DNA from: Propionibacteriaceae bacterium
GTDB taxonomy: Bacteria; Actinomycetota; Actinomycetes; Propionibacteriales; Propionibacteriaceae
Length of the DNA: 64,000 nucleotides
Direction: 5' to 3'
NCBI GenBank assembly: GCA_031261485.1
Contig: JAISJO010000091.1
Location: 62,001 to 126,000, forward strand
The notes beneath the pieces are model-generated. The model ran no database searches. It saw nothing but the letters and a program-made list of their open reading frames with translations, and was not told the origin of the DNA. Positions within the stretch are counted from its first letter, which is position 1. The number at the start of each line of letters is the position of its first letter. The position numbers and the translations under genes were made by a program. Shown here piece after piece: positions 1 to 64,000 of this stretch.

Positions 1-403
1 CCTGCGAACGACCATCCCGCTCATCACCGCCTCGATGGACGCAGCCTTAGTTGTTTTCGCCCCCCGCAACGCAGCGGAAATACGCCGGATTCTGGCCCCC
101 GGTGGAGTGTGCGTGGTGGTGACCCCGACCGAGCGCCATCTGCAAGAGTTGCGAGCCACCCAACACATGCTCGATATCGACCCCGACAAAGAAGACCGCC
201 TGACAAGGCAGTTCGCTGACTTCAACCTTATGGAGCAACGACAGATCGAATGGCAGACAGACCTGACACAGCAGCAAGTGCAATGGGTCGTGGGCATGGG
301 CCCAAGCGCCTTCCACACCGAATCAACAGACCGAGCAAGCCACATTCAAGACCCGGTCAACACAACAGTTTCCGTCACAGTTCGCGCATTTCAACCGAAG
401 TAG
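1..403 (+). CDS. 23S rRNA (guanine-N1)-methyltransferase RlmA-like, C-terminal part (5' end outside window)
   Basis: Open frame runs from the window edge; ILAPGGVCVVVTPTERHLQELR resembles the C-terminal half of RlmA/RrmA-type SAM methyltransferases. Confidence 0.65.
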   Translation, partial: LRTTIPLITASMDAALVVFAPRNAAEIRRILAPGGVCVVVTPTERHLQELRATQHMLDIDPDKEDRLTRQFADFNLMEQRQIEWQTDLTQQQVQWVVGMGPSAFHTESTDRASHIQDPVNTTVSVTVRAFQPK

Positions 404-517
404 ATCCCAAGCACCCCGAAGCACAGTAACGCTCCCCAAAGGTGCGGGGAGTTCTGCATGTGCAGGCTTGGGCTCAAATCGTCCCACCGATTTGGGGCGC
501 CCATAGTGCAGCGAGTC

Positions 518-737
518 GGTAAAGTGGCGCAGCCACCGCCTCGCGGAACGACCTGCACATGCAGCACTCCCCACACCAACCCACATGAGGCAACTCAACA
601 ATCCTAGATACTGCGACTTCGCGCAGCATGACAACCGACAGGTAAAGTGGCGCAGCCACCGCCTCGCAGAACGACCTGCACATGCAGCACTCCCCACACC
701 GCCCCACATGAGGCAACTCAACAATCCTGGATACTGC
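518..737. repeat. Direct tandem duplication, two ~97-bp units (518-614 and 641-737)
   Basis: ggtaaagtggcgcagccaccgcctcgc[g/a]gaacgacctgcacatgcagcactccccacacc..cccacatgaggcaactcaacaatcct[a/g]gatactgc occurs twice at an offset of 123 bp. Confidence 0.9.
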
Positions 738-802
738 ATCCTTCAACTGTCGTGCAAGACACCGCGCTCGGGCTCATACACACTGTGGCATGATAGGTCT
801 TC

Positions 803-1165
803 ATGAGCGACAATGTCATGACCACTGTCGATGAATACATCGCGTCGTACCCGCCCGAGCAGCAAGCCGTCATGGAAAAGGTACGCGCCATCATCTTGGC
901 TTCCACTCCCGGAGTCATTGAACGTATCGCCTGGCAAATGCCGAGTTACAAGCTGAAACGCCCACTCATCCACTTTGCCGCAACCAAGAAACATCTTGGC
1001 ATATACCCTGGCACGGTGCTCCCCGAAATATGGGGTGACATGCTCAAAGAGTACGACACATCCAAGGGGACCATCCGCTTCCCCTGGAACAAACCCATCC
1101 CCTACGACCTCATCGAACAGATTGTCGCCGCGCGCGTCCTCATGCTCCAAGGCGATGTCGAATAA
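803..1165 (+). CDS. DUF1801 / YdhG-like domain protein
   Basis: VDEYIASYPPEQQAVMEKVRAIILASTPGVIERIAWQMPSYK...HLGIYPG is typical of DUF1801. Confidence 0.8.
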   Translation: MSDNVMTTVDEYIASYPPEQQAVMEKVRAIILASTPGVIERIAWQMPSYKLKRPLIHFAATKKHLGIYPGTVLPEIWGDMLKEYDTSKGTIRFPWNKPIPYDLIEQIVAARVLMLQGDVE

Positions 1166-1286
1166 GGAGAACATGGCCAGGCGACACCCAGTTCTTCGCG
1201 GTGAGGGAACCACTGCCCAATCGTGCACTTCCTCCCAGGGGGGAGACACACCACGACTGAACGTGGGAGAATAGTTCGGCACCTAG

Positions 1287-2999
1287 TTGGGAGAAACCAT
1301 GGTTGATTGGAATGACAGGCCCGTTGCGAAGGCAGCGCTCGCAGATCCGACGACGTCTGCCGACGACCTGGCGGACATCGCTGGGGAGCAGCCTAGTCTG
1401 TGGCCGGATGTCGCCGCACATCCGAATGCCTATGCGGCGTTGTTGGACTGGTTAGATGCCCAGGGCGTGCCCGAAGTCAGTGCGGCTGTCGCTGCTCGCC
1501 GTCGCGCTGATGAAGGTCGTCTGGAACCCTCACCGGCAACCGAGACAGTGCTCATGATAACCGGCAATACCGAAACCACAAAGTATGACCCACAGGACGC
1601 CTTTGCAACCGCACCGTATTCTTATGGAGGCACCCCGCTGACAGCGGCATCCGAGGGCGGCCATGGCGCAACGACCAAGCTCGCCTCTGTGGAGAACCCA
1701 TTCTCCGATGAAGACCCTGACGAGCCAAAATCGCGCAAGCCGCTCATCATTGGACTGTGCGTGGCCTTGGGCGTCGTCCTGCTTGTGGCTGGAGCATTGG
1801 CGTATTACTTCGCCGTCGCGCGTCCCTTGTCTTCCGCGCAGGAAACCTACGACACCGCGGCAGCGAACCTGCAGTCCGCTCAAGACGATCTGAGCGAGTC
1901 AATAGACGAGGCCAACCGTATTTCAACTTCCACATCCACCCTCGTCCCCAGCGACATACGCGACAGTCTTTCTTCCTCAATCGAGACCGCACGCCCTCTG
2001 CTTGGCAAGCCTCCTGCTCAGCCAACTGGATCGCAGGAATTGATCGATGCTGCGAAAGACCTCGACTCGCGCGCCGAGGATGTCAAGCGCGCCACGACTT
2101 CACTGAACGCAGCAATTCGCAATGCCCTCGACCTTGTGGCCAAAGCCCTGACGGGCGTCGTCGAGACGGCACAGTCGGTGTACGATGCTTCCGCCGAGTC
2201 GTTGGGTGAAGACGATGAGCATCGCGCTGCCCTGAAGGACGCTCTCTCAGTCACCTGCACCCAATCCGACCCAGTGAACAAGCTGACCTGTTCGGACAAG
2301 GCCGCTGACGACATCCTCGTACAAGCTCACGGCATCCTTGTGGCCGTTGTCGCCCAGGCCCAGGCGATGTACGACTCCACTGACGGCCAACTCGTCGATG
2401 ATGCCCCCCGCCAGGCACTCCACGCCGCCATTGAGCAAGCCACCTGCGACCAGACTGACATAACGGAGGCTCTGGCGTGCATCAATGCGGCCCTCGTCGC
2501 GTTGCCTCAGGCTCAGAAAGCGGTCACTAAGTCTCTGGAGACTCAGACGTACGAGTACGTGATCACCGGCCCCAGTTGCGGACAGATGGGCTTTGACTGC
2601 GGCTACCCGAACAATGGCAAAGTCGAAAGTATCGACGGCTGGACGGCGTTTGCCCAGGCGGCCTTCTTGTGGATAAGGGTGAGCGTGACCGGAGACCAGG
2701 TGAAAGCACAAGTGTGCGGCACTCAAGGCGTTCTGCTAGATGTAAAGAATTGTTCCTTCAACGAGAGTGGAGTGGATGAGAGTTGGGCCTGGTCCGGAAC
2801 TCGCACAGGGAGCGAGGCGATCATCACCCCTCTTGATGCTTCCGGCACTAACGCCCCGTTCGTCTGGGCAACGGTGAAGTTTGCTGGCTCTGAGGCGGTA
2901 AGCCCGGCCACCACCGTCGCTTTCCCGCAGCCTTGCGAGAAACAGGACGGTACCTACGGCACGTACGTGGCTGACGATGGGCCACCGCACTGCGAGTAA
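1287..2999 (+). CDS. LRV (variant leucine-rich repeat) domain membrane protein with coiled-coil extracellular region
   Basis: N-terminal DPTTSADDLADIAGEQPSLWPDVAAHPNAYAALLDWL, then one TM segment (PLIIGLCVALGVVLLVAGALAYYFAVA) and a long helical region. Confidence 0.75.
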   Translation: MGETMVDWNDRPVAKAALADPTTSADDLADIAGEQPSLWPDVAAHPNAYAALLDWLDAQGVPEVSAAVAARRRADEGRLEPSPATETVLMITGNTETTKYDPQDAFATAPYSYGGTPLTAASEGGHGATTKLASVENPFSDEDPDEPKSRKPLIIGLCVALGVVLLVAGALAYYFAVARPLSSAQETYDTAAANLQSAQDDLSESIDEANRISTSTSTLVPSDIRDSLSSSIETARPLLGKPPAQPTGSQELIDAAKDLDSRAEDVKRATTSLNAAIRNALDLVAKALTGVVETAQSVYDASAESLGEDDEHRAALKDALSVTCTQSDPVNKLTCSDKAADDILVQAHGILVAVVAQAQAMYDSTDGQLVDDAPRQALHAAIEQATCDQTDITEALACINAALVALPQAQKAVTKSLETQTYEYVITGPSCGQMGFDCGYPNNGKVESIDGWTAFAQAAFLWIRVSVTGDQVKAQVCGTQGVLLDVKNCSFNESGVDESWAWSGTRTGSEAIITPLDASGTNAPFVWATVKFAGSEAVSPATTVAFPQPCEKQDGTYGTYVADDGPPHCE

Positions 3000-3175
3000 T
3001 GCCTATTTACCGGTAAACTTGGCGGCCGAACCGAGGATCCGGGAGATCTGGGGATCCGGGGGACCGACAGCACCGGACTGCATAGACTCTGAAGCGCGCA
3101 GTCATCAGCACCTCTCCGACACGCTACTGCTTCCCAAACACGCGGTCAGCACGTCCTACCTGAGATACTGGACCT

Positions 3176-4378
3176 GTGCGTCGATTTTCTTCCACTCTGC
3201 TTGCCGTGACAACTGTTCTCGCCTTGGCCTCGTGCGCCCGGCCCATGCCAGCGCCTACCGAGCCGCAACCCACTGTCACTCCTAGCCAGACGGTGACTCC
3301 CACGCAGGCCACCCCGACTCCCACGGCGACTCCCGACCCCATCGACCCCAAAGTGGAGGCACTTCTCGCAGCAATGACTCCTGAGGAGAAGGCGGGGCAA
3401 TTGCTCATGGTGGCGATCAGGAATGCGGACGGCTCGGCCCTTCCCGATGCCCTCGCCACTATCCATGCCGGATCCGTGCTCTACCTCGAATATGGCTGGA
3501 CGGCGGCGGCAACCAAACCTATCTCCGACATGCTCAACGCACAGCCTCGCCCTCAGGGTATCGGGCTGTGGATTGCAGTGGACCAAGAAGGCGGCATGAT
3601 TCAACGCTTGGCAGGCGAGGGTTTCTCCACCATCCCTTCCGCCACCGAGCAGGGCAAGATGGACGACGCCTCCCTGCAAGCCAAGTGGACGGCTTGGGGG
3701 GCCGAACTGCTCGCTGTTGGGGTCAACATGAACCTTGCTCCGGTGGCCGACACTGTGCCGGCAGACAAGGTGGACTCCAATGCGCCCATTGGGCAACTTG
3801 GCAGGTATTTCTCCACCGACCCCGTCCTCAACGGGCACAAGGCCGAGGCCGTCATCGCCGGACTCACCGCAGCGGGTGTTGGCTCAGCCATCAAACATTT
3901 CCCTGGTTTAGGCCGTGTCACCGGTAACACCGACTACTCCGCCGAAGGAGTCACTGACGATGTGACAACTGCCAACGGTGCTTATATTACTCCTTTCACT
4001 GAGGCGATGCAGGCGCATCCCACGATGGTCATGGTCTCGGTCGCCACGTACTCCCTGATCGACCCTTCCAATCCTGCCGCCTTCTCCCCTGCCATCATCA
4101 ACGACCTCCTGCGCGGTCAGCTAGGTTGGCGCGGGGTGGTCATCTCCGACGCCCTCGACGCCGCCGCTGTGGAGGATGTGCCGATGGCTGAGCGGGGTGT
4201 ACGTTTCATCGACGCGGGCGGTGACATCGCCATCATCCCCGACGTGAGCGACGCTGCCACCGCACATGCAGGAATCGTGGAGACCATGGCCTCCAACCCC
4301 ACCTTCGCGGCGGCTGTGGACCAAGCAGTAATCCGAGTTCTGACCGCCAAGCTCGCAGCCGGACTGTTGTCCGAGTGA
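3176..4378 (+). CDS. Glycoside hydrolase family 3 N-terminal domain lipoprotein (beta-N-acetylhexosaminidase-like)
   Basis: Lipobox ALASCA; DQEGGMIQRL, NMNLAPVADT, AIKHFPGLG and VISDALDA motifs of GH3/NagZ. Confidence 0.85.
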   Translation: MRRFSSTLLAVTTVLALASCARPMPAPTEPQPTVTPSQTVTPTQATPTPTATPDPIDPKVEALLAAMTPEEKAGQLLMVAIRNADGSALPDALATIHAGSVLYLEYGWTAAATKPISDMLNAQPRPQGIGLWIAVDQEGGMIQRLAGEGFSTIPSATEQGKMDDASLQAKWTAWGAELLAVGVNMNLAPVADTVPADKVDSNAPIGQLGRYFSTDPVLNGHKAEAVIAGLTAAGVGSAIKHFPGLGRVTGNTDYSAEGVTDDVTTANGAYITPFTEAMQAHPTMVMVSVATYSLIDPSNPAAFSPAIINDLLRGQLGWRGVVISDALDAAAVEDVPMAERGVRFIDAGGDIAIIPDVSDAATAHAGIVETMASNPTFAAAVDQAVIRVLTAKLAAGLLSE

Positions 4379-6075
4379 GTACGTCTGGGGTACACATGCT
4401 TGATTTGATGGATGCGACAGTTGCTCAGGATGCACTGAGGGATCCGCATACGAGCAGCGCCGACTTGGCGTTCATCGCTGAAAACCATCCGAGCCTGCGC
4501 CTTCTGGTCGCCCACCACGGTGAGGCCGATCCGGCCTTGCTTGACTGGCTCAAGGATTTGGGAGACCCAGCGGTGTCGGCGGCTGTGCAGTATCGACAGG
4601 CTCTGGCGGCGAGACCTGTTCCCTCGACCCTGCCGACGCCGACACAACCGGAGTTCTTGCCGATCCCCGAATCGTCATCCACCGAATCGTCGGCTCTTGA
4701 CGCGCATGCTGAGCCTCGGCCGGCTCTTGAGCTCAAACTCACAGGGGCACCCTCAGGCATGACCAGGAGCCGCAGACGCTTGATAGCAATTGTCAGTTGC
4801 GTTGTCGCGTTGACTCTCCTTGTCACTGGTTTTGTTGTCGTGGTGCTTCCGAGAATCATTCCACCGAATCCATGGACTCAAGTCCTCGACAACAGTCCTC
4901 CCTACATGTTCTCCTCTGTGGCGGTTGCTGACAATGGAGATATCATCGCAGCCGGAGTGGTCAGGCCGATTGCAGCCTCCCCCGATGACTACCGCGGCAT
5001 AGACGCGGTTATTGCTCTGTTCGCTGCTAGCGGTGACCTCTTGTGGTCCAAGACCTATGGCGGCAATGACACCGACTGGTTCGGCTCCGTGGCGATTGCT
5101 GGCAATGGTGACATCATCGCTGTGGGATTCACCGACTCATCCGATGGGGACTTCCCCACCACTCATGACGGCTCTGACGCTCTCGTCGCCAGGATTAGTC
5201 CGAAGGGCAATCTCCTATGGGCCAAGACCCTTGGCGGCGATTCCTGGGACATTTTCGAATCTGTGGCGATTGCGGACAATGGTGACATCATCGCAGTCGG
5301 AAGCACGTACTCACTGAGTGGGGACTTCGCGACCACTCATACCCTCCCAGATGCGGTCGTCGCACGATTGAGCCCGACAGGAGACCTCCTGTGGGCCAAC
5401 ACCCGCGGCGATGGTCGTGCGGCATATTACTTTTCCGATGTGGCGGTTGCTGGCAACGGTGACATCATCGCAGTCGGTTGCGACGACTCAGCGAAAACTG
5501 CGGACATGGCCTGTGCGAGCGAGACCGCCAATGCAGTGGTTGCCCGAATCAGCGCAACCGGCGACTTTCTGTGGGTTAAGGAAATCGGCAGCGCTCTTCG
5601 ATATAGGTTCACCTCCCTTGCACTGGCAGACAACGGTGACATCATCGCGGCCGGAGATGGCACCACACCCACCGGACTGAACAATGGCGATGCGGCCATT
5701 GCCCGAATCAGCGCGACCGGCGACATCCTGTGGACCAAGGCCTATGGCGGCTTTGATGCAGACGGGTTCACATCCGTGGCACTTGCCAAGAACGGCGACA
5801 TCATCGCAGTCGGATACACCATCTCGACCAACGGAGACTTCCGCGTCACCCATGACGGTCCCGATGCTGTCGTCGCAGGAATCAGCGCAACCGGAGAGTT
5901 GCTGTGGGCCAATACCTACGGCGGCAGCCGCATCGACCTTTTCAATTCTGTGGCACTCGCCAAGAACGGCGACATCATCGCCGTCGGGTACACAACCTCA
6001 TTGGATGGAGACTTCCCCACCACCCTGGAGGTCGGGGCCGTCGTCGCTCGGTTCACCCCGAAGGGGGAACTCTAG
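4375..6075 (+). CDS. LRV domain membrane protein with repeated beta-propeller-like extracellular domain
   Basis: N-terminal LRV (DPHTSSADLAFIAENHPSL), TM segment, then at least six ~50-aa repeats of the type FxSVAxAxNGDIIAVGxTxSxxGDF...DAVVARISxxGxLLWxxTYGG; 4-nt overlap with the upstream gene. Confidence 0.8.
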   Translation: MSTSGVHMLDLMDATVAQDALRDPHTSSADLAFIAENHPSLRLLVAHHGEADPALLDWLKDLGDPAVSAAVQYRQALAARPVPSTLPTPTQPEFLPIPESSSTESSALDAHAEPRPALELKLTGAPSGMTRSRRRLIAIVSCVVALTLLVTGFVVVVLPRIIPPNPWTQVLDNSPPYMFSSVAVADNGDIIAAGVVRPIAASPDDYRGIDAVIALFAASGDLLWSKTYGGNDTDWFGSVAIAGNGDIIAVGFTDSSDGDFPTTHDGSDALVARISPKGNLLWAKTLGGDSWDIFESVAIADNGDIIAVGSTYSLSGDFATTHTLPDAVVARLSPTGDLLWANTRGDGRAAYYFSDVAVAGNGDIIAVGCDDSAKTADMACASETANAVVARISATGDFLWVKEIGSALRYRFTSLALADNGDIIAAGDGTTPTGLNNGDAAIARISATGDILWTKAYGGFDADGFTSVALAKNGDIIAVGYTISTNGDFRVTHDGPDAVVAGISATGELLWANTYGGSRIDLFNSVALAKNGDIIAVGYTTSLDGDFPTTLEVGAVVARFTPKGEL

Positions 6076-6152
6076 GCGGGCTCGGCGTCGGCACGGGGTG
6101 GAATGCATTGCCGCTTTACCATCTCGGCGAGGCAGTACACCCAGCCCGAACC

Positions 6153-7376
6153 TTACTGATTCTTGAGACCGAAGTCCGACCCGAACCCGCGTCGCTCGTC
6201 AGCGGCCAACCTGTGGCGGCGGTTGGAGACGATTCCGACTATCAGAAGGGTAAGAATGGCGGCGACTGCCACACCCAAGACGATGATGAGGCCCAGCATG
6301 AGATTCGGATTGTCCTTCATGGACTGGGCCGCGCTCACGGGTGCCACTGTGGGTGCATTGGTCGGAGCGGTCGATGCCTTTGCGGTGGGTGTGGCAGTGG
6401 ACGAGGTGGAGGACGCTGATGGCGTGGGGGTCGGCGTGGGGGTTGCTTTGAGCGGTAGTTTCGCGGTTACCGACGAAGACTCGTACACGTTGTCGCCCGC
6501 ATATTCCACGAGAATATCCAACGAGGAGGGAAAATCGGAGGTCTGCGGCAGACTCAGGACGATGTCGTACTTCCCCTCGTCGCCGGTCACCGTCATGGAG
6601 GACACGTCGCCCCACGACAGAGTCACCGTGACTCGCGCCAGACTGACACCACTGCCCGTCGAGGATGTGAGGGCCCCAGAGATGGCGATGGTCGTTCCGG
6701 GATTTGCTGTCGCAGGATCGAGGGTAGCCGTCAGAACTGTCGTCGGTTTCGGCGGGGGCGCGATGTGGAAGGACAGCGAGTCAGAGCTTCGCAGGTATTG
6801 GGCGTCGCCGGGCCACATGACCACGACCGAATGGTCTCCCGCGTCTGGGTTGTTGAAGGACATCTGGAAAGAGCCCGTGGAATCTGTGGTGGCTTTGCCG
6901 ATGTTCTTTCCGTCCACGGAGACGGTCAGACTGAAACCGGCGAGGGGGTCGTTGTTGTCCTTGGCGAATGATCCAGAGATGGTTGTAGTGACAGGTCCGG
7001 GGGTCACGTCGGCGAGGACGACGACGGTGGCTTGGGCGGCTGCATGCGCAGTAGGCAGGCACACAAGAACGCCCGCACAGGCCAGAATAAAGGCGGCCAG
7101 TGCGGCGAGGGGGTTCAACCAGGTTCCCCGGACGTGGACCACCAGCGCCTCCTGTCTTTGTAGGAACTCTACCTTGCCGTCCACGACTGTGCCAGTCCAA
7201 TCGCGGAAGAGCGGAGCGATTGCAAGCAAGAATGGATGTCTTGGGAAACGCTGATTGTTGGCTGCTTTGTCCGTCATCTGGCGACTTCGCGGAGAATGAC
7301 GAGGTGCGCGAATCAGTGTTTCCCAAGCCAACGCATCACCCGTGCGTGCGTCCCAGGTTGCCAACCCCCACGCCAC
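6153..7376 (-). CDS. Secreted/cell-surface protein with Ig-like (bacterial surface) repeats and C-terminal TM
   Basis: Beta-rich repeats (TTISGSFAKDNNDPLAGFSLTVSVDGKNIGKATTDSTGSF), Pro/Thr-rich linker, C-terminal TM and basic tail; start may be internal (MTDKAANN...). Confidence 0.6.
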   Translation of the reverse strand: MAWGLATWDARTGDALAWETLIRAPRHSPRSRQMTDKAANNQRFPRHPFLLAIAPLFRDWTGTVVDGKVEFLQRQEALVVHVRGTWLNPLAALAAFILACAGVLVCLPTAHAAAQATVVVLADVTPGPVTTTISGSFAKDNNDPLAGFSLTVSVDGKNIGKATTDSTGSFQMSFNNPDAGDHSVVVMWPGDAQYLRSSDSLSFHIAPPPKPTTVLTATLDPATANPGTTIAISGALTSSTGSGVSLARVTVTLSWGDVSSMTVTGDEGKYDIVLSLPQTSDFPSSLDILVEYAGDNVYESSSVTAKLPLKATPTPTPTPSASSTSSTATPTAKASTAPTNAPTVAPVSAAQSMKDNPNLMLGLIIVLGVAVAAILTLLIVGIVSNRRHRLAADERRGFGSDFGLKNQ

Positions 7377-7459
7377 GTGAACGCGACCTTCAGCCTCACC
7401 CGCGCGCGGCCCGGATTGGGTTTCCGACGTGAGTGATTGGGTGGACTACAGTAGGTGTC

Positions 7460-9127
7460 ATGATTGATGTCACCTCCACCTCCGCGTGGCAGACCCTCAC
7501 GTCCCTCGCCGATACCTTGCAACCTGACTTGCGCGCATGGTTCGCCACCGATCCTTCTCGCGTCTCGAATCTCACCCACGACGCTGGGGACTTGCGCGTC
7601 GACCTCTCCAAGAATCTGGTCACCGCCGATGTGTTGGCTGGCCTGCTGGACTTGGCCCGTGCCGCCGATGTCGAGGCTCGCCGCGACGCCATGTTCGCTG
7701 GCGAGCGCATCAACGTGACGGAGAATCGCTCGGTCCTCCACACCGCACTGCGCCGTCCGAAATCGGACTCACTCGTTGTCGACGGCGTCGACGTGGTGGC
7801 CCAGGTACACGAGGTCTTGGACCGTGTGTACGCCTTTGCGCGCCGGGTGCGTTCGGGGGCTTGGCAAGGGGTAACGGGCAAGCCCATCTCCACGGTTGTC
7901 AACATCGGCATTGGTGGTTCCGACCTCGGGCCTGTCATGGTGTACGAAGCTCTCAAGCCGTATGTCAAAGACGGCCTGGAATGCAGGTTCGTGTCCAACA
8001 TCGACCCCACCGACATCGCTGAGAAAACGCGCGGGCTCGACCCCGAGACGACCTTGTTCATCGTGGCCTCCAAGACGTTCACCACTTTGGAAACATTAAC
8101 CAATGCCCGTATGGCCCGTACGTGGCTGTGGGAGGCACTGGACGCCCAAGGCGTGTCGGTTGGCTCTGACGACGAGAAGTCAGCCGCTGTCGCCCACCAC
8201 TTCGTTGCCGTCTCCACGGCATTGGACAAAGTGGCTGCTTTCGGCATCGACCCGGCCAATGCCTTCGGTTTCTGGGATTGGGTCGGCGGGCGTTACTCGG
8301 TCGACTCGGCAGTCGGCACGATTCTGGCTATCGCCATCGGTCCGGAATCCTTCGCCGACTTCCTCGCCGGTTTCCACGCCATCGACGCCCATTTCTGCGA
8401 GGCGCCGCTGGAAGACAACGTTCCGGTCCTCATGGGGATGCTCAACATTTGGTACCGAGACTTCCTGGGATATTCCTCGCATGCCGTCCTGCCCTACGCA
8501 CAATACCTCCACCGCTTCGCCGCGTACCTCCAACAGTTGACAATGGAATCCAACGGTAAGAGGGTGCGCCTCGACGGCACGCCCGTGACAGCGGCCACAG
8601 GAGAGATATTCTGGGGCGAGCCTGGTACAAACGGGCAACACGCCTTTTACCAACTCATCCACCAGGGCACGCAGGTCATTCCGGCTGACTTCATCGCAGT
8701 GGCCACCCCCGCCCATCCTTTCAAGGACGGCGGCGTGGATGTACATGAGTTGTTCCTCGCCAACTTCTTCGCACAGACCAAGGCCCTGGCATTCGGCAAG
8801 ACCGAGGAGGAGGTACGCGCCGAAGGCACGGCTGAGGCAGTCGTCCCCCATCGCGTTTTCCCCGGCAATCGCCCCACGACATCTATCATGGCTCCAGCGC
8901 TGACTCCCTCGGTCGTCGGACAGTTGATTGCCCTGTACGAACACATCACCTTCGTCGAAGGCGTGGTCTGGGGCATCGATTCCTTCGACCAATGGGGCGT
9001 GGAACTCGGCAAGAAACTCGCCCTAGAAATCGCCCCCGCCATCAGTGGCGACCAGGACGCACTGGCCGCTCAGGACGCTTCCACCCAAGCGCTCATCCGG
9101 TACTACCAAGCGAATCGGGCGTCGTAA
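7460..9127 (+). CDS. pgi: Glucose-6-phosphate isomerase
   Basis: [37 protein letters not shown] and [11 protein letters not shown] motifs. Confidence 0.97.
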
Positions 9128-9137
9128 GGGGGCGCTG

Positions 9138-9176
9138 CGTCCTGCACACCCGCAACGACACGGAATCATGGATTCG
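9138..9176 (+). pseudogene. Remnant of a ParE toxin C-terminus
   Basis: 37/39 nt identical to 15037-15075 at the 3' end of the parE-like gene; encodes CVLHTRNDTESWIR vs RVLHTRSDTESWIR. Confidence 0.8.
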
Positions 9177-9199
9177 CGTAAGCGGGTCACGTCACCTTG

Positions 9200-9229
9200 A
9201 TTCATGATAGCGAATCCGCTATCATGAAT
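9200..9229. promoter_or_regulatory. Putative autoregulatory operator of the HigBA-like module
   Basis: Perfect 13-bp inverted repeat attcatgatagcg-aatc-cgctatcatgaat ending 2 bp before the toxin start codon. Confidence 0.75.
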
Positions 9230-9231
9230 GT

Positions 9232-9600
9232 GTGAGTCACAAGCCTGAGTTTGACTGGGTTCGCCGAGCAGACGGGACGAGCGAGTTCGAGGATTTCCTA
9301 GCGTCCTTGCCTGTCAAGGATGCCGCGAAACTGCTTGCAGTCATCAGCAACACAGAAAAGCAAGGGCTTGAGGTGGCGATCAGAATGCAATGGGTAAAGA
9401 GACTTGAAGATGATTTCTGCGAATTGCGGTCCATCAGAGGAAGCAATATTCAAAGAGCAATCTACTTCCAGGTCATTGGCACCCAGTATGTGATTACCCA
9501 CGGATTCACGAAGAAGACGCAGAAAACGCCACCCCAAGAGTTGGAGCATGCGCATCAAGTTCGGGAGCGGTATCTGCGACAAGAAGGAGAAGGAAGATGA
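9232..9600 (+). CDS. RelE/HigB-like (phage Gp49-like) toxin
   Basis: EFLASLP..DAAKLLAVISNTEKQGLEVAIRMQWVKRLEDDFCELRSIRGSNIQRAIYFQVIGTQYVITHGFTKKTQKTP; typical of HigB/Gp49. Confidence 0.88.
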   Translation: MSHKPEFDWVRRADGTSEFEDFLASLPVKDAAKLLAVISNTEKQGLEVAIRMQWVKRLEDDFCELRSIRGSNIQRAIYFQVIGTQYVITHGFTKKTQKTPPQELEHAHQVRERYLRQEGEGR

Positions 9601-9878
9601 CCAGAATTGACGAACTGATTGCGGATCGCAGCGAGCATGATTCTGAGTTTGCCCACGCCTACTCGCAAGAGGACGAACGACTCCAGATGGCTGTGGCGCT
9701 CACGGAACTCCGCCAAGCCGAGGGTCTCACGCAGCGGCAACTCGCCAGGCTCGCGGGAAAGCCTCAGTCAACGATTGCACGCATTGAAAACGGCAATATG
9801 AACGCATCACTGAAAGTGCTCAGCGAAATCGCTGCCGCCGTAGGTCGGAAGCTAGAAATCCGATTCGTTGGTGTCTGA
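9597..9878 (+). CDS. XRE-family HigA-like antitoxin
   Basis: HTH LRQAEGLTQRQLARLAGKPQSTIARIENGNMNASLKVLSEIAAAVGRKLEIRF; ATGA overlap with toxin gene. Confidence 0.9.
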   Translation: MTRIDELIADRSEHDSEFAHAYSQEDERLQMAVALTELRQAEGLTQRQLARLAGKPQSTIARIENGNMNASLKVLSEIAAAVGRKLEIRFVGV

Positions 9879-9931
9879 GAATCCTGAACTGGCCAGGGCA
9901 AGACAAACCAGATTCCGCCCCTCCGACTCCC

Positions 9932-10029
9932 TCAGTGAACGAGTAATACGGACTCACTGTTGAGGATTTGGGAGGAGTAGCAGAACCAGACGTCGGAACC
10001 GGGGATGAACTCCACCAAATCGGGCACAA
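9932..10029 (-). pseudogene. 3'-terminal remnant of a DHHW/AlgJ-like acyltransferase gene
   Basis: Reverse strand encodes LVPDLVEFIPGSDVWFCYSSQILNSESVLLVH-stop, 30/32 aa identical to the C-terminus of the intact gene at 15350-16510; offset 5418 bp. Confidence 0.9.
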
Positions 10030-10088
10030 GGGACTGGAACAAAGTACTATTGGAGGACACCCACCGTTCCCACCAAGGAGTTGAGACT

Positions 10089-13000
10089 TTGTGGATAACT
10101 CGTGATGTCGATCTTCCTGAGCAGGTTGTAGAGGCTCATTCGAACGGACGCCTTGTCTTCTTTGTCGGTGCTGGAGCATCAATGAACGCCCCGTCCAGCC
10201 TGCCATCATTCAAGAGGCTTGCTATCGAGTTGGCAGAAATGGCACATGGAACATTCCCTGAAGATCACTACTACGAGCCCATCGACTTCTTTCTGGGATC
10301 ACTGCCAGACAACTTCGATACAAAGACCCACGCCCAGAGAATCCTGGCCAGAGAAGACTCGACACATAATTCGACACACTCCGCAATTGTTCGAGTTGCG
10401 TCGGCAGTTGGTCCGGCAAGAATTGTCACTACCAACTTCGACAACCACCTTGCGTCTGCCGCTGCTGCTGAGAAACTCAATATTGATGACTTGTGGATTG
10501 GACCAGCACTCCCCCTGGGGGATAATTTCGCTGGCATTGTCCACCTCCATGGCTCCGTTCTCCGAGAACCACAAGAGCTCGTCCTCACCGACCGCGACTT
10601 CGGACGCGCCTACCTAACTGATGCTTGGGCAACTCGTTTTCTTCAAAGAATGTTCGGTGAGTTCACAGTGGTCTTCGTTGGCTACAGCCTTGATGATCCG
10701 ATTATGCGATACCTGTCGCTTGGGTTGCAGTCGAACACACAGCGTTACGTGTTGACGGACCGCTCGGATGCCGACAAATGGAGGCATCTTGGTGTCAAGA
10801 CAATTGCGTACCCGGCCAGCGACAATCACGGCGCCCTAGTCGCTGCCTTGTGCGCGTGGGACTCTAGAGCACGGATGGGCCAGTTGAGTCACCGCACTCA
10901 AATGAGCCAGATCCTCGACTCGGGTTCCTTGCCAACACCCGTCGATGGGGACTACCTAGTTGCGAGGATTCGAACCGTGGATGGCGCGCAGGACTTCGCC
11001 CAGTTCGCTAGAGGAACCAGGTGGCTCCTATGGGTAGAGGATCACTCATCAGAATTCCAAGGACTCTTCACTGGTGAAGCGGAGTCGCCAACAGCACGAA
11101 TCCTCAGTGAGTGGTTCTGCCAAGAGTATGTTGCGGATCCAGAATTGACCGGAGCAGCGCTACAAACCGTCCAGAGGCTGGGGCAACACTTTGGCGACTG
11201 TCTCTTCGTGTCTGCGGGCCGGGCTACAGAGCAACTGGGTAGGGCAGACCCGTTGGCTGCGCAGCGTTGGAAGACCCTCCTTGCCACATCCATTGACGGA
11301 AAGTCCACTCCGGCAGACTTGACGTTCATTTTGCCTTACAAGTCCGGCGGCCAACCGGAAGACCCAGCACTGCTTCGAGTTGCTCTGCGTCCTTTCTTAC
11401 AACTCGAGAGATCCTGGTTTCCTAGTTCAACGGACAAGACTCTTCCACCAAACGCTGAATTGAAATGGTACGTGCCAGAGGAAACACTAACGGCTCATGT
11501 CGCAAAGCTAATTGACGATTCAGATGCTAACGACCCATGCATCAGATCACTCTTGGAGGAAGCCCTCAACAGCGCGCTCGACCTTCTTGATGGGTACTTC
11601 GGCGGTGATAACTCAGATTCGCTGACCTTCCGCAGATCTTCGATAGCGGTGCATCCTCAGGACAACTTCAGAGAACCGATCGATGCTCTCATCGATGCAC
11701 TTCGAGACTTTGGGGAGAAAGCGCTCCCTCTAGATCCAAGTCTCCCCAACCGTTGGTGGGCTTTCAAACATGCGCTCTTTCAACGGCTCGCGCTGCATCT
11801 CATTGACTCTGACCTGTCGCGGACGCCAGCTAGCAAACTCCAATGGATTCTTGACCGAAACCTACTCTATGAAACGAAAGTCAAGCATGAGACATACCAG
11901 ATCCTGGCCACAACTGTCGGGCATATTGACGAAACCATGAGAGCCGCCCTCTTGGCTGACATTCTGCATGGCCCTGAATACCCAGAAGACAAGCCTGACG
12001 AAGCTCGTCACGCGGCATATGCGACATACAACTTGCTCGTCTGGATCGCGCAACACGCGCCCAACTGGGAAGAAGCGATAGCCGCACACGACGAGATACG
12101 CACATCGAACCCGGATTTCGAGCCACGTGAGCACCCCGACCTAGACTGGGCCGTGGTCAGCAGCACATGGGGAAGAAATCTCCTGATGGAGCCGGAGGAT
12201 TTCATTCGTTCGGCTGACACGGACTTGGGCAAGGCATTCGATGACCTCCTTGATAACGACTACTCGGAACACAATTTCGACGAGCCAAGTTGGGACGATG
12301 CCCTGTCTCTCTTGCGTCAAGTGGTTGGCATGCGTCCCGACATAGGTCAGAGGCTCTGGCCTATGGTCGTTCAACGAGATCTGGCCGTGGCCAAAGTGGA
12401 CGACCTCCATGGTGCCCTCATCGGCGGCTGGACCTGGTCGAGTCTCGCCGGTTTGGAAGAACCAATTACTATGCTTGTCGCTTCCGAAATCGAGAACCCC
12501 AGGTCAACACGACTTATCAGCGAATATCTCTTCCATCAGATACGCCAGCAGATCGACAGCGACGAATCACCAGCTACAAGAGAAATGCGCCAGATCGCTT
12601 GTGAGCTCTGGGATTCATATCGGGATTCGTTTGCCGACACCAATGATTCTGACAATGCCCCTATCCTCATGAATTCTTGGCCAGGCGAGATCGCTGCCTA
12701 CTGGCTCCAAGAGATAGATAGGCGCTGGCGAAAGAACAGAGAGAACTGGAGTGGGCTCAGCGACACTGAAAAAGCGGCGCTTCGCTCACTTCTTGATGGA
12801 CCGGACCTGACAAAGAACGCGGTGTCTCCGGTACTTGCCAGAGAAACCTTCTTCTTGTTCGCTGCCGACGAAGCCTTCACGACCACGGAGATTTTCCCTC
12901 TGTTCCTAGCGGACAACACGGCAAGCAGAGCCTGGTCTGCATATCTTGATAACCCTCGTTGCAATGATCGAATGCTCGGGCAAGGTTTTCTGAATTGCAT

Positions 13001-13616
13001 TGTCGGCGAATGGGACAGACTCAGCCAACTGAAACCTCGAGGGGCTCAAGACCAATTCTATTCCTTGGTTGCTTCATGTTCGTCTTTCGCTGGAATCACT
13101 TGTCAAGACCGTCAGCGACTCCTATATGGGTCTATCCTTGCGGAGAACGGTGTTCATGCACCCAAGTTCGCGGAGGCAGTCGTTGTTTTCCTTCGAGCCA
13201 AGGAAAATGATGGTGCGCAAGTATGGGATGTGTGGTTACGAGATCATCTGTCCAAGAGGCTTGCAGGTCTCCCGCGAACTGCGAGCGCCGAAGAACTCGA
13301 ACGTTGGGCTGATGCCGTACCGTATCTCGGCGACAAAATACCAGATGCTGTGTCGCTGCTCAAGAATCACCAGATCGGGCTAGGCGACGCGTATCATGAC
13401 CCTAGAATCTCCACTGATATCCTGACCTCATACGGACCTGCGCTAGTAAGTCATCTTGCGGACCGAGTGCTCAACTCATCTCCGACTGGGTTGATGACTG
13501 GGTACTATCTGAGAAAGACAATTGGCGAAATCAAGGGCATCATCGGCCCTGAGGCATGTCAACCCCTCATTGCAGCCGCCATCAGCAGGAGATTCCTCTC
13601 TGAAGACCCTCAATAG
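10089..13616 (+). CDS. SIR2-domain protein, large, with uncharacterised C-terminal region (possible anti-phage NADase-type effector)
   Basis: LVFFVGAGASMNAPSSLPSF, RIVTTNFDNHLASAA, IVHLHGSV, DRDFGRAYLTDAWATRFLQRMF and TVVFVGYSLDDPIMRYL are SIR2-like motifs. ORF track starts at 10005; TTG 10089 with AAGGAG (10075-10080) is preferred here. Confidence 0.85.
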   Translation: MWITRDVDLPEQVVEAHSNGRLVFFVGAGASMNAPSSLPSFKRLAIELAEMAHGTFPEDHYYEPIDFFLGSLPDNFDTKTHAQRILAREDSTHNSTHSAIVRVASAVGPARIVTTNFDNHLASAAAAEKLNIDDLWIGPALPLGDNFAGIVHLHGSVLREPQELVLTDRDFGRAYLTDAWATRFLQRMFGEFTVVFVGYSLDDPIMRYLSLGLQSNTQRYVLTDRSDADKWRHLGVKTIAYPASDNHGALVAALCAWDSRARMGQLSHRTQMSQILDSGSLPTPVDGDYLVARIRTVDGAQDFAQFARGTRWLLWVEDHSSEFQGLFTGEAESPTARILSEWFCQEYVADPELTGAALQTVQRLGQHFGDCLFVSAGRATEQLGRADPLAAQRWKTLLATSIDGKSTPADLTFILPYKSGGQPEDPALLRVALRPFLQLERSWFPSSTDKTLPPNAELKWYVPEETLTAHVAKLIDDSDANDPCIRSLLEEALNSALDLLDGYFGGDNSDSLTFRRSSIAVHPQDNFREPIDALIDALRDFGEKALPLDPSLPNRWWAFKHALFQRLALHLIDSDLSRTPASKLQWILDRNLLYETKVKHETYQILATTVGHIDETMRAALLADILHGPEYPEDKPDEARHAAYATYNLLVWIAQHAPNWEEAIAAHDEIRTSNPDFEPREHPDLDWAVVSSTWGRNLLMEPEDFIRSADTDLGKAFDDLLDNDYSEHNFDEPSWDDALSLLRQVVGMRPDIGQRLWPMVVQRDLAVAKVDDLHGALIGGWTWSSLAGLEEPITMLVASEIENPRSTRLISEYLFHQIRQQIDSDESPATREMRQIACELWDSYRDSFADTNDSDNAPILMNSWPGEIAAYWLQEIDRRWRKNRENWSGLSDTEKAALRSLLDGPDLTKNAVSPVLARETFFLFAADEAFTTTEIFPLFLADNTASRAWSAYLDNPRCNDRMLGQGFLNCIVGEWDRLSQLKPRGAQDQFYSLVASCSSFAGITCQDRQRLLYGSILAENGVHAPKFAEAVVVFLRAKENDGAQVWDVWLRDHLSKRLAGLPRTASAEELERWADAVPYLGDKIPDAVSLLKNHQIGLGDAYHDPRISTDILTSYGPALVSHLADRVLNSSPTGLMTGYYLRKTIGEIKGIIGPEACQPLIAAAISRRFLSEDPQ

Positions 13617-13769
13617 CGAGACCTCAAGACTCGACAACTCGGGCCCCGCACTTCGTGCCGGATACTGCGGCGTGAGCGTTTGTGGGTAGACAGAAGGGGA
13701 CACTCTGCTCTTTCTCCGAGCGTCGCGAAGGGACGGTGGGTGGCTATTTCATGTTGCCCAAAGATCAGT

Positions 13770-13799
13770 GTAGACGGGTGAGTCTACGCATGAGTAGAC
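13770..13799. promoter_or_regulatory. Putative operator upstream of the MazEF-like module
   Basis: GTAGAC (13770), GTCTAC (13782), GTAGAC (13794): alternating half-sites at exact 12-bp spacing, ending 8 bp before the antitoxin ATG. Confidence 0.6.
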
Positions 13800-13807
13800 T
13801 GTGTTGT

Positions 13808-14053
13808 ATGACGCCATCGACCACAATCAGAGTGCCAGTGCCTCTCCATGAGCGACTGAGCCAGTCCGCGAGCAGAATGGAACAGACCCTGGCCCAATAC
13901 ATTGAAGCGATGATGAATCGGTTGGATGAAGAGGACTTCTGGAACGCTTGGGAGGAACAGGCGGCAGACGCGGACACTGAGACGCGCATCCTCGACGGGA
14001 CTCTGCGTGACGGACTCGTTGAGGACTCCTTCGACTGGGGGAGCCTGGCGTGA
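13808..14053 (+). CDS. Ribbon-helix-helix/MazE-like antitoxin
   Basis: STTIRVPVPLHERLSQSASRMEQTLAQYIEAMM followed by an acidic tail; overlaps the MazF-like gene by 4 nt. Confidence 0.75.
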   Translation: MTPSTTIRVPVPLHERLSQSASRMEQTLAQYIEAMMNRLDEEDFWNAWEEQAADADTETRILDGTLRDGLVEDSFDWGSLA

Positions 14054-14370
14054 AGCGTGGAGAGATTTACTTGTGCGATTTCGGGGCAGAGCCTCTGCCC
14101 AGCGAGGCGGGGTTCCTGCGGCCTGCCGTTGTGGTGTCCGATGAGCGCTTGGGCCGTGGTGGGCCGGTCATCGTGCTTCCGGTCACGTCGACTCGCAGGG
14201 CGTACGTGACACACGTCGAACTGGACGGCGTTCTTCCGGTCACAAGCTATGTCCAGTGCGAACAGGTAAGAGCTATTTCCCCTTCGCGCCTGGGCAAACT
14301 CCTCGGCCATGTGGATTCGGTGGCGATGCTTCAGATAGACACGATCCTGCGTCGAATCATGAGACTGTGA
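14050..14370 (+). CDS. MazF/PemK-like endoribonuclease toxin
   Basis: KRGEIYLCDFGAEPLPSEAGFLRPAVVVSDERLG...IVLPVTST...YVQCEQVRAISPSRLGKLLGHVD. Confidence 0.92.
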   Translation: MKRGEIYLCDFGAEPLPSEAGFLRPAVVVSDERLGRGGPVIVLPVTSTRRAYVTHVELDGVLPVTSYVQCEQVRAISPSRLGKLLGHVDSVAMLQIDTILRRIMRL

Positions 14371-14526
14371 GGTGGTTTGCCTTGCAAGGCACCATTTACG
14401 TATTCCCCGCAAACGCCGAAACAGGCGCTGACCTGGGGAACCGCTGAACGATCAGCACTTCCCTGGGTGCACTTGCCGCTATCACACCATCTTGACAATT
14501 TTTGCCAAGCCAGCCATAGTTGTTCC

Positions 14527-14751
14527 ATGACGACGATGAATATCTCAATCCCAGACACGATGCGGGACTTTGTGGAGAGTCGGGTTGGTGAAGGAACGTT
14601 TGCCACATCAAGTGAGTATTTCCGGGACCTCGTGAGGCGCGACCAGGAACGTACACAGATGCGCGCGTTGATCCTTGATGGTGCTGCGTCGGAGCTGGAG
14701 GGGCCGATGGATGATCAGTTCTTCGCTGAATTGAGAGCGCGTGCCCGCTAG
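14527..14751 (+). CDS. ParD-like antitoxin
   Basis: MNISIPDTMRDFVESRVGEGTFATSSEYFRDLVRRDQER. Confidence 0.9.
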   Translation: MTTMNISIPDTMRDFVESRVGEGTFATSSEYFRDLVRRDQERTQMRALILDGAASELEGPMDDQFFAELRARAR

Positions 14752-15094
14752 AGCGCCCAACGGATCCGCGGTGAAACCAGTCATCCGTCGACAGCGGGCA
14801 CGACTAGATATTGAAGACGCTGTGGACTATTACGTTGCGGTTGCTGGGGAGGATATCGCGGCAGACTTTCTTGATGCGGTCCAAGCCGAGGTAGCCCTCA
14901 TTGGCCAATACCCAGAGATTGGCTCTCAGAGACTGGGATACGAGTGGGGCATTCCGGGACTTCGCACTCGCTTTCTTGACCGATTTCCGTATGGTCTGTT
15001 CTATGTTGACTTGCCTGAACACGTAGAGGTCTGGCGCGTCCTGCATACCCGCAGCGACACGGAATCATGGATTCGGGCGACGGCTTCCGACTAG
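14741..15094 (+). CDS. ParE-like toxin
   Basis: ARLDIEDAVDYYVAVAGEDIAADFLDAVQAEVALIGQYPEIGSQRLG...RFPYGLFYVD; overlaps parD-like gene. Confidence 0.9.
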   Translation: MPARAPNGSAVKPVIRRQRARLDIEDAVDYYVAVAGEDIAADFLDAVQAEVALIGQYPEIGSQRLGYEWGIPGLRTRFLDRFPYGLFYVDLPEHVEVWRVLHTRSDTESWIRATASD

Positions 15095-15102
15095 GTGCGA
15101 CG

Positions 15103-15241
15103 GATTTTGGCCTACTCCGAGCGTTTTCACCACTCGGGGACGAGTTTGGATCGAAGTTGGCCGGAAAGCGGCCTGGAAATGGGCGGACTTTGGACCAACT
15201 CCGTGCCCTGCCCTTGGAATCCGCCCGTAAAGGTCAAAGTT
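15103..15241. repeat. 139-bp element, copy 1
   Basis: Aligns without gaps to 31861-31999 and 63856-63994; termini gattttggcc / ggtcaaagtt. Confidence 0.8.
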
Positions 15242-15267
15242 CGACTAGCATGCCCCCGACTTCTCCA

Positions 15268-15352
15268 CCCACACGCTGACTAACGCAGCTCGTCACTCTG
15301 CGCGAAGTCGCAAAATGACAGAGAACGCGGTCAAATTACCAGCGTTCCCCTA
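15268..15352. repeat. Short copy of the GTCATTCTGCGCGAAGTCGC/CTAGGGAA repeat family
   Basis: cgctgactaacgcagctcgtcactctgcgcgaagtcgcaaaatgac...gcgttcccctag. Confidence 0.7.
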
Positions 15353-16510
15353 GTGCACAAGTAATACGGACTCACTGTTGAGGATTTGGGAGGAATAGCA
15401 GAACCAGACGTCGGAACCGGGGACGAAGTCGACCAAGTCGGGCACGAGTTTCCAATCGACGTACCTCAGGTCGATGAGGGTGACTTGGGCGTACGACTGG
15501 GCGAGCAGGGGCGCGATGGAGGACCCGAAAGAGTCGCGGAAGATGTATAAGTGCTTGTCAGAGGGTGCGTTCGCGTTCGTGAGGGTAACCAAGGGAGTCG
15601 CCCCGCGCAGGAAGAGGTCGTAAGGGTCTGGGCCCGCGAAACGGTTGAGGTCGTACACCGGCCCGTCCTCCCAGGCGAGGGTCTTGGCATTGAGGTAAGA
15701 AGCGGTGATGGACTCGGGGAGGTCCACGTACGTCATGACATCATCGGCCATAGGTAAGGCGAGTTGCCCTGGGTACACCCCCGAGAAGAGCCCCGCTGTC
15801 TCGATGGGAGTCAGGGTGGGTGGCGCGAAGCCCATTGTCTGCGCCAGGGTCGCGGTCACGCCGGTCAGCTTGGTCTGGTCCCAATGGAGGTCGGTGCGGT
15901 AGAAATCCTGAGCTGACAAGGAGTTTGTCAGGTCGACGGGGGCCAGATCGGGGAGGTCTGCGCCGAGAAGGGCGCGGGCTTGGTCGGGGTCGAAGCCGGG
16001 CAGGTACCTCCCTGCGTACACCGACTTGTCGGGAATGAAGGAGTAATAGATGTTCATCCCCTCCAACGAATCGGCGACTCGCTGAATCTTGGCAGCCGCC
16101 TTGTGCCAGGACGCCTCATTGATGGGCTGGAACTTGCCCGCCCCGGAGTCCCCGAAGTACAAGCCCGACTTGTCTGTTTGGAAGTACACCCCGAAGACGG
16201 TCAGTGCCTTGAGGGTACGCCACTGGTCGCGCCCGATGAAGGAATCAGCCGCGTAGTCCTCGAAGTCGTCCATGAATTGTGCGGAGGACACCGGCCCCCA
16301 TGAAGGAATAGGCAATGTCGCAAGTGTACGTCGTTCAGATTGGGAGACGACGGGCGCGGTGTAGAACAGGTTGGCGAGGAAGATCCCGCCCAAAGTGACC
16401 ACGACTACGCCAAACGTCAGGATGTGCCTCAAGGTCAGACGGGTGCCGTCGCCTGCGGGCTGTGTGTCTTCCACTTTCACCTCCTCTCCCTTGAGCGGAC
16501 AGTCTTGCAC
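15350..16510 (-). CDS. DHHW-family / AlgJ-AlgX-like SGNH acyltransferase-type membrane protein
   Basis: N-terminal TM, FIPDKSVYAGRYLPG, FYRTDLHWDQTKLTG (DHHW-type motif), IFRDSFGSSIAPLLAQSY. Confidence 0.8.
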   Translation of the reverse strand: MQDCPLKGEEVKVEDTQPAGDGTRLTLRHILTFGVVVVTLGGIFLANLFYTAPVVSQSERRTLATLPIPSWGPVSSAQFMDDFEDYAADSFIGRDQWRTLKALTVFGVYFQTDKSGLYFGDSGAGKFQPINEASWHKAAAKIQRVADSLEGMNIYYSFIPDKSVYAGRYLPGFDPDQARALLGADLPDLAPVDLTNSLSAQDFYRTDLHWDQTKLTGVTATLAQTMGFAPPTLTPIETAGLFSGVYPGQLALPMADDVMTYVDLPESITASYLNAKTLAWEDGPVYDLNRFAGPDPYDLFLRGATPLVTLTNANAPSDKHLYIFRDSFGSSIAPLLAQSYAQVTLIDLRYVDWKLVPDLVDFVPGSDVWFCYSSQILNSESVLLVH

Positions 16511-16514
16511 GCGA

Positions 16515-16665
16515 CGTCATTCTGCGTCTTGGATCCTGCGACTTGCGCGCAGGATGACGGGGGCGTCGCGCACGAAGTGGCCTTCGCGCAGGATGCTTGC
16601 GACACCGGATGGATTCTGCGACTCCGCGCAGAATGACGGGGGGCTCGCGCAGAATGACGATTCAC
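16515..16665. repeat. Repeat cluster related to the GTCATTCTGCGCGAAGTCGC family
   Basis: gtcattctgcgtcttggatcctgcgacttgcgcgcaggatgacg...ggattctgcgactccgcgcagaatgacg. Confidence 0.6.
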
Positions 16666-16681
16666 ATTCATCAACACCTCC

Positions 16682-18091
16682 CTAGAACCTGAAGTAGATA
16701 AAGGGGTTGAACGACCCGTCGACCAGGCATGCCGTGACAACGAGCAATCCTAGCGCGACCAGGACCGGCTCGACCACGGTGTACACCTTCTTCTTTGCAA
16801 CCCACCCCATGACCTTCTTGGGCAGCGGGGTCGCTCCGATGATGCCGACGAGCAAGGGCACCGCATAGCTACGAAGGTAGTACACACTCTCAGGACCGAC
16901 AACACTCGACGCGCCGAACCCTGCCATGGCCGCCAGTGTGGTACCCGCGTCAGCGAAGCCGCCCGAATCGAAGAGCACCCACGAAATTGCCACGATGACA
17001 AGGGTGTACACATTCCCCATCCCACGAGGAAGTCTCTGCAATACCCCGCCGAAAGCGTACTTCTCCACGGCCAGAACCACAGCGAACCACAGTCCCCAGG
17101 CAATGAACTGCCAGCCCGCCCCATGCCAGAAACCGGTCAGACCCCAAACAATGGCGATGTTGAGCAGATGCCGAGGCACACTGACCCGATTGCCGCCCAA
17201 TGGGATGTACACATAGTCGCGGAACCAACTGGAAAGACTCATGTGCCAGCGCCGCCAGAACGCGGTGATGGAGGCCGCGACATAGGGGTAATTGAAGTTC
17301 TCCGGGAACCGGAAGCCCAGTACCGTCCCGAGTCCGATGGCCATATCGGAGTACCCAGAGAAGTCGAAATAGATCTGGAGGGCAAACGCGACAACGTACA
17401 ACCACGCGGCCAGGAAAGACGTGTCCCCGCTGGCGCGGATGACCTCGACCAACTCAGCCATGACATTGGCAACGAGTACTTTCTTGGCCAACCCGACGAC
17501 GAAACGCCGCCCGCCTTCGGCGAAACCAACGAGGGTGTGCCGCCGAGTGACTAGTGCGGCGGCGACCTCCGCATACCTAACAATGGGCCCAGCGACGAGT
17601 TGAGGGAACATGATGACGTAACAGGCGAAGTCGAGGGGGTTGCGCTGAACCTCGATCTTTCCCCGATACAAATCGATGGCGTAGCTCAGCATTTGGAAGG
17701 TGTAGAAGCTGATACCGATGGGCAAAGCGATTCGGAGCAAGGGAACGTGGACGCCGAAAGCGGCATCGAAGCTGGAGATGAAGAAGTCGGCGTACTTGAA
17801 ATACGCGAGAACCCCCAGCCCGACGACCAAAGATGCAATGAGAAATACTCTCCTCCAAGCGATGCGCTCTCGGTAGCGATCCATGAGCAGGCTGAGCACC
17901 CACGCGACAAGGACTTCTGCCATCATGAGCAGGCAGTACACGGGCTCGCCCCAGGCGTAGAAGACCAGGCTGGCAAGGAGAAGGACGAGGTTACGCCAGC
18001 GGGTCTTCCCGCCGGGCATGGGTGTGAGGAAGTACACCGCCAAGGTGACGGGCAAGAAGTAATACAGGAAGGTCACAGACGAGAAGAGCAT
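16682..18091 (-). CDS. MBOAT-family membrane-bound O-acyltransferase (AlgI-like)
   Basis: LFSSVTFLYYFLPVTLAVYFL, SFYTFQMLSYAIDLYRG, FPQLVAGPIVRY, YFDFSGYSDMAIG, TGFWHGAGWQFIAWG. Confidence 0.95.
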   Translation of the reverse strand: MLFSSVTFLYYFLPVTLAVYFLTPMPGGKTRWRNLVLLLASLVFYAWGEPVYCLLMMAEVLVAWVLSLLMDRYRERIAWRRVFLIASLVVGLGVLAYFKYADFFISSFDAAFGVHVPLLRIALPIGISFYTFQMLSYAIDLYRGKIEVQRNPLDFACYVIMFPQLVAGPIVRYAEVAAALVTRRHTLVGFAEGGRRFVVGLAKKVLVANVMAELVEVIRASGDTSFLAAWLYVVAFALQIYFDFSGYSDMAIGLGTVLGFRFPENFNYPYVAASITAFWRRWHMSLSSWFRDYVYIPLGGNRVSVPRHLLNIAIVWGLTGFWHGAGWQFIAWGLWFAVVLAVEKYAFGGVLQRLPRGMGNVYTLVIVAISWVLFDSGGFADAGTTLAAMAGFGASSVVGPESVYYLRSYAVPLLVGIIGATPLPKKVMGWVAKKKVYTVVEPVLVALGLLVVTACLVDGSFNPFIYFRF

Positions 18092-18205
18092 CCCGTGGTC
18101 CTGCCTCCTTTACCCGTCAGCAATCATTCATTGTCATTCTGCGCAGAGTCGCAGGATGACACACGCAGGACGATGGAGACATGTGCCGACATCGAGTGAC
18201 TGCGA

Positions 18206-18748
18206 CTACGGCCCGGTGAAGAACGTGTTCGCCTCGCCGACATTCCCCTCGGCCAAGTCCGAGAAGCCTTGAACGAGGGCATCCACGGCCGCGGCTTGCC
18301 CAACGGCGAGCAGGATGTAGCTGCCAGAGATGACGACGACCGACTTGTCGGGCATGACGCAGATCCACTTCTTAGAATCGAAGCCGTCAGCGATCTTCTT
18401 GGCCACAGTTGCGGCTTGTGTGATGTCCTGAACCTTGACAATGGCCACTTCGTGAGCGGAGGTCGTGAGGAGGGCAGTGGCTGCGGCGGCCTGGGACACG
18501 AGGGCCTCATAGTCCTCTGTGCTCAGGCCCAGCATCTGTTGAGACTCGGATGCCTCCACGGGGCGCAGTTCGGACATCGGCATTTTCTCTGTCAGTTTCG
18601 ACCCTGCCTTGTCAAGGACCGACAGGAGCACCGCTGGGGTCTCGCCCGTCAGAGTGTCGGTCTCAGGGGCGGTGGGAGCGCCGATGCTCGAACATCCTCC
18701 GGTGACCGCTAGGGCGGCGATGGCTAATACAGCAAGAATCCTCTTCAT
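18206..18748 (-). CDS. Putative lipoprotein (DUF4358-like)
   Basis: Lipobox VTGGCSS; position next to DHHW and MBOAT genes and ~180-aa size fit DUF4358. Confidence 0.6.
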   Translation of the reverse strand: MKRILAVLAIAALAVTGGCSSIGAPTAPETDTLTGETPAVLLSVLDKAGSKLTEKMPMSELRPVEASESQQMLGLSTEDYEALVSQAAAATALLTTSAHEVAIVKVQDITQAATVAKKIADGFDSKKWICVMPDKSVVVISGSYILLAVGQAAAVDALVQGFSDLAEGNVGEANTFFTGP

Positions 18749-18757
18749 GGGTTCATT

Positions 18758-18862
18758 CTAGGGAACCACTGATTATTGACCAAGTTCTCTGTCATTTTGC
18801 GCGAAGTCGCAGAATCTACCCTTGTCAGATGGATTCTGTTCGGCACTATCGCGCTTGTATAC
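18758..18862. repeat. Truncated copy of the GTCATTCTGCGCGAAGTCGC/CTAGGGAA repeat family
   Basis: ctagggaaccactgattattgaccaagttctctgtcattttgcgcgaagtcgcagaatctacccttgtcagatggattctgttcggcactatcgcgc. Confidence 0.8.
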
Positions 18863-18882
18863 AACGTCATGGACGCTGGGCA

Positions 18883-20136
18883 TTACTGGGTAAAGGTGAG
18901 AACAATGAGCCCCACATTGAGTGCGACGATGAGCGCCGTCGCCAACCACGCGAGGCCCTGGGTTACCCTATTGTTCACATCTTGGCCCATGAGCGAGCGC
19001 CTGCCGGTGTACACCACGAGAGGAATGAGAGCGAAGGGGATACCGAAACTCAGGACGACTTGGGACGCGACCAGCGCGAATGTCGGTTGTACACCCACGG
19101 CCAGAATGACGAGGGCCGGAACAAGTGTGATGAGGCGCTGCACGAGCAGGGGCGGGCGCACTTTCAGCAAGCCAGAGAGCACTTCCGCACCCGCGTACGA
19201 CCCAACGGACGTGGAAGCCAAGCCAGAAGCGAGTAGGCCCACGGCGAAGATCAGGGCGATGCCTGGGCCGAGGGTCTCGGCGATGGCGGCGTGTGCGCCC
19301 TGGATGGTTTCGGTGCCGTCGTGCCCACGCAGATTGGCTGCGGCGAGAACGAGCATGCCGATGTTGACCGAACCAGCAATGAACAATGCGCACAACACAT
19401 CCCACCGGGAAGCGCGGATGAGACGACGATGATGCACGACAGACGAGTCCGGTGAGTCAGCCCCCGTTGTATGTGCGTGTTCCCTTGTCAGCGAGGAATG
19501 CAGGTAAATGGCATGGGGCATGACGGTCGCGCCCAGCATGGAGGCCGCCAGCAGAATCGAGTTGGAATCGGCGAAGCGGGGAATGAGGCCCGAGACGAGT
19601 TCCGTCCCAGAGATATCAGAGAAGAACAGCCCCGCGATGAAGCCCAAGGTGATGATGAGCAGCAGGCCTGTGATGACGACCTCGAAGCGGCGCTCGCCTG
19701 TGGCTCGGCCGGATTGGAGGTGCAGCAGGAGCATGGACACGCCACCGACAATGAGTCCTCCCACCACTAGGGGCAAGGAGAACAACAGGTACAGGGCAAT
19801 GGCCCCTCCCACGACTTCTGCCAAGTCTGTGGCAATGGCGATGAGTTCGGCTTGAAGGAAGAAGGCGATGCGCGCAGGTTTGCGCAGGCGTCCCCCCAAG
19901 ACATCGGGAAGGGACTGCCCCGTGGCCAGGCCGAGTTTCGCGGACAGGTATTGCACGAGAACCGACATGAGGTTGGCGAGCACGAGCACCCAGACGAGAA
20001 GGTATCCATAGCGGGCGCCAGCGCTGAGATTGGCCGCCACATTGCCGGGGTCGACGTACGCCACAGCCGCGACAAAAGCGGGACCAAGCAGGCGGAATCC
20101 AGATGTCCGCTTGTGCGACGAGTCGGTCGAATTCAT
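18883..20136 (-). CDS. mntH: NRAMP-family Mn2+/divalent metal transporter
   Basis: FVAAVAYVDPGNVAANLSAGARYGYLLVWVL (DPGN), MLGATVMPHAIYLHSSL (MPH) motifs. Confidence 0.95.
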   Translation of the reverse strand: MNSTDSSHKRTSGFRLLGPAFVAAVAYVDPGNVAANLSAGARYGYLLVWVLVLANLMSVLVQYLSAKLGLATGQSLPDVLGGRLRKPARIAFFLQAELIAIATDLAEVVGGAIALYLLFSLPLVVGGLIVGGVSMLLLHLQSGRATGERRFEVVITGLLLIITLGFIAGLFFSDISGTELVSGLIPRFADSNSILLAASMLGATVMPHAIYLHSSLTREHAHTTGADSPDSSVVHHRRLIRASRWDVLCALFIAGSVNIGMLVLAAANLRGHDGTETIQGAHAAIAETLGPGIALIFAVGLLASGLASTSVGSYAGAEVLSGLLKVRPPLLVQRLITLVPALVILAVGVQPTFALVASQVVLSFGIPFALIPLVVYTGRRSLMGQDVNNRVTQGLAWLATALIVALNVGLIVLTFTQ

Positions 20137-20298
20137 AAGACGACCCTATCTGGGCCTGCGGTGCGTCTCCAAGGTTGAGGTCTACGACAACACTGCGAGA
20201 GCCAGCGAAGCAGCGCGGTGAAAGGGGTTGCGGCGACGAAGTCTCCTCACAGTCCAAGACTCGCGGCGCATGCAGGGCATAGCTGCAAGAATGGAGGC

Positions 20299-22044
20299 AT
20301 GACCATCGCACTGTCCCCGCCGTACACCGACCACGGCGTTATCCCACGCGACAAGCGCATACGAGTATGGGGGCGGGCCTGCTCCCAGGCAGAGGTGAAG
20401 GTTGGGCTGGATGGACCTCAATGTCGGTCGGGCGCAGTGGTCGCAGCCGATGATGGGACTTTCGAGGTAACGCTGGACACGGTGGGCGCGGGTGGGCCGT
20501 ACACGCTGACAGCGACGTGTTCTGGGGAGTCGGTCGCCATCGGGGACCTGTGGGCCGGAGACATCTGGGTTGCGGGCGGCCAATCGAATATGGAACTCAC
20601 GATGGACTGGATTCGCGCCACCGTGCCCTGGGAGTTCCGCGACGCGCAGAGAGCCTGGGCCGAACCTACTCATACAGCCAAGACAACTGACCCAGCCGAA
20701 CCAGCCGCCCCGACGGACTCAACCGGGACAATATCTGCCGAACTAACCACCTCCTCCGGCGACCAGGGACTTGTTCGACAGTTCTTTGTCCCTGCCTACT
20801 TCGATTTCACTGGGCCGCGCGACGACTTCTCCACGCAAGGACTGGGCGATTTGCCCCTGCCTCGCCATGCGCTTCGCTGGGCGACGACCGCTGAGTTGGG
20901 GACCTTCTCTGCGGCTGCGTACTTCTTCGCGCGCAGAATCGCGGCAGAAACCGGGGTCGTCCAAGGCATCGTCGCCACAGCAGTCGGAGGGACACCGGCG
21001 CGTGCCTGGACCGCACCCGACACGCTTGTGCCTTGGCCCGATGAAGTGGAGCGACTGGAGACCATCGCACAACCGGGGTACGTCGAGGACACGACTGCCT
21101 CGGATCTCGCAGCGGTCGCGGCTTACGACAAGGCTCTTGATGCGGCTGACTTGGGATTACAGGAGCATTGGTACGACCCAGGTTTGGATGATTCCTCCTG
21201 GGAGACCCACACTCTGGATGACGATTGGGGCGAAGCTGAGCTTGGAGAACAGTCGGGGGCCGTGTGGTGGAGGGTCGCCATCGACGTCCCTGAGGATTGC
21301 GCGGGGCCAGCCACATTGTGCTTCGGGCAGTTCGTGGACGCGGATCGGGTCTGGGTCAATGGTCGATTTATCGGCGGATCGACATATCGATTCTTGAATC
21401 GGGAGTACGACATCACCCTTCCGGCGGGCCGAGTCGTCATTACTGTGCGCGTCTTGGTGTACACCGGCGAGGGCCAAGTCACACCAGGCATGTTCCGCGT
21501 CCTGCACACCCCGCGCCGCGACTGGGACCTGTCCGGGCTCACCTGGCGGGCCCGAAGGGGAGCAACGACCGGCGATGTGCCCGCGACTACGACTTTCATC
21601 TACGAACCGGCAGGGCTGTACAACGCCATGATCGCCCCGCTGGCCAAACTCAGCCCCACCGGAGTCCTTTGGTACCAGGGTGAATCCGACGCTGTCCAGG
21701 CCAATACCTACTGCGCCCGATTCTCGGCGGTCGTCGATTCTTGGCGACGCCTGTGGGGGGAAGTTCCCTTCCTCTGGGTCGAACTCGCCCACTGGGCGCC
21801 AGCGCCAACAAAGCAAGATGTCTGGGCCGAGTTGAGGCGCGCGCAGCGGAAATGCTTGTCAATTCCTGCGACCGCAATGGTCGCTGCCGAAGGACTTGGC
21901 GATTCCAACGACCTGCATCCTCGCCACAAACGCGATGTTGGAGAGCGCCTGGCTTGGGCTGGTCTGGAAGTCGTTTACGGGCGTGACTTGGGGTTCAGCC
22001 CGTACATGCTGCGTGGCGCGCCGCCGAACTCGGACGAGCAATGA
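20299..22044 (+). CDS. Sialate O-acetylesterase-like protein
   Basis: DIWVAGGQSNMELTMDW, YNAMIAPLAKLSPTGVLWYQGESD, DLHPRHKRDVGERLA. Confidence 0.9.
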   Translation: MTIALSPPYTDHGVIPRDKRIRVWGRACSQAEVKVGLDGPQCRSGAVVAADDGTFEVTLDTVGAGGPYTLTATCSGESVAIGDLWAGDIWVAGGQSNMELTMDWIRATVPWEFRDAQRAWAEPTHTAKTTDPAEPAAPTDSTGTISAELTTSSGDQGLVRQFFVPAYFDFTGPRDDFSTQGLGDLPLPRHALRWATTAELGTFSAAAYFFARRIAAETGVVQGIVATAVGGTPARAWTAPDTLVPWPDEVERLETIAQPGYVEDTTASDLAAVAAYDKALDAADLGLQEHWYDPGLDDSSWETHTLDDDWGEAELGEQSGAVWWRVAIDVPEDCAGPATLCFGQFVDADRVWVNGRFIGGSTYRFLNREYDITLPAGRVVITVRVLVYTGEGQVTPGMFRVLHTPRRDWDLSGLTWRARRGATTGDVPATTTFIYEPAGLYNAMIAPLAKLSPTGVLWYQGESDAVQANTYCARFSAVVDSWRRLWGEVPFLWVELAHWAPAPTKQDVWAELRRAQRKCLSIPATAMVAAEGLGDSNDLHPRHKRDVGERLAWAGLEVVYGRDLGFSPYMLRGAPPNSDEQ

Positions 22045-22126
22045 ATCTGAACACTTAGGGAACCACTGATGAATCATGCACTGCCCTCTCCGAGGCACTC
22101 TTGTTTCGCTACGTAAACTGTGCCAT

Positions 22127-23083
22127 ATGTCGATGATTTACTTAGCGGGGGGCTGTTTCTGGGGCCTTGAGGCGTACCTTCGAGCCATCCCGGGTATCAC
22201 TCGCACTCGTGTGGGGTTCGCCAATGCCTCCAGCGAGCGACTCGCTTCCCCCCGACCGCTGTCCTACACCGAGGTATGTACAACAAACACTGGTGCGGTT
22301 GAGACGGTCGAAGTCGAGTACGAACCGGACCAAATCGCGTTGGGCGACCTGCTCTTCCTTTTCTTCGAGGCCATCGACCCCACGACACTCAATCGTCAGG
22401 GCCATGACGTGGGCACGCAATACCGCACGGGCGTTTACTTCTGCGAGCCACAAGACGAGTCCGTGATTGAAGGCGCTCTAGCCGACCTTCAGACCCGCCA
22501 TTTCGAGCCCGTCGTTGTCGAGTGCCTCCCACTCGGCTCTTTCTTCCCGGCGGAGGAATACCACCAGCTCTATCTGGACAAGAATCCTGTCGGCTATTGC
22601 CACATTCCGGCCGCGACAATTGCGGGCGTCACGCGCAAAGCCGCTCACATCGCTCAGATTCGGGCACTGTCCCACCTGTCCTACCAAGTGACCCAGCATG
22701 AAGCAACTGAGGAGCCGTTCAGCAATGAATACGATGAGTTGTTCGAGGCTGGGATCTATGTGGACATTGTCTCGGGGGAACCGCTGTTCACATCAGCAGA
22801 CAAGTACGATGCTGGGTGCGGCTGGCCAGCCTTCACAAAGCCCATCGCTCGCGGCATTGTCACTGAGCGCCCCGATCACAAACTGACCCGCACGCGCGTC
22901 GAAGTCCGCTCCCTCGTGTCGGATTCCCATCTCGGCCACGTCTTCCCCGATGGTCCCAAGGATCGCGGCGGGATGAGGTACTGCATCAACTCGGCCGCCG
23001 TGCGTTTTGTTCCTTTGTCCGACATGGACTCTGAGGGATACGGCGAGTACGTCAGCCTTGTGACAGGCGACACCGCGAAATAG
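22127..23083 (+). CDS. msrAB: Bifunctional peptide methionine sulfoxide reductase MsrA/MsrB
   Basis: [17 protein letters not shown] (MsrA GCFWG) and [11 protein letters not shown]...[13 protein letters not shown]...[13 protein letters not shown] (MsrB). Confidence 0.95.
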
Positions 23084-23228
23084 TTCCTGCGGCAAGAGGT
23101 AAAGGGCCGACCGACTCTGCGTCCACCGGGTTTCATCGACACAGGTGCATGTAGATCGGCCGCCCTGGGGGGATCACTCGACAAGGACCTCCCCCTGAAT
23201 TACGGTGAATCGGCGCTAGTCTGGATAC

Positions 23229-24494
23229 ATGTCCATTGAGCCGACCTGGGATCAGCCGCTCGACACGTCCGCATTGAAGGCGGATGACGAGGTGGTTGCT
23301 GGCAAGATTCTCGCTGCCACGACCGAAGGAGTCAAGCGCATGTCGCGGGCGCAGCGAGCTCAGGTGGCAGCGTCGATGAGGATGACTGAGATGGCCGCGC
23401 GTAACCGGCTTCGTCTCGTGTCCAACGGTCTTGAGATGCTGGCGCCTGCCTTGCCTGCTCAGGTTCAGGTCCAGACTCAGACATTCGATTCCTCCCCAGG
23501 CTTCAACAATTTCACGTCCGCTGGCGCACTCTCCCCTCAGAGACCCGTCCAGGTTCACACGTTGTCATCGCGATCAGTAATGAAACTGCTGACTGCAGCA
23601 CTGCCTCTTCTGCGTCCTGGTCAAGCCCTCTTTGGCGATAGCAATCCCCTTGTGACGGGCACTTCTCTCGCGTCGAGTGATCGCTGGGCCGTCTCGCCAT
23701 TGACGGCATGGGCAGACCCCGTCTTCGTCGGCGATGGCGTCGAGTTCGGCGTCACGCACCTCAGCGCCCAGGGGACGAGCATGGCACCGGGTTGGGAGAA
23801 AGGGACCGTGGTCTTCCAGACCTTCTATGCTATTTTCGCCCTCCCGCGGCCCGTTCCCCACATCATTATCGACTCGCGCGCCAACGACATCTTGGCTTCG
23901 GACCTCCCACGGGCGTACGACAGGTCCCTTGTCATGGGGATCGACGACGAGTTCGACAAGGCATTCACCACGTACGTCGCACAGGACGCGGAACGCAAGG
24001 CCGAGTCCCTCCTCACCGACAAAGTGCGCGACATGCTCCTCAAGGTTGCCATCATGAACGTGGAGATGAATGGGCAGGCTTTGATTTTCTTCGGACATGA
24101 CCCGGCTGATTTCACGAAGCCTGAACCGTGGGCCAAGGCATTCCGCCTTCGCGCACTCGTCGCCGACATCCTTCCTGACTTGGGCGAATACATCGATGGC
24201 GGCAGTGGGCTTATTGCCTCGAATGTCAATCCTGTGCCGTATCAGCTTCTTCCCACCACCAACCCCAATACTGCGCCTCGCAGCCCTGGTGGAGTCGCCT
24301 TGGGATTGTCCATTGCCGGGTTTCCCACGGCGCTTGGTGTCCTTCTGGGGCTCACAGCCGACGGTATCATCCCGCTCGTGGCCGGATCGGCGGGTCTTGG
24401 AGCCATCGGTGCCGCTGGTGCGGGCGTCATCGCCTGGTTGGTCCACAGACGAAAGAAGATCGCTCAGACCAAGCTCGACTCCGATTTCCGGTAA
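23229..24494 (+). CDS. Uncharacterised membrane-anchored protein
   Basis: 421-aa ORF; C-terminal hydrophobic hairpin GVALGLSIAGFPTALGVLLGL...GAGVIAWLVHRRKK; no family recognised. Confidence 0.7.
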   Translation: MSIEPTWDQPLDTSALKADDEVVAGKILAATTEGVKRMSRAQRAQVAASMRMTEMAARNRLRLVSNGLEMLAPALPAQVQVQTQTFDSSPGFNNFTSAGALSPQRPVQVHTLSSRSVMKLLTAALPLLRPGQALFGDSNPLVTGTSLASSDRWAVSPLTAWADPVFVGDGVEFGVTHLSAQGTSMAPGWEKGTVVFQTFYAIFALPRPVPHIIIDSRANDILASDLPRAYDRSLVMGIDDEFDKAFTTYVAQDAERKAESLLTDKVRDMLLKVAIMNVEMNGQALIFFGHDPADFTKPEPWAKAFRLRALVADILPDLGEYIDGGSGLIASNVNPVPYQLLPTTNPNTAPRSPGGVALGLSIAGFPTALGVLLGLTADGIIPLVAGSAGLGAIGAAGAGVIAWLVHRRKKIAQTKLDSDFR

Positions 24495-24561
24495 AGGCTC
24501 TTGATTGTGCCGACCCTGACAGCTATGGGATAGTGGCACTAGTTCACCAAAGGAGCGAAAC

Positions 24562-26247
24562 ATGTCGTACTCTGATGTCTCTCAGGCTGCCGCCGCTGTG
24601 TCGAATCCGGCGACCAGCGCCCAAGACCTCGCCGATATCGTCACACAGTATCCGAGCCTATGGGCCCAGGTCGCCGCACATCCGAACGCCTACGATGAGC
24701 TTCTGACTTGGCTGAATCAGGCAGGTGACGAGCAGGTACGCGCTGCTGTGGCCATCCATCGGCAAGGACCGCCTCCCTCCCCTTCCACGTCCGACACATC
24801 CGCCACGGTCACACAGCAGTATCCGGCGTCCACCTGGGCCGCGAGTGGCTCCACACAGCCCTCCTCTGGCTCATCCTCGGGCCTGGGCTCGGCACTGACC
24901 TCCGCGAAGACTCCGAAAAACCCGAAGGCTCAGAGGGCTCCCAAGAGTCCCAGAGGCCCCAAGTCGGCCAATCCTGCGCCGGGTTGGCAACCCAAACAAC
25001 CTGCGCAGCCTGCGGCGACTGGGCCGTCCGCGCCATCCGGGCAACCCTCCCAGGTCACGGTCGTGGAGAAGAAGGGCGGCCTCGGGATGGCCATCCTTAT
25101 CGTGGGATTGTGTGTTGTCCTAGTTCTTGGCGCTGCGGCCGCCGGTTACTTCCTGTGGTGGAAGCCTCGGCACGACGCGGAGAACACCTTGGCCGAGGCA
25201 CAACTCCAGTACACGACGACCGTGGCGTCCTACAATGACGATCAGGATGAGTTGCAGAAGGCCATTGACGAGGCGAACGCCTTCTTGGACTTGGCCGAGC
25301 CCGAAGACGTGGGAGACGCCGACCTGCTGACCGACTTGCGCGATGCTGTGGATGCGGCGGAACCTCTCATTGTCGCTGCTCCAGAAATGGCGACCGACGC
25401 TCAAGCCATTCAGAACCAAGTGCGCGACCTCACCGAGATGCAGAAACAGACGAATGCCGCGACGAAGGACGTGCGCGACAAGTTCGACAAGGCCACGGAT
25501 GCCTTCGTGAAGAAAGCCTCGGACACTTTGCAGGAGGCTATCGAGGCGGCTCAGAAGCAATTGTCGTCCGCCGAATCCAAACCAGGTGTGAGCCAGGAAG
25601 TACAAGCCCTGGAAGACGCCGTCTCCGACGCGCTGGAGGCTGTGGACACCCTGAAAGACATCGAACTCGACCAAGTCTTCGCCACAGTCGACAAGAACGT
25701 CGCCGCGTTGAGCGAAGCCACGAAGGCCCTGGAAGAAGCAGTCGCAAACTCGTGCGGCGGCGTGGACTTACCTGATGGAGTGACCGACCTCGTGTGCGGC
25801 GGGATGCCGTCGGGCGCGACCACTCCGCGCGTGACGACCGCCTATGGCGAAGACATCCAGTTCTCTGCGTCTTCAGGCAATATTGGTTGTACTGCGAATG
25901 CCTACACCTTCCAAGTCATCTGCGAAATCACCAAACGGGATTGGACAATGCCACCAGAGATACTGTCTGGTTGCCTTGCCTCCGGGGGCCCTGGCGCGAC
26001 GTGCAAGGGCGACCTCGCGCTTGCCGTCATCATGGTCGCCAGAGTCTCCGCTTACCAAACCTCGGACGTCCCGCCGTGGGCAGCCAACAAGATTCAGAAG
26101 TACACCATCCCCACCCTCGCGGTTGGTGCGAGTGCCGACATGGCGGAGTCTGTTGCCTGTTATTCGGCCAAGGATGGCGTGACCTGCTGGGACATCGAGT
26201 CTCATCACGGCTTCAAGATCTCCCAGGACAAGTTCCTGCACTGGTAA
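24562..26247 (+). CDS. LRV domain membrane protein with coiled-coil region (third paralogue)
   Basis: NPATSAQDLADIVTQYPSLWAQVAAHPNAYDELLTWL; Pro/Ser linker; TM; helical region; Cys-containing C-terminal domain. Confidence 0.75.
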   Translation: MSYSDVSQAAAAVSNPATSAQDLADIVTQYPSLWAQVAAHPNAYDELLTWLNQAGDEQVRAAVAIHRQGPPPSPSTSDTSATVTQQYPASTWAASGSTQPSSGSSSGLGSALTSAKTPKNPKAQRAPKSPRGPKSANPAPGWQPKQPAQPAATGPSAPSGQPSQVTVVEKKGGLGMAILIVGLCVVLVLGAAAAGYFLWWKPRHDAENTLAEAQLQYTTTVASYNDDQDELQKAIDEANAFLDLAEPEDVGDADLLTDLRDAVDAAEPLIVAAPEMATDAQAIQNQVRDLTEMQKQTNAATKDVRDKFDKATDAFVKKASDTLQEAIEAAQKQLSSAESKPGVSQEVQALEDAVSDALEAVDTLKDIELDQVFATVDKNVAALSEATKALEEAVANSCGGVDLPDGVTDLVCGGMPSGATTPRVTTAYGEDIQFSASSGNIGCTANAYTFQVICEITKRDWTMPPEILSGCLASGGPGATCKGDLALAVIMVARVSAYQTSDVPPWAANKIQKYTIPTLAVGASADMAESVACYSAKDGVTCWDIESHHGFKISQDKFLHW

Positions 26248-26470
26248 GGCCCGTGCGCCCCTGGCAAAGTGATCTGACCATGTCCCGCCAAGGGAACCAC
26301 TGATCAGTCCTGCACGTCCCGAGGCGGGCGCAACTTTCTTATGGTCTGTCATTCATGGTCCCGCGCGTCCTGAGGTGCCGCCTGTAGGGCATACACTATT
26401 TGTGAAACAATTCGCGTGATAACGCACGCAGGTGTGTAGGCACAGCGACTGACTCATGAAGGAGCCAACG

Positions 26471-27286
26471 ATGGCAACGAAGAAACCGAGTAGTAGCTCG
26501 GCGAGCAAGCCGACCAAGCCAGCCACCGCCAAGGCTGAGTCGGCTAAGAACTGGCAACCCACTGCTGAGGCCAAGGGGAAGGCCACACAGCTACGCATCA
26601 TCGCGTTCATCCTGTGGCTCGTCGCCATCGGGCTAGAGGCATTCACCATTTTCTGGGTGCTCCCGCGTCCGGCATTGGGTGACGCCGCCACACCTGACGG
26701 CTCAGCGTCGACTATCTTCATGGTCGTCCTCATCGGGGCCATTGTGGTCATTGGCGTCATCGCCCTCATCGGGTCGCTCATGTGGAAGAAGGCTGGCCGT
26801 CTCGACCCGCCGTCTGAAGCGAACAAGGTCACGTTCTTCCTGAAGACCCAACTGGGTGTCATCATGACGCTCATCGCCTTCGTCCCGCTCATCATCCTCA
26901 TCTTCCTGAACAAGGGCATGAGCAAGAATCAGAAGACCCTGGCTGGCATCGTGGGCATCGTCGTGCTTCTTCTCGTCGGTGTGGGTTCTGCTGACCTCGC
27001 GCCGGTTTCCTCTGAGGACATGGGCAATCAGACCGACTCCGCCATCTCTGCCATTGGCTCTGACTCCGTGTACTGGGTGCCGGGCGGCAATGTGTACCAC
27101 TACTGCTCGGACTACAACGGCAAGATCATTCCGGCCTTCTCCCGTTCCGATGTCACCACCATCACAAATGGCACGGTGGCCGAGGCCGTGGCTGCCAACA
27201 AGAAGCGCCCGAGCATGTACGCCTACTCTGAGTGCGGCTTGACGGAAGGCAGCGTTGCCGAACTCCCCACGGATCAGCCGTCCTGA
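26471..27286 (+). CDS. Uncharacterised membrane protein
   Basis: Lys/Ser/Ala-rich N-terminus, four predicted TM segments, acidic C-terminal domain (VYWVPGGNVYHYCSDYNGKIIPAFSRSDV). Confidence 0.7.
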   Translation: MATKKPSSSSASKPTKPATAKAESAKNWQPTAEAKGKATQLRIIAFILWLVAIGLEAFTIFWVLPRPALGDAATPDGSASTIFMVVLIGAIVVIGVIALIGSLMWKKAGRLDPPSEANKVTFFLKTQLGVIMTLIAFVPLIILIFLNKGMSKNQKTLAGIVGIVVLLLVGVGSADLAPVSSEDMGNQTDSAISAIGSDSVYWVPGGNVYHYCSDYNGKIIPAFSRSDVTTITNGTVAEAVAANKKRPSMYAYSECGLTEGSVAELPTDQPS

Positions 27287-27303
27287 TTCTTTTTCTTTGT
27301 AAA

Positions 27304-27330
27304 CGAGGGGCCCGGATTCCGGGCCCCTCG
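27304..27330. terminator. Bidirectional intrinsic terminator
   Basis: cgaggggcccgg-att-ccgggcccctcg hairpin between convergent genes, T-rich flank on the left. Confidence 0.8.
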
Positions 27331-27336
27331 TCGCGT

Positions 27337-28734
27337 CTATTCCTGTCCGGCGTCGTCTAGGGCGAAACCCGCACTGGGATCGTCCACGAAACGCGACAAA
27401 TGACCTTGGAAGAGGACATGGATCGTCTTGGTCTGGCCGTTACGGTGTTTGGCAACAATCAAATCCGCTTCTCCCTTGCGGGTGGACTCCTTGTTGTAGG
27501 CGTCCGGTCGGTGAAGCAGGATGACCACGTCCGCGTCTTGTTCCAGAGAGCCCGATTCACGCAGGTTCGACAGCTTCGGTTCCTTGGGTTCCTTGCCTTG
27601 GACGCCCTGCTCGGTCTCGCGGTTCAACTGGGAGATGGCGATGACGGGGATGTCCAGTTCCTTGGCCATGAGCTTGATTTGGCGGGAGAACTCGGAGACT
27701 TCCAGCTGGCGAGACTCAACCTTCTTACCCGAACTCATCAGTTGAATATAGTCGATGACAACGAGTTTCAGGTCGTGGCGTTGACGCAGTCGTCGGGCCT
27801 TGGCCCGTATCTCCATCATCGTCAGGTTCGGGGAATCGTCAATATAGAGCGGAGCAGTGGACAGTTGGCCCGACGCCACGTTGAGCTGCTCCCAGTAATC
27901 GTCCAGGTTGCCTGTACGGATGTTGTGCAGCGGGACGGAACCCTCAGAAGACAGCAGCCTCATCATGATTTCCGTCGAACTCATCTCCAAAGAGAAGATG
28001 GCGGTTGTCATGTGGTTGTGGACAGCAGCAGCGCGCGCGAAGTCGAGGGCGAGAGTCGACTTACCAATGGCAGGGCGGGCGGCCACGATGACCATCTGGC
28101 CCGGATGCAAACCGTTCGTCAACTCGTCCAAGTCGCGGAATCCCGTGGGCACACCGGCGAGACGCCCGTTGTGGGAGGCAAGGGCTTCCATCTCGTCGTA
28201 CGTTGCTTGAATCAGTTCGCCAACCGACTTGTAATCCTCGCCGACACCACCGTCGGTGACTTCGTACATCGTCTGCTGGGCCTGGTCCACGATGTCGTCG
28301 GCGTCCCCCTGCCCTGCATAGCCCAACTGGGCGATGCGGATGGAGGCGTCCACCAGGCGGCGCAGGACAGCCTTCTCCCTCACAATCTCCGCATAGAAGC
28401 TGGCGTTGGAGGCGATGGAGACAGTGGAGAGCAGGTCGTGAATGTACACATGCCCGCCGACGCGCCCGATCTCGCCCAGCTTCGTCAACTCAGCGGCCAC
28501 TGTGATGGCGTCGGCCGGCTCGCCCTTGGAATACAGGTCGAGGATGGTATTGAAAATCAGCTCATGGGCAGGCTTGTAGAAGTCATGGCCCTTGATGATG
28601 CCCATGACGTTGGCGATGGCATCCTTGCTCATCAGCATGGCGCCGAGCACAGACTGTTCGGCGAGCACGTCCTGCGGCGGAATCCTGTCGGGAGCCTCGT
28701 CCACGGGACGCGGGAAATCATGTGCGACGCTCAT
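27337..28734 (-). CDS. dnaB: Replicative DNA helicase
   Basis: RIPPQDVLAEQSVLGAMLMSKDAI; MVIVAARPAIGKSTLALDFAR; KLVVIDYIQLM; SQLNRETEQ. Confidence 0.97.
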   Translation of the reverse strand: MSVAHDFPRPVDEAPDRIPPQDVLAEQSVLGAMLMSKDAIANVMGIIKGHDFYKPAHELIFNTILDLYSKGEPADAITVAAELTKLGEIGRVGGHVYIHDLLSTVSIASNASFYAEIVREKAVLRRLVDASIRIAQLGYAGQGDADDIVDQAQQTMYEVTDGGVGEDYKSVGELIQATYDEMEALASHNGRLAGVPTGFRDLDELTNGLHPGQMVIVAARPAIGKSTLALDFARAAAVHNHMTTAIFSLEMSSTEIMMRLLSSEGSVPLHNIRTGNLDDYWEQLNVASGQLSTAPLYIDDSPNLTMMEIRAKARRLRQRHDLKLVVIDYIQLMSSGKKVESRQLEVSEFSRQIKLMAKELDIPVIAISQLNRETEQGVQGKEPKEPKLSNLRESGSLEQDADVVILLHRPDAYNKESTRKGEADLIVAKHRNGQTKTIHVLFQGHLSRFVDDPSAGFALDDAGQE

Positions 28735-28893
28735 AACCCTCTTCCCTGTGTCGTTGGACGCCCAATGCGAGCGACCACTTTCATGGTAGATGTGACCTCG
28801 GACATTTCCTTGGGGGTGGGTTCTCGCAGCATCGTGTGCGTCAATGTACCCCCGTCTTGGGTAGGCAAGCGAATCCTCGGTACACATGCCAGA

Positions 28894-29135
28894 TGTGGAT
28901 AACTTCGTCTTCTCGCACAAAGTTATCCACAGGCCATGGGGATAACTGAAGACGGTTCTGGAAAGACTCGGAAAATACGCTCAGCGACTACCTGTTTCAC
29001 TGTTTCCACACGAATTTGTACGTACGAACCCCTCCGTTCACGATCCGAGCCGCGGCCATACCACACCTGACCAAGGCCCGATAGTATGGCGGTCGTCACT
29101 TATCCACAGAACTTATCCACAAGCCTTGTGGATAG
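28894..29135. promoter_or_regulatory. Cluster of DnaA-box-like sequences upstream of dnaB
   Basis: Perfect TTATCCACA (either strand) at 28894-28902(-), 28923-28931(+), 29100-29108(+), 29113-29121(+); one-mismatch box at 29127-29135(-). Confidence 0.75.
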
Positions 29136-29213
29136 CTTTTTCCCTTCGGCATCGTCCCTCGTCAGCCTGGCTGGCAGTGGACACTATGATGGAAAGCCAT
29201 GGAAAGGAGGGCA

Positions 29214-29762
29214 ATGGGGACTGATCCTTTTGACTCTCTGCTGGAAGGAGGATTCCAGCCTTCCGATGCCGCGCAACCCAACGCATTGGGCGTGGACGTG
29301 CCTCCCCGCATTCCCGGCACGAACTCGCCGTCCGCAGTCAGCGACCCAGGCGATGCGCCGACCCTTACTCCCCAACCATCCAGCGAGCCGCAACAAGACT
29401 GGCGCGTCTACGTCCGGCCTTCTGCACCAGCCAAGGACGCACCGCCCGCACAGCCAACCCCGTCGCCCGTTCCTCGCGCTGCCGGATCTGTGGAAGTCGG
29501 TGTCGCCTCGGGCAAGACGATTGGCGCTGCTGTGGCAGGCACCAAGTCACGACGGGCACCACGTCCGAGTCGGGCCGCACAGTCAAACGCCCCCAAATCC
29601 TTGCAGAGATACTGGGGTGTGCGCAGGACGTACAGCAGAACACGCAATCGGCCAGCGAAGTCGATGTCCACCGGGTGGAAGGTGTTCTGGTTCTGGTGCC
29701 TGTTCTTTGCCGCAGTCGTCATCGTGTCGGTGGTGTACCTCGCCATCTTGGCGTGGACATGA
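29214..29762 (+). CDS. Uncharacterised small membrane-anchored protein
   Basis: Open frame with Pro-rich N-terminus and C-terminal TM (VFWFWCLFFAAVVIVSVVYLAIL). Confidence 0.55.
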   Translation: MGTDPFDSLLEGGFQPSDAAQPNALGVDVPPRIPGTNSPSAVSDPGDAPTLTPQPSSEPQQDWRVYVRPSAPAKDAPPAQPTPSPVPRAAGSVEVGVASGKTIGAAVAGTKSRRAPRPSRAAQSNAPKSLQRYWGVRRTYSRTRNRPAKSMSTGWKVFWFWCLFFAAVVIVSVVYLAILAWT

Positions 29763-29900
29763 AACTCCGCGCGCATCGTGACGAAGTGAGAACGACATGG
29801 GTGTAATTCTTGTCACTTCTGCACTAGAAGTGCCATGTGCTGACATGGACCACCAATACTTCGGCGCACAAGTAGACTAGAGACGTCGAAGGAGTTGTCC

Positions 29901-30107
29901 ATGGAAACCCGTTACATTGTCACCGGCATGACCTGCCAGCACTGTGTCGCGCACGTCACAGAAGAGGTGTCCGCCATCGATGGAGTGAAGAGCGTCGATG
30001 TCGTTCTGGAGGGGCCGATGACTGTCGTCTCCGATGCGCCCATCGATTTCGCTGCCATTTCGGAAGCCGTCGCCGAGGCTGGCGACTACAAAGTATCCCT
30101 GGCCTGA
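29901..30107 (+). CDS. Heavy-metal-associated domain copper chaperone
   Basis: YIVTGMTCQHCVAHVTEEVSAIDGVKSVDV (GMTCxxC). Confidence 0.93.
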   Translation: METRYIVTGMTCQHCVAHVTEEVSAIDGVKSVDVVLEGPMTVVSDAPIDFAAISEAVAEAGDYKVSLA

Positions 30108-30262
30108 CAAGGGAAAAGGACTTCTCAACCAAAGAAAGCGGCAAGAATCACAACCGTGTCCTTTCTGAGGATTTCTCAGGATATTCTTGGTTTTCTCGCC
30201 GAATATGGCTAGAGTAGTCGAGTTGCGGAGGACCTGCCTCCCATGACGAAGGGGATTGAACC

Positions 30263-31420
30263 TTGGCTTCTCTCACGAAGACTCTCACCATCGCGCTAGC
30301 GGGCGCGCTTGCCATCGGGCTAAGCGGCTTGGGCGTTAATGCGGCTTTCGGGAAAGACATAACACTTGTCGTCGATGGACAGAGCGCGCCTGTCACGCTC
30401 GTCTACGGCTCTGTTTCAGAACTGTTGGCGACCAACAATGTGACGCTGGATGTGCGTGACCGGGTTGTGCCTGAATTGAGCACTCTGGTCACTCAAGGAA
30501 TGGTCGTGAATGTTTCGCACGCCAGACCTGTCCAACTCACTCTCAACGGCCAGGCGGGCGTGTTCTGGACGTACGCCACGACAGTCGGCCAGGCTATCGC
30601 CGACCTCGGACTGTCCGAAACATCCATCAGGGTCACCACCGCCCTCCAGACGCCTATCCCGTTGTCGGGGTATGCATTCGGTATCGATACCGGCCATGAT
30701 GTGTCGGTGACGGTCGCCGGTTCTCCTCTGGATATCCACGCATTTGGGACTGTCGCTGACGCTCTGCGAAGCGCTGGAGTGACCTTCGCTGCGGGAGACC
30801 TCATTACCCCCGGGCCTGGCGAGTATCTTCGTGACGGCATGGCAATTGTCTTTGTCAAGGTGGTAACCCAGACCGTAATCAGGGATGTGGAGATTCCGTA
30901 CACCGTCCAGAACAGCAACGACGCGGGCATTGCCAAAGGAACAGTAAACGTCGTCACGCCGGGACGGGTTGGCATGGCTTCCCAGACAGTTGTCCAGACC
31001 CTCCACGACGGACAAGTCGTCAGCGAGACTGTCACCGCAGAATCGACATGGCGCGAGCCCGTGACCCAGGTGCAGGTAACGGGAACGAAAGTCATCCCGC
31101 CCGCCGCCGTGGTGCCCGCTGGCGAGGCCCAGGAGATTGCCCACGGCATGGTCCTGGCGCGTGGATGGGGCGAAGGCGAGTTCGCCTGCCTGGTCAACCT
31201 GTGGAACCGCGAGTCCGGTTGGCGCGTGAATGCGTCGAACGCATACTCCGGGGCGTACGGCATCCCGCAGGCCCTGCCTGGTTCGAAGATGGCATCCGCT
31301 GGCGCTGACTGGCAGACCAACCCCGCCACCCAGATCACCTGGGGCCTCGGGTACATCGCAGGCCGCTACGGCACCCCCTGCGGCGCATGGGGCCACTTCA
31401 CCTCAACCGGTTGGTACTGA
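30263..31420 (+). CDS. Rpf-like / DUF348-G5-transglycosylase secreted cell-wall protein
   Basis: DUF348-type repeats, G5-like segment (TVTAESTWREPVTQVQVTGTK), C-terminal lysozyme-like domain LWNRESGWRVNASNAYSGAYGIPQALPGSKMASAGADWQTNPATQITWGLGYIAGRYGTPCGAWGHF. Confidence 0.88.
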   Translation: MASLTKTLTIALAGALAIGLSGLGVNAAFGKDITLVVDGQSAPVTLVYGSVSELLATNNVTLDVRDRVVPELSTLVTQGMVVNVSHARPVQLTLNGQAGVFWTYATTVGQAIADLGLSETSIRVTTALQTPIPLSGYAFGIDTGHDVSVTVAGSPLDIHAFGTVADALRSAGVTFAAGDLITPGPGEYLRDGMAIVFVKVVTQTVIRDVEIPYTVQNSNDAGIAKGTVNVVTPGRVGMASQTVVQTLHDGQVVSETVTAESTWREPVTQVQVTGTKVIPPAAVVPAGEAQEIAHGMVLARGWGEGEFACLVNLWNRESGWRVNASNAYSGAYGIPQALPGSKMASAGADWQTNPATQITWGLGYIAGRYGTPCGAWGHFTSTGWY

Positions 31421-31434
31421 GTTCTATAACGAGT

Positions 31435-31478
31435 CACGGCCCGCCGTTCGCGTCCCAGACGAGGAGCGGCGGGCTGTG
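31435..31478 (+). terminator. Putative terminator after the Rpf-like gene
   Basis: Stem cacggcccgccg...cggcgggctgtg followed by cctttctt. Confidence 0.5.
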
Positions 31479-31571
31479 CCTTTCTTGGCCTGAGTAGGGT
31501 CGGCCCCACCGCGTGTGTCGCGGCTCGCGTTGCCCCGAAGAGGCCAATGGCCTACAATAGTAAGGCTACAA

Positions 31572-31647
31572 GCGCCCATGGCTCAATGGATAGAGCATCT
31601 GACTACGGATCAGAAGGTTGGGGGTTCAAGTCCCTCTGGGCGCGCCA
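31572..31647 (+). tRNA. tRNA-Arg (anticodon ACG), CCA encoded
   Basis: gcgccca tggctcaatggatagagca tctga ctacgga tcaga aggttg ggggttcaagtccc tctgggcgc g cca; cloverleaf folds by eye. Confidence 0.95.
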
Positions 31648-31650
31648 CAT

Positions 31651-31681
31651 AAGGCCCGCGACTTCGGTCGTGGGCCCTTTT
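31651..31681 (+). terminator. Intrinsic terminator after tRNA-Arg
   Basis: aaggcccgcgac-ttcg-gtcgtgggcccttttg. Confidence 0.8.
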
Positions 31682-31686
31682 GCATT

Positions 31687-31832
31687 TTGCCCAGAGGGAC
31701 TTGAGCCCGTGAGGGTGCGACCACCGAGAGGGAGCCCGGTGGGCTTCCGACCGGGGAAGCGGCGCGAGGATTCCCAAGGAATCGGAGCGAGGTGGATGCG
31801 ACGCAGACACACAAGTCCCTCTGGGCGCGCCA
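31687..31832. repeat. Extra copies of the tRNA-Arg T-arm/acceptor 3' end (one inverted, one direct)
   Basis: Direct: caagtccctctgggcgcgcca at 31627-31647 and 31812-31832. Inverted: gcccagagggacttgagccc near 31688-31707. Confidence 0.85.
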
Positions 31833-31860
31833 GACTAGGCCCGCGACGCAAGTCGTGGTC

Positions 31861-31999
31861 AACTTTGGCCACTTCCGGGCATTCTTGGGAGCGCACAACG
31901 ATGTTGGCTCAAAGTCAGCCCGAAACCGGCCCTGAAACGGGCGTACTTTGCACCTACTCCGTCAGTCGCCTCCGAAACTGCACGGAGATGGCCAAAGTT
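31861..31999. repeat. 139-bp element, copy 2
   Basis: aactttggcc...ggccaaagtt; ungapped alignment to copies 1 and 3. Confidence 0.85.
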
Positions 32000-32166
32000 G
32001 GCCGACCGAGTGGAGCCCTGACCCCGTCAAAATGTTTCGCCAACTGTGCTTGGACTCACCTGCCCCCGAACTCACCTATCGCCGAACTCGCCTATCGCCC
32101 ACCGCACTTCCAAACAGAACCCGCCACTCTCCCGCAGGCCTACCTACCCCCGGTACACTTGGGGAC

Positions 32167-32820
32167 GTGCTGAAAGTACTGATTGTCGATGACCAGTCCC
32201 TCGTCAGTGCGGGGCTGTCCATGATCATCAACGCGCAGACCGACATGGAGGTCGTGGGCAGTGCGGAGTCCGGACTGGTCGGGGTGGAGCAGGCGCATGC
32301 GCTCGAACCGGACGTCGTGCTCATGGACGTACGTATGCCGGACATCGACGGGATTGAGGCGACCCGGCGCATACTGGCTGGTCCTGGTCCTCACCCGCGC
32401 ATTGTCATCCTCACCACCTTTGACCTCGACGAATACCTCATGTCCGCCATCAAGGCTGGGGCGTCCGGGTTCTTACTGAAGAACACCCCACCCGATGATT
32501 TGCTGGGCGCCATCCGTACAGTCCACTCAGGCGATGCTGTCATTGCTCCTTCTTCAACGAAGCGCCTCATCGAACACGTCGCGCTGCGCTCGCCCATCCC
32601 AGCCAATCCGCACGAGTTCGACTGCCTCACCGACCGAGAGCGCGAGGTGCTCCTCCTCATCGCCAAGGGCATGTCCAACCAGGAAATCTCGAAAACCATG
32701 TACCTCTCGGAGACCACGGTGAAAACCCACGTCTCCAAGATTTTGGAGAAGCTAGGGGTGCGCGACCGTGTACAAGCGGTAGTTGAGGCGTACGAGGGCG
32801 GCCTAGTCCATCCAGGGTAA
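32167..32820 (+). CDS. NarL/LuxR-family response regulator
   Basis: VLKVLIVDDQSLVSAGLSMII, VVLMDVRMPDIDGIEATR, LTDREREVLLLIAKGMSNQEISKTMYLSETTVKTHVSKILEKLGVRDR. Confidence 0.95.
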   Translation: MLKVLIVDDQSLVSAGLSMIINAQTDMEVVGSAESGLVGVEQAHALEPDVVLMDVRMPDIDGIEATRRILAGPGPHPRIVILTTFDLDEYLMSAIKAGASGFLLKNTPPDDLLGAIRTVHSGDAVIAPSSTKRLIEHVALRSPIPANPHEFDCLTDREREVLLLIAKGMSNQEISKTMYLSETTVKTHVSKILEKLGVRDRVQAVVEAYEGGLVHPG

Positions 32821-32857
32821 GCGCTACGCGCAATGAACTGGCGCACTCGGCCTGTCC

Positions 32858-32975
32858 TCGTCATCCTGCGCGCAGTCGCAGGATCCAGACCCGATGAGAC
32901 ATGGACACCGCGACTGGCGCGCACCGTGATGAAGACGTGGACCCTGCGACTGCGCTTCGCTTGCGCAGGGTGACG
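32858..32975. repeat. Diverged copy of the GTCATTCTGCGCGAAGTCGC repeat family
   Basis: cgtcatcctgcgcgcagtcgcaggatccag...accctgcgactgcgcttcgcttgcgcagggtgacg. Confidence 0.65.
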
Positions 32976-32999
32976 GTAGCTGCGGAGAACCCCCGACCC

Positions 33000-34661
33000 T
33001 TACAGCCCGGGCCGCTTCCCGATGGTGTACGTCAGGGGCTTGATCGTGGCAAAGAAGTCTGACCCCTTGTCATCAACCACAATGAAGGCAGGGAAGTCCT
33101 TGACTTCGATCTTCCAGATGGCTTCCATGCCCAACTCGGGATACTCCAGAACCTCCACTGAGGTGATGCAGTCCTGTGCGAGGCGTGCTGCCGGACCACC
33201 GATACTGCCCAAATAGAACCCACCGTACTTCTTGCACGCATCGGTCACGGCCTTGGAGCGGTTCCCCTTGGCGACCATGATCATCGAGCCACCAGCGGCT
33301 TGGAATTGGTCGACGTAGGAATCCATGCGTCCCGCAGTGGTGGGGCCGAACGACCCAGAGGGCATTCCTGGGGGAGTCTTGGCCGGTCCGGCGTAGTACA
33401 CCGGATGGTCCTGGAGGTATTCAGGCATGCCCTCGCCAGAATCCAAGCGCTCCTTGATCTTGGCATGCGCGATGTCACGGGCGACAATCATCGTTCCCGT
33501 CAAGGACAGCCGCGTCTTTACTGGATACTTCGACAACTTGGCCAACACGTCAGTCATGGGCTGGTTCAGGTCAATTTCGACGACCTTACCGCCCAGTTCT
33601 TCATCACTGGTTTCAGGAAGGTACTGGCCAGGATCGAACTCCAACTGCTCAATGAAGACCCCAGTCGGAGTGATCTTGCCCATGCATTGCCTGTCCGCCG
33701 AACACGACACTGAAATCGCCACCGGCAGGGAAGCCCCATGGCGAGGCAGTCGCACGACCCGAACATCGTGGCAGAAGTACTTACCTCCGAACTGCGCACC
33801 GATGCCCAACCGGCGCGTCATCTCCAACACTTTCTCTTCCAACTCGCGGTCGCGGAAGCCGTGCCCAGCGACCGACCCCGAGGTGGGGAGAGTATCCAGA
33901 TAATGCGCAGAAGCGTACTTCGCGGTCTTCAGTGTGAGTTCGGCGCTCGTCCCGCCAATGACAATGGCCAGGTGGTAAGGCGGGCAGGCCGCCGTCCCCA
34001 GGGAGCGCACCTTCTCTTCCAGGAACTTCATGAGCGATTCCTCGTTGAGAAGGGCTTTTGTCTCCTGATAGAGGTAAGACTTGTTCGCTGAACCGCCGCC
34101 CTTGGCCATGAACAAGAACTTGTAAACTGTGGTGTGGCTGGGCTCAGTGTCGGAGTAAATGTCGATTTGCGCTGGCAGGTTGTTCCCCGTGTTGACTTCG
34201 TCAAACATCGTCAGGGGCGCGTTCTGGGAGTAGCGCAGGTTGAGGTTGGTATAGGCGTTGTACACACCCAGCGACAATGCCCGCTCGTCCGGCCCGTCCG
34301 TGAGAATCTGGGAGCCACGCTTGCCCATGATGATGGCCGTCCCTGTGTCCTGGCACATGGGCAGCACACCCGCCGCTGAGATGACGGCATTCTTCAACAG
34401 ATCCAGGGCGACAAACTTGTCATTGTCGGATGCCTCAGGGTCCTCCATGATGGTGCGCAACTGGGATAGATGCGTGGGTCGCAGGTAATGGGCGATGTCA
34501 TGAAAGGCCGTTTCGGCCAAGAGCGTGAGAGCTTCCGGAGCGACCTCTACAAAGGTACGCCCATCCGCCTCGAATAACCGCACACCCTCGGACGACAACT
34601 GGCGGTACACCGTTGCGTCGCCTTCCGTGGGCAGCATCTCGACATAACTGAACTCGGCCAT
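33000..34661 (-). CDS. Class I fumarate hydratase
   Basis: [63 protein letters not shown]. Confidence 0.95.
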
Positions 34662-34787
34662 GGAATGCCCCTTCCTACGGTGACTAAGTTACCATCCCGG
34701 CCCCAGTCCCCGTTAGGGGTTGGCGATATCTGCACATCATCGTGTTTCTGGAGGCCACTCACGGGATTCTGCTTGTGTGGCAAACTT

Positions 34788-36077
34788 ATGTCTATGGCTC
34801 ATCCTGAGGCTCCCGCCGACACCACCACGCCAGACCGCCGCCCACTCATGTCGCGCGGCCTGTCGCTGCTCGTGGGCTCGGCTGCGCTGCTCATCACCGC
34901 CCAGTCTGCCCGCGAGATCTCCTCCACCTTGGCGTCGGCCTTCATGGCCCTCAACTTGGTCATCGTCGTGTGGCCGATCCAGCGCTTTCTGGCCCGCCAT
35001 ATCCCCAAAGCCCTCGCCTCCATCGTGGCTGGCGTGGTTGCCATCGGCGTCCTCGTGGGGCTTCTCGGTTCGCTTGGCTGGACCATTACTCTCCTCATCA
35101 AGGAATTGCCGCACTACTCGGGCCCTTTCAACCAACTCATCTCCAATGTCCTGGACTGGGTCTCCCGCATGGGAATCGATACGTCGAGCTTTGGCTGGAA
35201 GGACCTAGCTGAGCAAGCCAAGGGCAGTGTTGGGACTATTGTCTCTTTCCTGTCGGGTTTCGCCTCATCGCTGAGTTCTGCAGTCGGGCTCATCCTCTTG
35301 GTCGCCATCATCTTGGTCTTCATGATTCTGGATTCGGTGGGTTTCTCCGAACGTATGCAGCGACTGGGCGAACGCCACAACCCGACACTCGCATGGGCCT
35401 TGACATCGTTCGCGGCTGGCACACGCAGGTACTGGGTGGTCGCCACCGTCTTTGGCCTGATCGTCGCCTTGTGTGATTGGGTCTTGTTGATTTCCTTGGG
35501 TGTACCGCTGGCGCTGGCCTGGGCTGTGCTCAGCTTCGTCACCAATTACATCCCCAATATCGGTTTCCTTCTCGGTCTCATCCCACCGGTCGTCATGGCC
35601 CTGCTCGCCACCGACCCCTGGACAACCGTGTGGGTCATCATCGGCTACTGCGTGCTCAACGTGGTCATCCAAACCATCATCCAACCGAAGTTCACAGGCG
35701 ATGCTGTGGGCATCACCTCCACGGTCGCCATCTTGTCCCTGCTTGTCTGGGCGTACATTCTTGGGCCGCTCGGCGCGCTCCTCGCCATCCCAGCAACACT
35801 CCTAGTCAAGACGTTGTTCATTGATATCGACCCGCAGGCGCGCTGGCTGAACGCCTTCATCGCGTCGAACCCCACCACGTCAGACCAAGACCCCATCCGC
35901 TTGTCGAATCTGCTCATCCGCGCCAAGCGCATCCGTAAGCTCACCGCTAAAGCCGCCTCCCCCTCCTCAACCCCCGAGGAAGCCGCCGACGCGACCTGCG
36001 AAATCGCCACTATCGAAGCCGAAGCAGGGGCTGAGGGCATTTCCCAGGCCGACATCGCACAACATCTCGACACTTAG
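34788..36077 (+). CDS. AI-2E family transporter
   Basis: Polytopic; FVTNYIPNIGFLLGLIPPVVMALL and NVVIQTIIQPKFTGDAVGI motifs. Confidence 0.9.
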   Translation: MSMAHPEAPADTTTPDRRPLMSRGLSLLVGSAALLITAQSAREISSTLASAFMALNLVIVVWPIQRFLARHIPKALASIVAGVVAIGVLVGLLGSLGWTITLLIKELPHYSGPFNQLISNVLDWVSRMGIDTSSFGWKDLAEQAKGSVGTIVSFLSGFASSLSSAVGLILLVAIILVFMILDSVGFSERMQRLGERHNPTLAWALTSFAAGTRRYWVVATVFGLIVALCDWVLLISLGVPLALAWAVLSFVTNYIPNIGFLLGLIPPVVMALLATDPWTTVWVIIGYCVLNVVIQTIIQPKFTGDAVGITSTVAILSLLVWAYILGPLGALLAIPATLLVKTLFIDIDPQARWLNAFIASNPTTSDQDPIRLSNLLIRAKRIRKLTAKAASPSSTPEEAADATCEIATIEAEAGAEGISQADIAQHLDT

Positions 36078-36174
36078 CTTGAGGAGCAAGTCCCATCTTG
36101 AGCCGCCTCTTTGGTCTCTTGTAAACTGGTCTGATGTCATGTTTGTCTGAGTCAGGTTCTCCAAGGCCAGGCGC

Positions 36175-37251
36175 ATGCTGACTGCGTACGGGCCGAGCAC
36201 TTCTTTGGCGATACTCCTGGGCACTGTGCTCGCAGTGGTGGCATTTCTGCCTGTTGTGGCGGTGCGTTACCGGAAAGCGGGACGGCTGCGGCTGATTGAT
36301 TGGGTGTTGCTGCTGGGCTGTGCGATCTACTTCGTCGCTCTGTGGACGTACACACTGGTCCCCGTCCCCGAGACATTGGACTACACCTGTGTCTCGGCAA
36401 ACTTCCATCCCTTCGCCTTTGTCGATGTCATTCGGGAGAACGTGGCAAGAGCCGGGCGCTTCCGACTCAACGACCCGATGCTGCTACAGGTGGTCTTCAA
36501 TATTGTGCTGTTCATGCCTCTGGGTGGTTTCCTGCGCTTGGTTTTCCGCCGAGGCGCGGTCTTTGCAACGGTGACTGGTTTCATCATCAGCGGGCTCATC
36601 GAGACCACGCAACTGACTGGCGACTGGTGGATTTTCCCGTGCTCCTACCGATTCTTCGACGTGGACGACCTGTCGATGAACACCCTCGGAGCGCTGCTCG
36701 GCTCCCTCATCGTGTGGCCCTTGGTTGCCTTGTTGTCCAAGCGCGTCGCACCGAAATGGGAGCGGGTAACGCCGGGGCGGCGGTTCATGGGCGTCTTCGC
36801 CGACCTCATGGTGATTCTCTTCTTGTACGTCCCCACACAGATCGCCTGGCGCGCTGTGGAAGTCTACTTGCTTCAGGTCAGTGCCGAGCAGATTCGGCCA
36901 TGGGTCGACCTGGCGGTTGGGGCAGGGGTCACCCTCCTTGTCGAAGGATTGTGGGTCTTCCTAGACGGGCGTACATGCGGGGAAGCTATCGTCGATATCC
37001 GTCCCGTCGATGCTCGTCCCATTGTGCTGCGCCGCCTGGTGAAGTATGTGACTGGCGTCGGCGGGTTCATCCTCCTGCTCGCCACCGACTTCCCTTACTC
37101 CTCTGTCGTCTTTGTAGTATTTTGCCTTGTCAGTTTCATACTTCTGTTCTCCACTCGAACTCATCGCGGTCTGACCGGCCTGCTCAGCAGGATGGACATG
37201 CAACCAGATCCGGAGCCGTCGGCAGCACAGACAACACGAGTTACCGAATAG
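36175..37251 (+). CDS. VanZ-like family protein with C-terminal RDD-like domain
   Basis: NIVLFMPLGGFLRLVFRR...GLIETTQLTGDWW...FDVDDLSMNTLGALLGSL (VanZ); GRRFMGVFADLMVILFLYV...VDIRPVDARP (RDD-like). Confidence 0.8.
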   Translation: MLTAYGPSTSLAILLGTVLAVVAFLPVVAVRYRKAGRLRLIDWVLLLGCAIYFVALWTYTLVPVPETLDYTCVSANFHPFAFVDVIRENVARAGRFRLNDPMLLQVVFNIVLFMPLGGFLRLVFRRGAVFATVTGFIISGLIETTQLTGDWWIFPCSYRFFDVDDLSMNTLGALLGSLIVWPLVALLSKRVAPKWERVTPGRRFMGVFADLMVILFLYVPTQIAWRAVEVYLLQVSAEQIRPWVDLAVGAGVTLLVEGLWVFLDGRTCGEAIVDIRPVDARPIVLRRLVKYVTGVGGFILLLATDFPYSSVVFVVFCLVSFILLFSTRTHRGLTGLLSRMDMQPDPEPSAAQTTRVTE

Positions 37252-37696
37252 CCGTGTCGCTCGCTGGCCGGGTATTTCGGAAATAGAGTTCTACGCGGTC
37301 GGTGGTCCAGGTCGGGACTCCACTGCCGAAGAAATCCCGGTCCTCAGTCCAAATCGGACAATCGAGAACGAGAGCCGTCGCCAGAATCGGCCAGTCGTCT
37401 GGATCGCGCGAACTGATTCGCCACAAAGCCTCGTTTCTTGCCGGCTCGTAGGTGTCCGCAGAGACGGGTTGAATCAACGTCTCGACCTGCTCTAGGTGAG
37501 TCATCGCAAGTTGAGGGTCGATGCCGCGACGAGTCAGAATGGTCGGAAGATGTCGACGCGCATCGGCCAGGGCAACATCGGGGGCAAAGAACAACAGATT
37601 GTCGTGGTTCTGTGCCAAGAGTTGACGCACCCGTGGGCCGAGGACCGCTCGAATCACGATATTGGCATCAAGGACCAAAGCGCGAGAAAGACTCAT
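37241..37696 (-). CDS. PIN-domain (VapC-like) toxin
   Basis: ALVLDANIVIRAVLG...EALWRISSRDPDDWPILATALVLDCPIWTEDRDFFG. Confidence 0.88.
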   Translation of the reverse strand: MSLSRALVLDANIVIRAVLGPRVRQLLAQNHDNLLFFAPDVALADARRHLPTILTRRGIDPQLAMTHLEQVETLIQPVSADTYEPARNEALWRISSRDPDDWPILATALVLDCPIWTEDRDFFGSGVPTWTTDRVELYFRNTRPASDTAIR

Positions 37697-37944
37697 GGTC
37701 GCTCGCGCCGGACCTTGTCGAAATCTCGAACTAGTTCCTCAGTATCGACTCCAGACTTCGCCAACTGCTGGTCAAGAGCGTCGCCGGATGCGAGGAAAGA
37801 CTCGGCGCTGAACGGGCGGTCTCGCCGTGTCGGCAGGAAGATTCCCACCATCTGTCCATGGCGAGTAACCTCGACGGGTTGCTCGGATTCGATGAAGTCC
37901 GCAAGCCCTGCCCGAAACTCCCGTATACCTGCCTGAACAGTCAT
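37693..37944 (-). CDS. Phd-like antitoxin
   Basis: GIREFRAGLADFIESEQPVEVTRHGQMVGIFLP; overlaps PIN gene by 4 nt. Confidence 0.88.
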   Translation of the reverse strand: MTVQAGIREFRAGLADFIESEQPVEVTRHGQMVGIFLPTRRDRPFSAESFLASGDALDQQLAKSGVDTEELVRDFDKVRRERP

Positions 37945-37964
37945 CGCGCCTCCTTGTGTAACAT

Positions 37965-37974
37965 TGTGTACACA
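37965..37974. promoter_or_regulatory. Putative Phd/PIN operator
   Basis: Palindrome TGTGTACACA with an adjacent ttgtgta half-site, upstream of the antitoxin start. Confidence 0.45.
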
Positions 37975-38092
37975 TCATAGCGGAGATGTGTGGTGGCGGA
38001 TGCGCTTGTCTTGAAGGACAGCGACCGCGCGCCTGGGACTGCGTACAATGTCTTGGGAGTTGCATGGTCAGCACCTGCGGAGAGGAGCGCCG

Positions 38093-38536
38093 ATGAGCGA
38101 GTTCACTGTGCCGAGTTGGGATGAGTATTTCCTGGGAATCGCGCAGGCGGTGAGTACACGGGCGAAGTGCCGCCGCCGCAAGGTGGGTTGCGTCCTAGTT
38201 CTGGACCGCCGCATCATCTCCACTGGGTACAACGGGGCTGCTTCCGGCGAACCCGACTGCCTCGAAGGTGCTTGTCCGCGCGGGATGCTGAGTTACGACC
38301 AGGTGCCTGGCTTGGGGGATTACGACCGTCCCGGAACGCCCGGCTTCTGTATCGCCATCCACGGCGAGGTCAACGCCTTGCTGTACGCCACTCGGGACAC
38401 CAAGGGTGCGGTTGCGTACATCACCGACCCGCCCTGCCCCGGCTGCCGCAAAGCCCTCGCCGCCGCTGGCATACAACGGGTCGTGTGGCCCGGTGGGGAG
38501 TATGACAGAGTCGGACTCACCAACTGGGCTGTGTAG
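38093..38536 (+). CDS. dCMP/cytidine deaminase family protein (ComE operon protein 2-like)
   Basis: WDEYFLGIAQAVSTRAKCRRRKVGCVLVLDRRIISTGYNGAASGEPDC...IHGEVNALLYA...DPPCPGCRKALAAAGI. Confidence 0.92.
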   Translation: MSEFTVPSWDEYFLGIAQAVSTRAKCRRRKVGCVLVLDRRIISTGYNGAASGEPDCLEGACPRGMLSYDQVPGLGDYDRPGTPGFCIAIHGEVNALLYATRDTKGAVAYITDPPCPGCRKALAAAGIQRVVWPGGEYDRVGLTNWAV

Positions 38537-39243
38537 TCCTAATCTTGGGACGGTCCCGTGATGACGGGACCCACTGGCACCGACATAACCCATCCACAAA
38601 CGGGCCCAACCGACCCCGCTTGAACGGTTGGGGATGGGTCTTGAAGCCAGAATGCCCCAGATTGCTCCATAACCCATCCGCAACCGAGTTGGAAGTCTCA
38701 GAATGCGCCGATTGCGGATGGATTGTGAAGAGCCATGCGTTCATCGGGCACATTCTTAGTCCTTTCTGAGTGTGTCGGCTCCACACTAGTTATTAGGCAG
38801 CAGTGAGGTGGACCGAAAGTGGTACCTGGGCGACCGCGTCTTCTTCCCTGATGCGAGTTGGGAACAAAGGTCCCGCGTGGTCCGCCTCACTGACTGCCGT
38901 CCACTTCCCGCCAGCACGCATGGTCCGAACAATCAATGACTCCGCTGCCTCGCCAACTCCCATAAATCGCGTCGTTCTATGCCGCCACTCTGGTCGGAAG
39001 CAGTCGGCGCAGAATCCACCGATTCCGTATTCTGAAGAGCCATCCGAGCCAAGTGACGCATTCTTAGCCTTTTCTTAGAATGCGACCTGCATACTATTTA
39101 CCAAGAGAGCGGTGAGAGTGAGCCACACCATGCGGCGGCCTTCGTTGGCCATATCATTTCCCCCCACTCGATGTGGCCGACGGCAGTGCCTGCTCGGCTC
39201 ACCTCACTGCTGCTCGCCACCTCCACAGGCGTGGGTGGCCCCA

Positions 39244-40458
39244 CTACTTCCCCAGCGCAACCTTGAGGTTGAGCTTCTTTGTGTATTCAACCGAGCCGTA
39301 CTGGAACAAGCGCGCCGCGATGCGGAACATCAGGGCGGTGGCTGCGAACAACAGAACGACGACGATGACCCCATGCCACCACGGCAGGGTGCCCAGGGCG
39401 TTGCGGGCCATGGCGGTGATGGGGGCGGTCCACGGGAAGAACGTGAATACCTGAACAATGAGACTGTCGGGATTCGTGAGGACGATCATGGCCACATAGA
39501 TAGGCATGACGGCGAGAATGATGACAGCCGAGAATATTCCTTGTGCGTCTTTGACCGTGGGCATGGCTGCGCCGATGGCGACCAGGGTTGCGGTGAAGAG
39601 GAAGAACCCGCCCAGGAGAAGGAGGACGCCGAAGGTCATCTTCGTCGGGTCGAAGACGAGAATGGACCAGTCGAAACTGGAGATCTTGCCCATCTTGGCA
39701 AGGATGAACGCCAGAATGGCGACCGGTGCGACCATGGCGACAATCTGAGTCAACCCGATGATGATGAGCGCGATCACCTTTCCGACAAGCAAAGACGTGG
39801 GCGAGATGGTGGTCAGAATCATCTCGGTGACGCGGTTCTCTTTCTCCTCCAAGGTGGCGGTCAGCATCCGGTTGCCTTGGACGATGACCAGCATGAAGAA
39901 CAGGACAATGAACGCAGCGGGGACAATGGCCGCACCGATTCCTTGGCTGACTTCTCCATTGTCGTAGGTGGTCGTGGTCGTGGAGATCACTCCGGTCAGA
40001 AGGGCGAGGACGGTCGGACTTTGCACCTGGGTGGCGGCGGAGGCTTTGAGGAGTCCGGTGGCGACGGCGTCGTACTTCCCCGAACCAATGAGTCCTGCGT
40101 CGGCAGCGGCGATGGTGACCGGGTCTTTGGTGGGGTCAGCGGGATAAGCGAAGAAGGCCTCGACCTTGCCGGACTTTACATCCTCCACGCCCTGGGCCGG
40201 GTCGGAGATCTTGGTTCCCTGCATGGCGGTGGCGATATTGTCTTGGACGATCCCGGAGGCGTCGGCGTACTCGAAGGCGAAGGCTGTTTGGGCCTGGTCT
40301 TCGATGGTTTGCGTGCCTGACATGGAGGACGCGATGGCGATACCGTACACGGCGAGGATGAGCAAAGGTGCGGTGAAACTGCCGATCCAGAAGGCCTTGG
40401 ACTTCAGCGTGCGCACGACCTCGAATCCGACAACTGTACGGACATTGGAGTTCTTCAT
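39244..40458 (-). CDS. ABC transporter permease (NatB-like)
   Basis: MKNSNVRTVVGFEVVRTLKSKAFWIGSFTAPLLIL; large extracellular loop, six C-terminal TM. Confidence 0.88.
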   Translation of the reverse strand: MKNSNVRTVVGFEVVRTLKSKAFWIGSFTAPLLILAVYGIAIASSMSGTQTIEDQAQTAFAFEYADASGIVQDNIATAMQGTKISDPAQGVEDVKSGKVEAFFAYPADPTKDPVTIAAADAGLIGSGKYDAVATGLLKASAATQVQSPTVLALLTGVISTTTTTYDNGEVSQGIGAAIVPAAFIVLFFMLVIVQGNRMLTATLEEKENRVTEMILTTISPTSLLVGKVIALIIIGLTQIVAMVAPVAILAFILAKMGKISSFDWSILVFDPTKMTFGVLLLLGGFFLFTATLVAIGAAMPTVKDAQGIFSAVIILAVMPIYVAMIVLTNPDSLIVQVFTFFPWTAPITAMARNALGTLPWWHGVIVVVLLFAATALMFRIAARLFQYGSVEYTKKLNLKVALGK

Positions 40459-40459
40459 G

Positions 40460-41368
40460 TCAGTCCACTTCCTTCGCGCCATACACTTCAACGAAAATCG
40501 ACTCCAGGGACTTGCGGCCCGGAGTGAAACCAGAGACCCCGATTCCCTGTGTGACAAGGTCCTGAAGTATCGCGGCGGGTTCGACTCCGGTGGCCAGGGA
40601 GATTTCGGCATGCCCATGGGTCTGGGTGAGCACGGCGTACTTGCTCGAAGGCGGAATGTCACGCTCAGATTCGATCCTGACCGTCGTCCCACCGAATGAC
40701 TCCTGGACCTGGGTCACGGTTCCGTACGCGCGCGCCACGCCGTCTTTGAGGAGGATGATACGGTCGCACAGCCGCTCCACGTCCTCCATCTGATGGGTCA
40801 CCATGACAATGGTTGCGCCTGCTTGTTTACGCTCTTCGACGATGCTCATCAACATGCGGCGATTGACCGGGTCGAAGCCCTTGGTCGGTTCGTCCAGAAT
40901 GAGCAACCTGGGGTCGTTCATGATGGTGACGCCGAGTTGTACCTTCTGTTGCTCGCCGCCCGAGAGTTTGTCGAGTCGGATCTTGGCCTTGTCAGGCAGG
41001 CCGACACGCTCCAAATAGTTGAGTGACCAGGCACGGGCCGCCGAGGCGCTCATACCTTTGAGCTTCCCGAAGTACACCATGGTGTCGAGGGTGGGCTCCT
41101 TCTTGTACAAGCCGCGCTCCTCGGGGAGGTACCCCAATTCGCCGGTCTGGGAAGGTTGGAACTGTCGCCCGTTGATGGTCAACGTGCCCGCCGTGGGGAT
41201 GTATATGCCGAGGAGAGCCCGAATCGTCGTCGTCTTCCCCGAACCGTTCGACCCGAGGAACCCGAACGTCTCCCCCGCGTGTACGTCGAACGACAGGTCG
41301 CGGATGACGGTCAGCGGGCCGAAGTCCATACGAAAGTTCTCGATATGGACTAGCGAATCAGATGCCAT
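40460..41368 (-). CDS. ABC transporter ATP-binding protein (NatA-like)
   Basis: FGFLGSNGSGKTTTIRALLG, LSGGEQQKVQLGVTIMNDPRLLILDEPTKGFDP. Confidence 0.96.
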   Translation of the reverse strand: MASDSLVHIENFRMDFGPLTVIRDLSFDVHAGETFGFLGSNGSGKTTTIRALLGIYIPTAGTLTINGRQFQPSQTGELGYLPEERGLYKKEPTLDTMVYFGKLKGMSASAARAWSLNYLERVGLPDKAKIRLDKLSGGEQQKVQLGVTIMNDPRLLILDEPTKGFDPVNRRMLMSIVEERKQAGATIVMVTHQMEDVERLCDRIILLKDGVARAYGTVTQVQESFGGTTVRIESERDIPPSSKYAVLTQTHGHAEISLATGVEPAAILQDLVTQGIGVSGFTPGRKSLESIFVEVYGAKEVD

Positions 41369-41411
41369 GTAAAAAAGATATCACAATATCTGAGGCGGGG
41401 TTTGCAGCGCC

Positions 41412-41478
41412 TGATGTGCACATTTCCACAGACATGATGTTCACTTTTCCACAGTCTTGATGTGCACTTTACCGCACA
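41412..41478. repeat. Three-unit 23-bp-period array (TGATGTGCAC[A/T]TTTCCACAG)
   Basis: Units begin at 41412, 41435, 41458: tgatgtgcacatttccacaga / tgatgttcacttttccacagt / tgatgtgcactttaccgcaca. Confidence 0.9.
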
Positions 41479-41521
41479 ACCAGTGAGGGTCCTTGCTGGG
41501 GAGGGATTGCGGCCCTGGCGC

Positions 41522-42442
41522 TTACCAGATGAGGTTGGCGAGGGTAAGGCTGGCGGGCAGGGTGACAAGGCACATCAGGGTCGAAAGACACACCAGGCGT
41601 GTGGGGAAGGTCGTCTCGGCATTGCGCATGACGGAGAACATCACGAGGTAAGCACCAACGGGGCAGCCCAGGGCGATGAGGATGGCCAGGCGGGCAGACA
41701 CGGGCAAGGGTATGGGCCACAGGACGAGGATGCCGATCAGCGGTACGGCGATTGTACGGACGGCTGAACCGACCCAGAGCAACACGTCCTTGAGAAAGGA
41801 ACTCCATGCGACTGCGGCGAGGTTCGCACCGATGACAATCATGGAAAGCGGCGCGTTGATGGCAGTCATGTACGACAGCCCTTGAGCCACGATGTCCGGT
41901 AATTGTACGGACGTGAAGAAGAGGACCAGTCCGATGAGGACTGAGGGAAGGGCTGGGTTGGAGAACAACTGTTTCAGCGGCGACTTCCGCTCTCCGGGGA
42001 ACATCGCCCAACCATGGGTCCAGGCGAAGACGTTGAAGAAGACAACGGAGATGACAACGTAGAAGACGCCATCGGCTCCCAGGAGGGCCTGAGCTAGTGG
42101 GATTCCAAAGAAGCCGACATTGGCGTACACCGCACCGAACTTGAGTGCGCGACGGCGGTCAGGGTCGGCCACCTTTGAATACAGCAGGGCGACGGCGGGA
42201 ATAAGGAGAACATAGGAACCAGCACTGATCAGCGTCACGAGACTGAGGTCATGGAGTTGCGACCACGAAAAAGGCCTGTGAAAAGCAGAAACGATGACAC
42301 AGGGATTCACAAAGTAGACCAGGACATTGGTCATTCCAATGATGGCGTCATTTGAGATCCACCGCTTCTTTGCCCCGAACAAGCCCAAGGCCATCATGGC
42401 GAACATGAGCGCGACTTGAGACAGAATCACCATGAATCCCAT
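41522..42442 (-). CDS. AEC-family (auxin efflux carrier/malate permease) transporter
   Basis: MALGLFGAKKRWISNDAIIGMTNVLVYFVNPCVIVSAF; C-terminal PVGAYLVMFSVMRNAETTFPTRLVCLSTLMCLVTLP. Confidence 0.9.
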   Translation of the reverse strand: MGFMVILSQVALMFAMMALGLFGAKKRWISNDAIIGMTNVLVYFVNPCVIVSAFHRPFSWSQLHDLSLVTLISAGSYVLLIPAVALLYSKVADPDRRRALKFGAVYANVGFFGIPLAQALLGADGVFYVVISVVFFNVFAWTHGWAMFPGERKSPLKQLFSNPALPSVLIGLVLFFTSVQLPDIVAQGLSYMTAINAPLSMIVIGANLAAVAWSSFLKDVLLWVGSAVRTIAVPLIGILVLWPIPLPVSARLAILIALGCPVGAYLVMFSVMRNAETTFPTRLVCLSTLMCLVTLPASLTLANLIW

Positions 42443-42562
42443 GTGCGCTCCTCCCACCTTGTCCCCGACATGGTACCGCCCTTTGCTGCGGCACATAGAG
42501 TGGTTACAGGACTTTGCACACTTCCTTAGAGCATTCTGAGCGTGGGAGAGGACAATAGAACC

Positions 42563-43216
42563 ATGAACCTGCTGTTCATCGAAGATGACCCCGCCATCGC
42601 GGAGATGGTGGTCGAAGTGCTGTCCGAGGACTACGACGTGGACTACGCCGCCACTGGAGAGGCGGGACTGGACCGTGCCTTGAGGGGACATTACGACCTC
42701 ATGGTGATCGACCGGCGCTTGCCCGGTATGGATGGCGTCCAGGTCATTGAAGGGATAAGGACCGCAGGGATCACCACTCCCATCCTCATGTTGACCGCAT
42801 TGGGGTCCGTGGACGACCGAGTCTCAGGTTTGGACGCGGGGGCCAATGATTACCTCGTGAAGCCCTTCGACTTTGAGGAGTTGCTCGCCAGATTGCGTGC
42901 TCTGAGAAGGGGTTTTGCTGCCGAGACGGGCCGGACGTACATCGGTGAGTGGCTTTTCGCTCCCGCGACGAAGACCTTGTACGACCCCTATGGCGACCGC
43001 ATCGTCCTGACGACCAGCGAGTCGGCCCTTCTGCGCCTACTGGCCGAGTCCCCTGAGCATGTCTTCAGCAGGGAAGAGATACTCTCTGCCGTGTTCTCCT
43101 CCGAGGATTCGCCCGGGACTGTGGACACGTACGTCCACTACATCCGGCGAAAGTCCGTACAAAGCCTTATCGAGACCGTGCGCTCCCAGGGATACCGATT
43201 AGGGGATGGGCGATGA
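42563..43216 (+). CDS. OmpR-family response regulator
   Basis: MNLLFIEDDPAIAEMVVEVL...DLMVIDRRLPGMDG...ANDYLVKPFDFEELLARLRAL; C-terminal winged helix. Confidence 0.95.
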   Translation: MNLLFIEDDPAIAEMVVEVLSEDYDVDYAATGEAGLDRALRGHYDLMVIDRRLPGMDGVQVIEGIRTAGITTPILMLTALGSVDDRVSGLDAGANDYLVKPFDFEELLARLRALRRGFAAETGRTYIGEWLFAPATKTLYDPYGDRIVLTTSESALLRLLAESPEHVFSREEILSAVFSSEDSPGTVDTYVHYIRRKSVQSLIETVRSQGYRLGDGR

Positions 43217-44292
43217 GTGACGCTGACTCTGGCTTGGCTGACGGACCTCCAACGATTCCCCCTGCGCGGGTCACTCGCCGTGCCGCCCGTACCGTTGCTC
43301 TGCGCGACGAAGTCAAGATACACAAGGCCTCAATCTCGGTTGGGGTCGCTGTCGCCACATCCGTTGGCGCTGTCGTCCTCGTGGGAGTGTTGATCCTCAT
43401 CGCTCTGGCTTTCACACGGTCAGTTCCTGGGCCGCAGGTGTCCGGAGGTGGCCCAGCGGACTGGGTGTCGCAACAGGCCTTCCCCCATGAGCCTCCCCGG
43501 ATGGGTTGGGTGTCCGCAGATGAACTGCTGTGGGCTGTTGTCCTGCTCGCTGTGGTGTCCGTGGTGTTGGCGGGAGTGGTCGGTTGGTGGGCGTCCAAGA
43601 AGGCGGTCACACCTTTGGCTGAGGCCCTGCGACTCCAACGCCATTTCGTGGCCGACGCGAGCCATGAGTTGCGCACACCCCTGACGGCGCTGTCCTCGCG
43701 TGTACAAATTCTCGAACGCCGAATGGCCGCTGGCAAGGAGGTTGATTCGGTCATCGCCCAGTTGCAAACCGATGCGGACGCCATGACGCACACCCTCAAC
43801 GACCTCCTTCTGACCGCCGAAGGTGCGGCACGGGTGGATTCCGCCGCCTCGATGAGCAGGGCGGTGGACTCAGCGGTGTCGTCCCTGGAGTCTCTGGCTG
43901 AGGAAGGCCAGGTGCGATGCGTGACGTCCATCGAGGGCGACCCCATGGTTGGCGTGCCCTTCACTTCGTTGACGAGGGCAATTGTCGCAGTTGTGGACAA
44001 TGCGATACAGCACTCTCCCGCTGGGACAACGGTCACCGTGTCGGCCCGAGTCGAAGGGGCCACAGCGGTTGTACGTGTGGCCGACCAAGGCCCCGGCATC
44101 GTCGGCGTTGATCCCGCCCATGTCTTCGACCGCTTCGCCCACGGCTCCGAAACAGGCAAGAGACGCAGTTTCGGGCTTGGCTTGGCCCTGGCCTCCGAAG
44201 TCGCCCACCGTTTTGGCGGGGATATTTCCGTGGAGTCCACCGGCCCCGACGGTACGGTCTTCGCCCTGTCATTCCCGAATATCGCGCGGTAA
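43213..44292 (+). CDS. Sensor histidine kinase
   Basis: FVADASHELRTPLTALSSR H-box; AIVAVVDNAIQHSP N-box; DQGPGIVGVD. Confidence 0.95.
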   Translation: MSDADSGLADGPPTIPPARVTRRAARTVALRDEVKIHKASISVGVAVATSVGAVVLVGVLILIALAFTRSVPGPQVSGGGPADWVSQQAFPHEPPRMGWVSADELLWAVVLLAVVSVVLAGVVGWWASKKAVTPLAEALRLQRHFVADASHELRTPLTALSSRVQILERRMAAGKEVDSVIAQLQTDADAMTHTLNDLLLTAEGAARVDSAASMSRAVDSAVSSLESLAEEGQVRCVTSIEGDPMVGVPFTSLTRAIVAVVDNAIQHSPAGTTVTVSARVEGATAVVRVADQGPGIVGVDPAHVFDRFAHGSETGKRRSFGLGLALASEVAHRFGGDISVESTGPDGTVFALSFPNIAR

Positions 44293-44382
44293 GGGTGTGC
44301 AGACTGGTCGCTTCGCCGGTTTACGCAATAAACAACGCAGCCTGCGCCTTGGGTAAGGATGCCGCCGCTCGTGGGTGCGGCC

Positions 44383-45591
44383 TCAGACGTACACCCGAGG
44401 CACTCGGGCGGCAATGGTGCACAACACTTCGTACGAGATGGTCCCGAGGAGGGCGCCCACATCGTCCGCGCCGATGTGCTGGTCGCCATCTCTCCCGATG
44501 AGGGTGACCTGCTCGCCCACGGCCACGTCGGAAGTGGGCCCGAGGTCCACCATGATTTGGTCCATGCACACGGTCCCGACTTGGGCGTAGCGCGCCCCAC
44601 GGATGAGGACCTCTGCTTGGTTGGACAGTCGCCGAGAGTACCCATCGCCGTACCCCAAAGGCACAGTGGCCACACGGGTGTCACGGGGGGCCGTCCACGT
44701 ACGTCCATAACTCACGGTCTCGCCCTCGTGGACTGTCTTCACGAAGGACACATGGCTGACAAGGGATAACACCGGAAGGAATAGGGGCGAAGCAGTGCCC
44801 TGCCGACCGCGCGCGACGCTGTCCTCCGGGTCGAAAGCGGACAGGTCGCCACCGTCAAAGGCCCAATCCTCGACCGACCCTTGCGGATACCCATACGACA
44901 AAATCCCCGGCCGCACCATGGAATACCACGCACGGGGGTGGCGCAGAACCGCCCCAGAATTGGCAGCGTGTTTGAGCCCGATAATCCGTCCCAATTCTTC
45001 CTCGACATCGGCGACGGCGGAATCGAAACGGTCCAACTGGCTCGCAGTGAAGTCGTCTTCGGCTGGGTTCTCTGACGCGGCCAAGTGGGTGAATACCCCT
45101 GTCAGAGACAGGACAGGCGAACTCTCGATGAGCGTGGCAAGGCGCGACGCCTCCTGCGGCGCAACCCCGATTCGGCGCATCCCCGTGTCAATCTTCAGGT
45201 GTACATCTGCGGTGACCCCCAGCGAATCGGCTGCGGTGGCAGCTTCACGGACTTCCCGTTCGTCCCCAACTGTCAGGGTGAGGCCCGAAGCGATGGCGGC
45301 GTGTACACTCTCCGCACTGGCTCCCGACAATTTGAGAATGGGCAGTGCGACGCCGGCCTCACGCAGCGCGACTCCCTCATCGACAGTCGCCACACCCAAC
45401 CAGTCGACCAAGCCCTGACTCTGGACATACTCAACCAGAGGGGCACGCAGTTGGCCGCCGATGCGCGTCACCAAGCCATGCCCATACGCATTCGCCTTGA
45501 CCGGCAAGAGAATCGGGCGTTTCACCAGGTCACGGATGCTCTGGAGGTTATGAGCGAGCGCTGAAAGGTCCACTCGTGCGTACGTCTCCAT
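44383..45591 (-). CDS. alr: Alanine racemase
   Basis: VKANAYGHG PLP-lysine motif; KIDTGMRRIGV; VRPGILSYGY; VCMDQIMVDLG. Confidence 0.97.
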   Translation of the reverse strand: METYARVDLSALAHNLQSIRDLVKRPILLPVKANAYGHGLVTRIGGQLRAPLVEYVQSQGLVDWLGVATVDEGVALREAGVALPILKLSGASAESVHAAIASGLTLTVGDEREVREAATAADSLGVTADVHLKIDTGMRRIGVAPQEASRLATLIESSPVLSLTGVFTHLAASENPAEDDFTASQLDRFDSAVADVEEELGRIIGLKHAANSGAVLRHPRAWYSMVRPGILSYGYPQGSVEDWAFDGGDLSAFDPEDSVARGRQGTASPLFLPVLSLVSHVSFVKTVHEGETVSYGRTWTAPRDTRVATVPLGYGDGYSRRLSNQAEVLIRGARYAQVGTVCMDQIMVDLGPTSDVAVGEQVTLIGRDGDQHIGADDVGALLGTISYEVLCTIAARVPRVYV

Positions 45592-45725
45592 CAGGCCTCC
45601 TTCCTGGACATCTTAGTATGGCTCCAAATCAACGCTGCGCACCCCGCCTCTCCATCGACCACCAACACCCCCAAGCCATATTGAGGACACCACCGGCGCC
45701 GCTCAGGAGAGCAATACCACGGCTC

Positions 45726-46643
45726 CTACAGCAGCAACATAGTCCGTCCCACAAACCCAGCGATAACCACAACCGACAACACCGCAACCCAATCCCATTG
45801 CTGACGAGTCTTCCCTCGTGGTGTGAGCGCCCATATGCAGGCCAGCAGCGCACCCCCCACGAGCCCGCCGAGATGAGCCTGCCACGAAATCGACGCACCA
45901 CCCACGAAGGTGATGACGATATTCAGGCCAAGCCACATCAGTATTTGCCGCACATCCACCTTGAGCTTCAAGAAGATGACGATCAACGCCCCCATGAGAC
46001 CGAACAACGAGCCCGAACCTCCATACGAAATGGTGTTCATCCCTGACAACCAGTACACAGCCAGCGACCCAATTATCCCTGAGACAAGGTACGTCACAAC
46101 GAAACGCACACGCCCGAGGATGGCCTCCAGTGGCGGGCCGAGGAACCACAGGGTCAGGCAGTTGGCCGCAATGTGCAGGAAGGAGACGTGGGTGAAGATG
46201 GAGGTGAAGACCTGCCACCATGCTCCGTCCGCGACACCCGGAATCCACACTGCCCCTGCCACCCCATCACAGAGCGCGTGGCCGACACCGGGATAATACA
46301 TTGTCCCGGTCGAATCCTGGCACATCCCGACCGGCGACAGCCCCAAGAACTCGATGATTGTGTTCCGCCACGGCCCAGCGATTTGGATAATGCCCCATAC
46401 GACAGCATTGATCGCAATGATGACAATGGAAGTTATCCTTGCATTGGTGCTTTGTTTTCCGCCGAAGCGCGCCTGGTATTGACGAGTCTCTTTCAGGCCA
46501 CCGGACACACACGACGGGCACTGGAACCCCACCGCCGCTGGCACCATACACTCGCCACAAATCGGCTTCCCACACCGTCGACACATGATGCGAGTGGGGC
46601 GGTCAGGGTGGTTGTAACACACTGTCGGCAAGGCTTCGTCCAT
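45726..46643 (-). CDS. Rhomboid-family intramembrane serine protease with N-terminal zinc-binding domain
   Basis: CYNHPDRPTRIMCRRCGKPICGECMVPAAVGFQCPSC; HIAANCLTLWFLGPPLE; YGGSGSLFGLMGA; AHLGGLVGG. Confidence 0.95.
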   Translation of the reverse strand: MDEALPTVCYNHPDRPTRIMCRRCGKPICGECMVPAAVGFQCPSCVSGGLKETRQYQARFGGKQSTNARITSIVIIAINAVVWGIIQIAGPWRNTIIEFLGLSPVGMCQDSTGTMYYPGVGHALCDGVAGAVWIPGVADGAWWQVFTSIFTHVSFLHIAANCLTLWFLGPPLEAILGRVRFVVTYLVSGIIGSLAVYWLSGMNTISYGGSGSLFGLMGALIVIFLKLKVDVRQILMWLGLNIVITFVGGASISWQAHLGGLVGGALLACIWALTPRGKTRQQWDWVAVLSVVVIAGFVGRTMLLL

Positions 46644-46802
46644 CCCTCTATGGTACGCGAGGGGTCTGACATTTCGTGGGGATATCCCCAGGGGTACGGC
46701 ACCTGCCACCGAGACAACCAGTACACAACCCATCCGCAAACGAACGGTCTGAGCCGTTCCGAATCGGTTCTGGGGGGGGTTATGCTCCAGAACCCTCGCC
46801 CC

Positions 46803-47804
46803 TTACACCCAACCCTGGAGATTGCTCTGGATGATGCGGGTGACCTCACCGATGAACGCGGGGTCCTTGTTGACGCACGGAATACGGTGGAACTCGCCCT
46901 TATTGTTGGTTGCCTCCGCGAACGCTTCGCGATTGAGGATGCCGATCTCTTCCAGGGTCTCCAAACAATCGGCGGTGAAGGCGGGACATATCACGTCCAC
47001 CCTTGCCACGCCGGATTTTCCGAGCGCCTCAACGGTATTTATCGTTGCTGGAGTAAGCCAGGGAGCCGGGCCGAACTTGGACTGGAATGTCACGCGGCAT
47101 TGTGTGTCGTCTATCCCCAGACGCACCCTCAAAGCCTGCGCCGTCGCCTCGCACTCGCTGCGATACGGGTCGCCGGCCTCGCTCATCGACACCGGAATCC
47201 CGTGGAAACTCAGGAGCAGAGTGTCCCCGTGGTCGAAATCAGGCCTCCCGCAGATATCCCACTTTTCCTCGATCTTGGATGCCAAAGCCTCGATATAGCC
47301 CGGGGCGGTCGGCCACGAGCGGACGAACCTGTACTCCATTTGGTTGCGTGACGAGCGCATATACGCCGTGACAGCGTCGTACACCGAACCCACCGTCGTC
47401 TGGGAATACTGAGGATAGGCAGGAATGATCAGAACACGCTTCACTCCGGAGTCAGCCAACCCTTGGAGGACAGACGCGACCGATGGCTCGCCATACCTCA
47501 TGGCGTACACGATGGGCGCATCCACGCCCGCATCCGTGAGGCTCGTCTTGAGAGCCACGATTTGACGCTGCGTGTGGACGAGCAGGGGCGAGCCTTCGTC
47601 ATACCAAATCGAGCGGTATTTCTCCGCTGAAACCCGAGGACGGCGCGACAAGACGAACAGTTCCAAAATGACGCGCCACATGGCCGGATTCATCTCGACG
47701 ATGCGAGGATCCATCAGGAACTCGCGCAAGAATCGGCGCACAGCGGTTGGTGTGGGCTCGTCAGGGGTGCCCAGGGCAATCCAGACAACAGCAGTGTCGT
47801 TCAT
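46803..47804 (-). CDS. hemH: Ferrochelatase (HemH/CpfC)
   Basis: VVWIALGTPDEPTPTAVRRFLREFLMDPRIVEM; LLLSFHGIPVSMSEAGDPY; TFQSKFGPAPWLTP; CPAFTADCLETLEEIG. Confidence 0.95.
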   Translation of the reverse strand: MNDTAVVWIALGTPDEPTPTAVRRFLREFLMDPRIVEMNPAMWRVILELFVLSRRPRVSAEKYRSIWYDEGSPLLVHTQRQIVALKTSLTDAGVDAPIVYAMRYGEPSVASVLQGLADSGVKRVLIIPAYPQYSQTTVGSVYDAVTAYMRSSRNQMEYRFVRSWPTAPGYIEALASKIEEKWDICGRPDFDHGDTLLLSFHGIPVSMSEAGDPYRSECEATAQALRVRLGIDDTQCRVTFQSKFGPAPWLTPATINTVEALGKSGVARVDVICPAFTADCLETLEEIGILNREAFAEATNNKGEFHRIPCVNKDPAFIGEVTRIIQSNLQGWV

Positions 47805-47958
47805 CAGTGTCCTTCCTCGGATGGTGGGCGGGGCGACCCTCGATGCAGGGCACTTGATTCTATCCAGTTTAGGCATGGCATGACACCGCACCCGGAGCCG
47901 GTGAGCCGGTGAGTCCGTTCAGCGCCTGGGGAATCTGCCCAAGGCGCGGGTGAAACGG

Positions 47959-48363
47959 TCAGTTTTTCGCCGCGTCCTTGGCTGCCTGGGCGGCCGCCTT
48001 CTCAGCTGCTTCTTGAGCATCCTTGGCGGCTTTGGCAGCGGCCTTCTCGGCTGCTTCCTTCGCTTCGGCGGCATCATTGGCCTGTTGGGCTTCCAACTTG
48101 GCCTTGAAGGTACGCCTCGGCAGACCGATACCGATACCCAAGAGCAAGCCGCCAGCCAAGGCCACCGCAGCAGCAATCAACACACCGGTGGTTGTGGCAT
48201 CGAAGAAGTGGATGTCCTGGTTCGACTTGCACGCGAGAGCAGCCGACACAATGGTATTGATCGACTGGGAGCTGAGTCGGAAGTAAAACAGGATGAGGCC
48301 AATGGCGCCCAGAGTGACGATGGCACCGAGAATCAAGAGAGCAGACTTCAGAAACTTAAGCAT
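47959..48363 (-). CDS. Small membrane protein with Ala/Lys/Glu-rich helical C-terminus
   Basis: Two TM segments then AEAKEAAEKAAAKAAKDAQEAAEKAAAQAAKDAAKN. Confidence 0.65.
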   Translation of the reverse strand: MLKFLKSALLILGAIVTLGAIGLILFYFRLSSQSINTIVSAALACKSNQDIHFFDATTTGVLIAAAVALAGGLLLGIGIGLPRRTFKAKLEAQQANDAAEAKEAAEKAAAKAAKDAQEAAEKAAAQAAKDAAKN

Positions 48364-48408
48364 GGAAACACCTTCCGTGATGTGGCAAAGACACTCTACC
48401 CGAACTCG

Positions 48409-48918
48409 TCAGGCAATGATTGCGGCTTCTGCCTCAGCGTAATCCGGTTCCTCCCCGATGACGGGCGACAAGCGGGTGTACACGATGGTTCCGTTCTCGT
48501 CGGCGATGACCACTGACCTGGCGAGCAGGCCGCGCATCGGGCCGTCCAGAAGAGTCACCCCATACCTCTGCCCGAAGTCAGAGCGGAAAGCCGACGCGGT
48601 GACGACATTGTCGATGCCTTCAGCGCCGCAGAAGCGCGACAGGGCGAAGGGGAGGTCCACTGACACACACACGACAACAGTGTTGTCCCATTTCGCGGCC
48701 AATTCGTTGAAGCGGCGCACAGACATCGAGCAAACACCCGTGTCCACACTCGGGAAGATATTGAGCACAACCCTCTTGCCCGCGAAGGATGAAGAGTCGA
48801 TGTCGCCCAAGTCGTTGCCTGCGAGAGTGAATGGTGGCAGAGCCGAGCCGACCTCAGGTAGGGTGCCGACAGTGGTCATTGTTGTGGCGATATCGCCATT
48901 TCTCGTTACAGTTGCCAT
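48409..48918 (-). CDS. tpx: Thiol peroxidase
   Basis: [26 protein letters not shown] and [19 protein letters not shown]. Confidence 0.95.
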
Positions 48919-48980
48919 AATTCTTGTTTACCGCACACGAGGTGCGCGTGTCAAGGTTTCGGGAAACTGACGCGCTTCTC

Positions 48981-49066
48981 CTGGGGAGCCGCCGACTAGC
49001 GCATCTCGTCATGCTGCGCGAAGTCGCAGTGACGTGTGGAATGGCCAATAGTCGGCGTTTTCCTAG
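48981..49066. repeat. Short copy of the GTCATTCTGCGCGAAGTCGC/CTAGGGAA repeat family
   Basis: ctggggagccgccgactagcgcatctcgtcatgctgcgcgaagtcgcagtgacg...aatagtcggcgttttcctag. Confidence 0.75.
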
Positions 49067-49815
49067 TTGGATTCGTACACCGGCCAGCCCGCGCCAGGGG
49101 ATGCGAGCCACGTCGCAGTGGAACGACGCAAGATAAAGTGTTTCTTGACTGTGCGCGCGACTTGGTATGTGCCGTACGAGTCGGCGATGCCGCCGATGGC
49201 TCCGCCCGCGATGGGAATACGGCGTCCGACGATGTCCACGACCCCTTTGCCCGTCGCCTCCTGGACGACGTGGCTCAAGACGCGCGAGGTCACGACCGCA
49301 TGCAGGCGGGCGTCGTGGATGGGGGATGTCGCCACAGCCAGGGGAGAAGTCGGCAGGAGTCCCCCTGCGATCTGGCGGTCCAACTCGCGGTCGCCGAGCA
49401 GGCACATGGCCAGTGCGGTTCGTACACGCGGGTCGTCCACGTCGTAGCCGTGCAGATGGGCGATACAGGCCGCCATCCGAGTTTGAGTGATTATGACACC
49501 AGCAATGTTCGCAGGTACACCCACAGCGGCGGACACGAGCCCGCCGATATTGGCGAGCACGCCCTGACTACCGGCGACTGCCACATGACCACGCACGATG
49601 GAGTCCACCGCCTTGGCGACGTCCTTCTTCTTGAGCAAGGTCTTCCCCGCGAGTTGCTTGGCTGAAGGAAACTTGCTCACGCCGTCGATGGCGAAATCCA
49701 TGAGGCGGATGAGGCCAGAGGAAAGGGCGGGCGCGGCGAATCTGGGCAGTTGGGTGATGGCCAAATCGGCAACGTATCCCGCTGCCTTCTGCGCTCCCTC
49801 GGGAATGGTCGGCAT
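49063..49815 (-). CDS. EcsC-family protein
   Basis: MPTIPEGAQKAAGYVADLAI...GLVSAAVGVPANIAGVIITQTRMAACIAHLHGYDVDDPRVRTALAMCLLGD. Confidence 0.85.
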   Translation of the reverse strand: MPTIPEGAQKAAGYVADLAITQLPRFAAPALSSGLIRLMDFAIDGVSKFPSAKQLAGKTLLKKKDVAKAVDSIVRGHVAVAGSQGVLANIGGLVSAAVGVPANIAGVIITQTRMAACIAHLHGYDVDDPRVRTALAMCLLGDRELDRQIAGGLLPTSPLAVATSPIHDARLHAVVTSRVLSHVVQEATGKGVVDIVGRRIPIAGGAIGGIADSYGTYQVARTVKKHFILRRSTATWLASPGAGWPVYESN

Positions 49816-49953
49816 GGAACCCCTTTCGTGGACCGCTTCCATTGTCCCACCCCGCGCCCAGACATAGGCACGGGGGTTCGCCCGGAGTACACCCTGAATC
49901 GTGCCGCTGGGGAAGTGCCAATTACTAGCTGCTCCAACCGTCGTCCAGCGCAC

Positions 49954-50112
49954 TGTGACTTCACGCAGCACAGGCTCCGCCGCGGGATCTACGCTTGTCA
50001 GATGGATTCTGTTCGGCGCTGTCGCGCCTACAACAAGCATCAATCGCCTCGGTCACGAAGCGAGTTTCGTTCCTCTCGGCTCAATCGCTTGTGCGACTAC
50101 GCGCAGAATGAC
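49954..50112. repeat. Near-full-length copy of the GTCATTCTGCGCGAAGTCGC repeat family (inverse orientation to 62692-62840)
   Basis: ggatctacgcttgtcagatggattctgttcggcgctgtcgcgcctacaacaagcatcaatcgcctcggtcacgaagcgag...gcgactacgcgcagaatgac. Confidence 0.85.
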
Positions 50113-50137
50113 GAAGACCGAGGCGCAGGGACCTCAC

Positions 50138-51490
50138 TTACATTGAGCGCAACTCATTGGGGACGCGGAACTCCATGGAGTCGTCACTCTCGGTCTCGCG
50201 CTCGCGGTGGAAACGCGACACCCAAGCCCGTTCCGACGGGCCCACGTACACCTGCCGAGGCCGGTATATCTTCGCGTCCTTGTTGTCGTAGATCTCTTTC
50301 CAGTTGGCAATCCACCCAGGCATGCGCCCGATAGCGAACAGCGCGGTGAACATCTCCATCGGAATGCCCAGCGCCGTCAAGATAATCCCGGAGTAAAAGT
50401 CGACATTCGGGTACAACTGCCGCGAGACGAAGTAATCATCATGAAGGGCCACTTCCTCCAATTGGAGAGCGATGTCGAGCCGCTCATCGTGAATCTCCAT
50501 CTTGGCCAACAGATCGTCGCACGCCTTCTTCAAGAGCGTGGCGCGAGGGTCATAGTGGCGGTACACCCTGTGGCCGAAACCCATGAGGCGAATGCCAGAA
50601 GACTTGTCCCTTATCTTGCTGACGTACTCCGAGACAGGAGTCTTCGAGGCTTGCAAGATATTCAGCATCTCGATGACGGCCTGGTTCGCGCCACCGTGGG
50701 ACTTGCCCCACAGCGCACACACCCCGGCGGCGACAGAGGCATACAAATTGGCCTGACCGGAAGCGACCATGCGCACAGTCGAGGTCGAGCAATTCTGTTC
50801 ATGGTCGGCGTGCAGCAGGAAGAACAGGTTGAGCGCTTGGGTGGCTTCGGCGGTGGGGACGTATTCGCGGTAAGGCCTCGAGAACATCATGTGCAGGAAG
50901 TTCTCGACGTATTTCAGGTCGTAGCGCGGGTAGATCAGGGACTCACCGATGCTGGACTTGTACGCCGCAGCCGCGATTGTGCGGACCTTGGAGATCAGCG
51001 AGCCCGAGACCCGCCAGAACTCTTCCTCATCGTCGATGGACAAACCCGGCAGGTCGTAGGACTGGAGGGCGTTGATCATGGCCGACAGGATCGACATGGG
51101 GTGTGCGTGGACGGGGAATCCGGCGAAGTGTCGGCGGAAGTCCTCTGGCAAGGCAGAATGCTCGGTCAGCAGGTCGGAAAAAGCCTTGCGTTTCTCTGGG
51201 CTGGGCAAGTCGCCGCTGATGAGCAACTGCGCGGTCTCGATGAAGGAACAGCGTTTGGCGATCTCCTCGATGTTGTACCCGCGATAGCGCAGGACGCCCT
51301 TCTCACCATCGATGAACGTGATGGCCGACTTGCAAGAACCCGTGTTCGTGTAGCCGTCGTCCAGCGTGATGTAGCCGGTATCCGAGCGCAGGCGCGAGAT
51401 GTCGAGTGCACGCTCGCCCTCAGTTCCGACGACCACCGGGAGGTAGGCCATTTGTCCACCGGGAAGAGACAGTGTCGCTGTGTCAGTCAT
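50138..51490 (-). CDS. gltA: Citrate synthase
   Basis: SAITFIDGEKGVLRYRGYNIEEIA; HPMSILSAMINALQSY; LWGKSHGGANQAVIEML; MGFGHRVYRHYDPRA. Confidence 0.96.
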   Translation of the reverse strand: MTDTATLSLPGGQMAYLPVVVGTEGERALDISRLRSDTGYITLDDGYTNTGSCKSAITFIDGEKGVLRYRGYNIEEIAKRCSFIETAQLLISGDLPSPEKRKAFSDLLTEHSALPEDFRRHFAGFPVHAHPMSILSAMINALQSYDLPGLSIDDEEEFWRVSGSLISKVRTIAAAAYKSSIGESLIYPRYDLKYVENFLHMMFSRPYREYVPTAEATQALNLFFLLHADHEQNCSTSTVRMVASGQANLYASVAAGVCALWGKSHGGANQAVIEMLNILQASKTPVSEYVSKIRDKSSGIRLMGFGHRVYRHYDPRATLLKKACDDLLAKMEIHDERLDIALQLEEVALHDDYFVSRQLYPNVDFYSGIILTALGIPMEMFTALFAIGRMPGWIANWKEIYDNKDAKIYRPRQVYVGPSERAWVSRFHRERETESDDSMEFRVPNELRSM

Positions 51491-51573
51491 CATTCCTCCT
51501 TTTCGGAGCTCTGGGTCATGAGACATCAGATAGACTGGTTATCTTAGCGTGCGAATCTGTGAAGGGAGTCGAA

Positions 51574-51885
51574 ATGAGCGATATGGACATGGCCTCCGAG
51601 GGAACATGGATGCTCCCGCCACCTCCGATTCCCCGAGATGACGAAGCCGAAACTGACCAGCCAGAGGCGGTCACTGACGAGGAAGCGTTCCTCGATTCCA
51701 TCGTGTCTCATGTCGATGACGATTCTTCCGAGATGGTGGCTTTGCGTGACAAAGTCAGCGCATGGTACTCCTCGTGCGACACGGGCACAGCGAAAGAAAC
51801 CCCCTCTGACAAGGTTAAACCCGGAAGCCAAGAAAACGACGAAGACTTACCTCTGGGCGGAATCGACACACCGAACCGCGGCTAG
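51574..51885 (+). CDS. Hypothetical acidic protein
   Basis: 103-aa ORF with ATG after a GGGAG-like RBS; no family recognised. Confidence 0.5.
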   Translation: MSDMDMASEGTWMLPPPPIPRDDEAETDQPEAVTDEEAFLDSIVSHVDDDSSEMVALRDKVSAWYSSCDTGTAKETPSDKVKPGSQENDEDLPLGGIDTPNRG

Positions 51886-51928
51886 TGGCCCACGCCCGAG
51901 TGTCTCGGAGGGTTGGACCGCAGGGGAC

Positions 51929-52684
51929 TTACCCTTTGCGCTGCTGGTGCGCGTACATCGCCGCGCCGACGATACCGGCCTGATTGCGCAATTGCGCAGG
52001 GACAATGGGGGTGCGCAGGTCGAGGAAGGGCAGGAACTTCTCCGACGACTTGGAAATGCCACCTCCGACAACGAACAGGTCTGGGGAGAACAAGAACTCC
52101 AGAGTGGAGTAATACGTCTGAAGGCGCTTGATGTAGGCGTTCCAACTCAGGTCCTCGGCGGTGCGGATGGATGCGGCGGCACGTTTTTCAGCGGCCATTC
52201 CGTCGATTTCGATGTGCCCGAGTTCGGAGTTGGGCACGAGGATTCCGTTGTAAATGAGTGCAGAACCAATGCCCGTTCCCAGCGTGGTGACGATGACGAG
52301 ACCAGGTTGCCCCTGCGCTGCGCCGTAGTACGTTTCCGCTAGTCCGGCCGCATCGGCGTCGTTGAGAAGAGTGATCGGACGACCGCAGGCGTCGGAGACG
52401 ATGTCCTGAGCGGGCGCGTTGATCCATTTCTTGTCGATATTCGCCGCCGAACGGGTCACACCATTGTGGACGACGGCCGGAACGGTCACCCCCACCGCGA
52501 CATCGCTGGGCAGGTCGAAGGAGTCAAGCACGTCGCGCACAGTCTTGGCGACAGCAGAAGGTGTTGCCGGTTGTGGAGTAGGGATACGAACGCGAGCGGC
52601 GGTACTTTCGCCCGTCGCGATATCCACAGGCGCGCCCTTGACGCCCGACCCACCAATGTCAATACCGAAAGCCAAATCAGTCAT
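51929..52684 (-). CDS. ppgK: Polyphosphate glucokinase (ROK family)
   Basis: [55 protein letters not shown]. Confidence 0.92.
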
Positions 52685-52801
52685 GAGGAAAAGACTATCG
52701 CGTACCAGGCGGTGTTGGGGGCGGGTTCTTTGTCGCACCAACATGCCCAAGCGTTAGGCGCGACCGAGAGTGATTGGCGACACCACTAGAATTAGTCTGT
52801 T

Positions 52802-55800
52802 ATGACCGAAAGTAATTCCCAGGCGGAGGCCTCCACCTCCGCACAGTCGCCCACTTCCACGCCGCCCTCTGCGGACAAACCGCACTTCGAGCCGACCTTT
52901 GCCGTTGTGCCTCCGCAGATCGACCTGCCCGCGATGGAGCACGACATTCTCGCCCTGTGGGCGAAGACGGACCCGTTCGGGCGCTCGGTGGATCGACCCG
53001 GTGCGCCGACATGGACCTTCTACGAGGGGCCGCCGACAGCCAACGGGATGCCGGGCACCCACCACATTGAGTCGCGCGCTTTCAAGGATGTCTTCCCCCG
53101 TTTCAAGACCATGCAGGGGTATTTGGTGCCACGCAAGGCTGGCTGGGATTGCCACGGCCTGCCCGTCGAATTGGCGGTTGAGAAGGAGTTGGGCTTCAAC
53201 GGCAAGCCCGACATCGAGAGGTACGGCATCCGCGAGTTCAACGAGAAGTGCCGTGAGTCGGTAAGTCGATATGTCGATATGTGGAAAGAACTCACCACGC
53301 GGATGGGCTTCTGGGTCAACCTGGACGAGGCTTACCAGACGATGTCCACACCCTATGTCCAGTCGGTGTGGTGGGCGCTCAAGACGATTCACTCCAAGGG
53401 CCTTCTCGTCGAGGACTATCGCGTCGCGCCTTATTGCCCGCGTTGTGGGACGACATTGAGCGACCATGAGCTGTCCCAGGGGTACCAAGACGACCCGGTG
53501 ACGACGGTGTACGTCCGACTCCCGCTGACCGACGGCCCGTGGGCTGGCAAGGCGTCCCTGCTCGTGTGGACTACGACGCCATGGACCCTCATCTCCAACA
53601 CAGCGGCTGCGGTCAATCCAGAGGTAACCTATGTTGCCGCCAGCAATGGCGAAGAAACCCTCATCGTTGCCGAATCACTCAAAGACAGCGTTTTGGGCGA
53701 AGAGTATGTCGCCGGGGAAACCATGCTCGGGCGCGATATGGAAAAGTGGCATTACTCTCGCCCCTTCGACGTCGTGGACATGCCTACCGATGCGAATTAC
53801 ATCATCTTGGGCGACTTCGTCACCACGGATGATGGAACTGGTCTTGTCCATGAGGCTCCTGCATTCGGCGAAATCGACATGATCGCCTGCCGCGCGTACG
53901 GGCTGCCCTTCGTCAACCCGATTCTTCCCGATGGCACCTTCGAGGCTGGATTGTCCCTTATCGGAGGCGAGTTCTTCCAAAGTGCTGACAAGACGATCCT
54001 GGACGACCTCAAAGCTCGCGGCCTGTGTTTCAGAACTGCTGACATCACCCACCAATACCCGCATTGCTGGCGTTGCGACACAGCGCTCATTTACTATGCA
54101 CAACCGAGTTGGTACATCCGCACAACCGCCATCAAAGACGAACTCCTGCGTGAGAATGAGGCGACCAACTGGTACCCGGACCACATCAAGCATGGCCGCT
54201 ATGGCAACTGGCTGGAAAACAATGTGGACTGGGCCTTGTCTCGCAAGCGCTACTGGGGCACGCCGCTGCCCATCTGGCGTTGCGAGGATGGCCATCAGGT
54301 CTGTGTCGGCTCGCTGGAGGAATTGTCCGAACTGACGGGTATCGACCAGTCGGGCCTCGACCCGCACCGCCCGTACGTGGACGAGGTGATGTTCGCCTGC
54401 CCGACGTGCGGCAAGGACTCGTGGCGCGTTCCCGAGGTCATCGACGCCTGGTTCGACTCCGGGTCCATGCCCTTCGCACAGTGGGGGTACCCCTGGGCCG
54501 ATGGCAGCAAAGAGCAACTTGACAAGGCATTTCCCGCAGACTTCATCTGCGAGGCCTTGGACCAGACACGCGGGTGGTTCTACTCGCTGATGGCCGTCTC
54601 GACCCTTGCGTTCGACCAGAACTCCTACCGCAATGTTCTGTGCCTCGGGCATATTCTTGCCGAGGACGGCAGGAAGATGAGCAAGCACTTGGGCAATATC
54701 CTGGAGCCCATTCCGCTGCTCGACCAGCACGGCGCAGACGCTGTGCGGTGGTTCATGCTGGCTGGCGGCTCGCCCTGGAGTTCGCGGCGCGTGGGCCATG
54801 GGACCATCCAGGAGACGGTCCGCAAGGTCTTCCTGACCTACTGGAACTCGGTCAGTTTCCATGTTCTGTACGCTCGGGCCAACGATTGGCTCCCTGGCCG
54901 CCCGCCCGCTCTGGAAGAGCGCCACATCTTGGACCGCTGGCTCGTTTCCCGCACTCAGATCCTCGTTCGTGATGTGACTGAGGCGCTGGAGGGGTTCGAC
55001 ACTTTGCGCGCGGGCACGCTCATCACCGAGTTCGTGGATGAGTTGAGCAATTGGTACGTGCGTCGGTCGCGTCGCCGCTTCTGGAATGGGGACAATTCGG
55101 CCCTGTCCACGCTGCACGAGACGCTGAACGTCCTGACCCGCCTCATGGCGCCGATGGCCCCCTTCATCACGGAGAGAGTGTGGCAGGACCTCTTCGTTTC
55201 GACGAGTGAGTGCCCTGATTCTGTGCATCTGACCGAATGGCCGACCCACGACCCGGCTCTCATTGACGACTCCCTCGACTCCGCCATGGCGCTCACTCGC
55301 TCCGTCGTGGAATTGGGCCGCTCGGCCCGAGCCGAAGCGAGTATGAAGATTCGTCAGCCCTTGTCACGCGCCCTGATCTCCTCGTCGGCGCTCTCGCGGT
55401 TGGATGAGGAATTGCTGGGCGAGATTCGTGCTGAGTTGAACGTGGAAGCCGTCGAGTCCTTCGCCGATGCGGGCGACTTGGTCGATTACACAGTCAAGGG
55501 TAACTTCCGCGCGCTGGGCAAGAGATTCGGAAAGCAGACTGCTGAGGTGGCTGCTGCCATCGCCGCTGCTGACCCCATCTGGGTGGCCAACGAGATTCGT
55601 GAGAACGGGCAGATTACTCTGAATGTTGCCCCAGAATCTGGCGACTCCGGTGGCCTCGTCATTACTGCTGAGGAAGTCCTCATCACCGAGCGCCCGCGCG
55701 AAGGCTGGGCCGTCGTCGGTGAACAGGGAGAGACGGTCGCTTTGGACCTGACGTTGACCCCCGATCTGGTCCGCAAGGGGTGGGTCCGCGAGGTTGTACG

Positions 55801-56017
55801 TGGGGTACAGGAGTTGCGCAAGACCTCAGGGTTGGACGTGTCCGACCGTATCCGCTTGTCATGGTCCGCTTGTGGCGACCTTGCCGAAGCGATACGTGAA
55901 GGAGCGGATTCCATTGCCGCTGAAGTGTTGGCTGTGGAAATGACCGAAGGGGTGGTGGACTCCAAGTGGACCACCGACCCCGATCTTGGTGCGTCTTACG
56001 CCCTAGTCAAGGCGTAA
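52802..56017 (+). CDS. ileS: Isoleucyl-tRNA synthetase
   Basis: YEGPPTANGMPGTHHIESR (HIGH region) and DGRKMSKHLGN (KMSKS); 1071 aa. Confidence 0.98.
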   Translation: MTESNSQAEASTSAQSPTSTPPSADKPHFEPTFAVVPPQIDLPAMEHDILALWAKTDPFGRSVDRPGAPTWTFYEGPPTANGMPGTHHIESRAFKDVFPRFKTMQGYLVPRKAGWDCHGLPVELAVEKELGFNGKPDIERYGIREFNEKCRESVSRYVDMWKELTTRMGFWVNLDEAYQTMSTPYVQSVWWALKTIHSKGLLVEDYRVAPYCPRCGTTLSDHELSQGYQDDPVTTVYVRLPLTDGPWAGKASLLVWTTTPWTLISNTAAAVNPEVTYVAASNGEETLIVAESLKDSVLGEEYVAGETMLGRDMEKWHYSRPFDVVDMPTDANYIILGDFVTTDDGTGLVHEAPAFGEIDMIACRAYGLPFVNPILPDGTFEAGLSLIGGEFFQSADKTILDDLKARGLCFRTADITHQYPHCWRCDTALIYYAQPSWYIRTTAIKDELLRENEATNWYPDHIKHGRYGNWLENNVDWALSRKRYWGTPLPIWRCEDGHQVCVGSLEELSELTGIDQSGLDPHRPYVDEVMFACPTCGKDSWRVPEVIDAWFDSGSMPFAQWGYPWADGSKEQLDKAFPADFICEALDQTRGWFYSLMAVSTLAFDQNSYRNVLCLGHILAEDGRKMSKHLGNILEPIPLLDQHGADAVRWFMLAGGSPWSSRRVGHGTIQETVRKVFLTYWNSVSFHVLYARANDWLPGRPPALEERHILDRWLVSRTQILVRDVTEALEGFDTLRAGTLITEFVDELSNWYVRRSRRRFWNGDNSALSTLHETLNVLTRLMAPMAPFITERVWQDLFVSTSECPDSVHLTEWPTHDPALIDDSLDSAMALTRSVVELGRSARAEASMKIRQPLSRALISSSALSRLDEELLGEIRAELNVEAVESFADAGDLVDYTVKGNFRALGKRFGKQTAEVAAAIAAADPIWVANEIRENGQITLNVAPESGDSGGLVITAEEVLITERPREGWAVVGEQGETVALDLTLTPDLVRKGWVREVVRGVQELRKTSGLDVSDRIRLSWSACGDLAEAIREGADSIAAEVLAVEMTEGVVDSKWTTDPDLGASYALVKA

Positions 56018-56037
56018 GACGCTGACCAACGCGGTCC

Positions 56038-56556
56038 TTAGTCTGCTTTGTCCTTCTTTTCGAGGATGCGAGCGATACCCAGGACTACGTACATCGTGAC
56101 AAGGCCAATGACCAATGCCTCGATAAGGTTGAACAGGAAGCTGAAGAAAGTCCCCGCACTGAAATACCTGTAGGACCCGATGAGCCCGATGATGAAGCTG
56201 ATCAGAGATATGGCAGGGGGAACGATGAGCCCGATAAGCGCGAGCACCTTAGCTTTGGGCAGCCAGAAGTCCAAGTCGAGAATGCCAGGGCCTGCGGGAA
56301 CGGGAGGAACAGCAGGAGCGTATTGCTGAGGCACCCCTGGATAAGGCTGCTGGGGCTGAGGTGTGTACCCAGGATAGGGCTGCTGAGGAACAACGCCTGG
56401 CTGTGCGCCGGGATACTGAGCGGGCGGAATGGGCTGACCAGGCTGTTGCACAGGGCCATAAGCCTGCGGCTGAGGCACCTGCACCTGCGGCTGCTGGGGA
56501 GGCAGCGGAATCGGGGGGAACGAGTTCTCCTGGGCAGGATCTACGGGCTGGGACAT
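56038..56556 (-). CDS. Pro/Gln-rich N-terminus membrane protein
   Basis: PQQPQVQVPQPQAYGPVQQPGQP... followed by two TM segments. Confidence 0.7.
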   Translation of the reverse strand: MSQPVDPAQENSFPPIPLPPQQPQVQVPQPQAYGPVQQPGQPIPPAQYPGAQPGVVPQQPYPGYTPQPQQPYPGVPQQYAPAVPPVPAGPGILDLDFWLPKAKVLALIGLIVPPAISLISFIIGLIGSYRYFSAGTFFSFLFNLIEALVIGLVTMYVVLGIARILEKKDKAD

Positions 56557-56770
56557 GATGACTCCTCGTTACTTACGAGCCGGCCCTTGTGGCAAGCTCT
56601 CGGTCGGCTGTCGGCGGACAGCGAAACTTCTTTCAGACCTCCAGTGTAGGGGGTATCAGTGGCCACGATAAGGAGGACGCTCATTCCTCGTCATGACGAG
56701 GCAAAATGGCACCGGGTCATACATGGCTGCCGTCGGCTTGTCCAGGGCAGATTTCGCTGCTTCACTATAA

Positions 56771-57583
56771 TCATTCATTCTTTGGCAGAGGCAAGACAGC
56801 CCGGACTCGGAAGCCTTCTTCATATGGCCCGGCGGTCAGTGTTGCTCCGACCGTTGCCGCTCTCTCTTTCATGGAGATGAGACCCTGGCCGAGGCCCGAT
56901 TCGTTCTTGGTCTCTTTTCGTCCGTCGGCGTCTGTTATTGTCAGGACCACATCACCGGCTCGCCAGTTCTCAATGAGGGTAACTCGCGCGCCCTCGCCTG
57001 CGTGCTTCATGGCATTGGTCAATGCTTCCTGCGCTATTCGGTACAAGGCCAGCCCGACCCCAGAAGGAAGGGAACGAGGCTCCCCCAGGCGCACCAAATA
57101 GGCGTCGAGGCCCGACGTGCGAGCCCGTTTCACCAAGTCATCCAGCGAACTCTCGTCGGGCACGGGGGTGAGGACCGCGGAATCGGCATCGGGTTTGAGC
57201 ATGCCCAATACCCTCTTCGTCTCGTCCACCGCCGTACGTCCTGTGTCGGCAATCGTGGCGAAGGTTCGCCGCGCCGCATCCGGGTCTGACACCACGTACG
57301 TCCCACCGTCGGCTTGGGCGATCATGATGGCTAATGAATGAGCAATGATATCGTGCATCTCGCGCAGGATTCGTGCGCGTTCGGCAGTCACCGCCCGCTG
57401 GATGATGGCTTCACGTTCCGCGCGATGTACTTCTTCGCGTATGCCAATGTAGGACTTTCTTTTCCGCGCCTGAAAGACGATGACGCCCACGGCAATGGCC
57501 AAGCACACGCTCAGGGCGATGATGATCCAAGAGTTCCGAGTGAACATCACCGCTGCTTCCCCACAAGACTCACCACTCGGCAT
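56771..57583 (-). CDS. NarL-type sensor histidine kinase (HisKA_3)
   Basis: ERARILREMHDIIAHSLAIMIAQADGG; ALYRIAQEALTNAMKHA; GLGQGLISMKERAATVGATL. Confidence 0.93.
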   Translation of the reverse strand: MPSGESCGEAAVMFTRNSWIIIALSVCLAIAVGVIVFQARKRKSYIGIREEVHRAEREAIIQRAVTAERARILREMHDIIAHSLAIMIAQADGGTYVVSDPDAARRTFATIADTGRTAVDETKRVLGMLKPDADSAVLTPVPDESSLDDLVKRARTSGLDAYLVRLGEPRSLPSGVGLALYRIAQEALTNAMKHAGEGARVTLIENWRAGDVVLTITDADGRKETKNESGLGQGLISMKERAATVGATLTAGPYEEGFRVRAVLPLPKNE

Positions 57584-57680
57584 ATGTCATCCTGCGCGAC
57601 GTCGCAGGACCCAGAATCCGTACCTGTCGAATGGATTCTGCGACGGAGCCTGTGCTGCGCGAAGTCGCACTGCGCACAAC
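57584..57680. repeat. Diverged copy of the GTCATTCTGCGCGAAGTCGC repeat family
   Basis: gtcatcctgcgcgacgtcgcaggacccagaatccgtacctgtcgaatggattctgcgacgg...ctgcgcgaagtcgcac. Confidence 0.65.
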
Positions 57681-57734
57681 GACGACCACGAGGCATCGGC
57701 GCCCCCTCGACTCGCCGCCCACGCAGGTCACCCA

Positions 57735-59984
57735 TCACGCTTCCCTGTTCACGCAAGCTAGGACGTCCCCGAGTCCCAACCACCACTGGTCGAGCGGGCG
57801 CTGGTGCTCCTGGTCGGTGGAGGCCATCGCGGTCGCCATGTCCGTGAATCCGATGCCTTCGGGCCCTGACCCCACGCACGTGACCGCCCGTGAATGCGAT
57901 TCCATCTCAACGGCGAGCCTCGTCATGGCGGCGTCCACAAAACGGGTGGCCAGTAGCCGGTCGGCAGGGGTGGGGGAGCCACCCTGTTGGATATGGCCAA
58001 TGACCATCGTGCGTGTGTCGTAGCGCCCGTGGCCTTCTTCGTCCATCATCCTCGCCAACCCATCAGTGGTGTAATTGGCGTTGGCGTTCTCGTTGCGGAC
58101 GGCTAGGAACAATTTACGTCCCTGAGTGTCGAAGGAATGGTTCGCCCACTCGATATCTTGTCTCAGTTTGTCGAGGGTAATACCTGTTTCATTGAGGTAA
58201 ATCTGCTCCGCGCCCGACGCCAACCCGCCCATGAGCGTGAGGTATCCACAATCTCGCCCCATCGTCTCAATGACAAAGCATCGATGACTCGCAGAGGCCG
58301 ACATCTTGATCTTGTCGAGGCAGTCCACGACAACGTTGAGTGCTGTGTCCGCGCCGACAGTCAGGGCCGTGCCTGGTAGGTTATTGTCAATTGTCGCAGG
58401 GACGCACACGATGGGGACCTGGAGGGCCGGGTACCTCCCCCGTTCCGCCAGCATCAACTGGACGCCCTGGTAAGCCGACCAGCCGCCAATGACCAATAAC
58501 CCCTCAATCTGATTGTCTTCCAGGCTGCGGGAGATGGAGTACAACTCCTCTACCTCGGGGACGTGGCGCCTCGTCCCGAGCACGGCCCCGCCCTCCTGGT
58601 TCCACCCGTCCACGTCTTTCCAGGTCAGCTCTGACATTGTTCCATGGGCGAGGCCAACGAATCCGTCACGGATGCCCATAACCGAGAACCCGCGCGAAAT
58701 ACCTAGCCAGGTCGCAGTTTTCACCGCCGTGTTCATCCCGGGAGCCAGCGCGCCCGCGTGCAAGATACCAATTCGGCGGGCATTGGGGGCGGCGGTCACT
58801 CGCTGAGGGGCGGACAGTTCGGTGAAGACGCGAGTGAAATCCTCAAACTCGCATCCACGCAGTTCGACGGCTCGGTTATACTCCCCGGCCTGGATGATCG
58901 TGGGAACGGATCGAGTGTCGGCCACGGCCTGGACCAGTGGCACGTCGATGGCCTGCTGGCCCTTGAACCCGAAGACCGGGCCAGGGGCGTCGGGGGCCGC
59001 GGTCAGAACATGACATGTTGCCGCGTACCCGAGCCAGGTGGAGGCCCAGCGGTCGTACGCCGACGGGGTGCCGCCACGCTGCACATGCCCGAGGATGGTC
59101 ACCCGTGCGTCTTCGTGCAGTTTCTCCTCAATCGCGCGACAGACGTAGTCAGCGCTGATATCCGCACCATCGCGGGTCGTCGCACCTTCGGCGAGAATGA
59201 CGATGGAGTCCTTGCGGCCCGCCTCACGGGAACGGTGAAGTTGCGCGCACATGGCGTCCTCCCAGCCGTCAGCCGGGGGCAGTTCGGGCACGAGGACGTA
59301 ATCGCATCCGCCCGAGATGGCAGCGGCCAAAGCGAGGTACCCACAGTGGCGGCCCATGACCTCGACAACGAAGCAGCGTTGATGGCTCGCGGCAGTTGAA
59401 GCAATGGCATCAATGGCATCCTGGATGCGGTGCAGAGCCGAGTCCACACCGATAGTCATATCAGTCCCAACAAGGTCATTGTCTATGGAGCCGACCATCC
59501 CCGCGAAGATGAGGTGCGGGTGCGCGTCGGCCAGTTCCTGAGTTATCTCACCCTGGGCGACCAGCTCTTCCATGAGGGAGGCCCACTCTTCCGAAAAGGC
59601 ATTGAGCCCTGTCAAAGACCCATCGCCGCCAATGACAACCAGTCGGTCGATACCATTGCTCACGAGGTTTCTGGCCGCTTTCAGCCGTCCTGCGCGTTCC
59701 CGAAACTCGGCGGACCGGAAAGTACCAATAACAGTGCCCCCACGGTTGAGGATGCTCGACACATCCTCCCAGACCATCTCCCGAATGGAGTCGTCCCCGT
59801 CGATCATCCCCTGGTACCCCTCGGCAATCGCGTAAGGCGTGGCCCCCGCGAACAGCGCCGTACGCGCAACAGCCCGCAGCGCCGCATTCATGCCCTGAGC
59901 ATCCCCGCCCCCGGTCATGACGCCGATCTTCACCCCCCGTCCCAATCCCGCAATCTGGTCAGGAGTCAGTGCTAATGGTCGCAT
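57735..59984 (-). CDS. 6-phosphofructokinase, double-length (eukaryotic-type, two tandem PFK domains)
   Basis: N-half: GVMTGGGDAQGMNAALRA, GGDGSLTGLNAF, GSIDNDLVGTDMTIG. C-half: GILHAGALAPGMNTAVKT, VIGGWSAYQGV, TIDNNLPGTALTVG. 750 aa from ATG at 59984. Confidence 0.92.
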   Translation of the reverse strand: MRPLALTPDQIAGLGRGVKIGVMTGGGDAQGMNAALRAVARTALFAGATPYAIAEGYQGMIDGDDSIREMVWEDVSSILNRGGTVIGTFRSAEFRERAGRLKAARNLVSNGIDRLVVIGGDGSLTGLNAFSEEWASLMEELVAQGEITQELADAHPHLIFAGMVGSIDNDLVGTDMTIGVDSALHRIQDAIDAIASTAASHQRCFVVEVMGRHCGYLALAAAISGGCDYVLVPELPPADGWEDAMCAQLHRSREAGRKDSIVILAEGATTRDGADISADYVCRAIEEKLHEDARVTILGHVQRGGTPSAYDRWASTWLGYAATCHVLTAAPDAPGPVFGFKGQQAIDVPLVQAVADTRSVPTIIQAGEYNRAVELRGCEFEDFTRVFTELSAPQRVTAAPNARRIGILHAGALAPGMNTAVKTATWLGISRGFSVMGIRDGFVGLAHGTMSELTWKDVDGWNQEGGAVLGTRRHVPEVEELYSISRSLEDNQIEGLLVIGGWSAYQGVQLMLAERGRYPALQVPIVCVPATIDNNLPGTALTVGADTALNVVVDCLDKIKMSASASHRCFVIETMGRDCGYLTLMGGLASGAEQIYLNETGITLDKLRQDIEWANHSFDTQGRKLFLAVRNENANANYTTDGLARMMDEEGHGRYDTRTMVIGHIQQGGSPTPADRLLATRFVDAAMTRLAVEMESHSRAVTCVGSGPEGIGFTDMATAMASTDQEHQRPLDQWWLGLGDVLACVNREA

Positions 59985-60158
59985 GGTTCCATCATAGGGC
60001 GCGTGGTACTGGTTGCACGGAGTAGGCGCCCCCCAGAAACCCTCAGTCATCCTCCAACAAGAAGTCCGGGATGCGCCGAGAAACAATGCTTCCACTTGGA
60101 TGTTCAGCCGACTTACTTGGTGAGTACGTTCAGCGGCTCCGCGATTCCCAGGAGAGTG

Positions 60159-60217
60159 GTAAATACACTTACCAGAATTGGCCAATTTGGGGATTCTGGA
60201 AAGTATATTTACCAGAA
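60159..60217. repeat. Inverted/direct repeat cluster in the intergenic region upstream of the PFK gene
   Basis: aaatacacttaccagaat (60161-60178) vs attctggaaagtatattt (60193-60210), 16/18 complementary; ttaccagaat recurs at 60209-60218. Confidence 0.8.
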
Positions 60218-60297
60218 TCGCCGCAGCGGCCGAATGGACGCGCCCTTGGGGTGGTCCGAGAGCGACGAAGCCGCTCTCAGTTCCTAGGAGCCCATCC

Positions 60298-61287
60298 TTA
60301 CCCTAGGCTCTTGAGGCTGGAGAGCAGGCTTTCAGCGGTGATCTTCTGGACGGGGCTGCCGTGGGCCACGTCAGATTGAAGGTTGAAGTTCACTTGCTGG
60401 CCGTTGACGAAGATGGTGGGCGTGCCCTTCACCTCGGCGGCGACTCCTTCTTGCTCCATCTCGGTGACCGCAGCCATTGTCGCCTTGGCGTCGTAGCATG
60501 TCTGGAATTGGGCGAGACTGGCACCGGTGATCCCTGCTTGGCTAGCGAAAGTGTCGCGCAGTTGTGCGTCGGTGTACCCCACACCCTCCTGAGGTTGGTT
60601 GGCGAAGATTGCCGAGTGATAGTCCCAGAAGCGGCCAACCTCGTTGGCGCAGAGGGCACCAACAGACGCGCGCGCCGACGAATCGTTCTTGATGAGTTGA
60701 TCACCAATGATCGTCCGAAGATGAATACGCAGGTCGATGTCGCCGGACTCGCTCAACGAATGGAGCGCTTCGCCATAGATATCCTCTAGGCGCTCGCACC
60801 ATGGGCATTGGTAATCAGTATGAATCTCCACGATGATCGCGCCGTCTTCTACCTTGTCAGGGTTCACTGCGACGTAGTTTTGGAAGTAGGTCAGCGCAGG
60901 TGCAGCAGCGGTGGTCTCGCTGCCGGAAGAGGCGGACGTTGTCTCGACAGCGGGAGGTTGGGTGCCGCCTGCCGGGAGACCGCGCATGACGACTACGAGC
61001 AATGCGATGAGAAGCCCCAGGGCGATTGCACCCACAATGACCAGCGTGAGCGACAGAGTGCGGATGGTCGAGTCGCGTGGGTCGCGCGGCGCATTGGGGT
61101 AAACCTGCACCGCGGTTGTCAAAGTCTCCGACCCGCCGCCCGATGAGTCGGAAGGAGGTGTCGGTGTGCCGGATGTCGAGGACTCCGCCGTTTCCGTCTC
61201 AGGCTCGTGACTATCAGACAGGTCTCGTGATACCGCTTTCGCTTCGTTGGACTTGGCCGCTACCTGCGACCTCTTTACCTTCGCCAT
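60298..61287 (-). CDS. Membrane-anchored DsbA-like thioredoxin-fold protein
   Basis: TM segment then VEIHTDYQCPWCERLEDIYGEAL (CPWC) and VKGTPTIFVNGQQV. Confidence 0.9.
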   Translation of the reverse strand: MAKVKRSQVAAKSNEAKAVSRDLSDSHEPETETAESSTSGTPTPPSDSSGGGSETLTTAVQVYPNAPRDPRDSTIRTLSLTLVIVGAIALGLLIALLVVVMRGLPAGGTQPPAVETTSASSGSETTAAAPALTYFQNYVAVNPDKVEDGAIIVEIHTDYQCPWCERLEDIYGEALHSLSESGDIDLRIHLRTIIGDQLIKNDSSARASVGALCANEVGRFWDYHSAIFANQPQEGVGYTDAQLRDTFASQAGITGASLAQFQTCYDAKATMAAVTEMEQEGVAAEVKGTPTIFVNGQQVNFNLQSDVAHGSPVQKITAESLLSSLKSLG

Positions 61288-61351
61288 GGCTCTCCCTTGT
61301 GACACACCAACGGTACCAGTTGGTCTCTAGGCTGTGCTGGGAGCACGGGTT

Positions 61352-61660
61352 TCACGCATTGGGCGGACGGCCCGGACGCCTCAACGGCGGCAGGTTCTTG
61401 GGGGCGCGACCTGCCTTGTGCAGGGCCTCCCGCAGCAGTATCTCAATCTGCGCGTTGACAGAACGGTTGTCGTCCGCAGCCCAACGGGCGAGCGCCTTGT
61501 ACACCTGCGGGTCCAGTCGCAAGAGCATGGACTTGCGCCCCTCATCCGCTGGCGCAGACACCTCGTCAACTCCGGCAACCGCTTGGTCATCCACGACAGG
61601 CGTACGAGGAAGGCCCCCGGAGGAGCCTCCCTCAAGCGAAGCGTTACCGCTTGTCATCAT
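61352..61660 (-). CDS. Arc/RHH-type DNA-binding protein
   Basis: [36 protein letters not shown]; overlaps the SPFH gene by 4 nt. Confidence 0.85.
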
Positions 61661-62616
61661 GTGTAAAGCGAACCTGTGTTGATGGTGGGAGTGGCCCGCG
61701 AATCCGAGCACAACACGACGAGCAGGTTGGATACCATGGCCGCTTTGCGTTCCTCGTCGAGGTGCACGATCTCGTCGTCCTCCAACCGGGCCAGGGCCGA
61801 CTCGACCATGGTGACCGCACCTTCGACGATCTTGGCACGGGCGGCGAGAATGGCCTCGGCCTGCTGACGTTGGAGCATCGCGGAGGCGATTTCTGGGGAG
61901 TACGACAGGGACGAAATGCGGGTCTCGACGATGGACACCCCGGCCACCTTGATGCGCTCGCTGACTTCCCGCTCCAGCTCAGCAGCAACAATGTCAGTGG
62001 AGCCCCGTAGAGTCGCCTCCCCTTCATCGCCGTTGTCGTAAGGATGGATGGTGGCAACGTGGCGCAGAGCAGCCTCGGACTGGACATGCACGAACTCCTC
62101 GTACTTTTCCACGGCGAACTTGGCCTCGGCCGTGTCGGCGACCTGCCACACAACGATTGCAGCAATCATGATCGGGTTGCCGCGCGCGTCGTTGACCTTG
62201 ATTTCGCGGGTCTCGAAGTTGCGGACCTTCACCGAGACCTTTGCCCTGCTTGTGAGGGGGTACGTCATGCGCAGGCCAGTCTTGCGGATCGTGCCGATGT
62301 ACGACCCGAAGAACTGGACAACTTTGGTGTCGCCGGGAGCGACAATGGCCAACCCGCTAGCCAGCAGCATGTCAACGACGAAGATGGCGAAGGCGGCCCA
62401 GAAGAGTGGGGGAGGCGCGTCGGGGTTTGGAGCGTCGACAACGACTTGAATCATCCACCATACGTCGACGGCAGCAATGATGAGGACCACGAGTAGGGCA
62501 ATCAGGCCTGAGACGGTCGGCGCGGCCTTCTCTGAAATGATCTTCTTGGGGACGGGCACCTGAGAGGGCGCAATCTGGACGGCTGGACCTGGCGACGTGG
62601 GCGATGTGGCAGACAT
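61657..62616 (-). CDS. SPFH-domain (stomatin/prohibitin-like) protein
   Basis: [25 protein letters not shown]...[20 protein letters not shown]...[49 protein letters not shown]. Confidence 0.93.
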
Positions 62617-62664
62617 GGGGCTCCTTCCTGAACCTGATATCAGGATATCACATTTCTGGAGGCA

Positions 62665-62867
62665 CTAGGGAACCACTGACTGGGGCATCCTGTCATTCTG
62701 CGCGAAGTCGCGCAAGCGATTGAGCCGATAGACTCGAAGCTCGCTTCGTGTCCGAGGCGATTGAAGCTTGTTGCAGGCGCGACAGCTCCGAACAGAATCC
62801 ATCTGACAGACGTAGATTCTGCGACTTCGCGCAGAATGACGATAGGCGTTAATCAGCGCTTCCCCAG
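62665..62867. repeat. Best-preserved copy of the GTCATTCTGCGCGAAGTCGC/CTAGGGAA repeat family
   Basis: Perfect 20-bp inverted repeat 62692-62711 / 62821-62840, inside a second imperfect outer pair ctagggaaccactga (62665) / tcagcgcttccccag (62867). Confidence 0.9.
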
Positions 62868-63051
62868 GGCGGAATAGTGGGCACCAACTCGTCGCCCTGT
62901 TGCTCCTCGAAGAATCCGTCCGGCCGTGGCAACTCAAACTCTCCCGTTTCGTAACAATTCGGGAACAACTATCCTCTCGACACGCGATTTTGCGCTGTGG
63001 CAAGGGCACACTCGGCTAAGGTTGTCAGGGATACGTCGTCCTAGGAGAGCC

Positions 63052-63708
63052 ATGAACCCCATCACCGTCCCCATGCGTACAAAGGGACTGAAACTCATGG
63101 CGGCCTTGCATGCGACACTGTCCGTTCTCTTCTTGGGCGTGGCAGGCTGTTCCCTGTGGCTGTTCATCCTAGAGATCGTCCAGTGGGGTGAGCCTGGTGA
63201 TTGGCTCGGCAACAGCCAGATTCTGTGGATAATCCGTGGCGTGCTGCTCTTCCTTCTCATGATCGTGGGGGTCATCGCATGCTTCGTCACCGTTCCCACA
63301 CTGGTGTGGGTGCTGTCCACACTCGGGCGTGGAGAGACGACTGGCCTCATCATCAGTGAGGACGGACTCGACATTCGCGTGGACCCGTTCACCCGCCGTA
63401 TCGGCTTGATCCCCTGGTCCGAAATCGCGTTCATCGAGTACAAACCCATGACAGCGGGCTACTCAATGCACATCCACTTCGTCCATCCCGAAAAGTACGC
63501 CGTTCAATCGCGCACCCTCGACCCCGTCGTTGGTCCCGTCGGCCTATTCCGCCAAGGTCGAGACGGTTTGGCCAGGACTGGGCTGCCCTTGTACACAGCA
63601 TTGTTCGAGTCCCCCGACGCACAATTGTGCGCCTCCATGGCCGAAGTCTCTCGCGGACGTACAGCCACGCGGCAAATCGGCCTGTCCCAGCCCTGGGATT
63701 TGCAGTAA
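63052..63708 (+). CDS. Uncharacterised membrane protein (PH-like C-terminal region)
   Basis: Two TM segments then GLIISEDGLDIRVDPFTRRIGLIPWSEIAFIEYKP. Confidence 0.65.
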   Translation: MNPITVPMRTKGLKLMAALHATLSVLFLGVAGCSLWLFILEIVQWGEPGDWLGNSQILWIIRGVLLFLLMIVGVIACFVTVPTLVWVLSTLGRGETTGLIISEDGLDIRVDPFTRRIGLIPWSEIAFIEYKPMTAGYSMHIHFVHPEKYAVQSRTLDPVVGPVGLFRQGRDGLARTGLPLYTALFESPDAQLCASMAEVSRGRTATRQIGLSQPWDLQ

Positions 63709-63787
63709 GTAAGGACCGTGTTCGGCGGACGTGGCCTTCATCCCAGTCCCCTCTACCTGTCGTTTCGGGATGTTCCAGGAGTCCGAC

Positions 63788-63848
63788 TTACCGTTTGGTC
63801 GGGTATTCACTTACGGTTTGGTCGGCACTGGAGTTACGGTTTGGTCGG
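63788..63848. repeat. Three-unit 23-bp-period array (TTAC[C/G]GTTTGGTCGG)
   Basis: Units at 63788-63802, 63811-63825, 63834-63848. Confidence 0.92.
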
Positions 63849-63855
63849 GTTGGGG

Positions 63856-63994
63856 AACTTTGGCCTACTCCGCGCCTCATCACGACTCAACGACGGCCTA
63901 GGCTCAAAGTTGGCCCGAAAACAGCCCCAGAATCGGCTGACTTTGTACCAACTCCGAACCGGTACCTCGAATCTCCGCTCTTACGGCCAAAGTT
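63856..63994. repeat. 139-bp element, copy 3
   Basis: aactttggcc...ggccaaagtt; ungapped alignment to copies 1 and 2. Confidence 0.85.
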
Positions 63995-64000
63995 GGACAG

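Follow-up and report, generated by a model that had tools for sequence, protein, structure and literature searches.

Two stranded gene ends in a toxin–antitoxin- and defence-rich interval point to a possible serial joining of two haplotypes

Results

The window, i.e. the whole 64,000-nt stretch of DNA that was analysed, carries an interval rich in toxin–antitoxin (TA) and defence genes between pgi and a convergent DHHW-like gene (Table 1). From the pgi side, higBA is followed by a gene for a SIR2-domain protein, by mazEF and by parDE. The G+C content is 0.53 for higBA and 0.54 for the SIR2 gene, compared to 0.61 for pgi, DHHW and mntH.

Table 1 Features of the interval and of the adjoining operon, in window coordinates
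Feature	Position	Strand	Basis
Stranded parE′ 3′ tail	9137–9176	+	Frame RCVLHTRNDTESWIR..., open to TGA 9205–9207; 38/40 identical to parE 15036–15075
Perfect 13-bp inverted repeat upstream of higB	9200–9229		Likely HigA operator; overlaps weak promoter-like match 9197–9225
higB-like toxin (Gp49/DUF891)	9232–9600	+	Pfam PF05973, E=2.7e-17
higA-like antitoxin (HTH_3)	9597–9878	+	Pfam PF01381, E=2.8e-14
Stranded DHHW′ 3′ tail	9932–10030	−	Last 32 codons and TGA stop of a putative diverged allele; repeat, dN/dS pattern and polarity
SIR2-domain defence protein, 1175 aa, Dsr1-like N-terminus	10089–13616	+	SIR2_2 PF13289, E=5.8e-19
Small antitoxin gene, mazE position	13808–14053	+	Precedes and overlaps mazF; Pfam gives no match above cut-off
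mazF/pemK toxin	14050–14370	+	Pfam PF02452, E=6.7e-22
parD-like antitoxin (weak)	14527–14751	+	Pfam PF03693, E=0.02, below cut-off; position before parE
parE toxin, intact counterpart of the 9137 tail	14741–15094	+	Pfam PF05016, E=1.2e-9
Spacer between parE and DHHW stops	15095–15349		REP-like element 15265–15316; higBA in the equivalent place of the 9137–10030 version
Intact DHHW/AlgX-like gene, acylation operon	15350–16510	−	DHHW PF14286, E=0.0049, below cut-off; homologues 35–58% identical beside MBOAT
MBOAT acyltransferase, DHHW operon	16682–18091	−	Pfam PF03062, E=3.5e-24
DUF4358-like lipoprotein gene, DHHW operon	18206–18748	−	PF14270, E=1.1e-4, below cut-off; conserved beside MBOAT–DHHW in relatives

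The SIR2 protein resembles Dsr1 models in its N-terminal part only (E=1.3e-43 and 1.8e-61). Against the model of the Dsr1 defence sirtuin, NF041818, it scores 208 bits, below the cut-off of 1400, and the match falls mainly on residues 31–294. The Dsr1-like part amounts to the N-terminal ~270 residues, and the C-terminal ~900 residues have no family match. A homologue with 44% identity (genome G078) is located beside a tRNA-Ala gene, which suggests island carriage. Translation probably starts at TTG 10089, with AAGGAG at 10075. An ATG at 10005, inside the DHHW remnant described below, was rejected as start codon because the homologues in G021 and G078 begin with MWITGDVE, matching TTG 10089 with its ribosome-binding site.

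The inverted repeat in front of higB is probably the HigA operator. Between 9100 and 10120 one promoter-like match was found, positioned over this operator, with 0.6 expected by chance. A simple scan predicted neither a + strand terminator nor a promoter-like match between higA and the SIR2 gene, so that SIR2 may, speculatively, be read through from the HigA-controlled promoter.

On the right-hand side, the DHHW-like gene belongs to a lipoprotein–MBOAT–DHHW operon (15350–16510 and 16682–18748). It had been labelled a DHHW acyltransferase in the first-pass annotation, a loose description: the PF14286 score of 16.6 bits lies below the gathering cut-off of 25, and the gene shares its operon with an MBOAT acyltransferase. 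The DHHW gene is found in 2 of 19 genomes of the genus, in 6 of 199 genomes of the family (that of the window included) and in a few Clostridia MAGs; the operon is missing in most of the genus, and its Clostridia MAG relatives reach 59% identity. As the operon is rare and present in few Clostridia MAGs, these surface-polysaccharide acylation genes were probably acquired horizontally.

The window also contains repeats. A dispersed palindromic REP-like element (TTCTGCGACTTCGCGCAGAATGAC) has 11 matches (609, 15292, 16614, 18133, 18791, 32860, 49008, 50089, 57586, 62692 and 62817) where 0 are expected, and some copies sit inside larger inverted repeats of 50–132 nt (49981–50112/62692–62823). At 518–737 there is a tandem pair of 97-nt repeats with 96% identity, one with a REP-like element between the copies. 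The gene at 4918–6023 contains seven imperfect repeats of ~174 nt (beta-propeller-like, DNGDIIAVG), and its leucine-rich-variant-like N-terminus has similar counterparts at 1287 and 24562.

Between higA and the SIR2 gene, the reverse strand reads LVPDLVEFIPGSDVWFCYSSQILNSESVLLVH-stop (TGA), and the intact DHHW-like gene, ending at 15350, has the C-terminus LVPDLVDFVPGSDVWFCYSSQILNSESVLLVH-stop (TAG). A repeat search of the window aligned this remnant to 15346–15448 with 90% identity over 103 nt, as a direct repeat with an offset of 5418. BLAST against the whole 2.8-Mb genome returned the same pair with E=1.1e-34 and no third copy, which excludes chance. The homology stops at 10030 and, at its other end, only a few bases from the stop codon. 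The presence of a diverged DHHW 3′ end upstream of SIR2, as proposed in the first-pass annotation, is thus real; its end coordinate of 10029 was right to within one base, and the two copies do bracket SIR2, mazEF and parDE as direct repeats. Between the remnant and the SIR2 start lie 58 bp. A simple scan for terminators and promoters gave nothing within 9932–10030, and the remnant itself probably has no function.

A second direct repeat had been missed. The 40-nt parE′ tail starts 9 bp past the stop codon of pgi, and its right-hand copy is the end of parE (VLHTRSDTESWIR). In its own genome it is unique except for parE itself (E=1.3e-11). Taken together, 9137–10030 is co-linear with 15036–15448: parE end, middle segment and DHHW end follow each other in the same order and orientation. 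The middle segment consists of higBA in the left version, the only complete genes within 9137–10030, and of a 255-bp spacer with a REP-like repeat in the right version. Judged from the sequence, 9137–10030 represents the entire interval from the parE end to the DHHW end a second time, in diverged form. As parE′ tail, higBA and DHHW′ tail form another version of the parE–DHHW interval, the structure is better described as two haplotypes in series than simply as one inserted block. The earlier description of a single SIR2–mazEF–parDE block inserted at the DHHW 3′ end is incomplete with respect to the parE′ tail.

The divergence of the DHHW′ tail was analysed codon by codon. Over 32 codons (96 nt) it differs from the intact end at eight nucleotides, six of them synonymous, and the stop codons differ as well. 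There are two amino acid differences (E/D and I/V), no indel and no internal stop; NG86 estimates are dS 0.34 and dN 0.027. If all changes had occurred at random on the remnant, two or fewer amino acid changes would be expected with P=0.008, and in a simulation of decay in place, where the remnant drifts and the intact gene is constrained, with P of about 0.05. For polarity, a member of another genus of the family (G073) and one of the same genus (G014) served as outgroups. Two changes on the remnant lineage can be polarised, both synonymous. At the E/D site the outgroup state is E in both genomes, placing this change on the intact lineage; E is also the commonest residue among homologues and is favoured by those of Clostridia. 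The second difference, where the remnant has I and the intact gene V, is assigned to the intact lineage weakly, by G073 alone. The remnant shows no decay and appears to have belonged, until recently, to an allele that was functional. Its synonymous changes, together with amino acid differences that fall on the intact gene, argue for an origin from a diverged functional allele, as had been suggested on first inspection. Given so short a sequence, this evidence is of moderate strength, and the case for an allele from elsewhere is based on eight nucleotide differences.

Relatives were searched for a donor. Neither two complete DHHW copies nor a DHHW remnant occurs in the other DHHW-bearing relatives among the 199 family genomes; two complete genes in relatives, which according to the first-pass annotation would indicate simple decay of a tandem paralogue, were looked for in the family genomes and not found. 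The relatives carry single copies at other loci, 41–58% identical and mostly followed by unrelated genes. In G073, G090, G603 and G653, DHHW ends beside unrelated genes, with no TA module recognised and no island there. In G014, the other genus member with DHHW (L047, G014:C184:1-6130), the same gene adjoins a different TA/defence set: within 5 kb of its 3′ end lie genes for two toxins of the ParE type, both accompanied by a small ORF as partner, and for an nSTAND-like NTPase of 934 aa. Because the DHHW 3′ end adjoins TA modules and this NTPase also in G014, two species have TA/defence content beside DHHW, which either arose there or was co-inherited.

The neighbours of pgi vary across the genus, and no conserved gene order after pgi was found that this window shares. 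Homologues of higBA with ~62–71% identity are present in G012 and G073 at other loci; both loci were rejected as donor haplotype, as no parE or DHHW tail lies alongside. In G073 (L098, G073:C171, 1793-2983), the higBA homologue adjoins a homologue (39% identical) of window ORF 803–1165; in this window, that ORF and higBA are 8 kb apart. Neither version of the interval was found as a parental or donor haplotype in the genus or family genomes. Viral contigs contained no relatives of DHHW or parE, phages no higBA, and plasmids only distant RelE-type matches to higBA in lactic-acid bacteria.

Discussion

The arrangement is best explained by two haplotypes of one TA/defence-rich pgi–DHHW interval that were joined head to tail, a reading to which we assign a probability of about one half. 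The left version would comprise pgi, a deletion, the parE′ tail, higBA and the DHHW′ tail, and the right version SIR2, mazEF, parDE, the spacer and the convergent DHHW gene. Incoming chromosomal DNA of a close relative would have undergone homologous recombination within the DHHW/MBOAT operon at one end. At the other end, an illegitimate join would have been made ~99 bp inside the resident DHHW′ gene, 58 bp ahead of the SIR2 start. The intact gene would then retain the 3′ end of one allele, with the tail of the other allele stranded at the far junction, and a separate non-homologous deletion or junction would have removed the redundant parDE′ body next to pgi. The sequence directly supports the existence of two tails, an order co-linear with the intact parE–DHHW interval, and a divergence of the DHHW tail like that between alleles. 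The last of these also favours the earlier proposal that recombination with a related haplotype left the tail at the far junction. As neither parental haplotype was found, the direction of transfer, the order of events and the pathway are what we infer from this single arrangement.

At both the DHHW′/SIR2 and the pgi/parE′ junction, no matching continuation is present in the sequence. The joining of two haplotypes needs two non-homologous junctions, and the capture of a single 894-bp piece would be almost as economical. This capture is the closest rival, albeit a somewhat unlikely one: a fragment of ~894 bp (parE′ tail, higBA and DHHW′ tail) from a relative would have been inserted illegitimately between pgi and SIR2 and selected for its complete, addictive TA pair. 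Both tails would then stem from one event, in agreement with higBA being the sole complete content of 9137–10030. Conversely, a short fragment would have to form two illegitimate junctions without guiding homology, and both of its ends must chance to fall within ~100 bp of the intergenic interval.

Duplication in place is judged unlikely. Here, an insertion with long target duplication, or a tandem duplication of parDE, higBA and the DHHW end, would have come first, and the redundant copy would then have undergone deletion and drift. Direct repeats of ~100 bp around selfish gene pairs are described as insertion with long target duplication (PMC3031569, PMC4978471), and the simulated decay in place with its P of about 0.05 leaves some room for such a history. 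Still, target duplications are identical at birth, whereas the copies here differ by 8%, mostly at synonymous positions and without indel or stop, and every polarisable change on the remnant is synonymous. Moreover, the losses would have to be complementary: one copy would have lost parD together with the body of parE, the other higBA.

Site-specific integration at an att-like DHHW 3′ end, by which a SIR2–mazEF–parDE element brought a new tail and displaced the old one, is highly improbable. The geometry does fit, with a displaced 3′ tail, 103-nt direct repeats of the target-gene end (90% identity) and an identical core of 35 bp as the longest shared stretch, and a tail carried by the element would suit the mostly synonymous divergence. 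The reading is weakened because no tyrosine-integrase gene is present on the 132-kb contig: a genome-wide search, confined to tyrosine integrases (PF00589), gave five matches, all on other contigs and none on C42. No recombinase domain occurs among the annotated proteins of the island, an island is missing from the DHHW 3′ end in four of the five other relatives that carry the gene, and the parE tail beside pgi would be left unexplained. The att-like site suggested in the first-pass annotation is disfavoured on these grounds. An assembly artefact joining two co-existing strains has a similarly small probability. In its favour, the genome is a 112-contig draft, and a strain mixture would be expected to give two alleles of the same tail. 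Against it, the non-homologous junctions at ~9136 and ~10031 share no sequence by which an assembler might be misled, and identity in the repeat is unbroken over ~35 nt at most.

The joining of haplotypes in series, through homology on one side or through illegitimate recombination, is part of the ordinary evolution of hotspots; what is unusual is how legible the scars are. Such a scar is of a known general type and does not represent a new system. The locus is a readable example of how genes for TA systems and phage defence build up where no mobile element is obvious. Its two stranded gene ends indicate that variable islands can stack and not just swap, and the residual coding pattern allows inference of a former donor allele. 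The general process being already known, the value of the case lies in its clear scars and in a simple search that is usable on other defence islands, i.e. for short gene-end remnants ordered like an intact neighbouring interval. A more far-reaching and quite improbable proposal is that the parE and DHHW 3′ ends are recurrent exchange points, at which TA/defence modules are added serially by general recombination without a mobile-element enzyme; if so, such loci would hold an ordered fossil record of the gene tails of earlier haplotypes.

Comparison with known systems

Integrative elements targeted to tRNA genes or coding sequences form islands at gene 3′ ends, and the 3′ tail that they displace ends up, directly repeated, on the opposite side of the island. 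The DHHW′ tail shares this displaced, directly repeated 3′ end, but the contig carries no tyrosine integrase and a second, unrelated gene tail is present.

Insertion with long target duplication was described for restriction-modification genes (Nobusato et al. 2000, cited in PMC3031569 and PMC4978471). As summarised in these citing papers, it likewise places a selfish or defence block, integrase-less, between ~100-bp direct repeats containing a portion of a neighbouring gene. The repeats there are the duplicated target, whereas here their divergence is mostly synonymous and a second gene tail accompanies them.

Hotspots that lack integrases are exchanged by homologous recombination in the genes on either side (Oliveira et al. 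2017, PMC5635113). The present interval resembles them in that conserved genes enclose a variable set of TA/defence genes and that mobile-element genes are lacking. It differs in that the versions are stacked serially rather than swapped, with both scars visible, and in that the flanking DHHW gene is itself accessory.

In homology-facilitated illegitimate recombination (HFIR), homologous integration at one end is combined with illegitimate joining at the other (PMC3240628). Homology at one end and an illegitimate other end would strand a fragment of a recipient gene at the illegitimate junction, similar to what is proposed here for DHHW′. HFIR is known from laboratory transformation and conjugation, whereas the present case is proposed from one genome, and no donor was found.
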